Shown here: positions 1-64,000 of the stretch, piece by piece
How the letters are laid out: each line of letters starts with the position of its first letter
Numbering within the stretch: position 1 is the first letter of the stretch
Source: Methylocapsa aurea
Lineage (GTDB): Bacteria; Pseudomonadota; Alphaproteobacteria; Rhizobiales; Beijerinckiaceae
Assembly (NCBI RefSeq): GCF_000746085.1
Contig: NZ_JQKO01000012.1
Span: 62,001-126,000 of the forward strand
Length of the DNA: 64,000 nt
Reading direction: 5' to 3'
The notes under the pieces: model-generated
Database searches by the model: none
What the model was told of the DNA's origin: nothing
The model's input: the letters and a program-made list of their open reading frames with translations, nothing else
Made by a program: the position numbers and the translations under genes

Positions 1-56
1 CCAATCCGAATTTATGATTTGGCGTCAAAGACCACAGCGGCGAAAACTGACGCTTG

Positions 57-124
57 GAGCATTTTTGAGCGAAGTGGATGCTGGTTCGCGTTAGGAAAAT
101 GCGACGGAAACTGAAAACGCTCTA
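57..124 (-). repeat. Dispersed hairpin repeat (family A), short copy
   Basis: Read on the minus strand this has the family A layout: an outer stem of the GCATTTTC type, a CTAAC bulge, an inner GCGAA/TTCGC stem and the loop CCAGCATCCAC. The distal module is shortened compared with the copies at 11446 and 63677. It lies just upstream of glcE. No gene is seen in bases 1-215. Confidence 0.75.
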
Positions 125-215
125 GCAAACCCATCGATGGCCTTCTCCAACCCGTTCCAGCCGCCTTGAATCGGGTATAGAGTGTTAGAATAAGGTTCGG
201 CGCACAGGTTTTTCG

Positions 216-1421
216 ATGTCCCCCTTCATCCCGGCCGATCCGGCCGAGGTCGCGGCCGCCGTGACCCTCGCGGCGGCGTCGAAAACGCCGCTCCTGGTCA
301 CCGGCCTCGGCTCGAAGGCGGCGCTTGGCAGGCCGGCCAAGGCACTCCGGCGGCTCGACCTCTCGGCCTTGTCCGGCGTCTCCTTCTACGAGCCCGAAGA
401 GCTTGTGTTCACCGCGCTGGCCGCCACCCCGATCGAGATGATCGACGCGCTTCTGGCCGAAAACAACCAAGAACTCGCCTTCGAGCCCATGTCTTTCGCC
501 GCGCTTTACGGGACCGGGGCGGGAACCATCGGCGGCTGTCTCATGACCAATCTTTCCGGTCCGCGCCGGATCAAGGCGGGATCCGCGCGGGATCATATCC
601 TTGGTCTTAAAGCTGTCTCCGGCCGCGGCGAGGCCTTCAAGGCCGGCGGCAAGGTCGTCAAGAACGTCACCGGCTATGATCTGTCCCGCGGTCTCGCCGG
701 CTCCTTCGGGACCCTCGCAATCGCCACCGAACTCACGTTCAAGGTCTCGCCCCGCGCGGAAACCGTCACGACTTTGGTTTTGCCCGGCCTGGAGCCCGCC
801 GCCGGAGTGGGCGCCCTTTGCGCCGCCATGGGGGCTCCGGTCGACGTTTCCGGCGCGGCGCATCTACCCCCTTTCGCCGCCAGCTGCCAGGGGTTCGCGA
901 CCTCGATCACCGCTTTGCGCCTCGAGGGCATCGCGCCTTCCATCGAGGAGCGGTTCGAGCGGCTGGCTTTGCGCCTCAAACCCTTCGGCGGGGCGGAGCG
1001 GCTGGGGCCGGAGGCGTCCCAGCGTTTGTGGCGGGCGATCCGCGACGTCGCGCCGCTGGCCGAGCCGCATGATGCAATCATCTGGAAAATCTCGGTAGCC
1101 CCGACCGCCGGACCGGTCGTCGCCGCCGCCATCGGCAAGAGTCATCCGGGGCAATTTATGTTCGATTGGTCGGGCGGACTTGTCTGGCTGGCGCTCGATC
1201 CGCAGGCCAGCCCCGACGCCGGCGCGGCCACTATTCGGCGCGCGATTTTAGAAAATGGCGGCGGCCATGCGACTTTGATGCGCGCTCAAACCGAGGTTCG
1301 ATCGCGCGTCCCGGTGTTCGAGCCGCAGGAAAAAGCGCTCGCCGCTTTGTCCCGCCGTCTCAAGGCGCAGTTCGATCCGCTCGCGATTTTGGAGCCCGGA
1401 CGGCTCGCCGCCGACCTCTGA
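216..1421 (+). CDS. glcE: Glycolate oxidase, FAD-binding subunit GlcE
   Basis: FAD-binding subunit of the membrane-associated glycolate dehydrogenase, which oxidises glycolate to glyoxylate together with GlcD and GlcF. The 401-residue protein has the FAD_binding_4 fold signature: the glycine-rich stretch GTGAGTIGGCLMTN at 99-112, then GPRR, and GGKVVKNVTGYDLSRG at 144-159. Length and motifs fit GlcE rather than the longer GlcD. The ATG at 216 follows a weak AGG. glcF starts 28 bases after the stop, so the two are co-transcribed. The usual partner glcD is not directly upstream; the 215 bases to the window edge hold only a repeat and no recognisable gene. Confidence 0.9.
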   Translation: MSPFIPADPAEVAAAVTLAAASKTPLLVTGLGSKAALGRPAKALRRLDLSALSGVSFYEPEELVFTALAATPIEMIDALLAENNQELAFEPMSFAALYGTGAGTIGGCLMTNLSGPRRIKAGSARDHILGLKAVSGRGEAFKAGGKVVKNVTGYDLSRGLAGSFGTLAIATELTFKVSPRAETVTTLVLPGLEPAAGVGALCAAMGAPVDVSGAAHLPPFAASCQGFATSITALRLEGIAPSIEERFERLALRLKPFGGAERLGPEASQRLWRAIRDVAPLAEPHDAIIWKISVAPTAGPVVAAAIGKSHPGQFMFDWSGGLVWLALDPQASPDAGAATIRRAILENGGGHATLMRAQTEVRSRVPVFEPQEKALAALSRRLKAQFDPLAILEPGRLAADL

Positions 1422-1449
1422 CACCCGACCTCTTACATTAAGCTCTGAC

Positions 1450-2778
1450 ATGCAGACGCATTTCACTTTGGCGCAGCTCCGAAATCCCGCCACCGCCGAG
1501 GCGGAGAAGATTTTGCGCGCCTGCGTCCATTGCGGCTTTTGCACCGCGACCTGCCCGACCTTCGTGCTGCTCGGGGATGAGCTGGACAGCCCGCGCGGGC
1601 GCATCTACCTCATCAAGGAAATGCTGGAAAGCGACCGGCTCGCGGACGGCGAGACAGTCAAACATATCGACCGCTGCCTCTCCTGCCTTTCCTGCATGAC
1701 GACCTGTCCTTCCGGGGTGCATTATATGCATCTCGTCGACGAGGCGCGGGTCCGGATCGAGAAAACCTATCGCCGGCCGTTCGAGGATCGGCTGATCCGC
1801 GGCTTGCTCGCCTTGGTTCTCCCCTATCCCGGGCGATTTCGTCTGGCGCTGCGCGGGGCTCGGCTCGCCGCGCCTCTGGCGCCGCTTTTCGCCCGCCTCG
1901 GCGAGCCAGGCCGGCGCCTCGCAGCGATGCTCCGCCTCGCGCCCAAGGCGGCGCTTCCCCGCACGACCTTTCCGCGCGGCGGGGCGCCGGCCGAAGCAAA
2001 GCCGGCGAGGGCTCGGGTCGCGCTGCTCGCCGGCTGCGCGCAAAAGGTCCTGGCGCCGCAAATCAATGACGCCGCGATCCGGCTGTTGACCCGCTTTGGC
2101 GTCGAAACGATGCTCTTGAAGGACGAAGCCTGTTGCGGCGCTCTGGTCCACCATTTGGGCGAGGAAGATCAGGCGCTGGCCCAGGCGCGGCATAATGTCG
2201 ATATCTGGACCGAGGCCTTCGACCGGTTCGGCCTGGAGGCGATCCTCGTCGCGGCATCGGGCTGCGGGACGATGATCAAGGATTATGGCTTCCTCTTGCG
2301 GAACGATCCGGCCTATGCCGCCAAGGCTGCGCGGGTTTCCGCGCTCGCCAAGGATGTCGCCGAATTTGTCGAAACGCTGAACCTGCCGGAGCCGGAAAAC
2401 CCGACAGACCTCGCCATCGCCTATCATTCCGCCTGCTCGATGCAGCATGGCCAGAAGATCGACGCCCTGCCGAAACAACTTCTGGCCAAGGCCGGATTCG
2501 GGGTGCGCGACATCCCCGAAGGGCATTTGTGTTGCGGCTCCGCCGGAACCTATAATATTCTGCAGTCGGAGCTGGCTCTGGCGCTCCGCGACCGCAAGAT
2601 CTCCAATATAGTCATGACCTCGCCAGACGCCATCGCGACCGGCAATATCGGCTGCATCGCCCAGATCGCGAGCGGGACGAGGATCCCAGTGCTGCACACA
2701 ATCGAACTCCTCGACTACGCCTATGGCGGACCCAAGCCGGCGGGACTTCAGTCCGTCCAACGCAAAGCGGCACTATGA
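1450..2778 (+). CDS. glcF: Glycolate oxidase, iron-sulfur subunit GlcF
   Basis: Electron-transfer subunit of glycolate dehydrogenase. Two ferredoxin-type 4Fe-4S motifs are visible: CVHCGFCTATCP at residues 25-36 and CLSCLSCMTTCP at 76-87. The C-terminal half carries the two CCG-type cysteine-rich domains of the family (around CCGALVHHLGEE and CCGSAGTYN). At 442 residues it has the normal length. The stop overlaps the start of chrA by an ATGA (2775-2778), so the chromate transporter is translationally coupled to the glycolate genes. That is an unusual partnership and may only reflect operon packing. Confidence 0.92.
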   Translation: MQTHFTLAQLRNPATAEAEKILRACVHCGFCTATCPTFVLLGDELDSPRGRIYLIKEMLESDRLADGETVKHIDRCLSCLSCMTTCPSGVHYMHLVDEARVRIEKTYRRPFEDRLIRGLLALVLPYPGRFRLALRGARLAAPLAPLFARLGEPGRRLAAMLRLAPKAALPRTTFPRGGAPAEAKPARARVALLAGCAQKVLAPQINDAAIRLLTRFGVETMLLKDEACCGALVHHLGEEDQALAQARHNVDIWTEAFDRFGLEAILVAASGCGTMIKDYGFLLRNDPAYAAKAARVSALAKDVAEFVETLNLPEPENPTDLAIAYHSACSMQHGQKIDALPKQLLAKAGFGVRDIPEGHLCCGSAGTYNILQSELALALRDRKISNIVMTSPDAIATGNIGCIAQIASGTRIPVLHTIELLDYAYGGPKPAGLQSVQRKAAL

Positions 2779-4157
2779 CCAAATCGGAAGGCATCGAACC
2801 ATCGCCCCTCGCGCCGGCGAGCGGACAGGGCGTCCCCCTGCGCGAGGCCATAGCCGTCTGGGCGCGCATCGCGCTCTCGAGCTTTGGCGGCCCGGCGGGC
2901 CAGATCGCCATGATGCATCGCGTCCTTGTCGAGGAGAAGCGCTGGGTTGGCGAGACCCGTTTCCTGCAGGCGCTGAACTATTGCATGCTGCTGCCTGGTC
3001 CCGAAGCGCAGCAGCTCGCCACCTATCTCGGCTGGCTGCTGCACAAGACGCGGGGCGGGCTTATTGCTGGGATCTTGTTCATTCTTCCCGGCGCAGCCGC
3101 GATCATGGCGCTGAGCCTGATCTATGCGTCGTTCGGCCATGTCGGCGCGGTGCAGGGGCTGTTTTTCGGACTAAAGGCCGCGGTTCTTGCGATTGTCCTC
3201 CAGGCGGTGCTGCGCCTTGGCCAACGGACACTGAAAAATACACCGACCCGCGCCATCGCGGCGGCGGCGTTTGTCGCCATTTTCTTTCTCGACCTGCCGT
3301 TTCCGCTGATCGTCCTCGGCGCCGGCCTCATCGGCTTTCTGGGCGCCCGCCGGAACGTCGCCGCTTTTCGGGCGGGCCAGGCGCAAACCGAAGCGCCATC
3401 GGCGCTGGGCGAGGCGACGCCGGACCACGCCAAACCGTCCCTCACATCGTCCCTCAAGACCGCAAGCCTTTGCCTGATTCTATGGCTAGCGCCGGTCGCC
3501 CTCTTGGTCGCGTTGCGCGGACGGGGCGACATCTACAGCCAGATCGGCGTTTTTTTCTCCAAAATGGCGGTCGTCGGATTTGGCGGCGCCTATGCCGTCC
3601 TCGCCTATGTCGCGCAGGCGGCGGTCGAGACCTATGGCTGGCTCCGGCCGGGCGAAATGCTCGACGGGCTCGGCATGGCCGAGACGACCCCGGGACCTCT
3701 CATCATGGTGGTCCAGTTCGTCGGCTTCATGGGCGGATACCGTCATCCGGGCGCCTTGCCGCCGCTACTGGCCGGCGCCTTCGCCGGAGCGCTGACCACC
3801 TGGGTGACCTTCGCGCCGTGCTTTCTATGGATCTTCGTCGGCGGGCCCTTCATCGAAAAGCTGCGCGCGAACAAGGCTCTGGGCGGCGCCCTCATCGCGA
3901 TCACCGCGGCCGTGGTCGGGGTCATCCTCAATCTGGCGATCTGGTTCGCGCTCCATACTTTATTTGGTGAGATCGATCGGCTCGATGTCGCGGGACTGCG
4001 GCTTCAGCTCCCGGTCCTGCAAACGCTGAACCTGGCCTCCCTGGCGCTGACCGCCAGCGCAATGCTGGCGGTCTTTAAGTTCAAGCTCGACATGCTTCCA
4101 ACGCTTGGCCTCTGCGCGCTGGGCGGGCTGTTGCTGCATCTGGCGGGCGCGGCGTGA
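2775..4157 (+). CDS. chrA: Chromate transporter, CHR family (long, two-domain)
   Basis: Inner-membrane anion transporter of the CHR family, whose characterised members export chromate. The 460-residue protein is the duplicated long form. The N-terminal CHR half begins with SSFGGPAGQIAMMH at 35-48, and the second half repeats the motif as VGFGGAYAVLAYV near 266-278. Hydrophobic segments fill most of both halves, separated by a hydrophilic linker around residues 195-225. The ATG overlaps the glcF stop. The natural substrate here is not shown by context; chromate is the family assignment. Confidence 0.88.
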   Translation: MTKSEGIEPSPLAPASGQGVPLREAIAVWARIALSSFGGPAGQIAMMHRVLVEEKRWVGETRFLQALNYCMLLPGPEAQQLATYLGWLLHKTRGGLIAGILFILPGAAAIMALSLIYASFGHVGAVQGLFFGLKAAVLAIVLQAVLRLGQRTLKNTPTRAIAAAAFVAIFFLDLPFPLIVLGAGLIGFLGARRNVAAFRAGQAQTEAPSALGEATPDHAKPSLTSSLKTASLCLILWLAPVALLVALRGRGDIYSQIGVFFSKMAVVGFGGAYAVLAYVAQAAVETYGWLRPGEMLDGLGMAETTPGPLIMVVQFVGFMGGYRHPGALPPLLAGAFAGALTTWVTFAPCFLWIFVGGPFIEKLRANKALGGALIAITAAVVGVILNLAIWFALHTLFGEIDRLDVAGLRLQLPVLQTLNLASLALTASAMLAVFKFKLDMLPTLGLCALGGLLLHLAGAA

Positions 4158-4160
4158 CGC

Positions 4161-4886
4161 TCACGCAAGCTCGGATCTTGCGGCCTCATAAGCGGCCCAG
4201 ACCGGATTTGCCCCGAGGCCGGCCACGAACGCTTGGTGCGCGGCCAACTCCTCGGCGGTGAGCGCGGCGGGACAAGGCTGCGGCCTTTCCGTCAACAAGA
4301 GCCCCGCCTCTGTCCCAGCCGCTCTGACTCCAGCGCCGAACACCAGCGCCGCCTGCCGCCCGCCGGTCAGCTCCGCATAGACTTCGGCAAGGATTTCAGC
4401 ATCGAGCAGCGCGCCATGCTTCGTCCGCCGCGAGACGTCGATGCCATAGCGGGCGCAGAGCGCGTCAAGGCTATTGGCCGCCCCTGGATATTTGCGGCGG
4501 GCTAGCGCCAGCGTATCGATGACGCGATCAGACCCGATCGGCGCGACCTTGAGGAGGCCAAGCTCGGCATTGATGAAACGCATATCGAATTCGGCATTGT
4601 GAGCGACGATCTTGCCATCCGCAATAAACGCAAGGAACTCCGCGCTGACCGCCGAAAACAAGGGCTTTCCGGCAAGAAACTCCGATGAGAGCCCATGCAC
4701 GCGAAAGGCCTCATCGGGCATGTCGCGCTGGGGATCGAGATAGACATGGAAATTCTGGCCCGTCGGAATCGCGTTCAAAAGCTCGACGCAGCCGATCTCG
4801 ACGATCCGATGCCCGTGGGCCGGGTCCAGTCCGGTCGTTTCCGTATCGAGGACAATCTCCCGCAATGAAATTCTCTCCTTCTTCAT
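4161..4886 (-). CDS. dnaQ: DNA polymerase III epsilon subunit (3'-5' exonuclease)
   Basis: Proofreading exonuclease of the replicative polymerase. All DEDDh motifs are present: ExoI VLDTETTG (D14, E16), ExoII HNAEFD at 96-101, and ExoIII with H157 and D162 in HGALLDAEI. The start is set at the ATG at 4886, which shares its A with the coaE stop in a TGATG overlap; a TTG three codons upstream is possible but less likely. This gives 241 residues, normal for alphaproteobacteria. It is the last gene of the ppsR-maf-aroE-coaE-dnaQ operon and converges on chrA, with 3 bases between the stops. Confidence 0.94.
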
Positions 4887-5488
4887 CAGCGCCAAGCGCA
4901 GCCGGCGGCGCCCGCGAGCGCCCGCAACACCGCGCGCACCTCGCGCTCGGCGGCGGGGAAGCCGCGGCTGGAATCGATGATGAAATGCGACCGCAGGCGT
5001 TTCTCGGCATCCGGCATCTGCCGGCCCAATATGACGGCGAGCCGCTCCGGCGTCATGCCCTTTCGCTCTGCGACGCGGGCCTTTTGCACTGTTTCCGGCG
5101 CCGAGACGAGAACCACCGCGTCGACCTTCCGGTCGCCTCCGGTCTCGAATAGCAAAGGCACGTCGAGAACGATGAGTTTTTCCCCGGCCTGCGCCGCTTG
5201 CGCGACAAAGGCCTCCGTCTTTGCGGCGACCAGCGGATGGACGATCGCCTCAAGCTGCTTGAAGGCGGCGGGATCCCCGATCACGCGGGCACCAAGGAGA
5301 CCGCGATCGACAATGCCGGACGGCGCCGTCCCCGGAAAAGCCGCTTCGATCGCCGGCGCCGCCTCGCCGCTATAGAGCGCATGAACCGCCGCATCGGAAT
5401 CATGGACCATGATCCCCTCCGCGCGAAACATCGCGGCGGTGGTCGATTTCCCCATCCCGATCGACCCGGTGAGACCCAAAACGAACAT
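4886..5488 (-). CDS. coaE: Dephospho-CoA kinase
   Basis: Last step of coenzyme A synthesis: ATP-dependent phosphorylation of dephospho-CoA. The P-loop GSIGMGKST is at residues 8-16. The ATG at 5488 is chosen because it overlaps the aroE stop (TGATG) and places the P-loop at the normal distance from the N terminus. The open frame extends 19 codons further upstream inside aroE and is probably untranslated there. The protein is 200 residues, the family norm. It is coupled to aroE and dnaQ by overlapping stop/start codons. Confidence 0.93.
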
Positions 5489-6342
5489 CACATGCTCTTC
5501 AACACATCGGCCTCGACGAGCGCCCGCAATTCTGCGCTGACGCAAGGCTCCTCGCCAAACCAGCGCGCGAAGCCGGGCGCCGCCTGATGCAGCAACATGC
5601 CAATGCCGGAGACCGCCCGCAGACCGCGCGCCTTCGCCTGCCGGAGCAGCCCGGTTTCAAGCGGAACATAGACAATGTCGCTGACGACGGCGCGCGCCGG
5701 CAAGAGCGAAAGGTCGATCTCGAGCGGCGGCTGCCCGCTCATCCCAAGCGAAGTCGTATTGACCAGAAGATCGGCCTCTCGAAGCGCGCAGGGCAGATCG
5801 GCCCAATCCGCCGCCGCGACGGGCGCGCCGGCCTGAGCCGCGAGTTCGAGAGCCCGCGCCTTGGTCCGGTTCACAACCAGAATTCGCGCCGCGCCGCGCA
5901 GCAGGAGGCCGTGGACGATGGCCCGCGCCGCACCGCCCGCGCCAAGGACCACAGCTTGGGCAATTTGACTGTCCCAGCCGGGCGCATCCTGATCCAAAGC
6001 GCCGAGAAAGCCTTCGACATCGGTATTGTCGCCGCAGAGCCTTTCTCCCTCCAGCCACAATGTATTGACCGCTTGGAGCCTGGCCGCCGTCTGCGTCGCG
6101 ACATGGCAGAGGTCGAAAGCCATTTGCTTATGCGGCAAGGTGACATTCGCCCCGACGAACCCATTGCGGGCCAGCGCGCCGACAAAATCCGCAAAGCGAT
6201 CTGGCGGAATCGCGGCGCGCTCGTAAGAACCAGCGATCTTTAGGCGATCCAGCCAGAACCCATGAATCAGCGGCGAGCGCGAATGGGACGCCGGCCAGCC
6301 GATGATGCAAGCCTTGGGTTTCGTCTGGGTTTCAGCACTCAT
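5488..6342 (-). CDS. aroE: Shikimate dehydrogenase
   Basis: NADPH-dependent reduction of 3-dehydroshikimate in aromatic amino-acid synthesis. The shikimate site SHSRSPLIH is near residue 20, catalytic K72 sits in NVTLPHKQ and D108 in GDNTD. The nucleotide-binding GAGGAARA is at 134-141. At 284 residues it is typical. The ATG overlaps the maf stop (ATGA) and the stop overlaps the coaE start (TGATG). Confidence 0.94.
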   Translation of the reverse strand: MSAETQTKPKACIIGWPASHSRSPLIHGFWLDRLKIAGSYERAAIPPDRFADFVGALARNGFVGANVTLPHKQMAFDLCHVATQTAARLQAVNTLWLEGERLCGDNTDVEGFLGALDQDAPGWDSQIAQAVVLGAGGAARAIVHGLLLRGAARILVVNRTKARALELAAQAGAPVAAADWADLPCALREADLLVNTTSLGMSGQPPLEIDLSLLPARAVVSDIVYVPLETGLLRQAKARGLRAVSGIGMLLHQAAPGFARWFGEEPCVSAELRALVEADVLKSM

Positions 6343-6956
6343 CCGAACAGGCTGCCTTCCGCGCGCAGATAGGCGAGGAGGGGCAGCAATGGCAACCCCA
6401 GGACCGTTGCGTGATCGCCCTCGATTTTTTCAAAGAGATGAATTCCGAGCCCCTCCAGCTGATAGGCGCCGACGCTCGCCAGGACCGAGTCGCCGGCCAA
6501 ACCAACGTAGGTCTCGATGAATTCTCGGGAAAGGCGGCGCATCGTCAGCCGCGCCGCGGGGGCCGCCTCGAACAGGATCCTATTGCCGCGAACGACGCAG
6601 ATCGCCGAATAAAGCTCATGCGTCCGGCCGGATAAAGCTTCGAGCTGCGCGGCGGCGCCAGCCCGATCCCTTGGTTTGGCGAAAACGCGGTCCTCAAGGC
6701 CAAGCGTCTGGTCCGCGCCAAGAACCAGACGACCGGGATTTGGCGCGCCAACCGCCAAAGCCTTGGCGCGGGCGAGACGACGAGCGATCTCCTCCGCGCC
6801 GGCGCCTTCGGCCAGCAACGGCGCTTCGACGCCCCGCTCATCGATCGCCGAGTCCCGAATCTCAAACGGAATGCCGGCGGCGGCGAGGAGGCCGCGCCGC
6901 GTTTGGCTTTTGGAAGCTAGAAGAAGGGGAGCCGCGCCGCGCCAGAGTTCGCTCAT
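6339..6956 (-). CDS. maf: Maf-type nucleotide pyrophosphatase
   Basis: Maf/HAM1-fold nucleoside triphosphate pyrophosphatase, thought to remove non-canonical nucleotides. The N-terminal LLLASKSQTRRGLL corresponds to the family LASxSPRRxxLL signature, and GADQTL carries the conserved aspartate. The start is placed at the ATG at 6956, overlapping the ppsR stop as TGATG; a GTG one codon earlier is also open. Length is 205 residues. The second gene of the origin-left operon, as in Caulobacter. Confidence 0.9.
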   Translation of the reverse strand: MSELWRGAAPLLLASKSQTRRGLLAAAGIPFEIRDSAIDERGVEAPLLAEGAGAEEIARRLARAKALAVGAPNPGRLVLGADQTLGLEDRVFAKPRDRAGAAAQLEALSGRTHELYSAICVVRGNRILFEAAPAARLTMRRLSREFIETYVGLAGDSVLASVGAYQLEGLGIHLFEKIEGDHATVLGLPLLPLLAYLRAEGSLFG

Positions 6957-7789
6957 CACGAGGAGATGAACTTCAGCCGGTGGATTTTGTAAAGATCGAT
7001 GATCGCCGCCGCGGTCTCCTCGATCGAGCGGCGCGTGACATCAATCGTCGGCCAGCCATGCTTGGCGAAAAGCTTGCGCGATTGCGCGACTTCATCGGCG
7101 ACTAAAAACCGATCGACATAGGGCGAGTCCTGACTGACCTTCAAGGACAGCAACCGGTTGGTGCGGACCTGGACGATGCATTCTGGCGAAGCCAGCAGTC
7201 CGACGATGAGCGGATTGCGCAGGGTTTCAACAGATTTCGGCAAAGGCACATTCGGGACGAGGGGAATATTCGCGGTCTTGATGCCCCGATTGGCGAGGTA
7301 GATGCTGGTCGGCGTCTTCGATGTCCGGCTGACGCCGATCAGCAGAACATCGGCGGATTCATAATTTTCCGATTGCTGTCCGTCGTCATGCATCAAGGTG
7401 AAGTTCAAAGCGTCGATGCGCCTGAAATAATCGGCGTTCAGCGAATGCTGCGCGCCCGCGCGCGGCGTCGCGGCGGTGCCGAGATAGGATTGGAAAAGGT
7501 TCAGGATCGGCTGCAGCACCGAAAGGCAAGGCGCGCCAATCTCCCGGCACGCCTCTTCGAGGCGACGGGCCAGCTCCAAATCGACAAGGGTAAAGAGCAC
7601 CATGCCTGGAGCGGCGGCGATCTCGGCGATCGCTTTATCGAGCAGCGCTTGCGTGCGCACCAGGGGATAGACATGCTCGAGCGAGGACACCCCCTGATAT
7701 TGCGCCGCGACCGCGCGGCTAACGGTGATCAAGGTCTCCCCCGTCGCGTCAGAAATCAGATGCAAATGGCAATAATGACGTCCCAACAA
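6956..7789 (-). CDS. ppsR: Pyruvate,phosphate dikinase regulatory protein (DUF299)
   Basis: Bifunctional kinase/pyrophosphorylase that switches pyruvate phosphate dikinase or PEP synthase off and on. The characteristic N terminus [13 protein letters not shown] and the P-loop-like GVSRTSKTP (residues 152-160) are present. The start is the difficult point: no ATG or GTG is available. The TTG at 7789, after a GGCGAGG, gives 277 residues, matching the family. A TTG at 7963 would add 58 residues without family similarity and would place DnaA-box-like sequence inside the gene. First gene of the leftward operon, transcribed away from the proposed oriC. Confidence 0.85.
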
Positions 7790-8189
7790 GGGCCTCGCCG
7801 GGCTTTCGCTGACTCGCGCATTGCTGAGGATAACAGTGGATAAGGATCCCGTCTCGCCGCGGGCCGCCGGAATTCTGCATTTTCCCAGCACGGCCCATGC
7901 GAAACCGTCCACAGGCGCGCATGATGAGAATTGGCTTAGACAGGACTCTGTGGATGCTGGCAATTTGTGCTCAATTAGTCGGAAAAATTTTCGAAAATAA
8001 TGCTATCCAATTGAAAATTATAAATAATTATTTCGTTTTTCCGCCATTAGAGCCAGCCTGTGAATCACGTGGATAAGCATAAGCGTTACAATCAACTTGT
8101 GGAAACGCGGGTACGAGTCTAATCCACCGCCTAATCTGAAGAAAAATAAGTCCTAGAATAGATTCATAAATTATTAGGGAATTTTCGCA
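7790..8189. other. Putative chromosomal replication origin (oriC)
   Basis: The gap between ppsR and hemE is the position of the origin in Caulobacter and many alphaproteobacteria. DnaA-box-like 9-mers (consensus TTATCCACA) occur as TTATCCACT (7835-7843, minus), GCATCCACA (7949-7957, minus), TTATCCACG (8068-8076, minus) and GTTTCCACA (8098-8106, minus). A strongly AT-rich stretch at 7979-8040 is a candidate unwinding element. Five GANTC sites (starts 7811, 7944, 8062, 8115, 8161) lie in the same 355 bases. Flanking genes point outward on both sides. The assignment is inference from order and motifs. Confidence 0.8.
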
Positions 8190-9251
8190 TTGGAAGGCCG
8201 AGCCCATCTCCAAGCCGATTTGCGGGCTAAGCCCTTCCTTCGCGTCTTGGAGGGAGAAACCCAAAATCCGCCTCCCATCTGGTTGATGCGGCAAGCGGGA
8301 CGCTATCTGCCCGAATATCGCGAGATCCGCGCCAAGGTCCCTTCCTTTCTCGAATTCTGCTATGCGCCGGCGCTTGCGGCGGAAGCGACCCTGCAGCCAA
8401 TTCGCCGTTTTGGCTTCGACGCCGCTATCCTGTTCAGTGACATCCTGGTGGTGCCCGATGCGCTCGGCCAGAAAGTCAGTTTTGAAACCAATGCAGGGCC
8501 CAGACTCGAGCCGATTCTGTCCGATCAGGATTTCGCCAAGCTGAACGATGCCCTCGATCTGGCGCGCCTTAGCCCGGTCTTCGAGACCATCGAGCGCGTC
8601 AAGGCCAGCCTGCCAGCCGAAACGGCGCTGATCGGCTTTTGCGGCGCGCCCTGGACCGTCGCCAGCTATATGATCGCCGGACGCGGCACGCCGGACCAGG
8701 CTCCGGCGCGGCTCTTTGCCTATCGTCAGCCGGACCTGTTCCAGCGCGTCATCGATAGGCTCGTCGCCGCCTCGATCGACTATCTTGCGCGCCAAATCGA
8801 CGCGGGCGTCGAAGCCGTGCAGATTTTCGATAGCTGGGCCGGAGTCCTCCCAGCCGCCGAGTTCGAACGATGGTGCCTTGCACCTGTCCAGGCGATCGTC
8901 GCCGGGCTAAGGCTGAAGCATGAAAATGCTCGGGTGATCGGCTTTCCCAAGGGCATAGGTCCCCGCCTTGAAGGATATGCAAGCCGAACCGGGGTCAACG
9001 CCCTTGGGCTCGACAGTTCGATCGATCCAGTCTGGGCCGCGCGGAGCTTTGGTAAAACGCTTGTTTTACAGGGGAATCTCGATCCCTTAGCTCTGGTCGC
9101 CGGGGGAGCCGCCCTGGATGAAGCCGTTAAAAGCATTCTTAGGGCTTTTAGGGATCGGCCGCATATTTTCAATCTTGGCCATGGCATCTTGCCAGAGACG
9201 CCAATCCGCAATGTCGAGCGTCTGCTCGATCTTGTCCGACGGGGATCTTAA
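8190..9251 (+). CDS. hemE: Uroporphyrinogen decarboxylase
   Basis: Converts uroporphyrinogen III to coproporphyrinogen III in haem synthesis. The signature LMRQAGRYLPEYR (R34, R38), the catalytic aspartate in LFSDILVV (D84) and the motif GFCGAPWTVASYM are all present, as is the C-terminal NLGHGILPETP. The start is TTG at 8190 with AGGGA about nine bases upstream; there is no ATG or GTG in the first 32 codons. Length is 353 residues. hemJ follows after 3 bases, forming a haem operon at the edge of oriC. Confidence 0.95.
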   Translation: MEGRAHLQADLRAKPFLRVLEGETQNPPPIWLMRQAGRYLPEYREIRAKVPSFLEFCYAPALAAEATLQPIRRFGFDAAILFSDILVVPDALGQKVSFETNAGPRLEPILSDQDFAKLNDALDLARLSPVFETIERVKASLPAETALIGFCGAPWTVASYMIAGRGTPDQAPARLFAYRQPDLFQRVIDRLVAASIDYLARQIDAGVEAVQIFDSWAGVLPAAEFERWCLAPVQAIVAGLRLKHENARVIGFPKGIGPRLEGYASRTGVNALGLDSSIDPVWAARSFGKTLVLQGNLDPLALVAGGAALDEAVKSILRAFRDRPHIFNLGHGILPETPIRNVERLLDLVRRGS

Positions 9252-9254
9252 CGA

Positions 9255-9686
9255 ATGACCGAGGCCTATCTCTGGATCAAGGCTCTCCATATCGTGGCGA
9301 TCATCTCCTGGATGGCTGGGATGCTCTATCTGCCGCGGCTTTTCGTCTATCACGCGCAGGCGCCGAAAGGCTCGGAGCAGGCGCAGACCTTCGCAACGAT
9401 GGAGCGGCGGCTGATGCGCTTCATCATGGCGCCCGCCCTGATCGTGACCTGGATCAGCGGCTTTTCTCTCGCCTATCAATCCGGTTACTTCCATGCTGGC
9501 TGGTTGCATGGCAAACTTGCGCTGGTCGTGGCTTTAACCGCGCTGCATGGATATTTCGGCTGGATCCGGAAGGATTTCACCGCAGACGCAAATCGGCATG
9601 ACCCTCGTTTTTATCGGATTATCAATGAAGTTCCGACGATTTTGATGGTGGGGATCGTCATTTTGGTTGTGATCAAACCTTTTTGA
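9255..9686 (+). CDS. hemJ: Protoporphyrinogen IX oxidase HemJ
   Basis: Membrane protein of the UPF0093/HemJ family that oxidises protoporphyrinogen IX in bacteria lacking HemG or HemY. The 143-residue protein has four hydrophobic segments. The conserved histidine-containing helices read ALHIVAIISWMAGMLYLPR near residue 10 and HGKLALVVALTALHGYFGW near residue 85. It begins three bases after hemE, so the two are almost certainly co-transcribed. The next gene, rho, has its own promoter-like sequence. Confidence 0.9.
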   Translation: MTEAYLWIKALHIVAIISWMAGMLYLPRLFVYHAQAPKGSEQAQTFATMERRLMRFIMAPALIVTWISGFSLAYQSGYFHAGWLHGKLALVVALTALHGYFGWIRKDFTADANRHDPRFYRIINEVPTILMVGIVILVVIKPF

Positions 9687-9720
9687 ACGGCGCAACGAAA
9701 CCCTTTTAGATTACTTTTGC

Positions 9721-9749
9721 TTGTCAATGCATCCAAATCGCTCTATTGA
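9721..9749 (+). promoter_or_regulatory. Probable sigma70 promoter of rho
   Basis: TTGTCA at 9721-9726, a 17-base spacer and TATTGA at 9744-9749 make a good housekeeping promoter. A start near 9756 would leave a leader of about 168 bases before rho. Confidence 0.5.
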
Positions 9750-9755
9750 TAGGTT

Positions 9756-9923
9756 CCCACCTCGTAGGTTTCTCGCTATGGTTCGGCGCGTCCGGTGCGC
9801 CTAGTCGAGACCTTCACACCCGCTTTGCGGGATCCGCATACCTGTCCTTCAGGACCTGGTTGCGTCATAGCTCTCCTATCCTTGCGCGATGAGACCCGCC
9901 ACCCTTCCTAGGACTTAATCCCG
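9756..9923 (+). promoter_or_regulatory. Structured rho leader with mini-ORF
   Basis: Three short GC-rich hairpins follow in series: 9785-9789/9797-9801 (GGCGC/GCGCC), 9819-9823/9827-9831 (CCCGC/GCGGG, loop TTT) and 9844-9847/9852-9855 (GTCC/GGAC, loop TTCA). An ATG at 9778 opens an 8-codon frame, MVRRVRCA, ending at 9804 inside the first hairpin. rho is known to be autoregulated through its leader in other bacteria. Whether this leader does so is inference. Confidence 0.4.
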
Positions 9924-11192
9924 ATGCGGGAAATTAAACTTAAGGACTTGAAGCTCAAGTCGCCGACTGAATTGCTCGCCTTCGCGGAGGAACATGAAGT
10001 CGAGAATGCGTCGATCATGCGCAAGCAAGAGCTCATGTTCGCCATTCTCAAGCAATTGGCCAGCCGCGAAGTCGAAATCGTCGGCGAGGGCGTTATTGAG
10101 GTCTTGCAGGATGGCTTCGGCTTCCTGCGCTCTCCCGACGCCAATTATCTTGCCGGGCCGGACGATATTTATGTCTCGCCCTCGCAGATCCGACGCTTTG
10201 GCTTGCGCACGGGCGACACGGTCGAAGGATTGATTCGCAGTCCAAAGGAGGGCGAGCGTTACTTCGCGCTTCTCAAGGTCAATACGATCAATTTCGAAGA
10301 CCCGGAAAAGATTCGCCACAAGGTTCATTTCGACAATCTGACGCCGCTTTATCCGAACGAACGGTTGAAGCTGGAGGTCGACGATCCAACCAAGAAGGAT
10401 CTTTCCGCCCGCGTCATCGATATCGTGGCGCCGATCGGCAAGGGTCAGCGCGCGCTGATCGTCGCGCCGCCACGCACCGGCAAGACGGTGCTGCTGCAGA
10501 ATATCGCGCAATCGGTCACCGCCAATCATCCGGAATGTTATCTGATCGTGCTTTTGATCGATGAGCGGCCGGAGGAAGTCACCGACATGCAGCGATCGGT
10601 GCAAGGCGAAGTCGTGTCTTCGACCTTTGACGAACCCGCCGTGCGTCATGTTCAAGTCGCCGAGATGGTCATCGAGAAGGCTAAGCGCCTCGTCGAACAT
10701 GGCCTTGACGTCGTGATCCTTCTCGACTCGATCACCCGGCTGGGGCGCGCCTATAATACGGTCGTGCCCTCCTCCGGCAAGGTCTTGACCGGCGGCGTCG
10801 ACGCCAATGCGCTGCAAAGGCCGAAGCGATTTTTCGGCGCGGCGCGGAATATCGAGAATGGCGGTTCGCTGACCATCATCGCCACCGCGCTGATCGACAC
10901 CGGCTCGCGCATGGACGAAGTGATTTTCGAGGAATTCAAAGGCACCGGCAATTCGGAAATCATTCTCGACCGCAAGGTCGCGGATAAGCGAACCTTCCCG
11001 GCCATCGACATCACGCGGTCCGGAACCCGCAAGGAGGAATTGCTAGTCCCGCCCGACATCTTGAAGAAGATGTATGTGCTGCGCCGCATCCTCAATCCGA
11101 TGGGCACCATCGACGGGATCGAATTCCTGCTTGGCAAATTGCGTGAGACGCCAAAGGGCAACGCCATGTTCTTCGAGGCGATGAACACATAA
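9924..11192 (+). CDS. rho: Transcription termination factor Rho
   Basis: Hexameric RNA-dependent ATPase that terminates transcription. The 422-residue protein shows the N-terminal helical domain, the RNA-binding cold-shock-like domain with DGFGFLR at 63-69, GKGQR before the P-loop, Walker A APPRTGKT at 181-188, Walker B-like [12 protein letters not shown], and VLTGGVD with the secondary RNA-binding loop. It begins with ATG after AGGA. No insertion in the N-terminal domain is seen. Preceded by its own promoter and structured leader. Confidence 0.97.
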
Positions 11193-11565
11193 GCCTCTAC
11201 AAGGCTTTTATTGCTTGGCTGGGGAGGTTGAGAGGCGGCGCGCGACTTGACCTTGCCTGCTTGTTGCGGCACCAAAGCCGCCGTGACGGTCTCTTGCCGA
11301 AGCGAAAGACGGTCCTATCTCGCGGCGGACGGCCCAAGATCTATGGCCAAGATTTTAGGATCTTAAGACGTGTGGCCCAGAGCGCGTCCCGATCGGATGG
11401 ACTTGAACCAGCGTCATCGCGTCTGCGTTCCAAGCTTCAATTCCCTAGAGCATTTTCGAGCGAAGTGGATGCCGGTTCGCGTTAAGAAAATGCAACAAAA
11501 CAAAGACCTAGAGCTGCTTTCTGATTCCGCCGAAACTGAATGCGCTCTAATGCGGGAAAACCTCG
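11193..11565. other. Gene-free spacer between rho and the TerC gene
   Basis: No convincing gene is seen. From 11377 there is a half copy of the GATCGGATGG palindrome family, followed by a short tRNA T-arm-like stretch on the minus strand (11396-11412) without the rest of a cloverleaf, and then a full 104-base family A repeat (11446-11549). Confidence 0.6.
11446..11549 (+). repeat. Dispersed hairpin repeat (family A), full 104-base copy
   Basis: Begins TAGAGC and ends GCTCTA. The first module is a hairpin: GCATTTTC 11450-11457 pairs with GAAAATGC 11486-11493, and GCGAA 11460-11464 pairs with TTCGC 11476-11480 around GTGGATGCCGG, with GTTAA as the bulge. The second module carries a weaker inverted repeat. 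It differs from the minus-strand copy at 63677-63780 at only 5 of 104 positions. Confidence 0.85.
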
Positions 11566-12423
11566 TTGATAAGTGATCTCGTCGCGCTGGCCGTCGATCC
11601 TGCGGCTTGGCTCGCCTTCGCCACCCTTGTCGTGATGGAGATCGTGCTCGGGGTCGACAACCTCGTTTTTGTCGCGATTCTCTCCAATAAACTGCCGTAT
11701 CCGCAAAATGCGCTGGCGCGCCGGATCGGCATTGGCCTTTCCCTTATTTTCCGCATTCTGCTCCTCGCGGCCGCTGGGTTTATCGTCAAGCTCACCCAGC
11801 CTGTGTTTGCTGTGCTTGAGTATCATTTTTCCTGGCGCGACCTGATTCTGATCGCCGGCGGGGTCTTTCTCGTTTGGAAGGCGACGACCGAGATCCATGA
11901 AAGTATGGATATCTCGGACAAGACGTCGGAGCACTTTAAGAAACCTTCGGGTTTTCGCTCCGTTGTCGCCCAGATCGTGCTCCTCGACATTGTGTTCTCC
12001 ATCGATTCGATCATCACCGCCGTCGGCATGACCGAGCATGTCCCGATCATGATCGTCTCGGTGATCGTCGCCGTCGTCGCAATGTTGCTCGCGGCTGATT
12101 CGCTCGCGAAATTCATTCATAAAAACCCGACGATTGTAATGCTGGCGCTGGGCTTTCTGCTGCTGATCGGCACGACGCTTATCGCGGATGGATTTGGCTT
12201 CCATTTCCCCAAGGGCTACATTTACGTGGCGATGGCGTTCTCCGGCGCGGTCGAAGGCTTGAACATGTTGGCGCGAAGCCGGCGGCAAGCAGCGGCCGCT
12301 TTGGTTCATCCGCCGGCGTCTGCGCTGCAGCCTCCGCCGGCTCCGCCCCAGCTGGCAGAATCGGCGACGCCGCCCAAGAAGCGGAGCGCGCGCAAACGTG
12401 GGCATAAAGGGCGACGACGCTAA
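11566..12423 (+). CDS. TerC-family integral membrane protein
   Basis: TerC/YjbE/Alx-type membrane protein, a family with members implicated in manganese export and in tellurite resistance. The family motif [15 protein letters not shown] is near residues 25-40 and its internal repeat [18 protein letters not shown] near 137-155; both carry the conserved acidic residues of the transport path. About seven membrane segments are followed by a proline/alanine-rich and then highly basic cytoplasmic tail ([15 protein letters not shown]). The start is TTG at 11566 after GGGAA; no ATG lies in frame nearby. The end overlaps the priA start by 26 bases. Substrate unknown here. Confidence 0.85.
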
Positions 12424-14644
12424 GGTCTTCAGGCAAATCGCCGATGTTCTGGCGCCCGTCGCGCTCGATTTGGCGTTTTCCTATCTTGTTCCGCCTGGAA
12501 TGGAGCTCGCGCCCGGCGATTTCGTCGAGGCGCCGCTTGGCGCGCGCATGACCGTCGGCGTCGTCTGGGAGGTGCGGCCGTCGCCGCCTGGGCCGTCAAA
12601 TCTCAAGAGCATTGAAGCTAGGCTCGATTTAACGCCGATCGACGCCCGTTTACGGAAATTCATTGATTGGGTGGCGCGTTGGACCATGAGCCCGCGCGGC
12701 ATGGTCTTGCGCATGGCCGCGCGGGCGCCGGGGTTGGCGGGTCCGGAGCCCATGCGCATCGGGGTTCGCCTCAAAGGGCCGCCGCCGCGGCGCATGACGG
12801 CGGCGCGCGCGCGGGTCCTCGCCGCCGCCGAGGGCGGGCTTGTGTTTTTGAAATCGGCGCTGGCGGAGGCCGCCGCCTGTTCTTCCGGGGTCATCGACGC
12901 CCTGATCGATGACGGCGCGCTCGAGACGATCGCGCTTCCCCCCGACCCCGTCGCGCTCGCCTGCGATCCGAATTTTGCTCGGCCGCGCCTTGAAGCCGGC
13001 CAGGCAAAGGCCGCGACCCAGCTGATCGATCGGGTCGGGGCCAATGAGTTCTCCGTGACCTTGCTTGAGGGGGTGACGGGCTCGGGCAAGACCGAAGTCT
13101 ATTTCGAGGCGATCGCCGCCGCCTTGGAGACAGGACGCCAAGCCCTGGTGCTAATGCCGGAAATCGCGTTGACGACGCAATTTCTAGATCGGTTCGCCGC
13201 GCGCTTTGGCGCCCGTCCGGCGGAATGGCATTCGGGCGTCAGCGCCCGCAAACGCGCCCGCGTCTGGAGTGCGGTCGCCTCCGGTGAGATCAAGGTCGTC
13301 GTCGGTGCGAGATCCGCCCTGTTTCTGCCTTTCAAGAATCTTGCCGCTCTCATTGTCGATGAGGAGCACGACGGCGCCTATAAGCAGGAGGATGGCGTTA
13401 ACTATCACGCCCGCGACATGGCCGTGGTGCGCGGCCAGATCGAGAAGGCCTCGGTCATCCTCGCCTCGGCGACGCCCTCGATCGAGACCCGCGTCAACGC
13501 CGAGCAGGGCCGCTACCGCCATGTTAGATTGGAGGGACGGTTCCGGGGTCGGGCAATGCCGAACATCGCCGCGGTCGATCTCCGCTTGGCCGGGCCTCAG
13601 CGCGGCAAGTGGATAGCGCCACGGCTTGTCGAGGCGCTGACGGGCTCGCTCGGCCGGGGCGAACAAGCGCTGCTGTTTCTCAACCGGCGCGGCTATGCGC
13701 CGCTGACTTTGTGCCGGAGCTGCGGCCACCGTTTCCAATGTCCAAATTGCACCGCATGGCTGGTCGAACATCGGTTTCGCAAAGCCCTTGTCTGCCACCA
13801 TTGCGGCCATATCGAACGCCGGCCGAATCTATGCCCCAATTGTGAGGCGGTCGATTCGCTGATGGCCTGCGGCCCCGGCATCGAAAGACTGGCGGAAGAA
13901 GCGGCGGAGCTCTTTCCAGAAGCCCGCATTCTGGTTCTCTCCTCGGATTTTCCTGGTGGGACGGAGCGGTTGCGCAAGGAGTTCGAGGCTATCTCAGCGG
14001 GCTCCTGCGATATTGTCATTGGCACCCAGCTTGTGGCGAAAGGGCATAATTTTCCTCTGCTCTCGCTGGTCGGCGTGATCGACGCCGACATCGGCCTGAC
14101 CTCGGGCGATCCGCGCGCCGCCGAGCGGACCTTTCAATTGCTGCAACAGGTCACCGGCCGCGCCGGACGTTTCGAGACGAGCGGACAGGCGTTCGTGCAA
14201 ACCTGGCAGCCGGAGCATCCGGTCATGCGGGCGTTGCTTTCGGGCGATTCGGAGCGTTTCTACAGGGAGGAAACCGAACAGCGCCGCCGCGCCGGACTGC
14301 CGCCTTTCGGCCGCCTCGCGGCGCTGATCGTCTCTGGCAAGGATGCGGCCTCAGCGGAGGCTCACGCGCGGTCCCTGGCGCGCGCCGCCTACGCCCTTGG
14401 GCCCTCGCCGGCCTGGATCTTGGCCCCAGCCGGCGGCCTCCCGAACGAGAATGAAATGACGCTGCTCGGGCCAGCGGAGGCGCCGATTGCGGTCATCCGG
14501 GGACGCCACCGGTTTCGGCTGCTGGTCAAGGCGCCGCGATCGGCCGATCTGCAAGGGTTCTTGCATGCGCTGCTCGCCGCCGGGCCGCCGGAGCGCGGCG
14601 GAGTCCGGGTCGCGGTGGACATCGATCCGCAAAGCTTTTTGTGA
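12398..14644 (+). CDS. priA: Primosomal protein N' (replication restart helicase PriA)
   Basis: 3'-to-5' helicase that reloads the replisome at stalled forks. The 748-residue protein has the N-terminal DNA-binding domain, Walker A GVTGSGKT at 225-232, the DEEH box at 321-324, and an eight-cysteine zinc region starting at about C439 ([22 protein letters not shown]). Helicase motifs V and VI follow ([22 protein letters not shown]). The start is GTG at 12398, inside the end of the TerC gene; no better start is seen without losing the N-terminal domain. Confidence 0.94.
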
Positions 14645-14701
14645 GCGGCGGAGAATGAAGTTGCTCATAAGCCTTGCAATCGCGAAACGAGCGAAAGCTC
14701 T

Positions 14702-15157
14702 TTAGAGATTGTCGAATCTGCTTGCCCCTTCCGGCGGGGGCGGCATAAGCGCGCTGGTCGACTCGCCGGCGTCGACGGCTACCTTGATGGCGTCAAAGGT
14801 GAACGATGCCGCAAAAGTTGATCCAAAGTTGAGAAGGGCGGCCGGGCTTTTGTTTTTTGTGTTTAGCCTTACTGCGATCACTTTCCTTCCAGTGACCGAG
14901 GCGGTCTGAACTTCCCAATTGATCCAGTCATTATTGCCAGTGTCTTTGCCGATAATGCAAAGGAGATGTGTGCCTGACTTGATTTTCTCGGTCAACTCGC
15001 TCTTGACTTGCTTGGCCTCTGCGCTGTGAAACGCGACTTTTGGTATATCATCCTCGAAAACAAAATCGAATTCCTGGTTCTTATCCCAATCAAGCAGCAT
15101 GTTCATGGAATCCATGTCGCTCTTCTTGAAGCTGACGAATATACGCGTCTTTGCCAT
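14702..15157 (-). CDS. ThsB/TIR-like domain protein (DUF1863 type), orphan
   Basis: A 151-residue single-domain protein beginning MAKTRIFVSF, the first beta strand of TIR-like domains of the ThsB (PF08937) type. It continues through a KSGTHLLCIIG strand to WINWEV, where E82 matches the position of the catalytic or substrate-contacting glutamate in TIR folds. A hydrophilic tail with PPPPEG ends the protein. The ATG at 15157 has AGAGGAA nine bases upstream; the frame upstream of it has no TIR similarity. Known ThsB proteins make a cyclic ADP-ribose signal for ThsA in Thoeris anti-phage defence, but no ThsA-like gene is in the window. GC is visibly lower than in priA and parB on either side, suggesting acquisition. 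A solo TIR enzyme or toxin is the alternative. Confidence 0.65.
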   Translation of the reverse strand: MAKTRIFVSFKKSDMDSMNMLLDWDKNQEFDFVFEDDIPKVAFHSAEAKQVKSELTEKIKSGTHLLCIIGKDTGNNDWINWEVQTASVTGRKVIAVRLNTKNKSPAALLNFGSTFAASFTFDAIKVAVDAGESTSALMPPPPEGASRFDNL

Positions 15158-15610
15158 TGAACGAAATTCCTCTTGGATTGGCTTATTGCGCCGCCTGAAA
15201 CCTGATCGATCTGCTGCACCTATAAACGACAACGGGCGCGTTTGAAACCACCGGGGGCGCGATCCGGTGGAGGCTTGTCTTGAAAAGCGAGGCGAGATCT
15301 GGCTCCAACCGTACGACTGGTTTCCACTTTGCTCGAAAATGCTCGAGCTTGTCCGGGCGGGAGAGAGCACCTGGCTCCACTACGCGCGTCTCAATGAATC
15401 AGCAGCCTTATAGTCAATGGCGGCCGCAAACCTTGCACTATAAGTCAATCAATAACGCGCTCGCATCTTCCATTGATGCATAGCGTGAAATGGCTGGTCC
15501 GCCGCGATTGAGGTTATCCTACATAAAACGCGACTAACCCGGCGCAACGCGGTCATTTTATTTGGCCATTCTATCGCAGACTTGTGGCGTCTGCTTAATC
15601 GGTAAATAAT
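15158..15610. other. Gene-free spacer downstream of parB
   Basis: Lower in GC than its surroundings. Around 15305-15345 there is a decayed family A repeat (GACTGGTTTCCACTTTGCTC, then GAAAATGC). No complete gene, tRNA or integration site is recognised. Confidence 0.5.
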
Positions 15611-16516
15611 CTATCCATCGCCGCGCAACAATCGACAAAGCGAGTCGAGCTGCTCGAGGCTTTTATAGCGCACCCGAACTTCCCCGCTCTCGCCCTTGTG
15701 ATCTATGGTCACGGTCAGGCCCAGCGCCGTCATCAGGGCGCTTTCGAGAGCTTTTGTATCCGCGTCCTTCGTTTTGGCCGCGCGCTTCTGGCTTTCCTGC
15801 CCTTTCGGAGCCTCTTCTCTTTCAGCCTCCTCCTGAACGATCCTCTCGACATCTCTGACGCTCAGGCCCTGCGCGACGATTCGATCGGCGAGCGCGTCAG
15901 GGTCCTGGAGGGAGAGAAGCGCCCGCGCATGACCAGCGGATATCTGACCCTCGGCTAGCAGCCGCTTCGTCCGTTCGGGAAGTTTCAGCAGCCGCAACGT
16001 ATTGGCGACATGACTGCGGCTCTTGCCGATCGCTTTGGCGAGATCGGTTTGGGAATAGGAAAATTCCGCGCTCAAGCGGTCATAGCCTGCGGCTTCCTCC
16101 AGGGCGTTGAGATCGCTGCGCTGCACATTTTCGATGATCGCGAGTTCCAGCGCCTGCCGATCGTCCGCCTCGATGGCGATGATCGGAACTTCGTGCAATC
16201 CAGCGCGCTGCGCCGCGCGCCAGCGCCGCTCGCCGGCGATGATCTCATAGGCGTCGGCGAGGCCCGGCGCCGCGCGTGCGAGGATCGGCTGAAGAATGCC
16301 CTTTTCCTTGATTGAGGCGGCAAGATCCTCAAGCCCGGCATCGTCGAAGCTCTTGCGCGGATTATGCGGATTGGGCCGGAGGAACTCGATTGGGATTTTC
16401 TTCTGGCCGCGCAGCCGCACCGAGCCGGCGGAAGGCTCTTCGCTATCGCCGATCAAGGCGGCGAGGCCGCGCCCCAGCCGCGGCCGCGATTCATCCGGGA
16501 TTTTGGAAGCTTTCAT
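15611..16516 (-). CDS. parB: Chromosome partitioning protein ParB
   Basis: CTP-dependent DNA clamp that loads at parS and segregates the origin region. The N-terminal LGRGLAALIG is followed by the ParB/Srx domain with IIAGERRWRAAQ and IENVQRSDLN, the helix-turn-helix (SQTDLAKAIGKSRSHVANTL) and a C-terminal dimerisation segment. Length 301. Its start overlaps the parA stop (ATGA). parS sites lie at 17723-17738 and 19942-19957, in and just beyond the same gene cluster. Confidence 0.96.
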   Translation of the reverse strand: MKASKIPDESRPRLGRGLAALIGDSEEPSAGSVRLRGQKKIPIEFLRPNPHNPRKSFDDAGLEDLAASIKEKGILQPILARAAPGLADAYEIIAGERRWRAAQRAGLHEVPIIAIEADDRQALELAIIENVQRSDLNALEEAAGYDRLSAEFSYSQTDLAKAIGKSRSHVANTLRLLKLPERTKRLLAEGQISAGHARALLSLQDPDALADRIVAQGLSVRDVERIVQEEAEREEAPKGQESQKRAAKTKDADTKALESALMTALGLTVTIDHKGESGEVRVRYKSLEQLDSLCRLLRGDG

Positions 16517-17364
16517 AATTCGTTTCGCTCAAGATCGGCGTCGGCCGCTCGATAGCGCCGCTCGCGTTGAATGACCTCTGACGCCAGCTTCAGATAGGCC
16601 TGACTGCCGCTGCATTTCAGATCATAGAGAAGAACCGGCTTGCCATGCGAGGGCGCCTCGGACACGCGAACATTACGCGGGATGACGGTGTCGTAGACCT
16701 TATCGCCCATGAAGCTCCGGACATCGGCCACCACCTGGGCGGCGAGACTGTTGCGCGTGTCGAACATGGTGAGAACAATGCCATGGATCGTCAAGCTGGC
16801 GTTCAAGGTTTTCTTAACTTGATCCACAGTGCTGAGAAGCTGGGACAATCCTTCGAGCGCGAAGAATTCGCATTGCAGCGGCACGAGAACGGCGTGCGAG
16901 GCAGCCATCGCGTTCATCGTCAGAAGATTGAGGGAGGGCGGGCAATCGATAAGAACATACGAAAAACGCTCGGCCTCGGGATTGCTTTGCTGGACCTGTT
17001 CCAGCGCCTGCAATGCGCCTTTGAGGCAATAGGCGCGATCTTTCCGTCCGGCGATTTCGAGCTCGACGCCAAGGAGATCGAGCGTCGAAGGCGCCAGGGT
17101 GAGGCGCGGCACGGCGGTTGTTTGCAGGATGGCCTGCAAGGTTTCCTCGCCGATCAAGACATCATAAGTCGACAGGCGGCGGTTGCGGCGATCGATCCCG
17201 AGCCCGGTCGAGGCATTGCCTTGAGGATCGAGATCGACGATCAAGACTCTTTCGCCAATGGCGGCGAGCGCGGTGCCGAGGTTGATCGCGGTCGTGGTCT
17301 TGCCGACTCCTCCCTTTTGATTGGCGATCACGAGAACGCGCATCGGGGTGGAGGATTGCGCCAC
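16513..17364 (-). CDS. parA: Chromosome partitioning ATPase ParA
   Basis: Walker-type ATPase that forms the gradient used by ParB-parS. The deviant Walker A KGGVGKTT lies near the N terminus, DLDPQGN and the Walker B VLIDCPPSL follow. The start is set at GTG 17364 because GGAG lies six bases upstream; a TTG two codons earlier directly abuts that Shine-Dalgarno sequence and is unlikely. This gives 283 residues. It is downstream of rsmG and overlaps parB. Confidence 0.95.
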   Translation of the reverse strand: MAQSSTPMRVLVIANQKGGVGKTTTAINLGTALAAIGERVLIVDLDPQGNASTGLGIDRRNRRLSTYDVLIGEETLQAILQTTAVPRLTLAPSTLDLLGVELEIAGRKDRAYCLKGALQALEQVQQSNPEAERFSYVLIDCPPSLNLLTMNAMAASHAVLVPLQCEFFALEGLSQLLSTVDQVKKTLNASLTIHGIVLTMFDTRNSLAAQVVADVRSFMGDKVYDTVIPRNVRVSEAPSHGKPVLLYDLKCSGSQAYLKLASEVIQRERRYRAADADLERNEL

Positions 17365-17419
17365 GTTCAACTCCTCGAAGAGAGGTTGCTCCAGGCGGGC
17401 CTGGGGGATCTACCTAGTT

Positions 17420-18058
17420 TCATGAAGGCGTCGACACTGGATCTTCGCGTCGTCTGACAAGGACGAGGCGAGCCGACGGAGATGTCTGGCTCGCGATGGT
17501 CGTGAGAAGATATTTACGTGCCGCGCTCTCGTCGGTCAATTCCGCTTCGGCCTGTTGTCCCTTGGAAAAGACGCCGATCGCTCCTTTTTCAATGAATTTC
17601 CCGGCATAGCCGAGGAGGATCGGCAGGGGCGCGAGAGCGCGGGCGCTGACGGCGTCGATCGGTTCGTGGAAATCTGGCGTGATTTTTTCGATCCTGCCGC
17701 AATGGATCACGGCCTGCGCCCCTGTTTCACGTGAAACTTCGCGGAGAAAGGCGCATTTGCGCTGATCCGAATCGATCAGATGGATTCGCGCATCGGGCTC
17801 ATCGGCGTATCGGATCGCGGTCACGAGGCCGGGAAACCCCCCGCCGGAGCCGAGATCCAGCCAGCGGCGGGCCAAAGGCGCCGCATTGGAGACCTGGAGC
17901 GAATCGGCAAAATGCCGGGTCCAGAGATCGTCAAGGCTGCTGTTGCCCACGAGATTGATGATGGGCTGCCATTTCTTGAGAATCTCGGCATAAATCGACA
18001 GGCGCCGCAGACATTCAGGCGATAGATCCGCAAGGATCGGGTGCTCTCGGCCTTTCAA
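17420..18058 (-). CDS. rsmG: 16S rRNA (guanine-N7) methyltransferase RsmG
   Basis: Methylates G527 of 16S rRNA (E. coli numbering). The SAM-binding motif [14 protein letters not shown] is near residue 70, and [20 protein letters not shown] precedes it, as is typical of GidB. Length 212. The start is a TTG at 18058 overlapping the mnmG stop as TTGA; the Shine-Dalgarno sequence is weak, and coupling to mnmG is probably what drives translation. A parS site is embedded in the coding sequence around codons 107-112. Confidence 0.92.
17723..17738. promoter_or_regulatory. parS site inside rsmG
   Basis: TGTTTCACGTGAAACT matches the universal parS palindrome TGTTTCACGTGAAACA at 15 of 16 positions. It is embedded in the rsmG coding sequence, 359 bases upstream of the parA start. 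Confidence 0.85.
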
Positions 18059-19914
18059 GATTTCATGCCCGCCCGGCGCAGTTTAGAAGCCAGAAGAGTC
18101 ATGGCGGCGGGCGTCATCCCCTCGATGCGGCCAGCCTGCCCCATTGTGCGCGGCTGAATCAGTTGGAGCCGGTCCCGGATCTCATTGGAGAGACCTTGCA
18201 AAGCCGCATAATCGAGATTTTCGGGAATGGCGAGCGCCTCATCGCGCCGGAAAGCTTCGATATCTCGCCTCTGGCGTTCAAGATAAACCGCATATTTCGC
18301 GTCAATCTCGATCTGCTTGGCGTGCTTTTCACCGATTGAGCCAAGCTCCGGCCAAATGTCGCGCAGTCTGGCGATTGATGCGTCCGGCAAGGAGAGGATG
18401 TCAAACGCTGTTCGACGCTGCCCATCGTGATTGAGTTTCAGGCCATGCCGCGCCGCCTCGTTCGGGCTGAAACTGAGGCTTTCCAGGAGCGCGCGCGCTT
18501 TGGCGAGCGCCGCCGCCCTTTGAGCGAAAGCTTGGCGCCGCTCCGCGCCGATGCAGCCGATCTCAATGCCCCGCCCGGTCAAGCGCTGATCGGCATTATC
18601 GGCGCGGAGCGAAAGCCTATATTCCGCGCGCGAGGTGAACATGCGATAGGGCTCGGTCACCCCGCGATTGACGAGATCATCGATCATCACTCCTAGATAG
18701 GCCTCCGAGCGGTCGAATCCGATGGCCTTTCCGCCGCTCACCGAGCGGGCCGCGTTCAACCCAGCGACAAGACCCTGGGCCGCTGCCTCCTCATAGCCGG
18801 TGGTCCCATTGATCTGCCCGGCGAGAAAAAGGCCCGCCAGCTTTTTGGACTCCAGGCTGGGCTTCAATCCGCGCGGATCGAGGAAATCATATTCGATCGC
18901 ATAGCCCGGCTGCAGCACTGCGACCTTGGCAAGTCCGGGAATGGTGCGCAGAAAGCGCGCCTGCGTCTCCTCCGGGAGAGCGGTGGAAATGCCGTTTGGA
19001 TAGATCGTCTTGACGTCGAGCCCTTCGGGCTCGAGAAAGATCTGATGCGTCTCGCGGTCTTTGAAGCGAACGATCTTGTCTTCGATCGAGGGGCAATAGC
19101 GCGGCCCCCGCCCTGAAATGGCGCCCGAATAGACCGGGGATGCGGCCAGATTGTCCAATATGATCGCGTGGCCCTCGGCGGTCGTTTGGGTGATGAAGCA
19201 GTCAACCTGAGGATTGGCGATTGTTGCGGTCAGAAAAGAAAAGGGTTCCGGCTCGACGTCGCCGCTCTGGCGTTCGAGAGCCGCCCAATCGATGGTGTCG
19301 CCATGGAGGCGCGGTGGGGTGCCGGTCTTCAAGCGGCCAGTCGCGAAACCAAGTTGGCGCAGCCGGTCGGCGAGACGAATGGAGGGCTTCTCGCCCATTC
19401 GGCCGGCAGGAAATGTCCTTCCGCCGATATGGATCAGCCCGCCAAGAAATGTTCCGGTGGTCAGGACGAGCGCGCCGCATGCGATCTCCTCCCCCTCGGC
19501 GGTGAGGATCCCCGTGATTCGACCCGCGCGAAGCATGAAGTCGGCGGCCTCGCCTTCGATGACGCTCAGATTGTCCGTCGCCTCGATTGCGCTCTGCATG
19601 GCGCGGGCATAGAGGCGGCGGTCGGTCTGCGCCCTCGGCCCGCGCACGGCGGGGCCCTTGGCGCGATTGAGGACGCGAAATTGTATCCCCGCGGCGTCGG
19701 CGACGCGTCCCATCAGGCCGTCGAGAGCGTCGATTTCGCGGACGAGATGGCCCTTGCCGAGGCCGCCAATCGCCGGATTGCAGGACATAGTCCCTATGGT
19801 GGCGAAAGAATGGGTGAGAAGCGCTGTCTTCGCGCCCATGCGGGCCGCCGCGGCCGCGGCTTCGCATCCCGCGTGCCCGCCGCCGACCACGACCACATCG
19901 AACCCGCCCGCCAT
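18055..19914 (-). CDS. mnmG: tRNA uridine-5-carboxymethylaminomethyl modification enzyme MnmG
   Basis: FAD-dependent partner of MnmE in making cmnm5U34 at tRNA wobble positions. The dinucleotide-binding motif [14 protein letters not shown] is at the N terminus, followed by the GidA signatures [23 protein letters not shown] and [13 protein letters not shown]. Length 619. A perfect parS site lies 28 bases upstream of the ATG, between mnmG and mnmE. mnmE, mnmG, rsmG, parA and parB are in the order common to origin-proximal alphaproteobacterial clusters. Confidence 0.96.
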
Positions 19915-19941
19915 TTGACTCGACCTCCGACTGACTTGACC

Positions 19942-19957
19942 TGTTTCACGTGAAACA
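19942..19957. promoter_or_regulatory. parS site upstream of mnmG
   Basis: TGTTTCACGTGAAACA, a perfect 16-base match to the parS palindrome, in the mnmE-mnmG intergenic space about 11.8 kb from the proposed oriC. Confidence 0.93.
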
Positions 19958-19986
19958 GGAGGTTCCGGCCTGCTTGCGCGCTGAAT

Positions 19987-21321
19987 TTATTTGCCGATGC
20001 AAAACCGAGAAAAAATCTCGTCCAAGATGTCTTCGACATCGACCAAGCCGGTTATTCTTTGCAGCGAAAAGAGCGCGCTGCGCAAGTCTTCCGCAAGCAG
20101 TTCGACCGGCGCGTCGAGATTTGTCAATATGCGCGCCAAATCCTCGGCCGCGTCCTCGAACACTTTGCGGTGACGCTCCTGCGTGATCAGGCCGGCATAG
20201 CCATTTCCGGTCAGGGATTGCGCCAACTCCGTCAAATCCCGCGTCAAGACGTCAAGATTTTCGCCAGTCTCAGCGCTGATGCACAGTCCATCCGCTGCAG
20301 CGGGGTATTGATCCGCGAGGTCGGATTTTGTAAAAATACGCCGGACGACTTTTCCCGCCACTTCTCCCGCTGGTTCGACCGGCCGGCGCGCCTCGCTCAG
20401 CCAAAGGACCAGATCGGCGGCGTTGGCCTTTTCCAGCGCGCGGGCGACGCCAATTTGCTCAAGCGCATCCGCGCTTTCGCGCAACCCGGCCGTATCAATC
20501 AAGGTAACCGGGCAGCCGCCGAGGTCGAGATGGACTTCAAGACTATCGCGGGTTGTCCCCGCAAGCGGTGAAACAATCGCGACATCGCGGCGGGCGAGCG
20601 CATTCAAAAGCGTCGACTTTCCTGCATTGGGCGGCCCCGCGATCACGATCGTCAGCCCTTCGCGTATCCTTTCGCCTGCCCGGCCGGCGGCCAATTCCGC
20701 CTTGAGCCCAGCGAGCACCGGCGCCAGAAGCGCGCCAATGCGCCGGCTGGTCGCGGCTGGCACATCGCCCTCGTCGGAAAAATCGATTTCGGCCTCGATC
20801 AAGGCGGCCGCCTCGATGAGCGCGCCACGCCAGAGCGCGGTCTGTCGGCCGAGGCTCCCCTGCATCTGCCGGAGCGCTTGGCGGCGCTGCCACTCGGTTT
20901 CCGCGTCGATCAGATCCGCCAGTCCTTCGACTTCCGCCAAGTCCATCTTGCCATGCAGCAGCGCCCGCCGGGTGAATTCGCCGGGCTCGGCGGGACGCGC
21001 GCTCGGCAAGCCGCCAATGGCCCCGATCATGGCGGCGACGACCGCGCGCCCGCCGTGGACGTGGAACTCGGCGCAATCCTCGCCGGTGAAGCTGCGCGGC
21101 GCCGGAAAAAACAGCGCCAAACCTCGATCAATCGCCTGGCCGGACACTGGGTCGACAAAAGTTGCGAGTTGCGCCATGCGCGGTTCAGGAAGACTCCCGA
21201 TAAGGCTCGTGACAATGAAAGGGGTTCCCGGCCCCGATAGGCGCAGGACAGCGATCGCGGCACGGCTCATGCCAGAGGCAATGGCGAAGATCGTCTCGTT
21301 TCCTCTCCGGCCGCGTTCCAT
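19987..21321 (-). CDS. mnmE: tRNA modification GTPase MnmE
   Basis: GTPase and tetrahydrofolate-binding partner of MnmG. The N-terminal folate domain begins ETIFAIASG. The G domain shows GPPNAGKSTLLN near 221-232, GTTRDSLEV and DTAGLRESADALEQIG, and the protein ends with the CIGK motif whose cysteine is needed for activity. The ATG at 21321 is preferred because GGGAGG lies nine bases upstream; a GTG six codons earlier is also open. Length 444. It is divergent from the DUF255 gene, with 72 bases between the start codons. Confidence 0.95.
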   Translation of the reverse strand: MERGRRGNETIFAIASGMSRAAIAVLRLSGPGTPFIVTSLIGSLPEPRMAQLATFVDPVSGQAIDRGLALFFPAPRSFTGEDCAEFHVHGGRAVVAAMIGAIGGLPSARPAEPGEFTRRALLHGKMDLAEVEGLADLIDAETEWQRRQALRQMQGSLGRQTALWRGALIEAAALIEAEIDFSDEGDVPAATSRRIGALLAPVLAGLKAELAAGRAGERIREGLTIVIAGPPNAGKSTLLNALARRDVAIVSPLAGTTRDSLEVHLDLGGCPVTLIDTAGLRESADALEQIGVARALEKANAADLVLWLSEARRPVEPAGEVAGKVVRRIFTKSDLADQYPAAADGLCISAETGENLDVLTRDLTELAQSLTGNGYAGLITQERHRKVFEDAAEDLARILTNLDAPVELLAEDLRSALFSLQRITGLVDVEDILDEIFSRFCIGK

Positions 21322-21393
21322 TCGTCGATCGCCTCCCACGGTCCATTGCCTTCCACGGTCTTGGCGCGGCCCCTATCCAAGAGAAATCAGTCC

Positions 21394-23451
21394 ATGTCAG
21401 CCAACGAACTCAGTCAAGCCGCCAGCCCCTATCTGCTGCAACATGCGCATAATCCGGTGCATTGGCGGATGTGGACGCAGAAGGCGTTGCAGGAAGCCCA
21501 GGCGCTCAATAAGCCGATTCTTCTTTCGGTTGGCTATGCCGCCTGCCATTGGTGCCATGTGATGGCGCATGAAAGCTTCGAGGATCCCGAGACCGCGGCG
21601 GTGATGAACGAGCTTTTCGTGAATATCAAGGTCGATCGCGAGGAGCGGCCCGATATAGATCATATATATATGTCTTCGCTCCAGGCTTTTGGCGAGCGCG
21701 GCGGCTGGCCTCTGACGATGTTCCTGACGCCGCAGGGCGAGCCGTTCTGGGGCGGAACCTATTTTCCAAAGGTGGAGCAATATGGCCGGCCCGCCTTCGT
21801 GACGGTGTTGCGCACGGTCGCGCAGGCGTTTCGCGCCGAGCCGGAGCGGATCGCTCATAACGCCAAGATCGTCCGCGACGGATTTTCAAAAACCGCGCCG
21901 CAAAGCGAGGGATTTGAGCTCACCCTCGATCAATTGAACAATCTGGCGCCGCAGGTCGTCAATTTCATCGACCAGGTCGACGGAGGTCTTCGCGGCGCTC
22001 CGAAATTTCCCAATACCCCGATTTTCGAACTGCTCTGGCGCGCCGGCGCAAGGCTTGGCAAGGTCCCCTATCGCGATCTCGTCAAGCTGACCATGACCCA
22101 TATGTCGGAAGGCGGCATTTACGATCATCTTGGCGGCGGCTATGCGCGCTATTCCACCGATGAGCGTTGGCTCGTGCCGCATTTCGAGAAAATGCTTTAC
22201 GACAATGCGCAGATCCTCGAGCTGCTTGCGCTTTGCCATCATGAATTTCACGACAATCTGTTCCTGGCCAGAGCGCGGGAAACCGTGGGCTGGCTCAAAC
22301 GCGAAATGACGATTCCGGAGGGTGCCTTCTGCGCGAGCCTCGATGCGGACAGCGAGGGCGTCGAAGGCAAATTCTACATTTGGACCTGGGAGGAGCTTGT
22401 CGCGATCCTTGGCCAGGAGGATGCGGCCTTCCTCGGCAAATTCTACAACGCCTCGCGGATCGGCAATTGGGCCGAGGAGCCGAACGGCAAGATGGTGACG
22501 ATTCTCAATCGTCTCGAGGCCAAGCGCCCGACGCCTGAGGAAGAGGCCCGGCTTGCGCCCTTGCGGCAAAGGCTGTTCGAGGCGCGAGAAACCCGCGTCC
22601 ATCCCGGCCTTGACGATAAGATCATGGCCGATTGGAACGGATTGATGATCGCCTCCCTGGTCAATGCGGCGACGCTGCTGGATCAGCCGGAATGGATCGA
22701 ACTCGCGGCGAAGGCCTATCATTTCATCGCCTCGACCCTGCAATTCATCGATGCGGACGGCAATCCGCGCCTCGCTCATAGCTGGCGCGCCGGGGTGCTG
22801 GTCACGCCGGGCATGGCGCTCGACCATGCCGCCATGATCCGCGCCGCCCTCGCCCTCCATGAGGTCCGCAATCTTCCGGGCGCGTCATCGTTCTTGACCA
22901 GGGATTATCTCGCCGATGCGATTGGCTGGGCGCAGGCTCTGGAAACCTATCATGTCGATGAAAAGAGTGGGCTTTTATGCATGGCGGCGAAGGATGCGAG
23001 CGACGTGCTGGTGCGACTGTCGCCGACCTCCGACGATGCAATTCCCAACGCCCATCCGGTTTTCCTGTCGGCGCTCATTCGCCTCGCTGGTCTCAGCGGC
23101 GACGACCGCTGGCTGAAGCGGGCGGACGAATTGTTCAAGGCCGTGGGGCCTTCGGTGCGCACGAGCTTTGTTGGCCATGCGGGGATCTTGAACGCGCTCG
23201 ACCTGCGCCTGCGGGTCAAGGACATCGTCACTGCGGGCCCGAAACGCCGGGAGCTTTATGAAACTGCGCTAAGCATTCCTTTTATCGAGCGTATCGTCAT
23301 GGATCTCGACCAGCCGGAGGAAATCCTCTCCTCGCATCCGGCCAAAGCACAGGCGAAGCTCGCCGGCGAGGCGGCGGCCTTCATTTGCTCAGCCGGCGTC
23401 TGCTCCCTGCCCGTGCGCGATAAGCAGAGTTTGCTCGACGCGATCGGTTAG
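21394..23451 (+). CDS. Thioredoxin-like DUF255 protein (YyaL/SPATA20 family)
   Basis: Large cytoplasmic protein with an N-terminal thioredoxin-like domain bearing CHWCHVM (within GYAACHWCHVMAHESFED) and a long helical alpha/alpha-barrel domain. The family is widespread; its cellular role is not settled. The ATG at 21394 (MSANELSQAASPYLLQHAHN) matches the usual family N terminus and gives 685 residues; a TTG 16 codons upstream is unlikely. The stop codon TAG (23449-23451) is the first three bases of a TAGAGCGCCGC sequence resembling the terminus of the intergenic repeats. Confidence 0.88.
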   Translation: MSANELSQAASPYLLQHAHNPVHWRMWTQKALQEAQALNKPILLSVGYAACHWCHVMAHESFEDPETAAVMNELFVNIKVDREERPDIDHIYMSSLQAFGERGGWPLTMFLTPQGEPFWGGTYFPKVEQYGRPAFVTVLRTVAQAFRAEPERIAHNAKIVRDGFSKTAPQSEGFELTLDQLNNLAPQVVNFIDQVDGGLRGAPKFPNTPIFELLWRAGARLGKVPYRDLVKLTMTHMSEGGIYDHLGGGYARYSTDERWLVPHFEKMLYDNAQILELLALCHHEFHDNLFLARARETVGWLKREMTIPEGAFCASLDADSEGVEGKFYIWTWEELVAILGQEDAAFLGKFYNASRIGNWAEEPNGKMVTILNRLEAKRPTPEEEARLAPLRQRLFEARETRVHPGLDDKIMADWNGLMIASLVNAATLLDQPEWIELAAKAYHFIASTLQFIDADGNPRLAHSWRAGVLVTPGMALDHAAMIRAALALHEVRNLPGASSFLTRDYLADAIGWAQALETYHVDEKSGLLCMAAKDASDVLVRLSPTSDDAIPNAHPVFLSALIRLAGLSGDDRWLKRADELFKAVGPSVRTSFVGHAGILNALDLRLRVKDIVTAGPKRRELYETALSIPFIERIVMDLDQPEEILSSHPAKAQAKLAGEAAAFICSAGVCSLPVRDKQSLLDAIG

Positions 23452-23877
23452 AGCGCCGCTTCATTGGAAGCATTTGATCGAAAAGAAACCCTTCGGAGTC
23501 AAGGGCTCGGAGCACCGAAAAAGTTGGGCTCGTCTTTAAGAACATGCTCTAGCGTAGAGGGTAGAGTCCAAACCATGTTCCAGCAAAGTGGATACTGGTT
23601 CCTGCCAAAAAATACGCCAAAACCAAGACTTAAGGACGGCTTTTTGATCCCCCGGACTTTGAAAGCGCTCTTAAGCGTCATGTCTATAGCAGGATTTATT
23701 AGCTCTCTATCTCTTTGTTTCGGCGTATGTTCCTATCCAGAAAGCTACAATTTTTGAGCGCTTCGCCCTAAGCCAAGCGCAGCGCCTTCTTGGTTCCTTA
23801 TTTAGCTTGTATAAACCCCATCGTAAGCGCTGCAAAACTTCTAAGTTATGCGAGACTTCTTGCAATAGGGGTGCAAC
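23452..23877. other. Repeat-rich spacer without a gene
   Basis: Degenerate pieces of the dispersed repeats fill much of this stretch. GAACATGCTCTAG sits near 23540, and a family A-like stretch with the loop sequence GTGGATACTGGTTC lies near 23588-23601. Small open frames here consist of repeat sequence and are not supported as genes. Confidence 0.6.
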
Positions 23878-24810
23878 ATGACAACTGTGACTGCAGAACC
23901 ACTCCGTCCGTCGGTCCCTGGACTTACAGCAAGATCCTGGTTGAAACGGAACCTGCCGCTTCCTCTGGCCGCTCTTTTCGTCGCCGGAAAATTGCTCTCA
24001 AAGGCCAAATTTTTCCAGGCGTCGGCGGCGTTGCAAAACGCCAACAGGGCCATCCTGCGCGACAATGGACAAAAGCCGCTGGCTCTCAAGACGCTCGAGC
24101 ACAGCGTCCTTTCCGAATATGGAGAGGCCGGGATCATTGACGGCATATTTCAAGTCATTGGACGGAAGACCAAAAAAATCATTGAATTCGGCTTCCATCC
24201 CACGCAAGCAAATTGCATGAATGAAGTGCTGTTCCAAAAGATGGACACGCTGTTTATCGATGCCTCAAGCCTATCGCCGAAAGTCGCGCAGCAGGCGTTC
24301 CGGATTCTCGGCAGGCCCGGCATCAAGACATTATCGGGATTCGTTACCGTCGATAATGTCAATAAACTCTTCCGGGATAATGGGTTTTCCGGCGAGATCG
24401 ATATTCTATCCATTGATATTGACAGCAATGATTACTGGGTTTGGCAGGCGATCGAGGTCGTTTCTCCAAGACTGGTCATCATGGAATATAATGATCGACT
24501 TGGGCCGGATCTCCCGATCACCATAAAATACGATCCCAACTACGCTCCGATCGAAGCCTCGAATGGGTTTTACGAGGGCGCGTCGCTCGCGGCGCTGGAC
24601 AAGCTTGCGAAGGCCAAGGGTTACCGGTTGATCGGATGCGAATCCTCCGGCGTGAACGCGTTTTTCCTTAGAAACGATATTCAGGCGCCGCAATTCCCCA
24701 CGGTGACGGTTGCCGAAGCCTTCCTTTATCATCGCAGAAGCGTGGCCTCCGGCCTCACGGACGAGCAGCGCCGGCAGCACATCGCGAAATTTCCATTCGT
24801 CTACGTCTAG
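23878..24810 (+). CDS. FkbM-like methyltransferase-fold protein, orphan
   Basis: A 310-residue protein. KKIIEFGFHPTQANCMN looks like a SAM-methyltransferase motif I strand and loop. GEIDILSIDIDSNDYWVWQAIEV followed by PRLVIMEYN resembles the FkbM-type core (DVLKIDIEG and a later acidic strand). The N terminus has a moderately hydrophobic stretch (PLPLAALFVAGKLL, about residues 27-40). AGGGG lies eight bases before the ATG. The stop TAG is the first codon of a palindromic repeat (TAGAGCGCTTTCC). The gene stands alone between repeat-filled spacers, so its substrate cannot be guessed; sugar or lipid methylation is the family default. Confidence 0.5.
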   Translation: MTTVTAEPLRPSVPGLTARSWLKRNLPLPLAALFVAGKLLSKAKFFQASAALQNANRAILRDNGQKPLALKTLEHSVLSEYGEAGIIDGIFQVIGRKTKKIIEFGFHPTQANCMNEVLFQKMDTLFIDASSLSPKVAQQAFRILGRPGIKTLSGFVTVDNVNKLFRDNGFSGEIDILSIDIDSNDYWVWQAIEVVSPRLVIMEYNDRLGPDLPITIKYDPNYAPIEASNGFYEGASLAALDKLAKAKGYRLIGCESSGVNAFFLRNDIQAPQFPTVTVAEAFLYHRRSVASGLTDEQRRQHIAKFPFVYV

Positions 24811-24858
24811 AGCGCTTTCCGATCGGATGGGTCCATCCGATGAATCTGGATTCATGGA
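24808..24858. repeat. GATCGGATGG palindromic repeat (family B)
   Basis: TAGAGCGCTTTCCGATCGGATGG followed by CCATCCGAT and a second small inverted repeat (GAATCTGGATTC). It overlaps the stop codon of the preceding gene. The rest of the gap to 25124 shows no gene. Confidence 0.7.
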
Positions 24859-25124
24859 TCTCGAGGGAAAAACAGGCCGAGAAAAGCGGCGTCCTCAGCG
24901 CGGCCGCTGCTTTTTCTACGCCCAGTTCTGCGCCAAATCGGCCGCAAGCGACATTTCGTGAAGGCGGTTGTGCGGGCGCGCCTTGACCGCTGCGTGAAAA
25001 GGCGAACACTTTCCTCATTGGCGCGCGCCCGCGCCACCAGAAAATCCCTGGCCCCCGTCGCACATTGTCGCCCGATCGGTTAAGCGTAGCAGCCAACCTG
25101 CTGTCGATCCATCGGAGCACGACG

Positions 25125-26255
25125 ATGCGTCTCTCGATCCGCGCTTTTTCCCTCGCCCTTCTTCTTGCTCCCGCCGGCGCTTTGGCCAAGGACCCGCTTC
25201 CGGCCGCCCCAAAGGCGGCTCCGGCGGCGACGCGCGTTGGGGCGGTCATCGCCAGCAAAGAGCCCGTCACTCAGGCGCAGGAGTTTGTTGGGCGCGTCGA
25301 AGCGATGGAGCGGGTCAATGTCCGCGCCCGCGTCACCGGCTTTCTTGAAGCGGTCCTCTTCAAGGAGGGCGATAAGGTCAAGGAGGGCGCTCCTTTGTAC
25401 CGGCTCGAGCAGGAGCCCTTCCAGGCCGCGGTACAGCAGACGCAGGGCGCGCTCATGAAGGCGGAGGGACAGGCCGGGAACGCAACAGCCCAACGCGAAC
25501 GCGCGGAATCGCTTCTGAAAACGCAATCGGGCTCGGCCGCCGTCCGCGACCAAAGGGTGGCGGAGGAGCAGACCGCGAAGGGCGACGTCGTCGTCGCCAA
25601 GGCCAATCTCGACGCCGCGAAGATCAATCTGCATTACACCGAGATCATGGCGCCGATCTCCGGCTTGATCGGCCGCACCAGCGTCACCAAGGGCAATGTG
25701 GTCGGACCCGATAGCGGCGTTCTGACCAGCATCGTCAGCCAGGACCCGATGTATGTCGTCGCGCCGGTCAGCCAGCGCGAATTTCTCCGTTTGCAGGCCG
25801 ACGAACGGCGCTCGGTCGGCGCGTCGGTGCAGGTCAATCTCCGCTTTTCGGATGGATCGAAATATCCCTATCCAGGCAAGATCAACTTTGTCGATGTGTC
25901 GGTGGACCGGGCGACCGATGCGGTCACCGTGCGCGCCACAATGCCTAATCCCGACGGCAAGCTGATCGACGGCCAGTTGGTCCGCGTCACCGTGCAAGGC
26001 GAGAAGCCAAAAGAAAAAGTCGTCATCCCGCAGGCCGCGCTCATCGCCGATCAGCAAGGCCCCTATGTCTTCGTGGTCGAGGATGGCAAGGCGGTCGTCC
26101 GGCGGCTCAAATTGAATGGCGAGAGCGGCTCCAATTCGGTTGTAGAATCAGGGCTCGAGGGCGGCGAACAAGTGATCGTCGAAGGGTTGGAGGGCTTACG
26201 CCCCGGCGCGCCCGTCCTCGCCGCCCCGGCGGCCCCTGCCCCTGGCCGGAGCTGA
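25125..26255 (+). CDS. RND efflux periplasmic adaptor (AcrA/MexA family)
   Basis: Membrane-fusion subunit linking the inner-membrane pump encoded downstream to an outer-membrane channel. The ATG at 25125 has GGAG seven bases upstream and opens a signal peptide ([21 protein letters not shown]). The protein continues with the lipoyl-type half motifs ([24 protein letters not shown]), a coiled-coil hairpin, [11 protein letters not shown] and a beta barrel. Length 376. It lacks the lipobox cysteine of classical AcrA. The pump gene starts four bases after the stop. No TolC-like gene is nearby, so a shared outer-membrane partner elsewhere is likely. Confidence 0.92.
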
Positions 26256-26259
26256 TCCG

Positions 26260-29200
26260 ATGCTTTCGTCCGTTTTTGTCGATCGGCCGCGCCTTGCGGT
26301 CGTCATCGCGATCGTCATGGTCATCGCCGGCTTGGTTTCGCTGCTGGCCATCCCCGTCGCGCAATATCCCGACATCGTGCCGCCGCAGGTATCCGTCGCG
26401 ACCTCCTACCCAGGCGCTTCGGCGGCTGTGGTGGAGGCGACGATTGCCCAACCGCTCGAAAGCCAGATCGTCGGCGTCGACAAGATGATCTACATGAAGA
26501 GCGTCAGCGGCAATGACGGCAGCTATTCGCTGCTGGTCTCGTTCGAGCTCGGCACAAATCCCGACATCAACACCGTCAATGTCAACAACCGCGTTCAGGT
26601 CGCGCTGTCGAAATTGCCGGAAGACGTGCGGCGCCAAGGGGTCAAGGTCAAGAAGCAATCCTCAGCGCTGCTCGGAGTGGTCTCGGTCTATTCGCCGAAG
26701 CGGACCCATGACGAGCTGTTCATTTCCAATTACGCGACGATCAACCTCGTCGACGACGTCAAGAGCACGCCTGGCGTCGGCGACGCCCTCTTGTTCGGTC
26801 CGCAGGACTACGCGATTCGAACCTGGGTGCAGACAGACCGGCTGACCGGCCTCGGCCTGACCACAGGCGATATCGTCAACGCGATCAAGAGTCAGAATGT
26901 CCAAGCCGCGGTCGGCCGGATCGGCGCCCGTCCGATCGCCGACGATGCGCAGTTGCAATTGAACATCCAGACCAAGGGCCGCTTGTCCTCGGTAGAGGAG
27001 TTCGAGAATATCGTTATCCGCACCAATCCCGACGGATCGATCTTGCGGCTTTCGGACGTCGCGCGGCTGGAGCTCGGCGCCGCCAATCTCGACCGCACGA
27101 CGCGGCTGAACGGCGCGCCCGCCTCTCTCATCGGCATTTATCAGTCGCCGGGAGCGAATGCGCTGCAGACGCTGGCCGCCGTCAAGCAAAGACTGACGGC
27201 GGCGGCGAAGGACTTCCCCGACGATCTCGCCTGGAAGATCACCTATGATCCGACCACATTCGTCTCGGCGACGATCGAAGTCGTCGAACATACGCTGATC
27301 GAGGCCTTCGCGCTTGTCGTTCTCGTGGTCTTCCTCTTCCTCGGCAATCTCCGCGCGACGCTGATCCCCACCGTCGCCGTTCCGGTCAGCCTGATCGGCA
27401 CATTCATCGTCTTGAACGCGATCGGCTATTCCGCCAACACCGTATCGCTACTCGCGCTCATTCTGGCGATCGGCATTGTCGTCGACGACGCCATCGTGGT
27501 GGTCGAGGCGGTCGAAGCCATGATGGAGCAACATCCGGAACTAAGTCCAGCGGAGGCGACCAAGAAGGCGATGGCGGGCATCACCGCTCCGATCATCGCG
27601 ATCACGCTGGTGCTGCTGTCGGTTTTCGTGCCGGTGGCTTTCATCCCCGGCATCTCCGGCGAATTGTTCCGCCAGTTCGCGGTCACCGTCGCCGTCTCGA
27701 TGTTCTTATCGGCGATCAACGCCTTGACGCTCTCCCCGGCGCTCTGCGCGCTGTTGCTGCGGCCCCATCATGGGCCGCGCCGAGGACCGATCGGGGCGAT
27801 CATGCGCGGCATCGACTGGGTGCGCGACGCCTATGGCGCTGTGGTGGCCCGGCTGGTGCGCGTCGCGATCATTGGCCTTGTTATGGTCGCCGTCTCGATT
27901 GTCGGGATCATTGCTTTTGGCAAAGTGACGCCGACAGGCTTTCTGCCCGAGGAAGACCAGGGCGCTTTCTTCGTCGTTGTCCAGCTGCCGGACGCCGCCT
28001 CGATCGGCCGGACGACCGACGCCGTTAGCCAGGTGGAGGCGATCTTGAAGGAGGAACCGGCGATCGCCGACTATTCCTCCATCGTCGGGCTGAACTTCGT
28101 CGACAATTATTCGCAGCCCAACGCCGCCTTCATCATCGTTTCGCTGAAGCCTTTCGACGAGCGGACGGCGGCGGCGGATGGCGCGCCGGCGATCATCGCG
28201 CGATTGGGGGAAAAGCTGCGCGCCGTCAGAGGCGCCAGGGCCATCCCGCTGGCGCCGCCGCCGATCATCGGCCTCGGCACCGGAGGCGGGTTCAGCTATG
28301 TTCTTCGCGCGCTCGGCGGCAGTGATCCCAAGGCGCTGGCGCAAGTTCTGCGCGGCTTGCTGGTCGCGGCCAATCAGGATCCGCAGCTCTCGCGCGTGTT
28401 CAGCACCTTCTCCGCCACCAATCCGTCGATCTATCTCGACATCGATCGCGACAAGGCGAAGATCCTCGGCATCGAGATCAGCGATATTTTCCAGGCGCTG
28501 CAGACGTCGCTCGGGGGCGTCTATGTCAATGACGTCAACCTGTTCGGCCGGACCTGGCAGGTTCAGGTCCAGGGCGAAGCCGATGACCGCAAGTCGATCG
28601 ACGACATCAACCGCATCAATGTCCGCAGCGCGGAAGGCAAGATGATCGCGTTGCGCAGCCTCGTCGAAGTGCGCATCGTCGTCGGTCCGCAGGCGCTGAT
28701 CCGCTATAATAACCGCCTCGCCGTGACGGTGCAGGGGAGCCCGGCGCCGGGCATTTCCTCCGGTCAGGCGCTCAATGCGATGGAGAGCGTCGCGGCCAAG
28801 GCGCTTCCCGCCGGATATCGCGGCGAATGGACCGATATTTCGTTCCAGGAAAAGCGCGCCGAAGGCAAGACGGCGATCATTCTCGCCTTCGCCGTGCTGT
28901 TCGCGTTCCTGTTCCTGGTCGCGCTCTATGAGAGCTGGACGATCCCGGTCCCGGTGCTGCTCTCGGTCGCGATCGGCATCGCGGGGGCCTTCGCCGCGCT
29001 GGTTGTCACTGGCCTTACGCTCGATCTCTACGCCCAGATCGGGATGATCGTGCTGATCGGCCTCGCCGCGAAAAACGGCATTCTCATTGTCGAATTCGCG
29101 AAAGAGCGGCGCGAGCAGGGCATGCCCTTGCTGGAGGCGGCGATAGAGGGCGCGCGGCTGCGTTTCCGGCCGGTGATGATGACCTCCTTCGCCTTCATCC

Positions 29201-29403
29201 TCGGTCTGGCGCCGCTGGTGTTTGGGACCGGAGCCGCGATGCTGGCGCGGCGCAATGTCAGCACGCCGGTTTTCGGCGGCATGATTGCGGCGTCCTTCAT
29301 CGGAATCTTTGCGATCCCGGCTCTCTATGTTCAGTTCCAGGCGTTGCGGGAAAGGGTCAAACGCGGCTTTGCAGGCGCCGCCGCCGCGAGTCCAAAGGAG
29401 TGA
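26260..29403 (+). CDS. RND efflux transporter permease (AcrB/HAE1 family)
   Basis: Proton-driven inner-membrane multidrug pump. At 1047 residues it has the AcrB size. The proton-relay aspartates D409 and D410 lie in [18 protein letters not shown] (TM4) and K938 in [16 protein letters not shown] (TM10). The family repeats [13 protein letters not shown] and [10 protein letters not shown]-like [16 protein letters not shown] are in place. Immediately downstream of its adaptor. Substrates cannot be inferred; no local regulator gene is present. The 305 bases after the stop form a dense palindrome array. Confidence 0.95.
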
Positions 29404-29443
29404 GGCCTTCCTTGCGCCGGCGCGATCTATTGTTGAGAAGAGA

Positions 29444-29489
29444 GCGGGATTTGACGCGAAAAACCGGCGTCCACTTTTTCGCATCCCGC
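29444..29489 (+). repeat. Family A hairpin with a different stem
   Basis: The outer stem GCGGGAT/ATCCCGC (29444-29450/29483-29489) and inner stem GCGAAAAA/TTTTTCGC (29456-29463/29475-29482) enclose the loop CCGGCGTCCAC, with TTGAC as a 5-base bulge. Loop and bulge match the copies at 59-102, 11450-11493 and 63733-63776, while the outer stem bases are different yet still paired. Confidence 0.8.
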
Positions 29490-29491
29490 CC

Positions 29492-29711
29492 TAGAGCCGC
29501 TTTCGGATTCCATGGAATCGGAAAGCAGCTCCAGCTTTTGGCGTTAATGCATTTTCCTGTGGCGAAGCGGCGTCGGCTTCGCGCGAAAATGGGCGAGAGC
29601 ATATTCCGAACAGATTGATTCAATCTGTTCGATAAGAATATGCTTAGACTTTCTAGTGCTGGAGCGATTTCTGATCGATCGAATGACTCCATTCGATCGG
29701 AAAGCGCTCTA
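29492..29711. repeat. Array of three palindromes between convergent genes
   Basis: The palindromes are: GCTTTCGGATTCCATGGAATCGG-type, 29492-29532; GAACAGATTGATTCAATCTGTTC flanked by ATATTC/GAATAT, 29595-29648; and GATCGATCGAATG...CATTCGATCGG within GGAGCGATTT/AAAGCGCTCTAG, 29659-29711. They fill the space between the RND pump and the cold-shock gene, which converge here, so they may end transcription in both directions. The last palindrome supplies the TAG stop of the cold-shock gene. Confidence 0.7.
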
Positions 29712-29918
29712 GACGACCTTGAGATTGATGGCGGAGGTCTTTCCCTTTTTGGGGTCGCGCTCTTCCTCGAACGAGACTTTTTGCCCGTCCTGCAGGCCAT
29801 TCAGCCCTGCGCGTTCAACGGCGGAAATATGCACAAAGACGTCGGCGCCGCCGTTATCCGGGGTGATGAATCCGTAACCCTTGGTGCTGTTGAACCATTT
29901 TACAGTGCCAGTCGGCAT
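29709..29918 (-). CDS. cspA: Cold-shock protein (CspA family)
   Basis: Small single-strand nucleic-acid chaperone of 69 residues. It has RNP1 KGYGFI at 13-18 and RNP2 VFVHI at 27-31, and the start is [10 protein letters not shown]. The stop codon TAG (29711-29709) is the first three bases of a TAGAGCGCTTTCCGATCG palindrome. The 490 bases upstream, to the serine deaminase start, contain no supported gene and may hold a long cold-shock leader. Confidence 0.95.
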
Positions 29919-30409
29919 CTAAAGTCTCCAATCATGAGCGGAGCGCGGCGCGTTTTTGCGCTGCGCATCAAGTGCCTGGCTCCCCACAGCAAAATGATGG
30001 CGCCCATCTTCACGTTCCTCGGGCCGATTGCAAGAGAAAGGCGGAGCGCGGCCTGAGCAATCTTGGGTTGATTGTCTGATTTTTCGGGTTTTTCCAGCGG
30101 AAACCGGCGGCGATATTTCGAAAAAGCGCGGCTTGGTCGGCGCCTTACGGGTCATGCGAGGGCTGGTCGTTGCCGCCGCCTTCCTTGCTCGACATCGCTC
30201 AGCTTGACATCCTATGACCCCTGTGCCGCTATCCATTCCGTCGCCATGCGCCGGCACGGTCCGCCGCCTAAGCGAAGCCGTCACTGGCTTGCATTAAGGG
30301 CGTGCGACAAATCGAGAGGCGCGCCCGCCGAGGGACTCATAGTCTCAGGCGAAATGGCGGAAGGGGCGCACGAAGGCCGGCGATGCGCCCGGTTGGGAAA
30401 GCGTCGCGC

Positions 30410-31831
30410 ATGCTCGAAACCATCATCCCGGACCACGGCGCGGCTTGGCGCCAGCGCGCCGAAGCCTCCATCAGCATCGCCGACCTTTTTACGATCGGCA
30501 TCGGTCCGTCGAGTTCGCATACGGTCGGGCCGATGCGAGCTGCGTTCCGCTTTGTCCAATTCCTCCAGGCTGCGGGCCTCGAGCCGCGCGTCGAGAATGT
30601 TCGGGTCGAGCTTTTCGGCTCCCTGGCGCTGACTGGACGAGGCCACGCGACCGATGTCGCCGTGATCCTCGGCCTTTCGGGTTGGGAGCCGGAGCGGGTC
30701 GAGCCCGCCAGTGTGGCGGCGCTCATCGAGGATGTGCGGCGGGGCGGCGCCCTCGCGCTCGGCGGCTCCAAGCCCATTGATTTCGCCGAGAGGCGCGACC
30801 TGCTGTTTAGAACCGGAGAGTTTTTGCCGGCCCATCCCAATGGCCTGCGCTTCGAGGCCCACCAGGGCGCCCGGCCGCTGATTGCGCAGCAATATTACTC
30901 CGTTGGCGGCGGGGCAATCGTCCTCGATGGCGAGGACGCCTCCTGCGATCGCGGCTCCAATTGCCGGCTGCGGCATCCGTTTTCATCGGCGGCGGAGCTT
31001 CTTGCGATCGGCCGCGAGAACGGCCTGCGCATTCACGAAATCGTCCTAGCAAATGAACAGGCGTGGCGAGAGCAATCCGAGACCCTTGAATTCGTCGATC
31101 GCGTGCGCGCGGCGATGTTTGCCTGCATCGAGCGCGGATGCGGGCAGGGCGGCGTCCTGCCGGGCGGCCTCAAGGTGCGGCGGCGCGCGAAAGCGCTGTA
31201 TGAAGACCTCGTCGAGACTGCCGCCAGCCTCGACCCGTCGCGAATCTTCGACTGGGTCAGCCTTTATGCGCTGGCCGTCAATGAGGAGAACGCCGCCGGC
31301 GGCCGGGTCGTCACGGCGCCGACGAATGGCGCGGCGGGCGTGCTTCCGGCCGTGCTGAAATATTATGAGACATTCTGCCCTGGCGCGAGCATCGACGGAT
31401 CGCGGACGCTCCTCCTCACCGCCGCCGCCATCGGCGCGCTGTACAAAAAGAGGGCGTCGGTATCGGCGGCGGAAATGGGCTGCCAGGGAGAGGTCGGGGT
31501 AGCCTGTTCGATGGCCGCCGCCGGCCTCGCCGCCGCGCTTGGGGGCGCCAATGCTCAGGTGGAGAATGCGGCGGAGATCGGCATGGAGCATAATCTCGGC
31601 CTGACCTGCGATCCGATCGGCGGGCTTGTCCAGATCCCTTGCATCGAGCGCAACACGATGGGCGCGGTGAAGGCCATCAACGCCGCCCGCCTCGCCTTGC
31701 ACGGCGATGGCGCCCATCATGTCTCCCTCGACGCGGTCATAGAGACGATGCGGCAGACCGGGCTCGACATGCAGTCGAAGTATAAGGAAACGAGCCTTGG
31801 CGGCCTTGCCGTCAATGTCGTTGAATGTTGA
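30410..31831 (+). CDS. sdaA: L-serine ammonia-lyase, single-chain iron-sulfur type
   Basis: Deaminates L-serine to pyruvate using an oxygen-sensitive 4Fe-4S cluster. The beta domain begins [22 protein letters not shown], the family hallmark, and the alpha domain shows [22 protein letters not shown]. Cluster cysteines are visible in [13 protein letters not shown] and [14 protein letters not shown]. The ATG at 30410 gives 473 residues, near the family norm of about 455-470; an ATG at 30383 is also possible. A GGGA lies about eleven bases before 30410. Monocistronic in appearance and convergent with the DoxX gene. Confidence 0.92.
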
Positions 31832-31853
31832 GGCGCGGCCGGACTGGCTGTTC

Positions 31854-32267
31854 TTACGCGTCCCGTCGCGCGCGGCTTTCGAGTAGATCGTCGAGACTCC
31901 AGGCTCCAGGCCCCGCCGCCGCCAGATAGAGGAAGATGAAGCAATATAGCGCCGCCGCCTCGCCGCCATTGAGAACCGGGAAGAAGCCTTTAGGCGCATG
32001 AAACATGAAATAGGCGACGGCCATTTCTCCCGCCAAAAGCACGGCGGTTGGCCGGGTGAAGAGGCCCAGCACGATCAACGCGCCGCCGATCAGCTCGATC
32101 AGGCCGCCGATGCCGAGCAATGTGAAGATCGGTTGGGGACCCGGCGCCGCCCCGGCTGGCAAGCCCAGCACCTTGACTGAGCCATGAGCCAGGAAAAGCA
32201 GCCCGGCGACGATGCGCAAGGCCGCCAGAAATTTTGGAGTCCAGTGAATCGGAACGATCTTGAACAT
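31854..32267 (-). CDS. DoxX-family membrane protein
   Basis: A 137-residue protein with four hydrophobic segments and the DoxX pattern (RIVAGLLFLAHGSVKVLG; GLIELIGGALIVLGLFTRPTA). DoxX proteins have varied roles, including redox homeostasis, and this one cannot be placed further. The ATG at 32267 is chosen because GGAGGAGG lies five to six bases upstream. It is convergent with sdaA. Confidence 0.82.
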   Translation of the reverse strand: MFKIVPIHWTPKFLAALRIVAGLLFLAHGSVKVLGLPAGAAPGPQPIFTLLGIGGLIELIGGALIVLGLFTRPTAVLLAGEMAVAYFMFHAPKGFFPVLNGGEAAALYCFIFLYLAAAGPGAWSLDDLLESRARRDA

Positions 32268-32615
32268 AGCGTCCTCCTCCATTTAAGGGCGACGTCCGCC
32301 GCAATAAACAATAGCGCGCGATCAAAATCATTAGGATAAAATTTAATTGTATATAACTATATTGTGTACTGCCTTGCGTCCTGTTCGGATAATGCGGCAG
32401 ACCTCCAGCGCAAGAGCTACTCGCCTCAGCCGCCAGGTCAAGGCGCATCGCTGTCATCCGAGCGTCACGGCGCGGCGCCTCTGTGCTTGTGCGCGTCCGC
32501 CAACGCGCCTCGCCCGAGCATGGTCCTAGAACATGCTCCACCTCACTGAACCGGAGCGCTTCCTTTTCGATCAGATGAATCCATCAGATCGGGAAGCGCT
32601 TTAGCGGAGCTTGTT
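32268..32615. other. Spacer with family B palindrome
   Basis: AT-rich near 32325-32370 and probably carrying promoters for the flanking divergent genes. TAGAACATGCTCC near 32527 is a repeat fragment. 32553-32604 is a family B palindrome with arms TCGATCAGATG and CATCAGATCGGGA. No gene is seen. Confidence 0.5.
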
Positions 32616-34970
32616 ATGGACTTCTTCAGGCGTTTCACTTTTCTCGTATGCGCCCCGGCATTCGACGAACAAGACCTCGAGGGGCTGCGGCTCCAGCAGA
32701 TCATCGTCGCCATCCAGCAGCTTGGAATCGACGTCGTGCGGGCGCGGCGGATCGAGGACGCCGAAATCGCCGTGCAGACCGACGCGGCGATCGGCTGCAT
32801 GGTGGTCGACTGGGGCAAGAAGGGCGTCGAAGGAAAGACCGCCGCGCTGATCAATCTCATGCGTCGGCGCGGCCTTGAAATGCCGATCGTGATGCTTGTT
32901 CGCCGCAAGCAGTTCGAGGATATCCCGGTCGAGGTGCTGGATTATATCGACGGCTATGTCTTTCTCGCCGAAGAGACGCCGGAATTCATCGCCAAAAATC
33001 TCGTCAGCCGGCTCAAGCAATATGCCGAGACCTTGAAGACTCCCTTCTTTGGCGCCCTCGTCGATTACGCGGAAGAGGGCAATCAATTATGGACCTGCCC
33101 CGGCCATAATGGCGGCATTTTCTACAGCCGCAGCCCAATCGGCCGGATCTTCGTCGAACATTTTGGCGAAGCGATCTTTCGCGACGATCTCGACAATTCC
33201 GTGCTCGAACTCGGCGATCTCCTGGTCCATGAGGGGCCGGCGCTGCGCGCCCAGAAAGAGGCGGCGGCGATCTTTGGGGCCGAGCGGACCTATTTCGTCC
33301 TGAACGGAACCTCCTCCTCCAATAAGATCGTACTCTCCGCCTTGGTCGCCGAGGACGATCTCGTGCTGTTTGACCGCAACAATCATAAAGCGGCGCATCA
33401 CGGGGCCTTGTTCCTTGGCGCCGGGATTCCAATTTTTCTTGAAACCGACCGCAATCAATATGGCCTGATCGGCCCGATCTATCCAGAAGCGCTCGACGAG
33501 GCGCGCATTCGCGAAAAGATCCGCAATCACCCCCTCGTCAAGGACAAGGAGGCTTGGCGGCGCGAACGGCCGTTCCGGGTCGCGGTCATCGAGCAATGCA
33601 CCTATGACGGGACGATCTACAATGCGCGGATGATCCTCGATCGGATCGGGCATCTTTGCGACTATGTTCTCTTCGACGAGGCATGGGCCGGGTTCATGAA
33701 GTTCCACCCCTTGTTCGCCGATCGCTTCGCCATGGGCCTTGGCGCGCTTGGCCCGAACCACCCCGGCATCATCGCCACCCAATCGACGCATAAGCAGCTC
33801 GCGAGCTTTTCACAGGCCTCGCAGATCCATGTGAAGGACAATCACATTCGCGGCCAGGAGCGGCGGGTCGAGCATCGCCGCTTCAACGAGTTCTTTCTGT
33901 TGCACGCCTCGACCTCGCCCTTCTATCCGCTGTTCGCCTCGCTCGACGTTGGCGCGCAGATGATGAAAGGCCGCTCCGGCGAGGTCCTTTGGGACGACAC
34001 CATCAAGCTTGGGATAGAATTGCGCAAAAAGTTGCGCGCGGTCAGACGGGAGTTCGAGGCAAAGGAGCAGGATCCCGACCGGCGCTGGTTTTTCGACGCC
34101 TTCGTCCCGGATCGAATCGTCGCCGCCGCGCGTCCGGGAGAGGCCCCGCGCGACGTAGCTTGGGAAAGCGTCCCGACGGAGGAGCTCGTCTCCCACGCCC
34201 GCTATTGGGAAATGGCGCCCGGCGCGTCGTGGCACGGGTTCGGCCATGTCGAGCCGGGTTTCGCGATCACCGATCCGATGAAGCTGACCTTGCTGACGCC
34301 GGGATTTGATCGCCGCGCGGGCGCCTATGAGGCGCATGGGATTCCGGCCCCCGTCGTCGCGCAATATCTGCGCGAAAACCGCATCGTTCCGGAAAAGAAC
34401 GATCTTAATTCGCTCCTGTTCCTGCTGACGCCTGGGGTAGAATCGAGCAAGGCCTGGACATTGCTCAGCGCGCTGGTCGCCTTCAAGAAGCTGCATGACG
34501 AGAATGCCCGGCTCGTCGATGTCTTTCCCGAATTCGTCCGCGCCCGGCCCGCCCGCTACGCCGGCTTGCGGCTGCGCGATCTCTGCGGGCAGATGCATGC
34601 CTTCTACCGCGACTGCGCGACCAGCAAATTGCAAAAGGCGCAATTCACTCCTGAGCATCTTCCGCAAATGGCGATGGCGCCGCATGAGGCCGTCCGCCAA
34701 ATGGTCCGCAACAAGGTCGACTATCTGCCGATCGATAAGATCTTTGGCCGAATCGCGACGACGCTTTTCGTTGTCTATCCGCCCGGAATAGCGACGATCG
34801 TTCCTGGCGAGAGGCTCGACGAGCGGGCCAAGCCGATGCTCGACTATCTGAAAATGTTCGAGCGCAGCGCCAATCTCTTTCCCGGCTTCGAGGCGGAAAT
34901 TCAGGGCGTCTATCGCGAGATCGACCCGGATGGAACGGTCAGGTTCCACACCTATGTCGTTCGCGAATAG
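32616..34970 (+). CDS. Orn/Lys/Arg decarboxylase, fold type I PLP enzyme
   Basis: Large biodegradative-type basic amino-acid decarboxylase of 784 residues. It has an N-terminal response-regulator-like wing domain (about 1-130), a PLP aminotransferase-fold core, and a C-terminal domain. The PLP lysine is K393 in ATQSTHKQLASFSQ, and the aspartate motif reads DEAWAGFMKFHPLF. The product is an amine (cadaverine, putrescine or agmatine). The substrate cannot be settled by eye because Lys, Orn and Arg enzymes share these motifs. No antiporter gene lies next to it, unlike acid-resistance cad or adi operons. Confidence 0.88.
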   Translation: MDFFRRFTFLVCAPAFDEQDLEGLRLQQIIVAIQQLGIDVVRARRIEDAEIAVQTDAAIGCMVVDWGKKGVEGKTAALINLMRRRGLEMPIVMLVRRKQFEDIPVEVLDYIDGYVFLAEETPEFIAKNLVSRLKQYAETLKTPFFGALVDYAEEGNQLWTCPGHNGGIFYSRSPIGRIFVEHFGEAIFRDDLDNSVLELGDLLVHEGPALRAQKEAAAIFGAERTYFVLNGTSSSNKIVLSALVAEDDLVLFDRNNHKAAHHGALFLGAGIPIFLETDRNQYGLIGPIYPEALDEARIREKIRNHPLVKDKEAWRRERPFRVAVIEQCTYDGTIYNARMILDRIGHLCDYVLFDEAWAGFMKFHPLFADRFAMGLGALGPNHPGIIATQSTHKQLASFSQASQIHVKDNHIRGQERRVEHRRFNEFFLLHASTSPFYPLFASLDVGAQMMKGRSGEVLWDDTIKLGIELRKKLRAVRREFEAKEQDPDRRWFFDAFVPDRIVAAARPGEAPRDVAWESVPTEELVSHARYWEMAPGASWHGFGHVEPGFAITDPMKLTLLTPGFDRRAGAYEAHGIPAPVVAQYLRENRIVPEKNDLNSLLFLLTPGVESSKAWTLLSALVAFKKLHDENARLVDVFPEFVRARPARYAGLRLRDLCGQMHAFYRDCATSKLQKAQFTPEHLPQMAMAPHEAVRQMVRNKVDYLPIDKIFGRIATTLFVVYPPGIATIVPGERLDERAKPMLDYLKMFERSANLFPGFEAEIQGVYREIDPDGTVRFHTYVVRE

Positions 34971-34992
34971 GGCTCTATGTCCGAGGGGTCGA

Positions 34993-35556
34993 TCAGCTTT
35001 TTTCGATCTCCGGCGCGGGATCGCTCGGCGGCGTCGCGCCTCCGGGGCCAAGCGCGCGTTGCATCAACACAGTGTCGGTCCAATGACCAAACTTGAAGCC
35101 GACCGAGCGCAACACGCCGGAGCGTTCGAACCCAACCGATTCATGGAGGCGAAGCGATGCGGCGTTGACGCTGTCGATGTAGCAGACCATCTGCCGGAAC
35201 CCCGCTTGCGCGCAAGCGTCGATCAGGACTGGCAGCAGCCGCCGGCCGACGCCCGAACGCACATGATCCTTATGCACATAGATCGAATGCTTGACGGCGT
35301 AGCGATAGGCGGGACGCTTGAGAAATGGAACGGCATAGGCATATCCGACGACCAAACCGGCCTGCTCGGCGACGAGGTGCGGAAGGCGGCGATTGAGCAT
35401 CGCCTTTCGCCGCCGCTTGATGTCGTCGGGACGCAGCGGCTCGGCCTGATAATCGCCGAGGCCAAATTGAGCATAATAGGTGTAAATGGCGAGCATGGCC
35501 GGAACGTCCATCTCGGATGATGGGCGGACCGTGATAGCGACAGGCTGATCGAGCAT
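34993..35556 (-). CDS. GNAT acetyltransferase, phosphinothricin-type
   Basis: N-acetyltransferase of the Pat/phosphinothricin group. ITVRPSSEMDVPAMLAIY is the usual start, IYVHKDHVRSGVGRRLLPVLI carries the acetyl-CoA motif A, and NAASLRLHESVGFERSGVL is the C-terminal signature. The ATG at 35556 is used because GGAA lies seven bases upstream and similarity begins there. Length 187. It is convergent with the decarboxylase gene. An acceptor such as an amino-acid analogue is plausible by family only. Confidence 0.85.
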   Translation of the reverse strand: MLDQPVAITVRPSSEMDVPAMLAIYTYYAQFGLGDYQAEPLRPDDIKRRRKAMLNRRLPHLVAEQAGLVVGYAYAVPFLKRPAYRYAVKHSIYVHKDHVRSGVGRRLLPVLIDACAQAGFRQMVCYIDSVNAASLRLHESVGFERSGVLRSVGFKFGHWTDTVLMQRALGPGGATPPSDPAPEIEKS

Positions 35557-35900
35557 ATTGGTTTCCGGGCTTAAGCGTCTTGGCCGGCGGGGAATGAAGA
35601 TCCCTTCCGCGCGATTTTCACATTCCGACCGCGACCCCGGAAGAGGCGGTCTTGACCGACCATCCAAAAATGAACTCTTGATGACAACCGAAACCTTTTG
35701 CGCGGAGTTGAAGAAAATGTGATTTCGGCGCGATCAAGCCGCGATTCCTTCCCGATCAGATGATTCCATCTGATCGGGAGGCGCTCTCGGTCTTAGATCA
35801 CGACATAATCCTTGTAAAAGCAGGATCGGAAACCTAACTGGGGTCTCGGGCCGGCGCTTCCGGCGGAAAATTCCAGGCCCGCGATTTTTGCAGGACGCCC
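35557..35900. other. Spacer with family B palindrome
   Basis: 35741-35790 is a family B palindrome: TCCCGATCAGATG pairs with CATCTGATCGGGA. The remainder shows no gene. Confidence 0.55.
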
Positions 35901-36701
35901 TTGCGCCATTTACCAAGCCAACCGCCCGCCCGCTTCCTGACCCGGCCCATCGCCGCGATCGCGGAGGAGGTGCGCAGAGGCGGATTCAGCTTTGCTCCCG
36001 CAGATGAGTTTCGCGCCCTCCTCCCGGCCGCCGCGATTGCTGGCTGGCCGTCCTTTGCCGCGAGCTGGGAAAATCTTGGCTTTGACGCCTATATGGCCGA
36101 TGGCGGCCGCTATCGGCGCCGGCGCTTCGCGGCTTTCGCGGTTTCCTCGGAAGGCGTCGCTCGCAAGGCGCATCAGGCGCATTATCAGAGCCCGGATTAT
36201 AATCCGCTGAATGGCGGCGTCGAACGCTGGTTCGAGCCGGTGACCGAGGCAGTCGCCGCAAATCCGACGACGCTGGCTCTCATCGAGGCTGGCCGCGATG
36301 TCTTCGACGCCTTGACGCCGGAGCGGGACAGGCGGCGCCCCTGGCATGTCGAGATGCATCAGTTCCGCATCGAAGCCCGCGCCGGACAAATCGGCCAGCC
36401 CACGCCTGAGGGGCTGCATCGCGATGGGGTGGATTTCGTGCTGGTCGTGCTGGTCAAGCGGGAGAATGTGGAAAGCGGGGTGACCTCGATCCATAGTCTC
36501 GATCGCGCGCATCTGGGCGATTTCACGCTTATCAATCCCCTGGACGCCGTCTTCCTGCAGGACAACCGGGTTTTTCACGGGGTGACGGCGATTCGCGCCC
36601 TGGATGAAAATCGCCTCGCGCATCGGGACGTCGCGGTCATCACTTTCCGCGACGCGCCCGCAGGTCTCCCAAGCCCCGCAGGTCTCCTAAGCTTGGATTG
36701 A
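35901..36701 (+). CDS. 2-oxoglutarate/Fe(II) dioxygenase, IDO-like (PF10014 type)
   Basis: Resembles the 2OG-Fe dioxygenase group that includes bacterial L-isoleucine 4-hydroxylase. The metal site is visible as HRD in PEGLHRDGVDFVLVVLV with the distal histidine in DNRVFHGVTAI, and QFRIEA precedes it as in the family. Length 266. The only reasonable start is TTG 35901 with AGGA five bases upstream. The likely reaction is hydroxylation of a free amino acid; the substrate is unknown. It stands close to the GNAT and decarboxylase genes, all acting on amino acids by family, but they are not one operon. Confidence 0.75.
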   Translation: MRHLPSQPPARFLTRPIAAIAEEVRRGGFSFAPADEFRALLPAAAIAGWPSFAASWENLGFDAYMADGGRYRRRRFAAFAVSSEGVARKAHQAHYQSPDYNPLNGGVERWFEPVTEAVAANPTTLALIEAGRDVFDALTPERDRRRPWHVEMHQFRIEARAGQIGQPTPEGLHRDGVDFVLVVLVKRENVESGVTSIHSLDRAHLGDFTLINPLDAVFLQDNRVFHGVTAIRALDENRLAHRDVAVITFRDAPAGLPSPAGLLSLD

Positions 36702-36842
36702 AACGCGCGGCCCGAGCGCCGAAGGTCCGGGCCATGCGATGGCGCACATCGAAGCCGCTCGCCTTCGTCCCATGAATGTGAAATTTTGGCTGCGCTTAAG
36801 CGGGTTCGCGCTTTGGCCTACGCATGATCGGGACCAGCACCC

Positions 36843-37931
36843 TTGTTCACCGACGATGATCTGATCGCCGCGCGCGACGCCGGCATTTTGAACGAGAATG
36901 ATTGCAAGGCCCTGATCGCCTATCTGCGCGGGCGCAAGAAAGGCTTGCCTCAATCCGAAATGGCGGCCGTTGCGCCGCCGGCTCCGGTTCGGTTCGATCT
37001 CACCCATGTCCTTTGGTATGCCGGGGCGCTCATCGTCATCACGGCGATGGGCTTGTTTACGAACGAGGCCTTCAACCGCATGGGCGGCAAGGCGCTGACC
37101 GCGACTGCGATTGTCTACGCCGGCGTTTTCATCGCGCTTGGCGATTATCTTTGGCGCAAGAAAGGGCTGCGGACGCCGGGCGGGCTTGCCGTCGCCATCG
37201 CGGTGGCGATGACGCCAATGGCGGTTTATGGCGTTCAGGACCAGCTTGGCCTCTGGAGCGAGGCCCTTGGCAGTCCGGGAGAATATCGCGGCTTCTTCCC
37301 TTATATCAATGCAAGCTGGCTCTACATGGAGCTCGCGACGATCGTCGCCGCCATCCTCGCCCTTCGCTTTTATCCATTCCCCTTCATAACGATGATCGCG
37401 GCGGTCGCCCTTTGGTTCATGTCGATGGATCTCGCGGCTTGGTTCGCCAGGGCCGATGTCGGCGATTTCGAGCTGCGGCGGCAAGTCTCCCTATGGTTCG
37501 GCCTCGCGGTCATGGCCAGCGGCTGGATCGTCGATCTGAAATGGCGGACGCGCGGCAATTTCGCCTTTTGGCTGCATCTTGCCGGTGCCGCGGCCTTCTG
37601 GGGCGGTTTGAGCTTCAGCAAGGGCGCCAGCGAATGGCAGGGCGCTCTCTACTGCCTCATCAATATCGGTCTGGTCATTTTCGCCGTGTTCATCGGCCGC
37701 CGGATCTATGCGATCTTCGGCGCGCTCGGCATCGCGATTTACCTCGGCCATCTCGCCGATGATATTTTCAAGGACGCCTTGCTGTTCTCATTCGCGTTGT
37801 CGGCGATCGGCTTGCTGACGATCGGGCTTGGCATCGCCTTCCATCAAAATCATGCGGCGATCGGGCGCGGGATCGATGCGCGGCTTCCACGCGCCTTGCG
37901 CGCTTTGCGGCCCGCGGGGCGGGAGGGATAA
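36843..37931 (+). CDS. Polytopic membrane protein (DUF2157-like)
   Basis: A 362-residue protein with a short soluble N terminus (TDDDLIAARDAGILNENDCKALIAYL, a helical DUF2157-like start) and roughly nine hydrophobic segments. No transport or catalytic motif is recognised. The start is TTG at 36843; no ATG or GTG is available near it. The gene stands alone. Function unknown. Confidence 0.6.
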   Translation: MFTDDDLIAARDAGILNENDCKALIAYLRGRKKGLPQSEMAAVAPPAPVRFDLTHVLWYAGALIVITAMGLFTNEAFNRMGGKALTATAIVYAGVFIALGDYLWRKKGLRTPGGLAVAIAVAMTPMAVYGVQDQLGLWSEALGSPGEYRGFFPYINASWLYMELATIVAAILALRFYPFPFITMIAAVALWFMSMDLAAWFARADVGDFELRRQVSLWFGLAVMASGWIVDLKWRTRGNFAFWLHLAGAAAFWGGLSFSKGASEWQGALYCLINIGLVIFAVFIGRRIYAIFGALGIAIYLGHLADDIFKDALLFSFALSAIGLLTIGLGIAFHQNHAAIGRGIDARLPRALRALRPAGREG

Positions 37932-37997
37932 TTCCCCATTCAGCGCACGCAAAAAAGGCCGCGCGCGCGAACATTGCCTGTTCCTGCCGAAGGCTTT

Positions 37998-38396
37998 TCA
38001 AGAAGGCTCGAACTTCAAGGCGATTCCATTGATGCAATAGCGCATATAGGTCGGAGGAGGGCCGTCGTCGAAGACATGTCCGAGGTGGCTGCCGCAGCGG
38101 CTGCAATGGACTTCGACGCGGACTATTCCATGGCTCCGGTCCTCCGCGGACTCGGTGGCGCCCTCGATCGGCTCGTTGAAACTGGGCCACCGCGTGCCGC
38201 TCTCGAATTTCACCTTTGATTCGAACAAAGGCTGATCGCAGCCCGCGCAAACGAACCTGCCGAGGCGTCTCTCAAGGTTCAAAGCGCAGCTTCCAGGCGC
38301 TTCGGTTCCGCGCTCGCGCATCACCTTATACTGTTCCGGGGACAGCAGACTCCGCCATTCGGCATCGGTGCGCGTGACTTTGAACTTGGAACTCAT
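37998..38396 (-). CDS. msrB: Peptide-methionine (R)-S-oxide reductase MsrB
   Basis: Reduces the R epimer of methionine sulfoxide. Two zinc CxxC pairs are present at C50/C53 and C98/C101, and the catalytic cysteine is C121 in RYCINGIAL. The ATG at 38396 has GGAG about eight bases upstream and gives 132 residues, the single-domain norm. The usual SGTGWPSF reads SGTRWPSF here, one substitution in a conserved turn. No msrA is seen in the window. Confidence 0.93.
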   Translation of the reverse strand: MSSKFKVTRTDAEWRSLLSPEQYKVMRERGTEAPGSCALNLERRLGRFVCAGCDQPLFESKVKFESGTRWPSFNEPIEGATESAEDRSHGIVRVEVHCSRCGSHLGHVFDDGPPPTYMRYCINGIALKFEPS

Positions 38397-38950
38397 AATT
38401 TTAATCTCCACACGGACAAGTTCTTAAAGAAACGATGGATTTTTTGAATAATTCATTCTTCAAAATTCGGGCGCCCGTTCTCACGGCCTGCCCCCTCCCC
38501 GCGAAAAGCGGCAAGGGGTCGCGGCTCGCCGCGCCCGGGCGGCCAAGAACTCAACTCCTGATCAAGGGGAAAGGAAGGGTTCATCGAAAGAATCTGTTAT
38601 CGCCGCTTGCGATCTGCTCAAGAGCAAGTTGTCATTAAGCTGAATCGAACTTGTTTATCTCTTTGTCTTGATGCTGGAATTTAACGAAAACTTGGTCCTT
38701 TTTTGGCTAGAGCGCTTCCCGATCAGATGGAATCGAAAAGGAATCGCTCAATTTCAAAGAGTTGGAGCATGTTTTCATCGGTTCACGTGGTCGGCGCGCG
38801 AATTTGTCGCGAGCCCTCCAGGTGATCATTAATCTCTATTGTTTAGAACGATTCGTGGGCAAATGACCTTCTTGCCTCTTCGTGGCGACGCGCCTTCAAA
38901 AGCCGCCGCGTCTCGGTGGGGCAAGGCAGGCATTTTGAATGGAGCATGCG
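38397..38950. other. Long spacer with repeats, no gene seen
   Basis: A GC-rich imperfect hairpin lies near 38494-38520. TAGAGCGCTTCCCGATCAGATGG at 38708 starts a truncated family B copy, followed by GGAGCATG-type sequence to about 38785. No coding region is supported. Confidence 0.5.
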
Positions 38951-40675
38951 ATGCAGCTCGGCGCGGATTTCATCCTCAACGCCTTGGCGTTGGAGGAAAT
39001 CGATCATGTCTTCATGGTTCCCGGCGGGCTGGTCGATCCTTTTTTGCCGGCGCTTGGGCGGCAGAAGGCGTTGACCCCGATTGTCGCCGCGCAGGAGGGC
39101 GGGGCGGCCTATATGGCCGATGGCTATGCGCGGGCGAGCGGAAAATTCGGCGTCGCTCTGTGCATTGGTGGGCCGGGTCTCGCCAATGCCGTGACGGCGA
39201 TCGCGGCCGCTGAGACCGACGGCTCGCCGGTCTTCTTGATGAGCGGCGAAGTCAGCACGCTTGTCGAGGGGCTGGGGATGTTTCAGGACGCCAGTCCGCA
39301 GACGCTCGACGATGTCGCGATTCTGAAACCGGTGGTTCGCTACTCTTCATCGATCGATAATCCCAGAAATTTGCCGCATCTCTTCAAGCAGGCGATGCTG
39401 CGGCTTCGGACCCGGCCTTCCGGGCCGGTGCATCTCTCCCTGCCGCAAGATTGCCAAGTGGGGGAGATTTTCGCCGCCTATTCCAAAATCGAGCCGGCGC
39501 TCGCCGATCCCGCCGCGCTGTCGCTGAGCGGCGCAGAGGCGTCGCTGCAGCATTTTTTCGGATCTTCCGGCGCCAAGCCCCCGGCCCGAATCGCGATCCT
39601 CGCCGGAGCCGGAGCGGAGCACGCCAACGCGGCGCAGGCGCTGTTGAAATTCGCCGAGCTCTGGGGCATTCCGGTCGCCACGACGCTCAGGGCGAAAGGC
39701 GTTTTCCCGGAGGATCATCTTTTGTCCTTGGGCGTGTTCGGCTACGCCGGCTCCCATCACGCCCGCATGGCCCTGGTCGATGCGCCGCCCGATCTGCTGA
39801 TCGTGTTGGGATCGGGGTTGAACGAGCGCGACAGCATGCATTGGTCGCTGCAACTCAACCCCAGCGCCACGATTTGCGTCAATCTCACGCCGGCCAGCAT
39901 TGGCATGCATACGCAAGGCGGCGGCGTCATTGGCGATTGCGGCGCCTATCTGACCTATTTGCTCAGCCGCGGCGACGAACTCCGATCCCCCTTGCAGGCG
40001 ACCCTCGCGGAGCGCGCCGCCTGGGCGTCGGACATCCGCGCCAAGCCCCGCTTTCAAGAGATTGAAAATTGCGCCAGCGACGCCGTCCCGATCCATCCGG
40101 CGCGCGTCATCGCCGAATTGAGGCGCGCTCTTCCCCGCGATGGCATTTTGCTCGTCGATTCCGGCGCCCATCGCGCGTTCGCCGGCCATTATTGGGCCTC
40201 CTACGAGCCGCGCACATACATCTCCGCCACCAATCTCGGCCCCATGGGCTGGGCCATCGCCGCCGCCGCTGGGGTTCAATGCGCGCAGCCGCGCCGGCGG
40301 GTCGCCGTCATTACCGGCGATGGATGCATGCGCATGAACGGCATCGAAGTGTCCACAGCCGCGCGTTATGGGCTCCCGGTTATTTTTGTCGTGTTGAACA
40401 ATGCGGCGCTTGGCAATGTCTGGCTGCGGGCCCATGCGCAAGGTCCGGTTCCCGATGAGCTGACGCGCTTGCCCGATCACGACTGGGCGGCTTTTGCCGC
40501 GGCTTTGGGTTGCCGTGGGGAAACCGTCCGCCAGCCCGCCGACCTCGCCGGCGCCTTCGCACGGGCGTTGGCCGGACCGGGTCCATGCCTCATCGACATC
40601 AAGACCGACAAGGCCTTTACGACGCCGGTGCACGACTGGGCCTTGGCCTGCGCGGCCTTCTCCTACCACGAGTGA
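38951..40675 (+). CDS. Thiamine diphosphate enzyme, acetolactate synthase-like
   Basis: A 574-residue ThDP enzyme of the acetohydroxyacid synthase/IlvB superfamily. The catalytic glutamate E49 lies in AAQEGGAAYMADGYAR, and the ThDP/Mg motif runs from GDG (456-458) to NN (483-484). The central domain lies around residues 185-330. The ATG at 38951 is preferred because GGAG lies six bases upstream; an ATG four codons earlier has no clear Shine-Dalgarno sequence. No regulatory subunit gene is adjacent, so this is not a normal biosynthetic IlvB. Decarboxylase, carboligase or sulfoacetaldehyde-type activities are all possible. It is co-transcribed with the CMD-like gene 13 bases downstream. Confidence 0.8.
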   Translation: MQLGADFILNALALEEIDHVFMVPGGLVDPFLPALGRQKALTPIVAAQEGGAAYMADGYARASGKFGVALCIGGPGLANAVTAIAAAETDGSPVFLMSGEVSTLVEGLGMFQDASPQTLDDVAILKPVVRYSSSIDNPRNLPHLFKQAMLRLRTRPSGPVHLSLPQDCQVGEIFAAYSKIEPALADPAALSLSGAEASLQHFFGSSGAKPPARIAILAGAGAEHANAAQALLKFAELWGIPVATTLRAKGVFPEDHLLSLGVFGYAGSHHARMALVDAPPDLLIVLGSGLNERDSMHWSLQLNPSATICVNLTPASIGMHTQGGGVIGDCGAYLTYLLSRGDELRSPLQATLAERAAWASDIRAKPRFQEIENCASDAVPIHPARVIAELRRALPRDGILLVDSGAHRAFAGHYWASYEPRTYISATNLGPMGWAIAAAAGVQCAQPRRRVAVITGDGCMRMNGIEVSTAARYGLPVIFVVLNNAALGNVWLRAHAQGPVPDELTRLPDHDWAAFAAALGCRGETVRQPADLAGAFARALAGPGPCLIDIKTDKAFTTPVHDWALACAAFSYHE

Positions 40676-40688
40676 AGCGGAGGCCCTT

Positions 40689-41243
40689 ATGGCGCAATTG
40701 CCGTTCGATCCGACAAAGCTCTCGCCAACCGATCTCGCTAGTTACCAAGCGATGATCGAACGGCGAAGGGGGCAGGGAGCGCCCTTCGGCGGTCCCTATT
40801 CCGCGCTGATGAATCATCCGCACCTCTGCGGCAAGGTGGAGGATCTGGGCTTCTATTTGAAGTTTCAGGGCAGCCTCCCCCGAGACATTTATCAATTCGC
40901 AGTCTTGAGCGTCGCCCGCAGCACCGGGGCCGCCTTCGAATGGATCGATCACGTCGAACATGCGGAGGCCGCCGGCGTTCCCGCATCGGTCATCGCCGCG
41001 CTGCAAAAGGATGGGCTCATGGTTGGCGCGTTCGCCGCGCCCTATGATCTCGCCGCAAAAGTGCTGGCCGCGACATTGGCCTGGAAGGATATTCCGCAAG
41101 CCGTCCAAGACCAGAGCATTCAGCGGTTCGGCATGGAGGGCTTCGTCGAACTGGTGGTCTTGTCGGGCTTCTACCAGATGTTCGCCGCCATCAATCAAGG
41201 CTTCGCGATTCGCCCGCCAGACGGCGCCGCGAAGCCGTTCTGA
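40689..41243 (+). CDS. Carboxymuconolactone decarboxylase-family protein
   Basis: A 184-residue AhpD/CMD-fold protein, mostly helical. The family segment is SVARSTGAAFEWIDHVEHAEAAGV, with conserved E and H and no CxxC, so it is CMD-like rather than a peroxidase of the AhpD type. GGAGG lies seven bases upstream of the ATG. The 13-base gap to the ThDP enzyme argues for a shared pathway, in which this protein may decarboxylate or isomerise the product. The pathway is not identified. Confidence 0.8.
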   Translation: MAQLPFDPTKLSPTDLASYQAMIERRRGQGAPFGGPYSALMNHPHLCGKVEDLGFYLKFQGSLPRDIYQFAVLSVARSTGAAFEWIDHVEHAEAAGVPASVIAALQKDGLMVGAFAAPYDLAAKVLAATLAWKDIPQAVQDQSIQRFGMEGFVELVVLSGFYQMFAAINQGFAIRPPDGAAKPF

Positions 41244-41284
41244 TCTTGTCTCGCTTCGGCGCCGCCCGGACTTGCGCGATCCGT

Positions 41285-42265
41285 TCAGGGATGCGCGTCG
41301 TGCGGGGTCAATTCATGCAGGCTGAAGAGATCCTCGGCGTCGGTCCAGAGCCGACGCGGCGTCCATCCGGCGCCGGCCGCGAGTTCGTGGAATTGCGCGA
41401 CCGTATATTTGTAGGAATTCTCGGTGTGAATCCGCTCGCCTTCGGCGAAATCGAAACGCCGCCCGCCGAGGGCGACGGTCTGCGCCGTAAGGCTTTCGAG
41501 GTGCATTTCGATCCGCCCTTCGGCCCCATTGTAGAGCGCGACATGGGCGAAACGATCCACTGCGAAGTCGGCGCCCATCTCGCGGTTGATCCGGTGCAGG
41601 AGATTGAGGTTGAAAAGCGCGGTCACGCCCGCCGCGTCGTCATAAGCAGAAATAAGCCGAGCCAAATCCTTCTGGAGGTCGACGCCAATCAGCAGCCGGC
41701 CGCAAGGTCCGAGGCTTTGGCCCATTTGCCGCAGCAGGGCGCAGGCCTCCAAGGGAGCGAAATTGCCGATTGTCGAGCCGGGAAAAAATCCGAGGCGCGG
41801 CCGCTTGGCGAGCGTCTGCGGCAAGACCAGTTGCTGCGTGAAATCGCCCCTGATTGGGATGATGCGCAAGGCCGGAAAGCGCCCGGCGAGCCGGGCGCGG
41901 GCATCCTCCAGCGCGGTTTGTGAGACGTCGATCGGCACATAGGCGGCAAGGCTCGGCAAGGCTTCGAGCAGGATTTCGGTCTTGCGGCTCGAGCCTGAGC
42001 CGAATTCGACCAGGAGGCTTCCCGGCGGCGTATGCGCGGCGATGTCCGATGCGGCCCCGGCGAGGATCGCGGCTTCGGTCCGCGTCGGATAATATTCCGG
42101 CAAGGCGGTGATCTGTTCGAAAAGCGCGCTGCCCCGCGCATCATAAAGAAGCGCGCAGGGCAGGGTCTTTTGCGGCTGCGACAATCCCGCGACGACTGCG
42201 CGCGCGAGTTCCACATCCGGCGTCGCGTCGACGCTCGGAGTCGGTTGTTCGGCGCTCTTTGTCAT
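41285..42265 (-). CDS. egtD: L-histidine N-alpha-methyltransferase EgtD
   Basis: Trimethylates histidine to hercynine, the first step of ergothioneine synthesis. The SAM motif EFGSGSSRK is at residues 87-95, and LPEYYPTRTE and FFPGSTIGNF are family signatures. The ATG at 42265 overlaps the egtB stop as TGATG and gives 326 residues. The frame extends upstream inside egtB without similarity. Second gene of the egtB-egtD operon. Confidence 0.93.
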   Translation of the reverse strand: MTKSAEQPTPSVDATPDVELARAVVAGLSQPQKTLPCALLYDARGSALFEQITALPEYYPTRTEAAILAGAASDIAAHTPPGSLLVEFGSGSSRKTEILLEALPSLAAYVPIDVSQTALEDARARLAGRFPALRIIPIRGDFTQQLVLPQTLAKRPRLGFFPGSTIGNFAPLEACALLRQMGQSLGPCGRLLIGVDLQKDLARLISAYDDAAGVTALFNLNLLHRINREMGADFAVDRFAHVALYNGAEGRIEMHLESLTAQTVALGGRRFDFAEGERIHTENSYKYTVAQFHELAAGAGWTPRRLWTDAEDLFSLHELTPHDAHP

Positions 42266-43551
42266 CAGGCCTCGTCGGCAAGGCGCAGACCGCAAAACTG
42301 CCAGCGCTGGTGGGGATAGAAAAAGTTGCGGTAGGTCGCGCGGGCGTGGTCCTCCGGGGTGACGCAGGAGGCGCCGCGCAAGACCTGCTGGCTGCACATG
42401 AACTTGCCATTATATTCGCCCAATGCGCCGGGGGCCGGGCGATAGCCTGGGTAGGGCGCATAGGCGCTTTGCGTCCATTCCCACACATCGCCAAACATTT
42501 GGCGCAGGCCCTTGGCCTTCTGCGCGGGGAGGGGGCGCAGCGACCCTTGAGCGAGCATATTGCCGCTCACGGGACAGGCGCCGGCGGCGATTTCCCACTC
42601 GAATTCGGTGGGCAGGCGCTTGCCGGCCCAGCGGGCGAAAGCGTCGGCCTCGTAATAGCTGACATGGCAGACCGGGGCGGCGGGATCGACCATTTGCAGG
42701 CCCCAAAGCGTCATCTGCAACCAGCATCCGTCGCGCTCCTCCCAGTAGAGCGGCGCGCGCCAGCCATCGCGATTGACCCTCGCCCAGCCATCGGCCAGCC
42801 ACAGGGCGGGATTGCGGTAGCCGCCGTCAGCCATGAACGCCAGCCATTCGCCATTGGCGACGAGACGGTCGGCGAGTTTGAACGGCCGCGCCAGGACGTC
42901 GTGGCGAGGCGTTTCATTGTCGTAAGCAAATCCTTGGCCGCTGTGGCCGACGGCGCGCCGGCCGCCCTCAAAACGCGTCCAGGTCAGCTCCGCGGTCTCC
43001 TGATGCGCCCGGAGCGGGGCGCCGTCCCGATAGGCGGGCCGCAACGGGCTGAGCGCGAAAAGGCTCAATATGTCGGTCAGCAACAGTTCCTGGTGTTGCT
43101 GTTCGTGATTGACGCCGATTTCGATCCGCTGGCCGACCTCGTCGCTCGCGGCCAGCCCGCGCGAAAACAAGTTCTGCAAGGCTTCGTCGACATAGGTCCG
43201 GTAGGTCCGCACGTCAAAAAGGGTTGGCCGGGTCAAAAGACCGCGCAGCGGGCGCGGTTGGCGCTCCCCTTGGGCCTCGTAATAGGAGTTGAAACAGTAA
43301 TTGAAGCGCTCGTCGAAAACCCGATAGCCTGGCAGATAAGGCAGCAGCACAAATGTTTCGAAGAACCAGGTAACATGGGCGAGATGCCATTTGGTCGGGC
43401 TGGCGTCTTCATTGGCCTGGGCCGCCTGGTCCTCAATCCCAAGCGGCGCGCACAGATAGAGCGTCAGCCGACGGCTGCGAAACAGTCTCTCCTCAAGGTT
43501 CTTCGTCCACTGTTGCCGGTCTGGGACGGGCTGAGCCATTGGCGGCGTCAT
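42265..43551 (-). CDS. egtB: Hercynine oxygenase EgtB (sulfoxide synthase)
   Basis: Non-haem iron enzyme joining hercynine with a thiol (gamma-glutamylcysteine or cysteine) using oxygen. The DinB-like half carries WHLAHVTWFFETF (H56, H59) and NHEQQHQE (H149, H153), the iron ligands. The C-terminal half is the formylglycine-generating-enzyme/sulfatase-modifying fold (GKRLPTEFEWEIAAG, GDVWEWTQS, RGASCVTP). The ATG at 43551 is chosen for GGAG six bases upstream; two in-frame ATGs lie 10 and 13 codons earlier without one. egtA, egtC and egtE are not in the window. Confidence 0.93.
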   Translation of the reverse strand: MTPPMAQPVPDRQQWTKNLEERLFRSRRLTLYLCAPLGIEDQAAQANEDASPTKWHLAHVTWFFETFVLLPYLPGYRVFDERFNYCFNSYYEAQGERQPRPLRGLLTRPTLFDVRTYRTYVDEALQNLFSRGLAASDEVGQRIEIGVNHEQQHQELLLTDILSLFALSPLRPAYRDGAPLRAHQETAELTWTRFEGGRRAVGHSGQGFAYDNETPRHDVLARPFKLADRLVANGEWLAFMADGGYRNPALWLADGWARVNRDGWRAPLYWEERDGCWLQMTLWGLQMVDPAAPVCHVSYYEADAFARWAGKRLPTEFEWEIAAGACPVSGNMLAQGSLRPLPAQKAKGLRQMFGDVWEWTQSAYAPYPGYRPAPGALGEYNGKFMCSQQVLRGASCVTPEDHARATYRNFFYPHQRWQFCGLRLADEA

Positions 43552-43812
43552 CTTGCACTCCAAACCAGCCGGAAAAGTCATCGCAGCCATTGAAACGGCG
43601 CATTAAGCTCAGGGTTCCACGCGCATCGCCGCTTCGCTTTCCGGTAAAATAAAGGGGCAATGTGACAATGAAAGGGCTCCATGTCCGGCAATCGCTTGAT
43701 CAATTCTTGGGAGTCGCAGATCAAATCGATGGCGCGGTCGGATCCGCGAATGCGGCGGGTGTTTGCGACAACCCTTTGAATCGACTTAACGAAGATGCGA
43801 TCGGAGGCATGA

Positions 43813-44727
43813 ATGCTGACGCGGCGCGGATGCCTGGCCGGAGCGCTGGGGCTTGTTCTTGCACGTAAATGCTGGGGCGCCGCGCCAGTCGTGGTCGGCT
43901 CAAAGGCCGATCTCGAGGGTGGGCTGCTCGGCCATCTGATGTTGCTTGCGCTCGGGCGGGCCGGCATTGCAACGCAAAACCGGCTGCAAATCGGATCGAC
44001 CGCGATTTTGCGCCAGGCCTTGCTCTCCGGCGCGATCGACCTTTGCGTGGAATATACCGGCAACGCCGCCTTCTTTTTCCACCAGGAAGGCGATCCTGTT
44101 TGGAGGGACGCGGAGGCGGGTTACGCCCGCGCCGCGGCGCTCGATTATCAACGAAATCGCCTGGTTTGGCTTGCCCCAGCGCCGGCCGACAATACCTGGG
44201 CGATCGCGGTTCCCAACCGGCTGGCGCGCGCGCAGAACCTCGTAACTCTCGACGATTTCGCCCGCTTTGCGCGGGGCGGCAACAGAGTTAAACTCGCCGC
44301 TTCCGCCGAATTCGTGGAGAGCCCGGCGGGACTCCCGGCTTTCGAGGCGGCCTATGGCTTCAAGCTCACGGCCGCGCAGCTCCTGGTTCTGTCAGGGGGC
44401 GAAACTTCGGCGACGATGAAGGCCGCCGCCGATGGACTTTCCGGCGTCAATGCCGCCATGGCCTATGGCGCGGATGGCGCGTTGAAGGCCCTCGATCTCC
44501 GCGTCCTGGAAGATACCCGCCATGCCGAGCCGGTCTATGCGCCAGCTCCCGTGGCGCGCGCGGCGATCCTCGAACTCTATCCGCAGATCAAGGAGGTTCT
44601 CGCGCCCGTCTTCGCCCTCCTCGATCTTGCGAACCTCCGCGATTTGAATGAGAAAGTCGCTATCGAAGGACAAGATCCCAGCGTCGCCGCGGGGGATTTT
44701 CTGCGCGCGCGCGGATTGCTTGATTAG
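43813..44727 (+). CDS. osmF: Osmoprotectant ABC transporter substrate-binding protein (YehZ/OsmF-like)
   Basis: Periplasmic binding protein of the glycine betaine/choline type (OpuAC fold). A short signal peptide with a twin arginine (MLTRRGCLAGALGLVLA) precedes VVVGSKADLEGGLLGHLMLLAL, and AIDLCVEYTGN is the family signature. The ATG at 43813 has GGAGG five bases upstream. Length 304. First gene of a four-gene set in the same order as E. coli yehZYXW. The E. coli homologue binds betaine weakly, so the ligand is uncertain. Confidence 0.85.
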   Translation: MLTRRGCLAGALGLVLARKCWGAAPVVVGSKADLEGGLLGHLMLLALGRAGIATQNRLQIGSTAILRQALLSGAIDLCVEYTGNAAFFFHQEGDPVWRDAEAGYARAAALDYQRNRLVWLAPAPADNTWAIAVPNRLARAQNLVTLDDFARFARGGNRVKLAASAEFVESPAGLPAFEAAYGFKLTAAQLLVLSGGETSATMKAAADGLSGVNAAMAYGADGALKALDLRVLEDTRHAEPVYAPAPVARAAILELYPQIKEVLAPVFALLDLANLRDLNEKVAIEGQDPSVAAGDFLRARGLLD

Positions 44728-44835
44728 GGCTTGGGGCGCATTCTCGCGATGCGCCCGTGCGGATGCGCCTCTTGCGGATACAGCTCTTGGGACCCGCTTT
44801 GAGGGCGCCCCTTAGGCGACGGCGAGGAGAGCTCG

Positions 44836-45990
44836 ATGCCGGTCGTTCATAATCGCGTGCTGCTGGCGCTTTGCTGCGCCGGTGCCCTTGGCGTGGGCTT
44901 CGGCGGCTTCCTCGAGGTTGCGCCGAACCGGCTCGCGCGCGGGCTTGCGCTTCCTCTATGGCAGGCGCCCTTTCCCGAAGCCGCCGCGATCATAATCTTT
45001 CTATCGCTGCTCGCGCTCTTGGCTTTCATGCGCCAAGACAAGCAACGTTCCATCGCGACCGTTCTGGCCGCGGCTGGCGTCTTGTGGGGAAGCCTCGCAG
45101 GGGCCGGCCATTTCGCCGCGCTGCTCGCAAGGGCCGATCTACCGGCCGCGCGATCTTCGCTCGGCCTCGCCTTCTGGACCCTGGTTGCGATCGCCTTTCT
45201 CGCGATGGTCGACGCCGCGCAGAGGGCCAAACCGCCTCTGCCCCTGCGCATTGGTTTCGGCTTGGCGCTTGGCGTCGGCTTTGTCCTCATGGCGCAAGCC
45301 GGAACATTTGCGGATCTTTCGCTCGCCAAGGAATTCTCAAGCCATCGCGCGATTTTCTTCAGCCAATTATGGCGCCATATCGGGCTTGTCGCCGGGGCGC
45401 TGTTTTTCGCGCTCATGATTGGCGCGCCCCTCACCGCGCTCGCCTTGCGCCGGGCCAGCATGCGCTGCGCCATCTTTTCGAGCCTCGGGGTTCTCCAGAC
45501 CATTCCCTCCTTGGCGTTGTTTGGCGTCTTGATCGCTCCGCTCTCGGCCCTGAGCGCGCAGTGGCCTTTCCTCCACGATGTCGGGATCGGCGGAACCGGC
45601 GCGGCGCCGGCGATCATCGCCTTGACGCTTTACGCGCTGCTGCCGCTTGTTCGTAATTCCTACACCGGCTTTACCGAAGTCGCGGCGGAGGTGAAGGACG
45701 CCGCCGCCGGCATCGGCTTCAACGCCCGCCAAATTTTCGTTTCGGTCGAGTTTCCGCTCGCCGCGCCGGCGCTTGTCTCGGCCTTGCGCGTGGTCACGGT
45801 CCAGTCCGTCGGCCTTGCCGCCGTCGCCGCCTTGATCGGCGCCGGGGGGCTCGGCGCATTCGTGTTTCAAGGCATTGGCCAATATGTCATGGACCTCGTC
45901 CTTGTCGGCGCGATCCCGATCGTCCTTCTGGCGCTGGCCGCTGATTTCAGTTTCCAGATGCTGCTTGCGGCGGCGCGGAGACGAATGTGA
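44836..45990 (+). CDS. yehY: Osmoprotectant ABC transporter permease (YehY-like)
   Basis: Inner-membrane permease of 384 residues with extra N-terminal membrane segments, as in YehY, and a C-terminal BPD_transp_1 domain. The EAA-like loop reads GFTEVAAEVKDAAAGIGFNARQIF. GAGGAG lies upstream of the ATG, and the stop overlaps the ATPase start as GTGA. Partner of the YehW-like permease 1 kb downstream. Confidence 0.87.
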   Translation: MPVVHNRVLLALCCAGALGVGFGGFLEVAPNRLARGLALPLWQAPFPEAAAIIIFLSLLALLAFMRQDKQRSIATVLAAAGVLWGSLAGAGHFAALLARADLPAARSSLGLAFWTLVAIAFLAMVDAAQRAKPPLPLRIGFGLALGVGFVLMAQAGTFADLSLAKEFSSHRAIFFSQLWRHIGLVAGALFFALMIGAPLTALALRRASMRCAIFSSLGVLQTIPSLALFGVLIAPLSALSAQWPFLHDVGIGGTGAAPAIIALTLYALLPLVRNSYTGFTEVAAEVKDAAAGIGFNARQIFVSVEFPLAAPALVSALRVVTVQSVGLAAVAALIGAGGLGAFVFQGIGQYVMDLVLVGAIPIVLLALAADFSFQMLLAAARRRM

Positions 45991-46955
45991 TTGAATTGCG
46001 CGAAGTCTCCAAATCGTTTGGCGGCGCTCTCGCCGTCGACAATCTTTCGCTGCGCATCGAAGGCGGCGCCTTTTTCGTGCTGATCGGCCCATCTGGTTGC
46101 GGCAAATCGACGGTGCTGCGCATGATCAATGCGATGATTTCCTGCGACCGGGGAAAGATCGAGATTGGCGGTCAGGACATCGCCAAATTGGACCCGGTGA
46201 CGCTGCGGCGCGGCATCGGCTATGTCATCCAATCGGGCGGCCTCTTCCCGCATTGGACCATCAAAGACAATATTGCCGCCGTGCCGCGCCTTTTGGGCTG
46301 GAGCGACGCGCGTTGCGCCGAGCGCCTCGATGAAATCGTCGCCATGCTGCGGATCGATCCGGCGCTCCTTCCACGCTATCCGCGTCAGTTGTCTGGGGGC
46401 CAGCAACAGCGCATCGGAGTCGCCCGCGCGCTCGCCGCCGATCCCGATGTGATCTTGATGGACGAGCCTTTCGCCGCGCTTGATCCGGTCAGCCGCGCCG
46501 ATCTGCAGGAGGAGTTGCGCCGCCTCCATGCGCAAAGCTGCAAGACGATCGTGTTCGTCACCCATGACATGGACGAGGCCTTGCGCCTGGCGACGCATAT
46601 GGCGGTGATGAACAAGGGCGCTCTGGTTCAGACCGGCGCTCCCGCGGAAATCATGCTGCGGCCGGCGGACCAGTTCGTCCGCGCATTTCTGGGCGGCGAT
46701 AACTTGCCGCTCCGCCTTCTCGAGTTCACGCCGGTCCAAGACCGTTTGCGATCCGGCTCAAAACTTGGCCGGATATTTGGCCAGGGAGTTGGCGCAGGAG
46801 CTGGAGAGACCATAGCCGCGAGCGCCAGCCTCAAGGCTGCATTGACGCTGATGTTGGCGCGCGGCTGCGACCATCTGGACGTCGAGGACGAGAGCGGCGC
46901 GCGGCTCGGCGAAATCCACGCCGCCGACATTATCGCGGGCGACGATGCGCGCTGA
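45987..46955 (+). CDS. yehX: Osmoprotectant ABC transporter ATPase (YehX-like)
   Basis: ATPase subunit with Walker A GPSGCGKST at 34-42, the Q-loop in GYVIQSGGLFPHWTI (QSGG as in the betaine group), signature LSGGQQQRIGVARAL and Walker B VILMDEPFAALD. A C-terminal regulatory extension of about 90 residues follows, as in OpuA-type ATPases. The start is GTG at 45987, overlapping the yehY stop. The end overlaps the second permease by 11 bases. Confidence 0.92.
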   Translation: MIELREVSKSFGGALAVDNLSLRIEGGAFFVLIGPSGCGKSTVLRMINAMISCDRGKIEIGGQDIAKLDPVTLRRGIGYVIQSGGLFPHWTIKDNIAAVPRLLGWSDARCAERLDEIVAMLRIDPALLPRYPRQLSGGQQQRIGVARALAADPDVILMDEPFAALDPVSRADLQEELRRLHAQSCKTIVFVTHDMDEALRLATHMAVMNKGALVQTGAPAEIMLRPADQFVRAFLGGDNLPLRLLEFTPVQDRLRSGSKLGRIFGQGVGAGAGETIAASASLKAALTLMLARGCDHLDVEDESGARLGEIHAADIIAGDDAR

Positions 46956-47739
46956 GTTGGCGGCATTGTTCACAAAATTCGTCCGCTACTCCGCGCACTG
47001 GCGCGGACTGTGGCCAGCGCCTTTGTTGATCGCCGCCATTGTCCTCGTGCCGGCGGCGGGGCCGCTTTTTCACGCCCTCTTTCCCGACCTGCGCAATCCC
47101 ATCTATGGGCGCGCGAGTTTTCTCGAACTGACCCTCGCGCATTGCCAGCTCGTCGCGATTTCCAGCTTCGTCGCGGCGGCGGTCGGGATCGGCCTCGGCA
47201 TTTTCGTCACCCGCGAAAGCGGCCGCGAATTCGCGCCCATTGTCAGCGCCATCGCCGCCGCCGGACAGACCTTTCCGCCGATCGCGGTGCTGGCGCTGGC
47301 TATCCCCTCGCTCGGCTATGGCGCGGCCCCGACGCTGGCCGCCCTCGCCGTTTACGCCATTCTTCCCATCCTGGAAGCGACGATTACGGGCCTTCACGCC
47401 GTTCCCGCCGGCGCCCGCGACGCCGCCATCGGCATCGGCTTTGCGCGCTCCGACCTGTTGCGGCGGATCGAACTGCCGCTCGCGCTGCCGTTCATTGTCG
47501 CGGGCTTGCGCAATGCGGTGATCATCAACATCGGCACCGCGACGATCGGCTCGAGCGTCGGCGCCCTGTCGCTGGGTTCGCCGATCATCGAAGGGCTCTC
47601 GGCGTCAAACCCGGCCTATGTTCTGCAAGGGGCCATCATAGTGGGCCTGCTCGCCGTGACGAGCGACCGGTTGTTCGATTGGCTTGAAGGCTCGCGCCTG
47701 TTTCTCGATCTCAAAGGCGGCGGCTTCAACGGCGGGTGA
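46945..47739 (+). CDS. yehW: Osmoprotectant ABC transporter permease (YehW-like)
   Basis: Second permease, 264 residues, with about six membrane segments and the BPD_transp_1 domain. The EAA-like loop reads GLHAVPAGARDAAIGIGFARSDLL. Completes the yehZYXW-type operon; its start lies within the end of the ATPase gene. Convergent with the aldehyde dehydrogenase gene downstream. Confidence 0.88.
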   Translation: MRAELAALFTKFVRYSAHWRGLWPAPLLIAAIVLVPAAGPLFHALFPDLRNPIYGRASFLELTLAHCQLVAISSFVAAAVGIGLGIFVTRESGREFAPIVSAIAAAGQTFPPIAVLALAIPSLGYGAAPTLAALAVYAILPILEATITGLHAVPAGARDAAIGIGFARSDLLRRIELPLALPFIVAGLRNAVIINIGTATIGSSVGALSLGSPIIEGLSASNPAYVLQGAIIVGLLAVTSDRLFDWLEGSRLFLDLKGGGFNGG

Positions 47740-47770
47740 GGCGGCCGCCGCGGTTCGAACCGGAACGCAG

Positions 47771-49273
47771 TCACGTCCCGATGTCGAAGCGGATGCCCTG
47801 AGCAAGCGGCAGTTCGGTGCTGTAGTTGATCGTGTTGGTCGCGCGGCGCATATAGGCCTTCCAACTGTCCGAACCGGCCTCGCGGCCGCCCCCGCTCTCC
47901 TTCTCGCCGCCGAAGGCGCCGCCAATCTCCGCCCCCGAAGGACCGATGTTGACATTGGCGATGCCGCAGTCCGAACCGGACGCCGACAGGAAGCGTTCCG
48001 CTTCGCGAAGATCGGTCGTGAAGATGGATGAGGCCAGCCCTTGCGGCACGCCATTGTGGAGGCGGATTGCTTCGTCCCAGTCTCGATAGCCAAGGACGTA
48101 AAGAATTGGGGCGAAGGTCTCCCGATGCACAATGGGCGCCTGATCCGGCATTTCGACCAAGGCGGGGCGGACGTAATAGGCGTCGGGCCAGCGTTCGATC
48201 AAGATGCGCTCGCCGCCGTGAACGCGCCCTCCCGCGGCGGCGGCCTCTTTGAGCGCGCGTTGCATAGAGTCAAAGGCGGCCTTGTCGATCAATGGGCCGA
48301 TCAGATGACGCCGGTCTCGCGGATCGCCGATCGTCGCTTGCCCATAGGCAAGCTTCAGCCGCTCGATCAGGGCAGGGCGCAGACTGTCATGGACGATAAG
48401 CCGGCGCAGGCTGGTGCAGCGCTGGCCGGCGGTTCCGACCGCCGCGAATACGATGGCGCGGGTTGCAAGCGAAAGATCGGCCGAAGGCGCGACGATCATC
48501 GCATTATTGCCGCCAAGTTCGAGGATGCAGCGGGCGAAACGCTTGGCGAGTTGCGGCGCGATCTCGCGGCCCATTCGCGTCGAACCCGTGGCCGAGACAA
48601 GCGGGACGCGCGGATCGCCGACAAGAGCCTCGCCGGTCCGCTGGCCGCCGGTGACGAGCTGGCTCAGATTTGGCGGAACAAAATCAAGCGCATCGGCCGC
48701 CTTGTCGAACAAGGCTTGCGCGGCGAGGGCGCAAAGCGGCGTTTTCTCGGAGGGTTTCCAGACGCAGGCGTCGCCGCAAACAAGGGCGATCACGGCGTTC
48801 CAGGCCCATACGGCGACGGGAAAGTTGAAAGCCGTGATGATGCCGACGACGCCCAACGGGTGCCAGGTCTCGCGCATGGCGTGGCCAGGACGTTCGGCGG
48901 CTATGGTCAGGCCATAGAGCTGGCGCGACAATCCAACTGCATAGTCGCAGATGTCGATCATTTCTTGAACTTCGCCGAGCCCTTCTTCGATGATCTTGCC
49001 GGTTTCGCAGGTTACGAGAAGCCCCAGATCCTCCTTATGGGCGCGCAGAACGTCGCCGAAACCGCGGATGAGCTGGCCGCGCCTAGGCCCGGGGACGGAG
49101 CGCCACCGCAGAAACGCCTCATGCGCGCGCCCGATCGCGGCGCTGACGTCTGGCGGGGAATATTCGCCCGCGCGGCCAAGTTCCGATCCATCGATGGGGC
49201 AACGGCTCGCGAGCGCGCCCACAGAGGACGGCTGAACGCCGAGGCGAGAAAGCAATGCGGCGAGATTTGGCAT
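47771..49273 (-). CDS. amaB: Aldehyde dehydrogenase, aminoadipate-semialdehyde type (ALDH7/AmaB)
   Basis: NAD-dependent aldehyde dehydrogenase of 500 residues resembling ALDH7A1/AmaB, which oxidises 2-aminoadipate 6-semialdehyde in lysine catabolism. Catalytic C286 lies in GTAGQRCTSLRR, the glutamate in LELGGNNAMIV, and the N-terminal ETWHPLGVVGIITAFNFPVAVWAWN is characteristic of this subgroup. The ATG has AGGG seven bases upstream. The lysine/ornithine-type decarboxylase at 32616 is too distant to imply one pathway. The symbol is tentative. Confidence 0.82.
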   Translation of the reverse strand: MPNLAALLSRLGVQPSSVGALASRCPIDGSELGRAGEYSPPDVSAAIGRAHEAFLRWRSVPGPRRGQLIRGFGDVLRAHKEDLGLLVTCETGKIIEEGLGEVQEMIDICDYAVGLSRQLYGLTIAAERPGHAMRETWHPLGVVGIITAFNFPVAVWAWNAVIALVCGDACVWKPSEKTPLCALAAQALFDKAADALDFVPPNLSQLVTGGQRTGEALVGDPRVPLVSATGSTRMGREIAPQLAKRFARCILELGGNNAMIVAPSADLSLATRAIVFAAVGTAGQRCTSLRRLIVHDSLRPALIERLKLAYGQATIGDPRDRRHLIGPLIDKAAFDSMQRALKEAAAAGGRVHGGERILIERWPDAYYVRPALVEMPDQAPIVHRETFAPILYVLGYRDWDEAIRLHNGVPQGLASSIFTTDLREAERFLSASGSDCGIANVNIGPSGAEIGGAFGGEKESGGGREAGSDSWKAYMRRATNTINYSTELPLAQGIRFDIGT

Positions 49274-49414
49274 GAAACCGCCCTTTGAAGATATTCTGAG
49301 TCATATGGTGAGACTTTCCGGCCTGTGTGGCGTTATCTTGGGAGTTCGATCGGCGCGGAGGAGCGATCCAAGGCGACGCGCCAGATTCGTACCGTAGCCT
49401 TTAGGGGTGAAGGC

Positions 49415-50239
49415 ATGGCTATAGCGGTGGCGCTGGCGTTGGTCCTCATCGTGATCGGCTCGGTGGCGTTTCACCTGCTGAGCCCGTGGTGGTTGACGCC
49501 GATCGCCTCCAACTGGCGCTACATCGACGACACGATTGTCCTCACCTTTTGGATTACCGGCGCCGGCTTTATCATCGTCATCTTGTTCATGGCCTTTTGC
49601 CTCTTCCGCTTCCGTCACAAGGAGGGAAGACAGGCGGCCTATGAGCCGGAAAACAGAGGCGTGGAGATCTGGCTCGCCATGGTGACGGCGATGGGCGTCG
49701 TGGCCCTGTTGGCGCCGGGGCTGCTTGTATGGAGCCAATTCATCACGGTCCCGAAAGACGCGGCCGAGGTGGAGGTTGTTGGTCAGCAATGGCAGTGGAG
49801 CTTCCGTCTTCCGGGGCGTGACGGCAAGTTGGGCGTCTCCGATACAAAATTCGTCGACTCCGACAATCCGCTAGGTTTGAACCCGGATGATCCCAACGGT
49901 CGGGACGATGTCGTGATCGTTGGCGCCGACCTGCATTTGCCGCTTGGCAAACCCGTCAAGGTCCTGCTTCGCTCGATCGACGTCGTGCATGATTTCTACG
50001 TGCCGGAGTTTCGCGCGAAGATGGATTCGGTGCCTGGCCTCGTCAGTTACTTCTGGTTCATTCCCACCCGCGCCGGAACGTTCGAGAGTCTCTGCGCGGC
50101 GTTTTGCGGCGTCGGCCATCCGCAGATGCGCGCCAATGTCGTGGTTGAATCAGAGGATGGATTTCAAGAGTGGCTGCGCAAGCAGCACACCTTCGCGCAG
50201 TCGTCGCCGCAAACAACGAAAGCAGCGGCGAGGCGTTAG
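49415..50239 (+). CDS. coxM: Cytochrome c oxidase subunit II (CoxM-like)
   Basis: Copper-A subunit of a haem-copper oxidase. Two membrane helices (MAIAVALALVLIVIGSVAF and a second near 50-75) precede a periplasmic cupredoxin domain with the CuA ligands C227, C231, H235 and M238 in CAAFCGVGHPQM; WQWSFRLPG is the conserved aromatic patch. No C-terminal haem c motif is present. The ATG at 49415 follows AAGG; the frame upstream lacks similarity. Length 274. The TAG stop begins a TAGAGCATG sequence like the repeat ends. First gene of a coxMNOP-type operon. Confidence 0.88.
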   Translation: MAIAVALALVLIVIGSVAFHLLSPWWLTPIASNWRYIDDTIVLTFWITGAGFIIVILFMAFCLFRFRHKEGRQAAYEPENRGVEIWLAMVTAMGVVALLAPGLLVWSQFITVPKDAAEVEVVGQQWQWSFRLPGRDGKLGVSDTKFVDSDNPLGLNPDDPNGRDDVVIVGADLHLPLGKPVKVLLRSIDVVHDFYVPEFRAKMDSVPGLVSYFWFIPTRAGTFESLCAAFCGVGHPQMRANVVVESEDGFQEWLRKQHTFAQSSPQTTKAAARR

Positions 50240-50323
50240 AGCATGCCCGTCCGCGGCGGGGATGGGATGGAAAGGTGAGCCTCAACAGGAGGCTCATCCG
50301 AACCGAGAGAGGGGAGCAGTCCG

Positions 50324-52090
50324 ATGGTCGACCTTGGCTCAGTCGAAGCGATCCCGCCCGCCGAAACCGCCGACGTCGAGCTGTACCATCCCAAAAGCTG
50401 GCTAACGAAATACGTCTTCTGCCAGGACGCCAAGGTCATCGCCATCCAATATTCGGTCACGGCCCTCGCGATCGGATTTGTGGCACTTGTGTTGTCGTGG
50501 TTGATGCGGCTGCAACTGGCGTTTCCAGGCAGCTTCGCCTTCATCACGCCCAGCAGCTACTACCAGTTCATCACCATGCATGGCATGATCATGGTGATCT
50601 ACCTGCTCACCGCGCTGTTCCTCGGGGGCTTTGGCAACTACCTTATCCCGCTGATGTTAGGCGCTCGGGATATGGTTTTTCCTTATGTGAACATGCTGAG
50701 CTACTGGATCTATTTGCTCGCGGTGCTGGTGTTGATAGCGACCTTTTTCACGCCAGGCGGGCCGACCGGCGCCGGCTGGACCCTATACCCGCCCCAGGCC
50801 ATCCTCGAAGGGACGCCGGGGCAGGATTGGGGCATTATTCTGATGCTCATTTCCTTGATCTTGTTCATCATCGGCTTCACCATGGGCGGCCTGAATTATG
50901 TGGTGACGGTGTTGCAGGGGCGCACGAGGGGCATGACCTTGATGCGCATGCCATTGACGATATGGGGAATTTTTACCGCCGCCATAATGGCGCTTTTGGC
51001 CTTTCCGGCCCTGTTGGTCGGCGCCATCATGATGCTGTTCGATAGGCTCCTTGGAACCAGCTTCTTCATGCCGGCCATCGTTCAGGCGGGGGAGCATTTG
51101 AAATATGGCGGCGGCAGTCCGATATTGTTCCAGCACCTGTTCTGGTTCTTCGGCCATCCAGAGGTCTATATCGTCGCCCTGCCGGCTTTCGGAATCGTCT
51201 CCGATCTGATCAGCACGCATGCGAGAAAAAACATCTTCGGCTATCGCATGATGGTTTGGGCTATCCTGGCGATCGCGATCCTCAGCTTCGTGGTGTGGGG
51301 ACACCACATGTATATCAGCGGCATGAACCCGCCGTTCGGATTCTTCTTCGCCACATCGACGCTGATCATCGCCGTCCCGACCGCGATCAAGGTCTATAAT
51401 TGGGTGTTGACGCTGTGGCGCGGCGATATCCACTTCACCGTCCCGATGCTGTTCGCGCTTGGCTTCATCGTCACATTCGTGAATGGAGGAATCACTGGCC
51501 TCTTTCTCGGCAATGTGATCGTCGACGTACCGCTTTCGGCCACTATGTTCGTCGTCGCCCACTTCCATATGGTGATGGGGGTGGCGCCCATTCTCGTCGT
51601 CTTCGGGGCGATCTATCATTGGTATCCGAAGATCACTGGGCGGATGATGAACGAGACTCTCGGAAGAATCCATTTCTGGATCACCTTTCTCGGGGCCTAC
51701 GCGATCTTCTTCCCGATGCACTATCTGGGTTTCATGGGCGCGCCGCGCCGCTATTATGAGATGGGCGAGACGGCCTTCATGCCGGCCTCGGCGATGACGC
51801 TCAACATCTTCATCACCATAGCCGCGCTGATTGTCGGCGCCGTCCAGCTGGCGTTCGCATTCAATCTGATCTGGAGTCTTTTCAAGGGCAGGGAGGCCGG
51901 CGGCAATCCGTGGCGCGCCACGACGCTGGAGTGGCAAACGCCGCAAACCCCGCCGGGCCACGGCAACTGGGGCAAGGAATTGCCCGTGGTCTATCGTTGG
52001 GCTTACGACTACAGCGCGCCGGGCGCCGATGGGGGCTTCCTGCCGCAAAACCAGCCTCCCGCCGCGCCAGCCAGCCGGGCGGCCGCGTGA
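50324..52090 (+). CDS. coxN: Cytochrome c oxidase subunit I (CoxN-like)
   Basis: Catalytic haem-copper subunit of 588 residues with about twelve helices. FFGHPEVYIVALPAFG carries the CuB histidine H278 cross-linked to Y282; VWGHHMY holds two more CuB ligands and VVAHFHMVMG the haem histidines. The D-channel aspartate (GNYLIPLMLGARDMVFPYVN) and K-channel lysine (AVPTAIKVYNW) indicate an A-type oxidase. Its stop overlaps the next start as TGATG. Confidence 0.94.
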   Translation: MVDLGSVEAIPPAETADVELYHPKSWLTKYVFCQDAKVIAIQYSVTALAIGFVALVLSWLMRLQLAFPGSFAFITPSSYYQFITMHGMIMVIYLLTALFLGGFGNYLIPLMLGARDMVFPYVNMLSYWIYLLAVLVLIATFFTPGGPTGAGWTLYPPQAILEGTPGQDWGIILMLISLILFIIGFTMGGLNYVVTVLQGRTRGMTLMRMPLTIWGIFTAAIMALLAFPALLVGAIMMLFDRLLGTSFFMPAIVQAGEHLKYGGGSPILFQHLFWFFGHPEVYIVALPAFGIVSDLISTHARKNIFGYRMMVWAILAIAILSFVVWGHHMYISGMNPPFGFFFATSTLIIAVPTAIKVYNWVLTLWRGDIHFTVPMLFALGFIVTFVNGGITGLFLGNVIVDVPLSATMFVVAHFHMVMGVAPILVVFGAIYHWYPKITGRMMNETLGRIHFWITFLGAYAIFFPMHYLGFMGAPRRYYEMGETAFMPASAMTLNIFITIAALIVGAVQLAFAFNLIWSLFKGREAGGNPWRATTLEWQTPQTPPGHGNWGKELPVVYRWAYDYSAPGADGGFLPQNQPPAAPASRAAA

Positions 52091-52812
52091 TGAGCATCAT
52101 GTTCGTCTTCCTCGGCGTCATAGGAACCATCGCGGCGTGGTGGTTGTCGCGGCAAAGGCTGGCGTCGAAGCCCTGGCTGGAGGTCGGCGCGATCGATGAC
52201 GCAGGCGCATCGAGCCTACCCGCCGCGAAGATCGGCTTAGGCGTCTTTCTCGCTGTCGTCGGCGCTTTATTCGCGCTGTTTTTCAGCGCTTATGTAATGC
52301 GAATGCACATGGTGGAGACGAACCTCGCCGATTGGAAGGCGCCGCCTTTGCCAGGCCTGTTGTGGCTCAACACCGGTGTGCTGATCTTGAGCAGCGGCGC
52401 GCTGCAATGGGCGCGCGGCGCCGCCCGCCATAGGGAGATGGAGGCGCTTAAAGCGGGGCTGATCGCGGGAGGCGTTCTGTCTCTCGCCTTCCTCGCCGGC
52501 CAGCTGCTGGCGTGGCGGAACCTCGTCGATGCGGGCTACTTCCTGGCCTCGAACCCGGCCAACGCCTTCTTTTATCTGATCACCGGCGTGCATGGGCTGC
52601 ATGTGCTGGGTGGTCTGGCGGCCTTAGGCGCAACCCTCGCCAAGGCGTGGGATGGCGTCGCCTTTGACCAGATGCGCTTGAGCGTCGAGCTATGCGCCAT
52701 CTATTGGCACTTCCTCCTCTTGGTCTGGCTGGTTTTTTTCGGTCTGCTGTTGCTGACCGATCCAATTCGATCGGAGAGTGGCCTTATCGCCGCGATTTGC
52801 CGCGTTTTCTGA
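52090..52812 (+). CDS. coxO: Cytochrome c oxidase subunit III, first copy (CoxO-like)
   Basis: A 240-residue subunit III-type protein with about six to seven hydrophobic segments and the family pattern ANAFFYLITGVHGLHVLGG and LSVELCAIYWHFLLLVWLVFF. It is translationally coupled to subunit I (TGATG at 52088-52092). This is the more diverged of two subunit III genes, matching CoxO in the Bradyrhizobium coxMNOP arrangement. Confidence 0.85.
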   Translation: MSIMFVFLGVIGTIAAWWLSRQRLASKPWLEVGAIDDAGASSLPAAKIGLGVFLAVVGALFALFFSAYVMRMHMVETNLADWKAPPLPGLLWLNTGVLILSSGALQWARGAARHREMEALKAGLIAGGVLSLAFLAGQLLAWRNLVDAGYFLASNPANAFFYLITGVHGLHVLGGLAALGATLAKAWDGVAFDQMRLSVELCAIYWHFLLLVWLVFFGLLLLTDPIRSESGLIAAICRVF

Positions 52813-52869
52813 GGGCTGTTTCGCCGCATGACTTTTGGAAGATTTGCAGTTGGAGAGGACTAAGATCCC

Positions 52870-53592
52870 ATGACCAAAACCGCGTTGACCAACATGGGAG
52901 AATCCATCGCGCGGCCGACCGGCTGGGCGGGCTTTTCCGCTGACTGGACCTCGGACCAGCGGGCGTTCAAGAGCGCCTCTTGGGGCAAGGTCATGATTTG
53001 GATCTTTCTTCTCAGCGACACCTTCATCTTCAGTTGTTTTCTGATCTCCTACATGACGGTGCGCATGTCGACGACCGCGCCTTGGCCCAACCCCAGCGAA
53101 GTCTTCGCCTTGACGATCGGCGGTCAGGAAATCCCGCTCATCCTGATCGCCATCATGACCTTCATCTTGATCAGCAGCAGCGGGACCATGGCGATGGCGG
53201 TCAATTACGGCTACCGGCGCGATCGCGTCAAAACCACCGCTTTGATATTGGCGACGGCGGCGTTCGGAGCCTCATTCGTCGGAATGCAGGCTTTCGAATG
53301 GACCAAGCTGATCACCGAAGGGGTCCGCCCCTGGGGCAATCCCTGGGGCGCGCCTCAGTTCGGCTCCAGCTTTTTTCTGATCACCGGCTTCCATGGGACC
53401 CATGTGACGATCGGCGTCATTTTCCTGCTGATTATCGCGCGAAAGGTTTGGCGCGGAGATTTCGATCACGAAAGGCGCGGCTTTTTCACCAGCCGAAAGG
53501 GGAGCTACGAGAACGTCGAAACCATGGGCCTCTACTGGCATTTCGTCGATCTCGTGTGGGTCTTCATCTTCGCGCTTTTCTATCTTTGGTGA
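52870..53592 (+). CDS. coxP: Cytochrome c oxidase subunit III, second copy (CoxP-like)
   Basis: Second subunit III-type protein, also 240 residues. SSFFLITGFHGTHVTIGVIFLLI and ENVETMGLYWHFVDLVWVFIFALFYLW are classic subunit III signatures. The N terminus is hydrophilic (GESIARPTGWAGFSADWTSD) before the first helix. The gap from coxO is 57 bases. Having two subunit III genes in tandem follows the coxMNOP pattern. Confidence 0.87.
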   Translation: MTKTALTNMGESIARPTGWAGFSADWTSDQRAFKSASWGKVMIWIFLLSDTFIFSCFLISYMTVRMSTTAPWPNPSEVFALTIGGQEIPLILIAIMTFILISSSGTMAMAVNYGYRRDRVKTTALILATAAFGASFVGMQAFEWTKLITEGVRPWGNPWGAPQFGSSFFLITGFHGTHVTIGVIFLLIIARKVWRGDFDHERRGFFTSRKGSYENVETMGLYWHFVDLVWVFIFALFYLW

Positions 53593-53602
53593 GGAGAACA
53601 TC

Positions 53603-53938
53603 ATGGCGCAGGAAACGACGCATGCCGAAGCGCATCAACCTCCGATCAAGCTCTTTCTGATCGTATGGGGATGGCTGTTCGTGCTGAGCACATGCTCCTA
53701 TCTCGTCGACTATTTTGGCTTCGAAGGCTATCCAAGATGGTCCTTGATTCTGCTGTTCATGTTTGCGAAGGCAGGCCTGATCGTCGCGGTCTTCATGCAT
53801 ATGGCTTGGGAGCGCTTGGCGCTGGTCTACGCGATCCTGGTCCCGCCGGGCGCGGTGCTGGTATTTGTGGCGATCATGATATTCGAATCGGATTACACGC
53901 ACGCCGCCCGGCTGATGTTTTTTGGCGCGGGATCTTAA
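53603..53938 (+). CDS. Cytochrome c oxidase subunit IV (prokaryotic type)
   Basis: Small 111-residue membrane protein with three hydrophobic segments of the COX4_pro pattern (LFLIVWGWLFVLSTCSYLVDYF; LILLFMFAKAGLIVAVFMHMAWE). It follows coxP by 10 bases, closing the oxidase operon. Confidence 0.85.
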   Translation: MAQETTHAEAHQPPIKLFLIVWGWLFVLSTCSYLVDYFGFEGYPRWSLILLFMFAKAGLIVAVFMHMAWERLALVYAILVPPGAVLVFVAIMIFESDYTHAARLMFFGAGS

Positions 53939-53974
53939 CCGCGAGCGGCGCTAAATCGCGAATTCGGAGCCGCG

Positions 53975-54505
53975 CTATTTTTGCGCCGGCGCGAATTTTT
54001 GATCGCTGAAAGGAGAGGATGTTGGGGTCTGAATCGCGATAAAGCCGATTCCCGCCGCCTGGTGGCAGCTATTGCAAGCTGTTGTGAGATCGGTGAAGCC
54101 TCGTTTGACCTTGCCTAGATCGTTTGCCTTGACGGCCTCTTGCAGGGCGAGGAGCGGCTTCACCACCGACCCAATATATTCCACCGGCAGATTGCGGTAG
54201 AGCACGGCCGCCTTGTCGAAACTGTCCTTGAGCTGGCTTAGTTCATAATTCAGCAGCTCCCAATTCTTCGACCTGATAGCGTGCCAAAGTTTGATATGCC
54301 GCCATTGAACGTTCGCCATAATATCGCCGAGGCTGGTTAAATAGGTCTCGCTCGACAGTCCCGCGCCGGAAGGGGGCGGCGCGGCGAAGAGCACATCGTC
54401 GCCCAGGGCGGGCGGAGCCGAAACAATTGGCGAGACGCCGGCGAATAAGATGCCGCCGAACAAGGCCGCGCGCAATAAGACCGCTCGCGATGTAGGTTGC
54501 GTCAT
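53975..54505 (-). CDS. Small exported haem c-binding protein
   Basis: A 176-residue protein starting with a signal peptide (MTQPTSRAVLLRAALFGGILFAGVSPIVSA). It is largely helical and has one c-type haem motif, CNSCH, near the C terminus. The overall plan, a four-helix-type body with CxxCH late in the chain, recalls the cytochrome c' / c556 class. The ATG at 54505 has GAGGAC upstream. It converges on the oxidase operon, so an electron-donor or redox-sensing role there is possible but unproven. Confidence 0.65.
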   Translation of the reverse strand: MTQPTSRAVLLRAALFGGILFAGVSPIVSAPPALGDDVLFAAPPPSGAGLSSETYLTSLGDIMANVQWRHIKLWHAIRSKNWELLNYELSQLKDSFDKAAVLYRNLPVEYIGSVVKPLLALQEAVKANDLGKVKRGFTDLTTACNSCHQAAGIGFIAIQTPTSSPFSDQKFAPAQK

Positions 54506-54520
54506 TATGTCCTCTCCAGA

Positions 54521-54564
54521 GCATGATCCCAAAAGGGTGTAGACCTTTTTGGATTAGATCATGC
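54521..54564. repeat. GCATGATC palindrome
   Basis: GCATGATC at 54521 and GATCATGC at 54557-54564 form the outer arms, with CAAAAGG/CCTTTTTGG inside. It is related to the dispersed family B (GAGCATGATC motif also at 56019). It lies just upstream of the haem c protein gene and downstream of phaZ. Confidence 0.65.
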
Positions 54565-54625
54565 CTCGAAACAACAAGATAGAGAGCTGTCAAGAACATC
54601 CGCTCGCCGGCGCCGCTCTAAGCCT

Positions 54626-55843
54626 TCAGCTCGTCATCTGAATCATGTCGCGTAGTTTTGGGTAGATTTCAGTGTTCCAGCGCCGGCCATTGAAGACGCC
54701 GTAATGGCCGACTCCTGTCTGCACATGGTGCGCCTTCATATATTGCCTCAGCCCCGAGCAAAGCTCCTGGGCGGCGAGGGTTTGGCCAAGGCCGCAAATG
54801 TCGTCGCGCTCGCCCTCGACAGTCAGCAGCGCGGTGCGTTTAATGGCGCGCGGGTCGACCCTGCGGCCATGCACTTCGAGTTTGCCGAGCGGCAAGACAT
54901 GGTCTTGAAAAACCATCTTCACCGTTTCGAGATAGAACTCCGCCGGCAAGTCCATGACCGCGAAATATTCCTCGTAGAATGTCTGCAGGACTTGAAGCTT
55001 GGTCAGGTCGCCGTCGGCGCGGGCCTCCGCCATATCCTTGAAGGAGCGAAGATGGCGCTCCAGATTCATTGAGATGAAGGCCGCGAGTTGCATGAATCCT
55101 GGATAGACGCGGCGACCCGCGCCCTTGAAGCGCCGGGGCACTTTGGCGGTCAGATTCTGCTCGAACCAGGAAATCGGCCGTTTGGCGGCCAATTCATTGA
55201 CCTTCGTCGGGTTGACGCGCGTATCGACCGGCCCGGCCATCAAGGTCATGCTGCGGGGCTGGGCTTCGTCGCGGTCTTCCGCCATCAGTGCGGCTGCGGC
55301 GAGAACCGGGACGCAGGGCTGGCAGACCGCGACGACATGCGCGCCAGGGCCCATGACCCGCAGGAATTCGATCACGTGATCGACAAAGGAATTGAAATCG
55401 AAGCGGCCCTCGGCGAGAGGCGCATCGCGAATGTTGCCCCAGTCGGTGATATAGACATCATGGTCCGCGAGCATTGTCTTGACCGTCGCCCGCAATAAGG
55501 TCGCGAAGTGGCCTGACAAGGGCGCAACCACCAGGACCCGTGGCTGCGCGGTCTCGAGGTCCTTCTTGAAATGGAGCAGCGTGGCGAAGGGCGTCGAATG
55601 GACTGGTTCTTCGCGCACCGGGACCAGACGATCGCCAACGCGGGCTGAATCGATCGCAAAGGGCAGCCGCGCATGGGTCACCGTTAGATTGGCGAAGGTG
55701 TCCAAGGCGCCGGCGAGATTGCGGATCGGCCAACCTGGCGCAAGCAGGGGCCAGGGCAAGCGCAGAGCGGTTCCGGCAGCCGCGGCGAGCGGGCGCACAA
55801 GATCGAGGAAGTCCGCTTGCGCTCCATAAGCTTGATAAATCAT
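54626..55843 (-). CDS. phaZ: Intracellular poly(3-hydroxybutyrate) depolymerase
   Basis: Mobilises PHB granules. The 405-residue protein matches the PhaZa1 type: a cysteine-nucleophile motif VCQPCVP at 173-179, aspartate in EGERDDICGLGQT, and histidine in GVGHYGVFNGRRW near the C terminus. No signal peptide, as expected for a granule-bound cytoplasmic enzyme. No phaC or phasin gene lies in the window. Upstream (55844-56120) is mostly repeat sequence. Confidence 0.92.
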   Translation of the reverse strand: MIYQAYGAQADFLDLVRPLAAAAGTALRLPWPLLAPGWPIRNLAGALDTFANLTVTHARLPFAIDSARVGDRLVPVREEPVHSTPFATLLHFKKDLETAQPRVLVVAPLSGHFATLLRATVKTMLADHDVYITDWGNIRDAPLAEGRFDFNSFVDHVIEFLRVMGPGAHVVAVCQPCVPVLAAAALMAEDRDEAQPRSMTLMAGPVDTRVNPTKVNELAAKRPISWFEQNLTAKVPRRFKGAGRRVYPGFMQLAAFISMNLERHLRSFKDMAEARADGDLTKLQVLQTFYEEYFAVMDLPAEFYLETVKMVFQDHVLPLGKLEVHGRRVDPRAIKRTALLTVEGERDDICGLGQTLAAQELCSGLRQYMKAHHVQTGVGHYGVFNGRRWNTEIYPKLRDMIQMTS

Positions 55844-55956
55844 TTCGGCCGCACCAAAATCAGAGACGATTCAAGCACGATGTCTTGAATCGGAATCAAT
55901 CATACGCTCCGCCTCGTTGTTTCGTTTGTCGTCTCGACGCGTGATATTGCGTCAGT

Positions 55957-56071
55957 TGGAGCGATTCCCGATCAGGTGGAATTATCTGATCGGGAATCGC
56001 TCAGAGTCATAAAGGGTTGGAGCATGATCTGATCGAAAAAGTCGGTCAACTTTTTTAAGAACATGCTTTAG
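55957..56071. repeat. Composite family B repeat
   Basis: First module: GAGCGATTCCCGATCAGGTGG pairing imperfectly with ATCTGATCGGGAATCGCTC. Second module: GGAGCATGATCTGATCG, then AACATGCTTTA at the end. The same two-module order is seen, decayed, at 38708-38785. Confidence 0.75.
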
Positions 56072-56120
56072 GCTATGCAGGTTTGGTCCGGTTCACAAGT
56101 CGGCGGCGAAGGGGCATGCA

Positions 56121-56774
56121 GTGGACGACGCCACCCTCACGATCAGCAGCAAGAATTATTCCTCATGGTCGCTGCGCGGCTGGCTGCTGACCAAATTTTC
56201 GGGGCTCGCCTTCTCGGAGAGGATCATCTCGCCGGACGATCCCGCGATGCGCGCCGAACTCCTCCTGATGTCCTCGTCCTTTCTGGTGCCTTGTCTGAAC
56301 CATGATGGGATGAGCATTTGGGACACTCTGGCCATCGGCGAATATCTGAACGAGATCAAGCCCGAGGCGCGTTTGCTGCCGGAAGGCCGAGCCAGGCGCA
56401 CCTATTGCCGTTCGATCAGCGGCGAGATGCATTCGGGCTTTGGCCCCATGCGCTCGGCTTTGCCGATGAATCTGCGCGGCGATTTTCCCAACTTCAAGGT
56501 CTGGACGCGGGCGCAGGCCGATATCGATCGCATCGCCGCGATCTGGCGGGACTGTCTCGATCGCTATGGCGGGCCTTTCCTGTTGGGCGAGCGCTCGATG
56601 GCCGACGCGATGTATGCGCCCGTCGTGACGCGATTCCTCACCTATCACGTCGCGGTGGACCCGATCTGCGGAGCCTATTGCAAGGAAATCATGGCCATGC
56701 CCGAGATGGTCGAATGGAGCGAGGCGGCCAGGAGCGAACCCGACGACGTCGAGGAACTCGAAGTCGAATTTTGA
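56121..56774 (+). CDS. Glutathione S-transferase family protein
   Basis: A 217-residue GST-like protein. The N-terminal thioredoxin-fold domain begins LTISSKNYSSWSLRGWL, with S/Y candidates for glutathione activation and SFLVPCL as the cis-proline region. The helical domain ends with GPFLLGERSMADAMYAPVVTRF. The start is GTG at 56121 with AGGGG eight bases upstream; the nearby ATG is out of frame. Substrate unknown. Confidence 0.87.
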   Translation: MDDATLTISSKNYSSWSLRGWLLTKFSGLAFSERIISPDDPAMRAELLLMSSSFLVPCLNHDGMSIWDTLAIGEYLNEIKPEARLLPEGRARRTYCRSISGEMHSGFGPMRSALPMNLRGDFPNFKVWTRAQADIDRIAAIWRDCLDRYGGPFLLGERSMADAMYAPVVTRFLTYHVAVDPICGAYCKEIMAMPEMVEWSEAARSEPDDVEELEVEF

Positions 56775-56835
56775 GCGCCGTGATCGCCTTCGGCGTCTCG
56801 GCTCGCGAGGGCAAGGGCGATCGCAAGCGCGGCCC

Positions 56836-57597
56836 TCAGGCTCTGAGCTTGTAACCTGTCTTGAAGATCCACCATACCATCGTAAGGCAGGCGATGAGGA
56901 AAGCTGCGGTCATGCCGAGGCTGATGGCGACGCTGACATCGGAGCTTTCATAAAAGCTCCAACGGAACCCGCTGACCAGATAGACGACGGGATTGGCCAG
57001 CGTAACCGTTCGCCAGAATGGCGGGAGCATGTCGATGGAGTAGAAACTGCCGCCAAGGAAGGTCAGCGGCGTGATGATCATCATCGGCACCAGCTGCAGC
57101 TTCTCGAACCCGTCGGCCCAAATGCCGATGATGAAGCCGAACAGACTGAACGCGACGGCGGTGAGGACGAGGAAGGCAAGCATCCACAGCGGGTGGGCGA
57201 TCTCGAACGCCACGAATAATCGCGCGGTGGCGAGGATGATCAATCCCAGCAGGATCGACTTGCTGGCCGCCGCCCCGACATAGCCGACGACGATCTCGAC
57301 ATAGGAAACCGGAGCCGAGAGGATCTCGTAGATCGTGCCTGAGAATTTCGGGAAGAAGATGCCAAACGAGGCGTTGGAGAGGCTTTGCGTCAGAAGCGAT
57401 AGCATGATCAGTCCCGGCACGATGAAGGCGCCATAGGCGATTCCGTCGATCGCCGTCATGCGCGAGCCGATGGCTGCGCCAAATACGATGAAATAGAGTG
57501 AGGTCGAGATGACCGGCGAGACGATGCTTTGCAGCAGCGTGCGCCAAGTGCGCTCCATCTCGAAAAAATAGATCGCGCGGATGGCGTGGAGGTTCAT
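56836..57597 (-). CDS. ABC-2 type exporter permease (YadH-like)
   Basis: A 253-residue ABC-2 permease with six hydrophobic segments and the family stretch [21 protein letters not shown] near residue 180. It overlaps the end of the ATPase gene by four bases (ATGA). Substrate unknown; homologues are annotated as drug, lipid or polysaccharide exporters. Confidence 0.88.
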
Positions 57598-58520
57598 GGG
57601 CTGGCCCTCACCAGGCTGACGAAAATTTCCTCCAGCGAGCTTTGGCTTGTCTGGAGGTCCTGAAAATCGATTTTGAGGTCGCTCAAACGCCGCATCAGCG
57701 GGGCGATTCCAGTCCCCTCTCCTTTGGCGTCGTAGGTGTAGACCAGTTCGCTTCCGTTTCCTGAAAGCTCCAGCCGATAGCCGGCGAGTTCGTCTGGAAT
57801 GGCGTCCAGCCGATCCAACAAATGGAGGATCAGCTGTTTCTTGCCGAGCTTGTTCATCAGCGCGGCCTTATCCTCGACGAGGATGATCTCGCCCTTGTTG
57901 ATCACCCCGATCCGGTCGGCCATTTCCTCGGCCTCCTCGATGTAATGGGTGGTCAGGATGATGGTGACCCCGGTCGCGCGCAGCGATCGCACCATCTCCC
58001 ACATGTCGCGCCGGAGTTCGACGTCGACGCCCGCCGTAGGCTCGTCAAGAAACAGTATTTTCGGCTCGTGCGAGAGCGCCTTGGCGATCATCACGCGGCG
58101 CTTCATGCCGCCGGACAGCGTCATGATCATGCTGTCCTTCTTGTCCCATAGCGAGAGGTCGCGCAGCACCTTCTCGACATAGGCCGGGTTCGCGGGCCGC
58201 CCGAACAGGCCGCGGCTGAAGCTGACGGCGGCGAAGACCGTTTCGAACGCGTTGGTGGACAATTCCTGCGGGACCAGTCCGATCTTGGCGCGGGCGGCGC
58301 GATAATCCTTGACGATGTCGCAGCCGTCGGCCCTGATGACGCCGCTGCTCGGATTGACGATGCCGCAGATTATATTGATCAGCGTCGTCTTGCCGGCGCC
58401 ATTTGGGCCCAGCAGGGCGAAAATCTCGCCCGGCCGAATCTCCAGATTGATCGTCTTGAGGGCCTCGAAGCCAGAAGCGTAGGTCTTGGTGAGACCGGAA
58501 ACGGAAATGATCGGCTGCAC
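57594..58520 (-). CDS. ABC exporter ATPase (YadG-like)
   Basis: ATPase partner of the permease. Walker [10 protein letters not shown], signature [15 protein letters not shown] and Walker [13 protein letters not shown] are present. The C-terminal domain is the DUF4162-like region seen in ABC-2 exporters. The start is set at GTG 58520, with GAGGA upstream and similarity beginning at [12 protein letters not shown]. This gives 308 residues, the length of E. coli YadG. The open frame extends 100 codons further but reads as low-complexity Arg/Ser/Pro. Confidence 0.9.
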
Positions 58521-58875
58521 GGGGGTCCTCGATTGAGAGGGTCGACGGCGAAGACGGATTTGTCGGCCTGTCCTGAACCTGCGGGACGAAGTCCTCGGGG
58601 GTTGCGCCCGGACGGGCGGCGGCGGGTCATGGCGAGAGAAGGATTTGCAGGTCTCCGACGCTCCCTTTGATGAATATCCCGATTGCGAAGAAAGGTCAGC
58701 CACCTTGCGCGCCGGCGACCTCATGGGCGCCGCCGCGGAGCCATTGCCTTTAATCCTTTTTCCCGGCGCTCCCTGCTTCTGTCGCCGAGCAATTCGCCTA
58801 TAGTAAGGATATTGCATCAATTTTCCGGGAGCAGCCGTCCGCCATGCAGATCATTTCTTTCGCTAAGGGCAGGCC
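58521..58875. other. Spacer between divergent ABC and hemD genes
   Basis: No repeat and no supported gene. An 11-codon frame, [11 protein letters not shown] at 58844-58879, ends in a TGA that overlaps the hemD ATG and could be a coupled leader peptide. Confidence 0.3.
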
Positions 58876-59700
58876 ATGACGCAGGAACTGCTTGGCCGGC
58901 GCGTCCTCGTTCCAGAATCCCGGGAGCAGGCCGTGTTCGTGCGGATGCTGGAAGAGCGCGGCGCGATCGCCGTCACCTGCCCGATGTTCGCGATACGGGA
59001 CGCGCTCGATCCGGCGCCCGTCGCGGACTGGCTAAACCGCTTTATCGTCGCGCCCTGCGACGACCTGGTCATTCTGACCGGCGAGGGATTGCGGCGCCTG
59101 GTGAGCGCGGCGGATCGAACCGGGGCGAAGGACGCTTTCATCGCCGCGCTTGGACGCGTCCGCACCTTTGTTCGCGGTCCGAAGCCCGTCCGCGCATTGC
59201 GCGAAATCGGGCTCGAAGCGGGCGCCATCGCCCCGACGCCAACCACGGCCGGAGTGATCGAACTCCTCGCCGGCGTCGTTCTCAAGGGCCGGCGCGTCGG
59301 CGTTCAGCTCTATCCGGAGCAGGATCCCGGCGCGCTTTTCGCGGCGATCTCGGCCGGCGGCGGCGCCGTGGACCCGGTGCTTCCCTATTCCTATGATAGG
59401 GAGGCAAGCGATGGCAGCATTCTCGAAGCCATCGCCGGGATGGCGCAGGGCCGGATCGACGCGGTCGCCTTCACCAATGCCGGGCAAGTCCGTCGGTTCG
59501 TCGAGGTTGCGCGCGCCCACCTCAAGGAGACGGAGCTTCGCGAGGGTTTGACGCGCGCGGCGATCGCCGCGGTTGGGCCTTTGGTGGAGGAGGAGCTCGC
59601 CAAGGCGGGCTTTCATGCCGCCATCGTCCCTGCCGGCGGCCTCTTTTTCATGAAGCCGCTGGTCAAAGCCCTGGCGGATGCAATGGGAAACTCGGTTTAG
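58876..59700 (+). CDS. hemD: Uroporphyrinogen-III synthase (HemD family)
   Basis: Cyclises hydroxymethylbilane to uroporphyrinogen III; two-lobed HEM4 fold. The 274-residue protein shows the usual weakly conserved pattern: RRVLVPESREQ at the start, LVILTGEGLRRLV in lobe one, VAFTNAGQVRRFVEVA in lobe two and IAAVGPLVEEELAKAGF near the end. The sequence supports the family; the family diverges strongly, so the precise role (haem versus sirohaem branch) is less sure. Isolated from hemE by 50 kb, with irr next door. Confidence 0.82.
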   Translation: MTQELLGRRVLVPESREQAVFVRMLEERGAIAVTCPMFAIRDALDPAPVADWLNRFIVAPCDDLVILTGEGLRRLVSAADRTGAKDAFIAALGRVRTFVRGPKPVRALREIGLEAGAIAPTPTTAGVIELLAGVVLKGRRVGVQLYPEQDPGALFAAISAGGGAVDPVLPYSYDREASDGSILEAIAGMAQGRIDAVAFTNAGQVRRFVEVARAHLKETELREGLTRAAIAAVGPLVEEELAKAGFHAAIVPAGGLFFMKPLVKALADAMGNSV

Positions 59701-59711
59701 CGTCGCCGCGC

Positions 59712-59752
59712 CATTATTTTCGAAAACCGGCGCCCGCCTTTCGAAAATAATG
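59712..59752. repeat. Perfect inverted repeat between hemD and irr, family A-like
   Basis: CATTATTTTCGAAA (59712-59725) pairs exactly with TTTCGAAAATAATG (59739-59752) around a loop CCGGCGCCCGCC that resembles the family A loop. It lies between convergent hemD and irr and could terminate both. Confidence 0.75.
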
Positions 59753-59858
59753 CCTCAACTCATGTCTTGCTGCGATTGCCTCTCCGCCAATCAAATCCGG
59801 TGCGCCGCCGAGCAGGAAGGCTGGCGGTGGAGCCGGCTGTAACGATCAGCGAATGCGA

Positions 59859-60329
59859 TCAGGCGCTAAAGGGGACCGATCCGGATTTCGGACGCAGGCG
59901 GACAACGACATCGACCGCGACGATCTCATAACCCTCGGGCGGTTCGAGATCGCCCGCGAATTTAATTTCGTCCGTGGCTATATCGCAAACTTCGCCGGTA
60001 TCCTCAAAGAAGAAGTGGCCATGATCGCTGGTATTGGTGTCGAAGATCGTCTTCGTGCCTTCGATCGCAAGACTGCGAATCAAGCCGACCTGGGCGAACA
60101 GATTGAGCACGTTGTATACGGTTGCGAGTGAGGCCGTCATGCGGGCGGCATGCGCCTCCACGGCCAAGGCATCCGCCGTCACATGCCTGTTCCCCTTGCT
60201 AAAAAGGAGCTTGGCGAGTCCGATGCGCTGCCGCGTTGCCCGAAGGCCATGCTTTTCAAAAAGGGAGCGACTCCGACGGACCGCCGGTTCTGACGCCGTC
60301 GGGCGCTCTTCGTCCATGGAATCAAACAT
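59859..60329 (-). CDS. irr: Iron response regulator Irr (Fur family)
   Basis: Haem-responsive Fur-family repressor typical of Rhizobiales. The DNA-binding domain reads GLRATRQRIGLAKLLFSKGNRHVTAD, followed by MTASLATVYNVLNLFAQVGLIR and EGTKTIFDTN, all Irr-like. The histidine cluster normally reading HHH before the acidic ED segment here reads DHGHFFFEDTGE, so one haem or metal ligand differs. Length 156. Upstream is an Irr-box-like palindrome at 60404-60420. Irr usually represses haem synthesis when haem is low, consistent with hemD beside it. Confidence 0.85.
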   Translation of the reverse strand: MFDSMDEERPTASEPAVRRSRSLFEKHGLRATRQRIGLAKLLFSKGNRHVTADALAVEAHAARMTASLATVYNVLNLFAQVGLIRSLAIEGTKTIFDTNTSDHGHFFFEDTGEVCDIATDEIKFAGDLEPPEGYEIVAVDVVVRLRPKSGSVPFSA

Positions 60330-60360
60330 AAGCCCCTCGCTTTCCCCTCTTGACCGGCTA

Positions 60361-60420
60361 TAATAAAACTATTGTCGCGGCGGGCACAATGATAAAAGCA
60401 TATTTTAGACTAATTCTAAT
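60361..60420 (-). promoter_or_regulatory. irr promoter with ICE-like (Irr box) palindrome
   Basis: On the plus strand, TTTAGAC-TAA-TTCTAAT at 60404-60420 matches an Irr-box/ICE-type TTTAGAA-N3-TTCTAAA in 12 of 14 arm positions. On the minus strand TTGTGC (60389-60384), a 17-base spacer and TTATTA (60366-60361) form a possible promoter for irr. Autoregulation is inferred. Confidence 0.5.
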
Positions 60421-60569
60421 CTATGCAAAAGCCTTCCAGGCCGCTTCCCATCCTTAGCCTTGGCTTCCACTTCTTGCGGCCGAACCTTGGCCGCGCAGGA
60501 TTGGCGGCGGATGGGGGTTTTCTCCGCACTCGATGGCCGTCCGCGCATCCCATCGCCATGACTTGTCGG

Positions 60570-61847
60570 TCAGCGGCCCGCGGCCTCGCGGCTCGGCGAT
60601 GCAAATCCATCGGTCAGGGTTTCGAGGAAGGCGGCGATGTCGTCGATCTCCGCCTTCGAAAGCGCCGGGGCGTCGCCCGGATTGCCGCCGAATGGCGGAT
60701 CATTATTGATGTTCTGATGATATTGCGCGGGCAGGTCGTCGAATTTGGCGATGGCGCCGTCGGCGCGGCGCGGATACCATTTTTCCGGCTTGACGTCGCG
60801 CTCGACATAGAAGGCAATCGCTTCGCGAAGGCTTTGCGCGCCGCCATTGTGAAAAAACACCTGGCGCAGGGCGACATTGCGCAAGGTTGGCGTTTTAAAG
60901 AGGCCGCAATAATCAGCGCGGTCACGGAAATCGGCGCGCTCGGGTCCACACAGGCCAAGATCGAAAAAGTCCGGATCCTGATTGGCCGGGATGTCTATAT
61001 TGCGCGGCGCGCCTAACGCGATCAAGCCGTCGTCGGTGAATTGGGGAAGCGTGCCGGGCTTTCTCGGCGCACTGATGTGGCAGCTCGCGCAATTGCCTTT
61101 TGCGGGATCCTCGAAGAGCGCGAGCCCGCGTTTTTCGGCTGCGCTCAACTCGGCTTTTCCTCTCAGGAACGCATCATATTTGCTGCTATAGGGAAAGAAC
61201 TCTTCGGCGGTCTGCTGATAGGCCTCGAGCGCCTTGGCGGCGGCCGTAAGCGCGCCTTCGGGACCCTGCGGCATTCTCTGGCCCAAAATGCCGCGCAGCG
61301 CCGCGCCGTAGTTCGCCTCCAGCGCTGCGACAAGCGCGGCGCGATCATCGTTCGCCATTTCGATTGGCGAGAAAAGCGGAATCAGAGCCTGCTTGCTCAA
61401 TTGGTCGACGCGTCCGTCCCAGGTCAGACCGCCGGTGGGTCCGGCGTCGACGCTCTCGTCGCCTTCGTCGTCCGAATCGTGAAAATGCTCGGTGAACTGC
61501 GGCGTCGCCTGTTTGTAGGTGAGGGTCGGAACGGCGCGAATGCCGGATCGGTCGAGGTTCCTCCCGCCCAATTGGACGCTAAGCGCATTGGCGGGCGCAA
61601 AACCATGCGCGGGGTCGTGACAGGCGGCGCATGACATCTTGCCCGAGCCCGAAAGCGCCGGGTCCGCAAACAATCGCCGTCCGAGGTCGGCGAGCTCCTT
61701 GACCTGCCGATAGACTTCGGTGCGCGTCAGGCCGCTGGAGGCGTTCGCATCCGGGCGCTCGCCCGCGCCCGCGCCGCGGATCGGCGCAAGACAGATGAGG
61801 GCGAGCATGATGGCAGGCGTCGAAGCGCGCCAGAAAGGCATTCTCAT
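60570..61847 (-). CDS. Dihaem cytochrome c peroxidase, MauG/CcpA family
   Basis: Exported dihaem protein of 425 residues. The ATG at 61847 opens a signal peptide (MRMPFWRASTPAIMLALICL). Haem motifs CAACH at 73-77 and CASCH at 253-257 mark the two domains. The MauG/CCP core WDGRVDQLSKQALIPLFSPIEM and FKTPTLRNVALRQVFFHNGG are visible. It could be a peroxide-detoxifying peroxidase or a protein-oxidising MauG-type enzyme; no partner substrate gene such as mauAB or mbnP is adjacent. It is divergent from the AcpA-like phosphoesterase, 160 bases away, which suggests shared control. Confidence 0.85.
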   Translation of the reverse strand: MRMPFWRASTPAIMLALICLAPIRGAGAGERPDANASSGLTRTEVYRQVKELADLGRRLFADPALSGSGKMSCAACHDPAHGFAPANALSVQLGGRNLDRSGIRAVPTLTYKQATPQFTEHFHDSDDEGDESVDAGPTGGLTWDGRVDQLSKQALIPLFSPIEMANDDRAALVAALEANYGAALRGILGQRMPQGPEGALTAAAKALEAYQQTAEEFFPYSSKYDAFLRGKAELSAAEKRGLALFEDPAKGNCASCHISAPRKPGTLPQFTDDGLIALGAPRNIDIPANQDPDFFDLGLCGPERADFRDRADYCGLFKTPTLRNVALRQVFFHNGGAQSLREAIAFYVERDVKPEKWYPRRADGAIAKFDDLPAQYHQNINNDPPFGGNPGDAPALSKAEIDDIAAFLETLTDGFASPSREAAGR

Positions 61848-62007
61848 TGCCGCCTGTTTCGAAGTCCGACGATCAGTTTCACCCGACGATAGATCGCGCC
61901 GCATGACAGCGCGATGACGGCGCGATCCCTCGCGCTTTGTCAAAATGCTGTAATGCGCGGCTTCTAAGTCCAACGCATCGTTCAGGCTTGCGTTGGGGGA
62001 AACCGCG

Positions 62008-63576
62008 ATGAAGATACGGCTTTGCATATTGGCGGTCGCCGCCGCCGGGCTGACGTCCTTGGCCTTTGTCAGCGAGTCCAACAGTCAGAGCGTCACGGAG
62101 CAATCGATCGTTTCCCGTCGACTTCGTGAGATCAACACCGTCGTTGTAATTTACGCGGAAAATCGCAGCTTCGATAATCTCTATGGCAATTTTCCCGGCG
62201 CCAACGGGTTGAAGACCGCTTTTCAGCAGATGACCTTGAACCGCCAGAAGGATCGCGACGGCTCGGTGCTGAAGGAATTGCCGCCGATCTGGAACGGCCT
62301 CACCGCCCCGGGCGTGGTTCCCCCAGTGACGCAGGCGCAGACCGAACATTTGCCCAATGCCCCCTTCGGGATCGACGATCCGCAAGGCTTCAACCAGCCT
62401 TTGAGCGTCGCGACTCGGGATCTTGTGCATCGCTTCTATCAAAACCAAATGCAGATCCATGGCGGCAAGAATGATCGTTTCGCCGCCTATGGCGATTCCG
62501 GCGCTCTGGTCATGGGGTATTACGACGGCTCGAAACTGCCGCTCTGGGCGGTCGCCAAAAAATATACGCTCGCCGATAATTTCTTCATGGGCGCTTTCGG
62601 CGGCTCGTTTCTCAACCATCAATTTCTGATTTGCTCATGTGCTCCGACCTATCCACATGCCGATCAAAGCCCGGCGAGCGGTTCGGTCTCGGTCGTCAAC
62701 CCGGATGGCGTCTCGCTGACCTTGGCGGCGAATTCACCCGCGTCGGCGATCGATGGGACGCCCAAGTTTGTCAAAGACGGCGCCCTCACCCCCGATTTCT
62801 ATGCGGTGAATACGATGCAGCCGGCCTATCAGCCGAGCGCCATTCCGCCGGCGCCCGGGGGCGATCCGGCCTATGCCGACCCGGCCAGCGCGTCGAGGCT
62901 GCCGCCGCAGACCAGCAAGACCATCGGCGAACTCCTCAGCGCCAAGGGCGTCACCTGGGCTTGGTATGCGGGCGCGTGGCAGACTACGCTCGATGGCGCC
63001 AATGCGTCGCCGACGCCGAACTTCCAATATCACCACCAACCGTTCAATTATTTCGCGGCCTACGCGCCCGGCACGCCTGCGCGGGCCGAGCATCTGCTGG
63101 ATGGCGGCGTTGCCGGCGCTAAATTCATCGCGGCGATCGACGCCGGCGCGCTGCCCCAGGTCAGCTTCTACAAGCCGCAGGGCAATCTGAACGAGCATCC
63201 CGGCTATACAGACGCCCTCTCCGGCGACCAACATATCGCCGACGTCATCTCGCATCTGGAGAAAAGCCCGCAATGGGGCCACATGCTGGTCATCGTCACC
63301 TATGACGAAAACGGCGGATTTTGGGATCATGTCGCGCCTCCCAAGGCGGATCGCTGGGGCCCGGGCAGCCGCATCCCGGCTTTGATCATCTCGCCATTTG
63401 GCAAGAAGAACTACGTCGATCACACCCGCTACGATACGACCTCGATCTTGCGCTTTCTCACTAGACGCTTTGATCTGCCGGTTCTGCCTGGCCTGCTGGC
63501 CCGCGACCGAGCCATGTTTCGCCAGGCCGGACAGCCGATTGGAGACTTGACTCGCGCGCTCGACTCCTCACGCTGA
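62008..63576 (+). CDS. AcpA/phospholipase C-type phosphoesterase
   Basis: Exported phosphoesterase (PF04185 type) of 522 residues. The signal peptide starts at the ATG at 62008 (MKIRLCILAVAAAGLTSLAF), with GGGGGA nine bases upstream. The metal-site signatures are VVVIYAENRSFDNLYG (about 47-60) and VIVTYDENGGFWDHVAPP near the C terminus, as in acid phosphatase AcpA and phospholipase C. The substrate, phosphate monoester or phospholipid, is unresolved. A strong terminator follows at 63587. Confidence 0.87.
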   Translation: MKIRLCILAVAAAGLTSLAFVSESNSQSVTEQSIVSRRLREINTVVVIYAENRSFDNLYGNFPGANGLKTAFQQMTLNRQKDRDGSVLKELPPIWNGLTAPGVVPPVTQAQTEHLPNAPFGIDDPQGFNQPLSVATRDLVHRFYQNQMQIHGGKNDRFAAYGDSGALVMGYYDGSKLPLWAVAKKYTLADNFFMGAFGGSFLNHQFLICSCAPTYPHADQSPASGSVSVVNPDGVSLTLAANSPASAIDGTPKFVKDGALTPDFYAVNTMQPAYQPSAIPPAPGGDPAYADPASASRLPPQTSKTIGELLSAKGVTWAWYAGAWQTTLDGANASPTPNFQYHHQPFNYFAAYAPGTPARAEHLLDGGVAGAKFIAAIDAGALPQVSFYKPQGNLNEHPGYTDALSGDQHIADVISHLEKSPQWGHMLVIVTYDENGGFWDHVAPPKADRWGPGSRIPALIISPFGKKNYVDHTRYDTTSILRFLTRRFDLPVLPGLLARDRAMFRQAGQPIGDLTRALDSSR

Positions 63577-63586
63577 GCCGACCTTC

Positions 63587-63620
63587 AGGAGGCCCGGCGA
63601 AGGGCCTCCTTTTCGTTTCA
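63587..63620 (+). terminator. Rho-independent terminator after the phosphoesterase
   Basis: A perfect 9-base stem, AGGAGGCCC (63587-63595) with GGGCCTCCT (63602-63610), a 6-base loop GGCGAA, then TTTCGTTTC. Confidence 0.85.
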
Positions 63621-63676
63621 TGGAAGCTCCTGCGCCTGGTCCGCGAACCCATGCCCGACGCCCGCGGAAAAAGCGC

Positions 63677-63780
63677 TAGCGCGCTTTCAGTTTCGGCGGA
63701 ATCAGAAAGCAGCTTTAGGTCTTTGTCTTGTCGCATTTTCTTAACGCGAACCGGCATCCACTTCGCTCGAAAATGCTCTA
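63677..63780 (-). repeat. Dispersed hairpin repeat (family A), full 104-base copy
   Basis: Minus-strand copy, 99 of 104 bases identical to the copy at 11446-11549. The hairpin module has GCATTTTC 63733-63740 pairing with GAAAATGC 63769-63776, bulge TTAAC, inner stem GCGAA/TTCGC and loop CCGGCATCCAC 63751-63761. Confidence 0.85.
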
Positions 63781-63783
63781 AAT

Positions 63784-64000
63784 TCAGGCTGCGTCGACCA
63801 AAACGATCTCAGCATCTTCGAGCGCGCGCACCCGCAGAACCGCCTCCCCATGAGCCGCCGCCCCGTCGCGGGCGTTCAGTTTCACCCCATTGACTTCGAT
63901 GGCGCCCTTGGCGGGCACCAGATAGCCGTGGCGGTCTTCGCCAAGCGGATAGTCCGCCGTTTCCCCAGCTTTCAAGGTCGCGCCGAGAACGCGGGCGTCG
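63784..64000 (-). CDS. Pirin-family bicupin, C-terminal part (gene runs off the window)
   Basis: The last 71 or so codons of a pirin/YhhW-like protein. The visible part reads DARVLGATLKAGE at the window edge, then GYLVPAKGAIEVNGVKLNARDG and ALEDAEIVLVDAA, the standard C-terminal cupin end. The 5' end lies beyond base 64000. Related proteins act as quercetin 2,3-dioxygenases or transcriptional cofactors. Confidence 0.8.
   Translation of the reverse strand, partial: DARVLGATLKAGETADYPLGEDRHGYLVPAKGAIEVNGVKLNARDGAAAHGEAVLRVRALEDAEIVLVDAA

Follow-up and report, generated by a model that had tools for sequence, protein, structure and literature searches.

The ppsR-hemE gap and its DnaA boxes

The window analysed here is a stretch of 64 kb (positions 62001-126000 of contig C10) from the Methylocapsa aurea genome, a 3.97-Mb draft in 34 contigs. 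It contains an intergenic gap, 7790-8189, between the divergent genes ppsR (minus strand) and hemE (plus strand), both transcribed outward (Table 1). To the left of ppsR lie a Maf-like gene, aroE, coaE, and dnaQ, and to the right of hemE a UPF0093 gene, which we take to be hemJ, followed by rho, priA, parB, a gene for a ParA-type ATPase, rsmG, mnmG, and mnmE. Among named records, the closest hemE was that of Methylocella tundrae (76%), in a comparison that may omit records very near the window, which places the DNA in the Methylocella group of alphaproteobacteria. Profile matches were above the curated cut-off for ppsR, aroE, coaE, dnaQ, hemE, rho, mnmG, and parB, and only under the curated cut-offs for the Maf-like gene. 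An Rfam scan of the 64-kb window at the gathering score gave no matches, and a tRNA scan of the window found none. Two further genes were seen in this neighborhood. Within the origin-par core, a ThsB-type TIR-domain gene (14702-15370, minus strand; PF08937, 51 bits) has priA on one side and parB on the other; the TIR domain PF08937 (ThsB) is named for Thoeris defence. A 307-residue open frame (11482-12405, minus strand) beside priA had no Pfam match at 1e-8.

Table 1. Features of the locus, in window coordinates. Box scores are matching bases out of nine; congener and relative counts are gaps in which the box keeps at most two mismatches.
Feature	Position	Strand	Remarks
ppsR (COG1806 / DUF299)	6956..7789	-	NCBIfam PRK05339, 327 bits, over cut-off; left boundary
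DnaA box TTATCCTCA	7825..7833	-	8/9; ten bases from next; 7/14 congeners
DnaA box TTATCCACT	7835..7843	-	8/9; best kept, 12/14 congeners, 10/19 other relatives
Conserved block TCCACAGGC (consensus TCAACAGGC)	7908..7916		mean conservation 0.80 vs 0.49 overall
Weak DnaA box GCATCCACA	7949..7957	-	7/9; 6/14 congeners
AT-rich block	7979..8040		at the position of the relatives' CtrA-type full site, apparently decayed here
Columns of the family CtrA-type site	8016..8036		consensus AATcGTTAA and ATcGTTAAC; here AATTATAAA and TTATTTCGT
Weak DnaA box TGATTCACA	8059..8067	-	7/9; 6/14 congeners
DnaA box TTATCCACG	8068..8076	-	8/9; 9/14 congeners, 2/19 other relatives
Weak DnaA box GTTTCCACA	8098..8106	-	7/9; 7/14 congeners, 7/19 other relatives
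9-mer TAATCCACC	8120..8128	+	7/9; within conserved CTAATCC block; box form in 0/14 congeners
Candidate DNA unwinding element	8138..8177		adjoins hemE; GANTC at 8161
hemE	8190..9251	+	TIGR01464, 398 bits; right boundary
parB	15611..16516	-	PF02195, PF17762, PF23552
parA	16513..17370	-	PF13614, 194 bits, Pfam only; named from position beside parB
parS	17723..17738	+	one mismatch to 16-base consensus; inside rsmG
parS	19942..19957	+	perfect 16 bases; between mnmG and mnmE

The left edge of the gap depends on the start of ppsR, whose frame stays open as far as a TTG at 7963. The probable start is the TTG at 7787-7789, and since the match to the family profile starts at residue 5 of the resulting protein, the long form is unlikely. 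Alignments of relatives against the full ppsR frame start at scattered residues and do not settle the start. The initial annotation had pointed to one DnaA box inside a longer ppsR; this overlap is real, but a start at 7963 would cover three boxes (7825, 7835, and 7949) and is itself the less credible choice.

DnaA boxes were searched on both strands, counting mismatches over nine bases to the reference TTATCCACA. Three boxes in the gap have at most one mismatch and seven have at most two (simulated means, 0.08 and 1.1), and none of 3,000 first-order simulated gaps reached the observed three or seven. No cluster of boxes is as dense in the rest of the window or in the eight other stretches of the same genome that were examined. 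The same enrichment is found in relatives, with 104 boxes of at most one mismatch in 90 non-sphingomonad gaps versus 8.2 in shuffled sequences. Four near-consensus boxes, two of them matching at eight of nine positions and all in the same orientation, had been described previously. The boxes are indeed present, but three of them are 8/9 matches and four more are 7/9; the common orientation holds for all 8/9 boxes, which are on the minus strand, and for six of the seven once the 7/9 matches are counted, the one at 8120 being on the plus strand. Considering that this 9-mer is kept as a box in no congener, perhaps it is not a box. The exact reference TTATCCACA occurs nine times in the genome, unclustered and never in the gap; hence, the origin would use slightly weak boxes, like Cori of Caulobacter.

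Across relatives, the box array appears to be anchored by the box at 7835 and variable elsewhere. In 19 relatives beyond the 14 congeners, the 7835 box is retained in 10, the 8098 box in 7, and the remaining positions in 1 to 3. A TGTGRA core of the 7949 box is retained in most congeners, and the TTGTG core of the 8098 box is widely retained. We aligned the M. aurea gap with those of 33 relatives (34 gaps chosen out of 87, sphingomonads left out), and the twelve best-conserved 9-base blocks start at 7825, 7835, 7908, 7948, 8016, 8028, 8095, 8119, 8129, 8138, 8159, and 8170, with a mean column conservation of 0.62 to 0.80 versus 0.49 overall. The block at 7908 is possibly a weak DnaA contact, while the rightmost blocks are AT-rich and adjoin hemE.

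AT-rich stretches and a CtrA-type site in related gaps

Two stretches of the gap could be the site of melting. The AT richness of the block at 7979-8040, already remarked upon in the initial annotation, is confirmed, since the 60-base segment at 7981 is 82% AT, the maximum of the 64-kb window (10-base grid). By nearest-neighbour stability, the 40-mer at 7994-8033 is the second least stable of the window, after the one at 32324-32363, which is far from the origin. Within the gap it is the least stable (-39.7), slightly less stable than 8138-8177 (-41.0), and the AT-rich block may therefore take part in melting. That it is the main unwinding element of M. aurea, with the hemE-side stretch serving only as the hemE promoter, seems unlikely, however, since in most gaps (75 of 83) the least stable 40-mer has its centre 20 to 90 bases upstream of hemE, the M. 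aurea gap being one of only four in which it is more than 110 bases away, and the columns of the block align to those of the CtrA-type site of its kin (see below). GANTC is found within the last 110 bases before hemE in 82 of the 90 non-sphingomonad gaps (40 when shuffled), and the M. aurea gap carries five of these CcrM-type sites (7811, 7944, 8062, 8115, and 8161), whereas the window has approximately one per 400 bases. From these comparisons, the conserved unwinding element is probably the hemE-side stretch 8138-8177, and the block at 7979-8040 was probably not the ancestral one, so that the first candidate for testing moves to the AT-rich stretch beside hemE.

The family comparison covered 157 loci, 127 of them with a divergent ppsR-hemE gap, which gave 119 non-redundant gaps (90 non-sphingomonad and 29 sphingomonad). 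The remaining 30 loci have no divergent ppsR beside hemE within the stretch read (e.g., L019, L021, L023, L038, L041, L043-L048, L050, and L051) and include every Methylocystis, Methylosinus, and Roseiarcus record that was retrieved; in L025, L040, L049, L059, and L217 the upstream stretch is too short for a judgement, and elsewhere the origin synteny seems broken. Of the 90 non-sphingomonad gaps, 47 contain the motif TTAA-N7-TTAA, whereas 200 shuffling runs gave a mean of 1.04 such gaps and never more than 4; none of the 29 sphingomonad gaps has it. In 40 of the 90 it is located 125 to 260 bases from hemE: these are 20 of the 40 gaps from the same family, 4 of the 24 that come from different families of the order, and, for the remainder, gaps in named records. 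Half of the same-family gaps are thus without the site, and since relatives are not independent, all these gap counts overstate the number of events. In the alignment the motif is a direct repeat, AATcGTTAA and ATcGTTAAC, which falls in the columns of the M. aurea AT-rich block.

In the orthologous region of the 14 congeners, seven have a perfect site, two have one mismatch, and five have none (two or more mismatches). The M. aurea gap does not contain a single TTAA, so it has neither a full nor a half site, and its best match to TTAA-N7-TTAA in the orthologous region has three mismatches out of eight. A gap without TTAA arises in 5.6% of simulations, and 10 of the 90 non-sphingomonad gaps have none. 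On a tree of hemE plus ppsR with 34 rows, the state of the site needs six changes, and the closest neighbor of M. aurea on it, at a modest support of 83/86, is G011, another genome without the site. Considering that the site is absent or degraded in five of 14 congeners, its loss is not peculiar to M. aurea. We think it probable that the ancestral origin of the group had one CtrA full site between box clusters and that it was lost in M. aurea, where changes would have turned it into the block at 7979-8040. This putative CtrA-type site in the origins of the family, together with its apparent loss in M. aurea, is what is new here.

The regulator itself seems to be in place. CtrA was matched in all 16 genomes searched (two copies are cut by contig ends); that of M. 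aurea is 83% identical to Caulobacter CtrA, and the DNA-binding half is nearly invariant, with few residues differing among 14 full-length copies. GcrA is present (PF07750, 156 bits), and the genome has one N6_N4 methylase gene, presumably of the CcrM type given its DPPYNLQL motif. No strict IHF site was found in the gap, and one loose match at 8063 overlaps DnaA boxes.

Two other readings of the missing site have to be weighed. TTAA-N7-TTAA is the published CtrA consensus, although the scan in the accessible text of the same paper accepts sites within the looser TTWW-N7-TTWW (PMC1914354), a form with one match in the M. aurea gap, at 8171-8185. CtrA might then still bind there through a degenerate site and control would not be lost, but we consider this doubtful, since there is no TTAA half site, the best orthologous match has the three mismatches mentioned above, and the 8171 match is located elsewhere, beside hemE. 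Slightly less plausible still is that the TTAA-N7-TTAA of the family is some other conserved element. In none of the 16 ctrA loci, that of M. aurea included, does the strict motif occur in the 350 bases upstream of the gene; this is an expected target, and its lack of the motif speaks against identifying the one in the origin as a CtrA site. Similarly, TTAAC-N6-TTAA is not enriched genome-wide: of 13 genomes, 12 have fewer copies of it than of its backward control and one has equal numbers. The argument for CtrA is thus based on where the motif lies in the origin and on its spacing. The spacing is, however, specific: when spacings of 0 to 20 were compared, N7 was found in 47 of the 90 gaps and any of the 20 others in at most 14 (spacing 14 in 14 gaps, 3 in 12, and 17 in 10), and N7 equals the spacing of the published CtrA consensus (PMC1914354). 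A CtrA-type site lost in M. aurea is the reading that we retain.

Strand composition, parABS, and assignment of the probable origin

Two closed congener genomes provide the strand composition around hemE. G010 has hemE at 2.017 Mb in a genome of 3.33 Mb. All 10 stretches sampled there between 0.33 and 1.83 Mb have a negative GC skew and all seven between 2.035 and 3.1 Mb a positive one, and the octamer GGGCAGGG follows the same division, with 0 forward and 11 reverse copies in the negative set and 10 and 0 in the positive one. Both stretches sampled at 0-185 kb are skew-positive, which places a second switch somewhere from 185 to 330 kb, close to the antipode (approximately 354 kb). One contrary point in this genome is the stretch at 1.98-2.00 Mb, 17 to 37 kb from hemE on the side where negative skew is expected, which is weakly positive (+0.006). 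In G008, hemE is at 558 kb of 5.24 Mb and the sign flips between 530-550 and 565-585 kb, with the expected sign in 15 of 20 stretches and the unexpected one in five.

On the M. aurea contig itself, GC skew is weak (-0.011 to the left of the gap and +0.009 to the right). A skew score from a hexamer model trained on G010 and G008, whose transfer is moderate (12 and 11 test stretches correct, each out of 16), was summed along the contig in steps of 2 kb; the cumulative curve is lowest at 74 kb, approximately 4 kb from the gap at 70 kb. A skew minimum located elsewhere had been named as what would refute an origin at this gap, and on its own contig no such refutation was found. On another contig of the genome (C1), the polarity of GGGCAGGG reverses at approximately 330-338 kb among the matches listed, which is probably the replication terminus.

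The parABS system, anticipated in the initial annotation within about 10 to 15 kb, was found 10 to 12 kb from the gap. The exact 14-base parS core occurs only twice in the genome, both times 10 to 12 kb to the right of the gap, and one further copy, with one mismatch, is on contig C2. In the 20 kb around dnaA, every box has two or more mismatches, and those with two number at most three per 400 bases.

At this locus we find box enrichment, main boxes kept in kin, a strand-composition switch in kin, and parS nearby. That the ppsR-hemE gap is the chromosomal origin (oriC), as first proposed, thus has the backing of the skew switches in congeners, the kept box cluster, and parABS at 10 to 12 kb, and we regard it as nearly certain. 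By gene order and boxes, it would be an ordinary member of the alphaproteobacterial hemE-ppsR (hemE-COG1806) origins. Although ppsR and hemE do diverge from the gap, it is very improbable that this is a mere divergent promoter whose boxes regulate transcription, with the origin elsewhere (e.g., near dnaA), given the skew switches near the locus in G010 and G008, the densest box cluster of all the stretches examined, the 20 kb around dnaA without a box of at most one mismatch, and the nearby position of both exact parS cores that the genome contains.

As an origin, the gap would work as follows. DnaA would bind the slightly weak boxes, mostly oriented the same way, from 7825 to 8106, anchored at 7835, and this array would melt the AT-rich, GANTC-bearing stretch beside hemE (about 8131-8178), where the helicase would be loaded and replication would fire in both directions. 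ParB bound to parS, 10 to 12 kb to the right, would segregate the new origins. At the ancestral full site, phosphorylated CtrA would have kept DnaA off; with that site lost, any CtrA control of replication in M. aurea would have to be indirect. Taken together, the best explanation of the locus is, with high confidence, a chromosomal origin, one that has probably lost a CtrA-type site. A more speculative scenario, which we put forward only tentatively, is that Methylocella-Microvirga-Chelatococcus origins were once gated by a single CtrA site, that several lineages released this gate with CtrA nearly unchanged, and that in M. aurea the site became a second meltable block easing initiation. If true, gating by a single CtrA site would lie outside the lineages with origin CtrA sites described in the accessible literature.

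Comparison with other alphaproteobacterial origins

The origin of Caulobacter crescentus, Cori, is located between COG1806 and hemE and has DnaA boxes weaker than the consensus, an AT-rich stretch, five CtrA sites, and an IHF site, according to two papers (PMC1914354, PMC4468827; the CtrA and IHF sites from the former). The M. aurea gap shares with it the ppsR-hemE location, the sub-consensus boxes, and the AT-rich stretch. Unlike Cori, it is devoid of CtrA full sites and of TTAA half sites, and a strict match to the IHF site is missing. The Caulobacter origin order recognized at first holds for the genes but not for the CtrA sites, nor apparently for the IHF site.

Outside the caulobacters, a 2015 review states that CtrA sites are not seen in origins, with Rickettsia prowazekii as a possible exception (PMC4468827). 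However, motif scans gave zero to seven CtrA sites in the origins of Wolbachia and its kin (PMC1914354), and a ChIP-seq study of Hyphomonas neptunium reports CtrA binding adjacent to the origin (PMC7200025); hence, the statement in the review seems too broad. H. neptunium, placed in the Caulobacterales (PMC8116508), belongs to another lineage, and there CtrA binding was measured, whereas in the congeners that keep the site it is only proposed. Our search of the accessible open-licence literature did not find a conserved single CtrA-type site in the origins of this family.

Caulobacter differs from the rhizobia that have been studied in whether CtrA acts on the origin directly. CtrA is reported not to bind the origins of Sinorhizobium meliloti and Brucella abortus (PMC4433202, PMC2877005), and for these two species and Ehrlichia ruminantium, all of which have CtrA, either no CtrA motif or no CtrA binding is reported at the origin in the accessible parts of the respective papers (PMC4433202, PMC2877005, PMC1914354). 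The 14 congeners of the Methylocella group share the gene pair of M. aurea and have the conserved blocks in an identical order, and seven of them carry a perfect CtrA-type full site where M. aurea has its AT-rich block. Near relatives that differ by one perfectly spaced site, with CtrA almost unchanged, amount to a natural experiment, and gap swaps between them would test directly what origin-bound CtrA does. Unlike in the lineages of S. meliloti, B. abortus, and E. ruminantium, the absence of the site here is visible against near relatives that retain it, which makes the M. aurea gap a variant worth testing.
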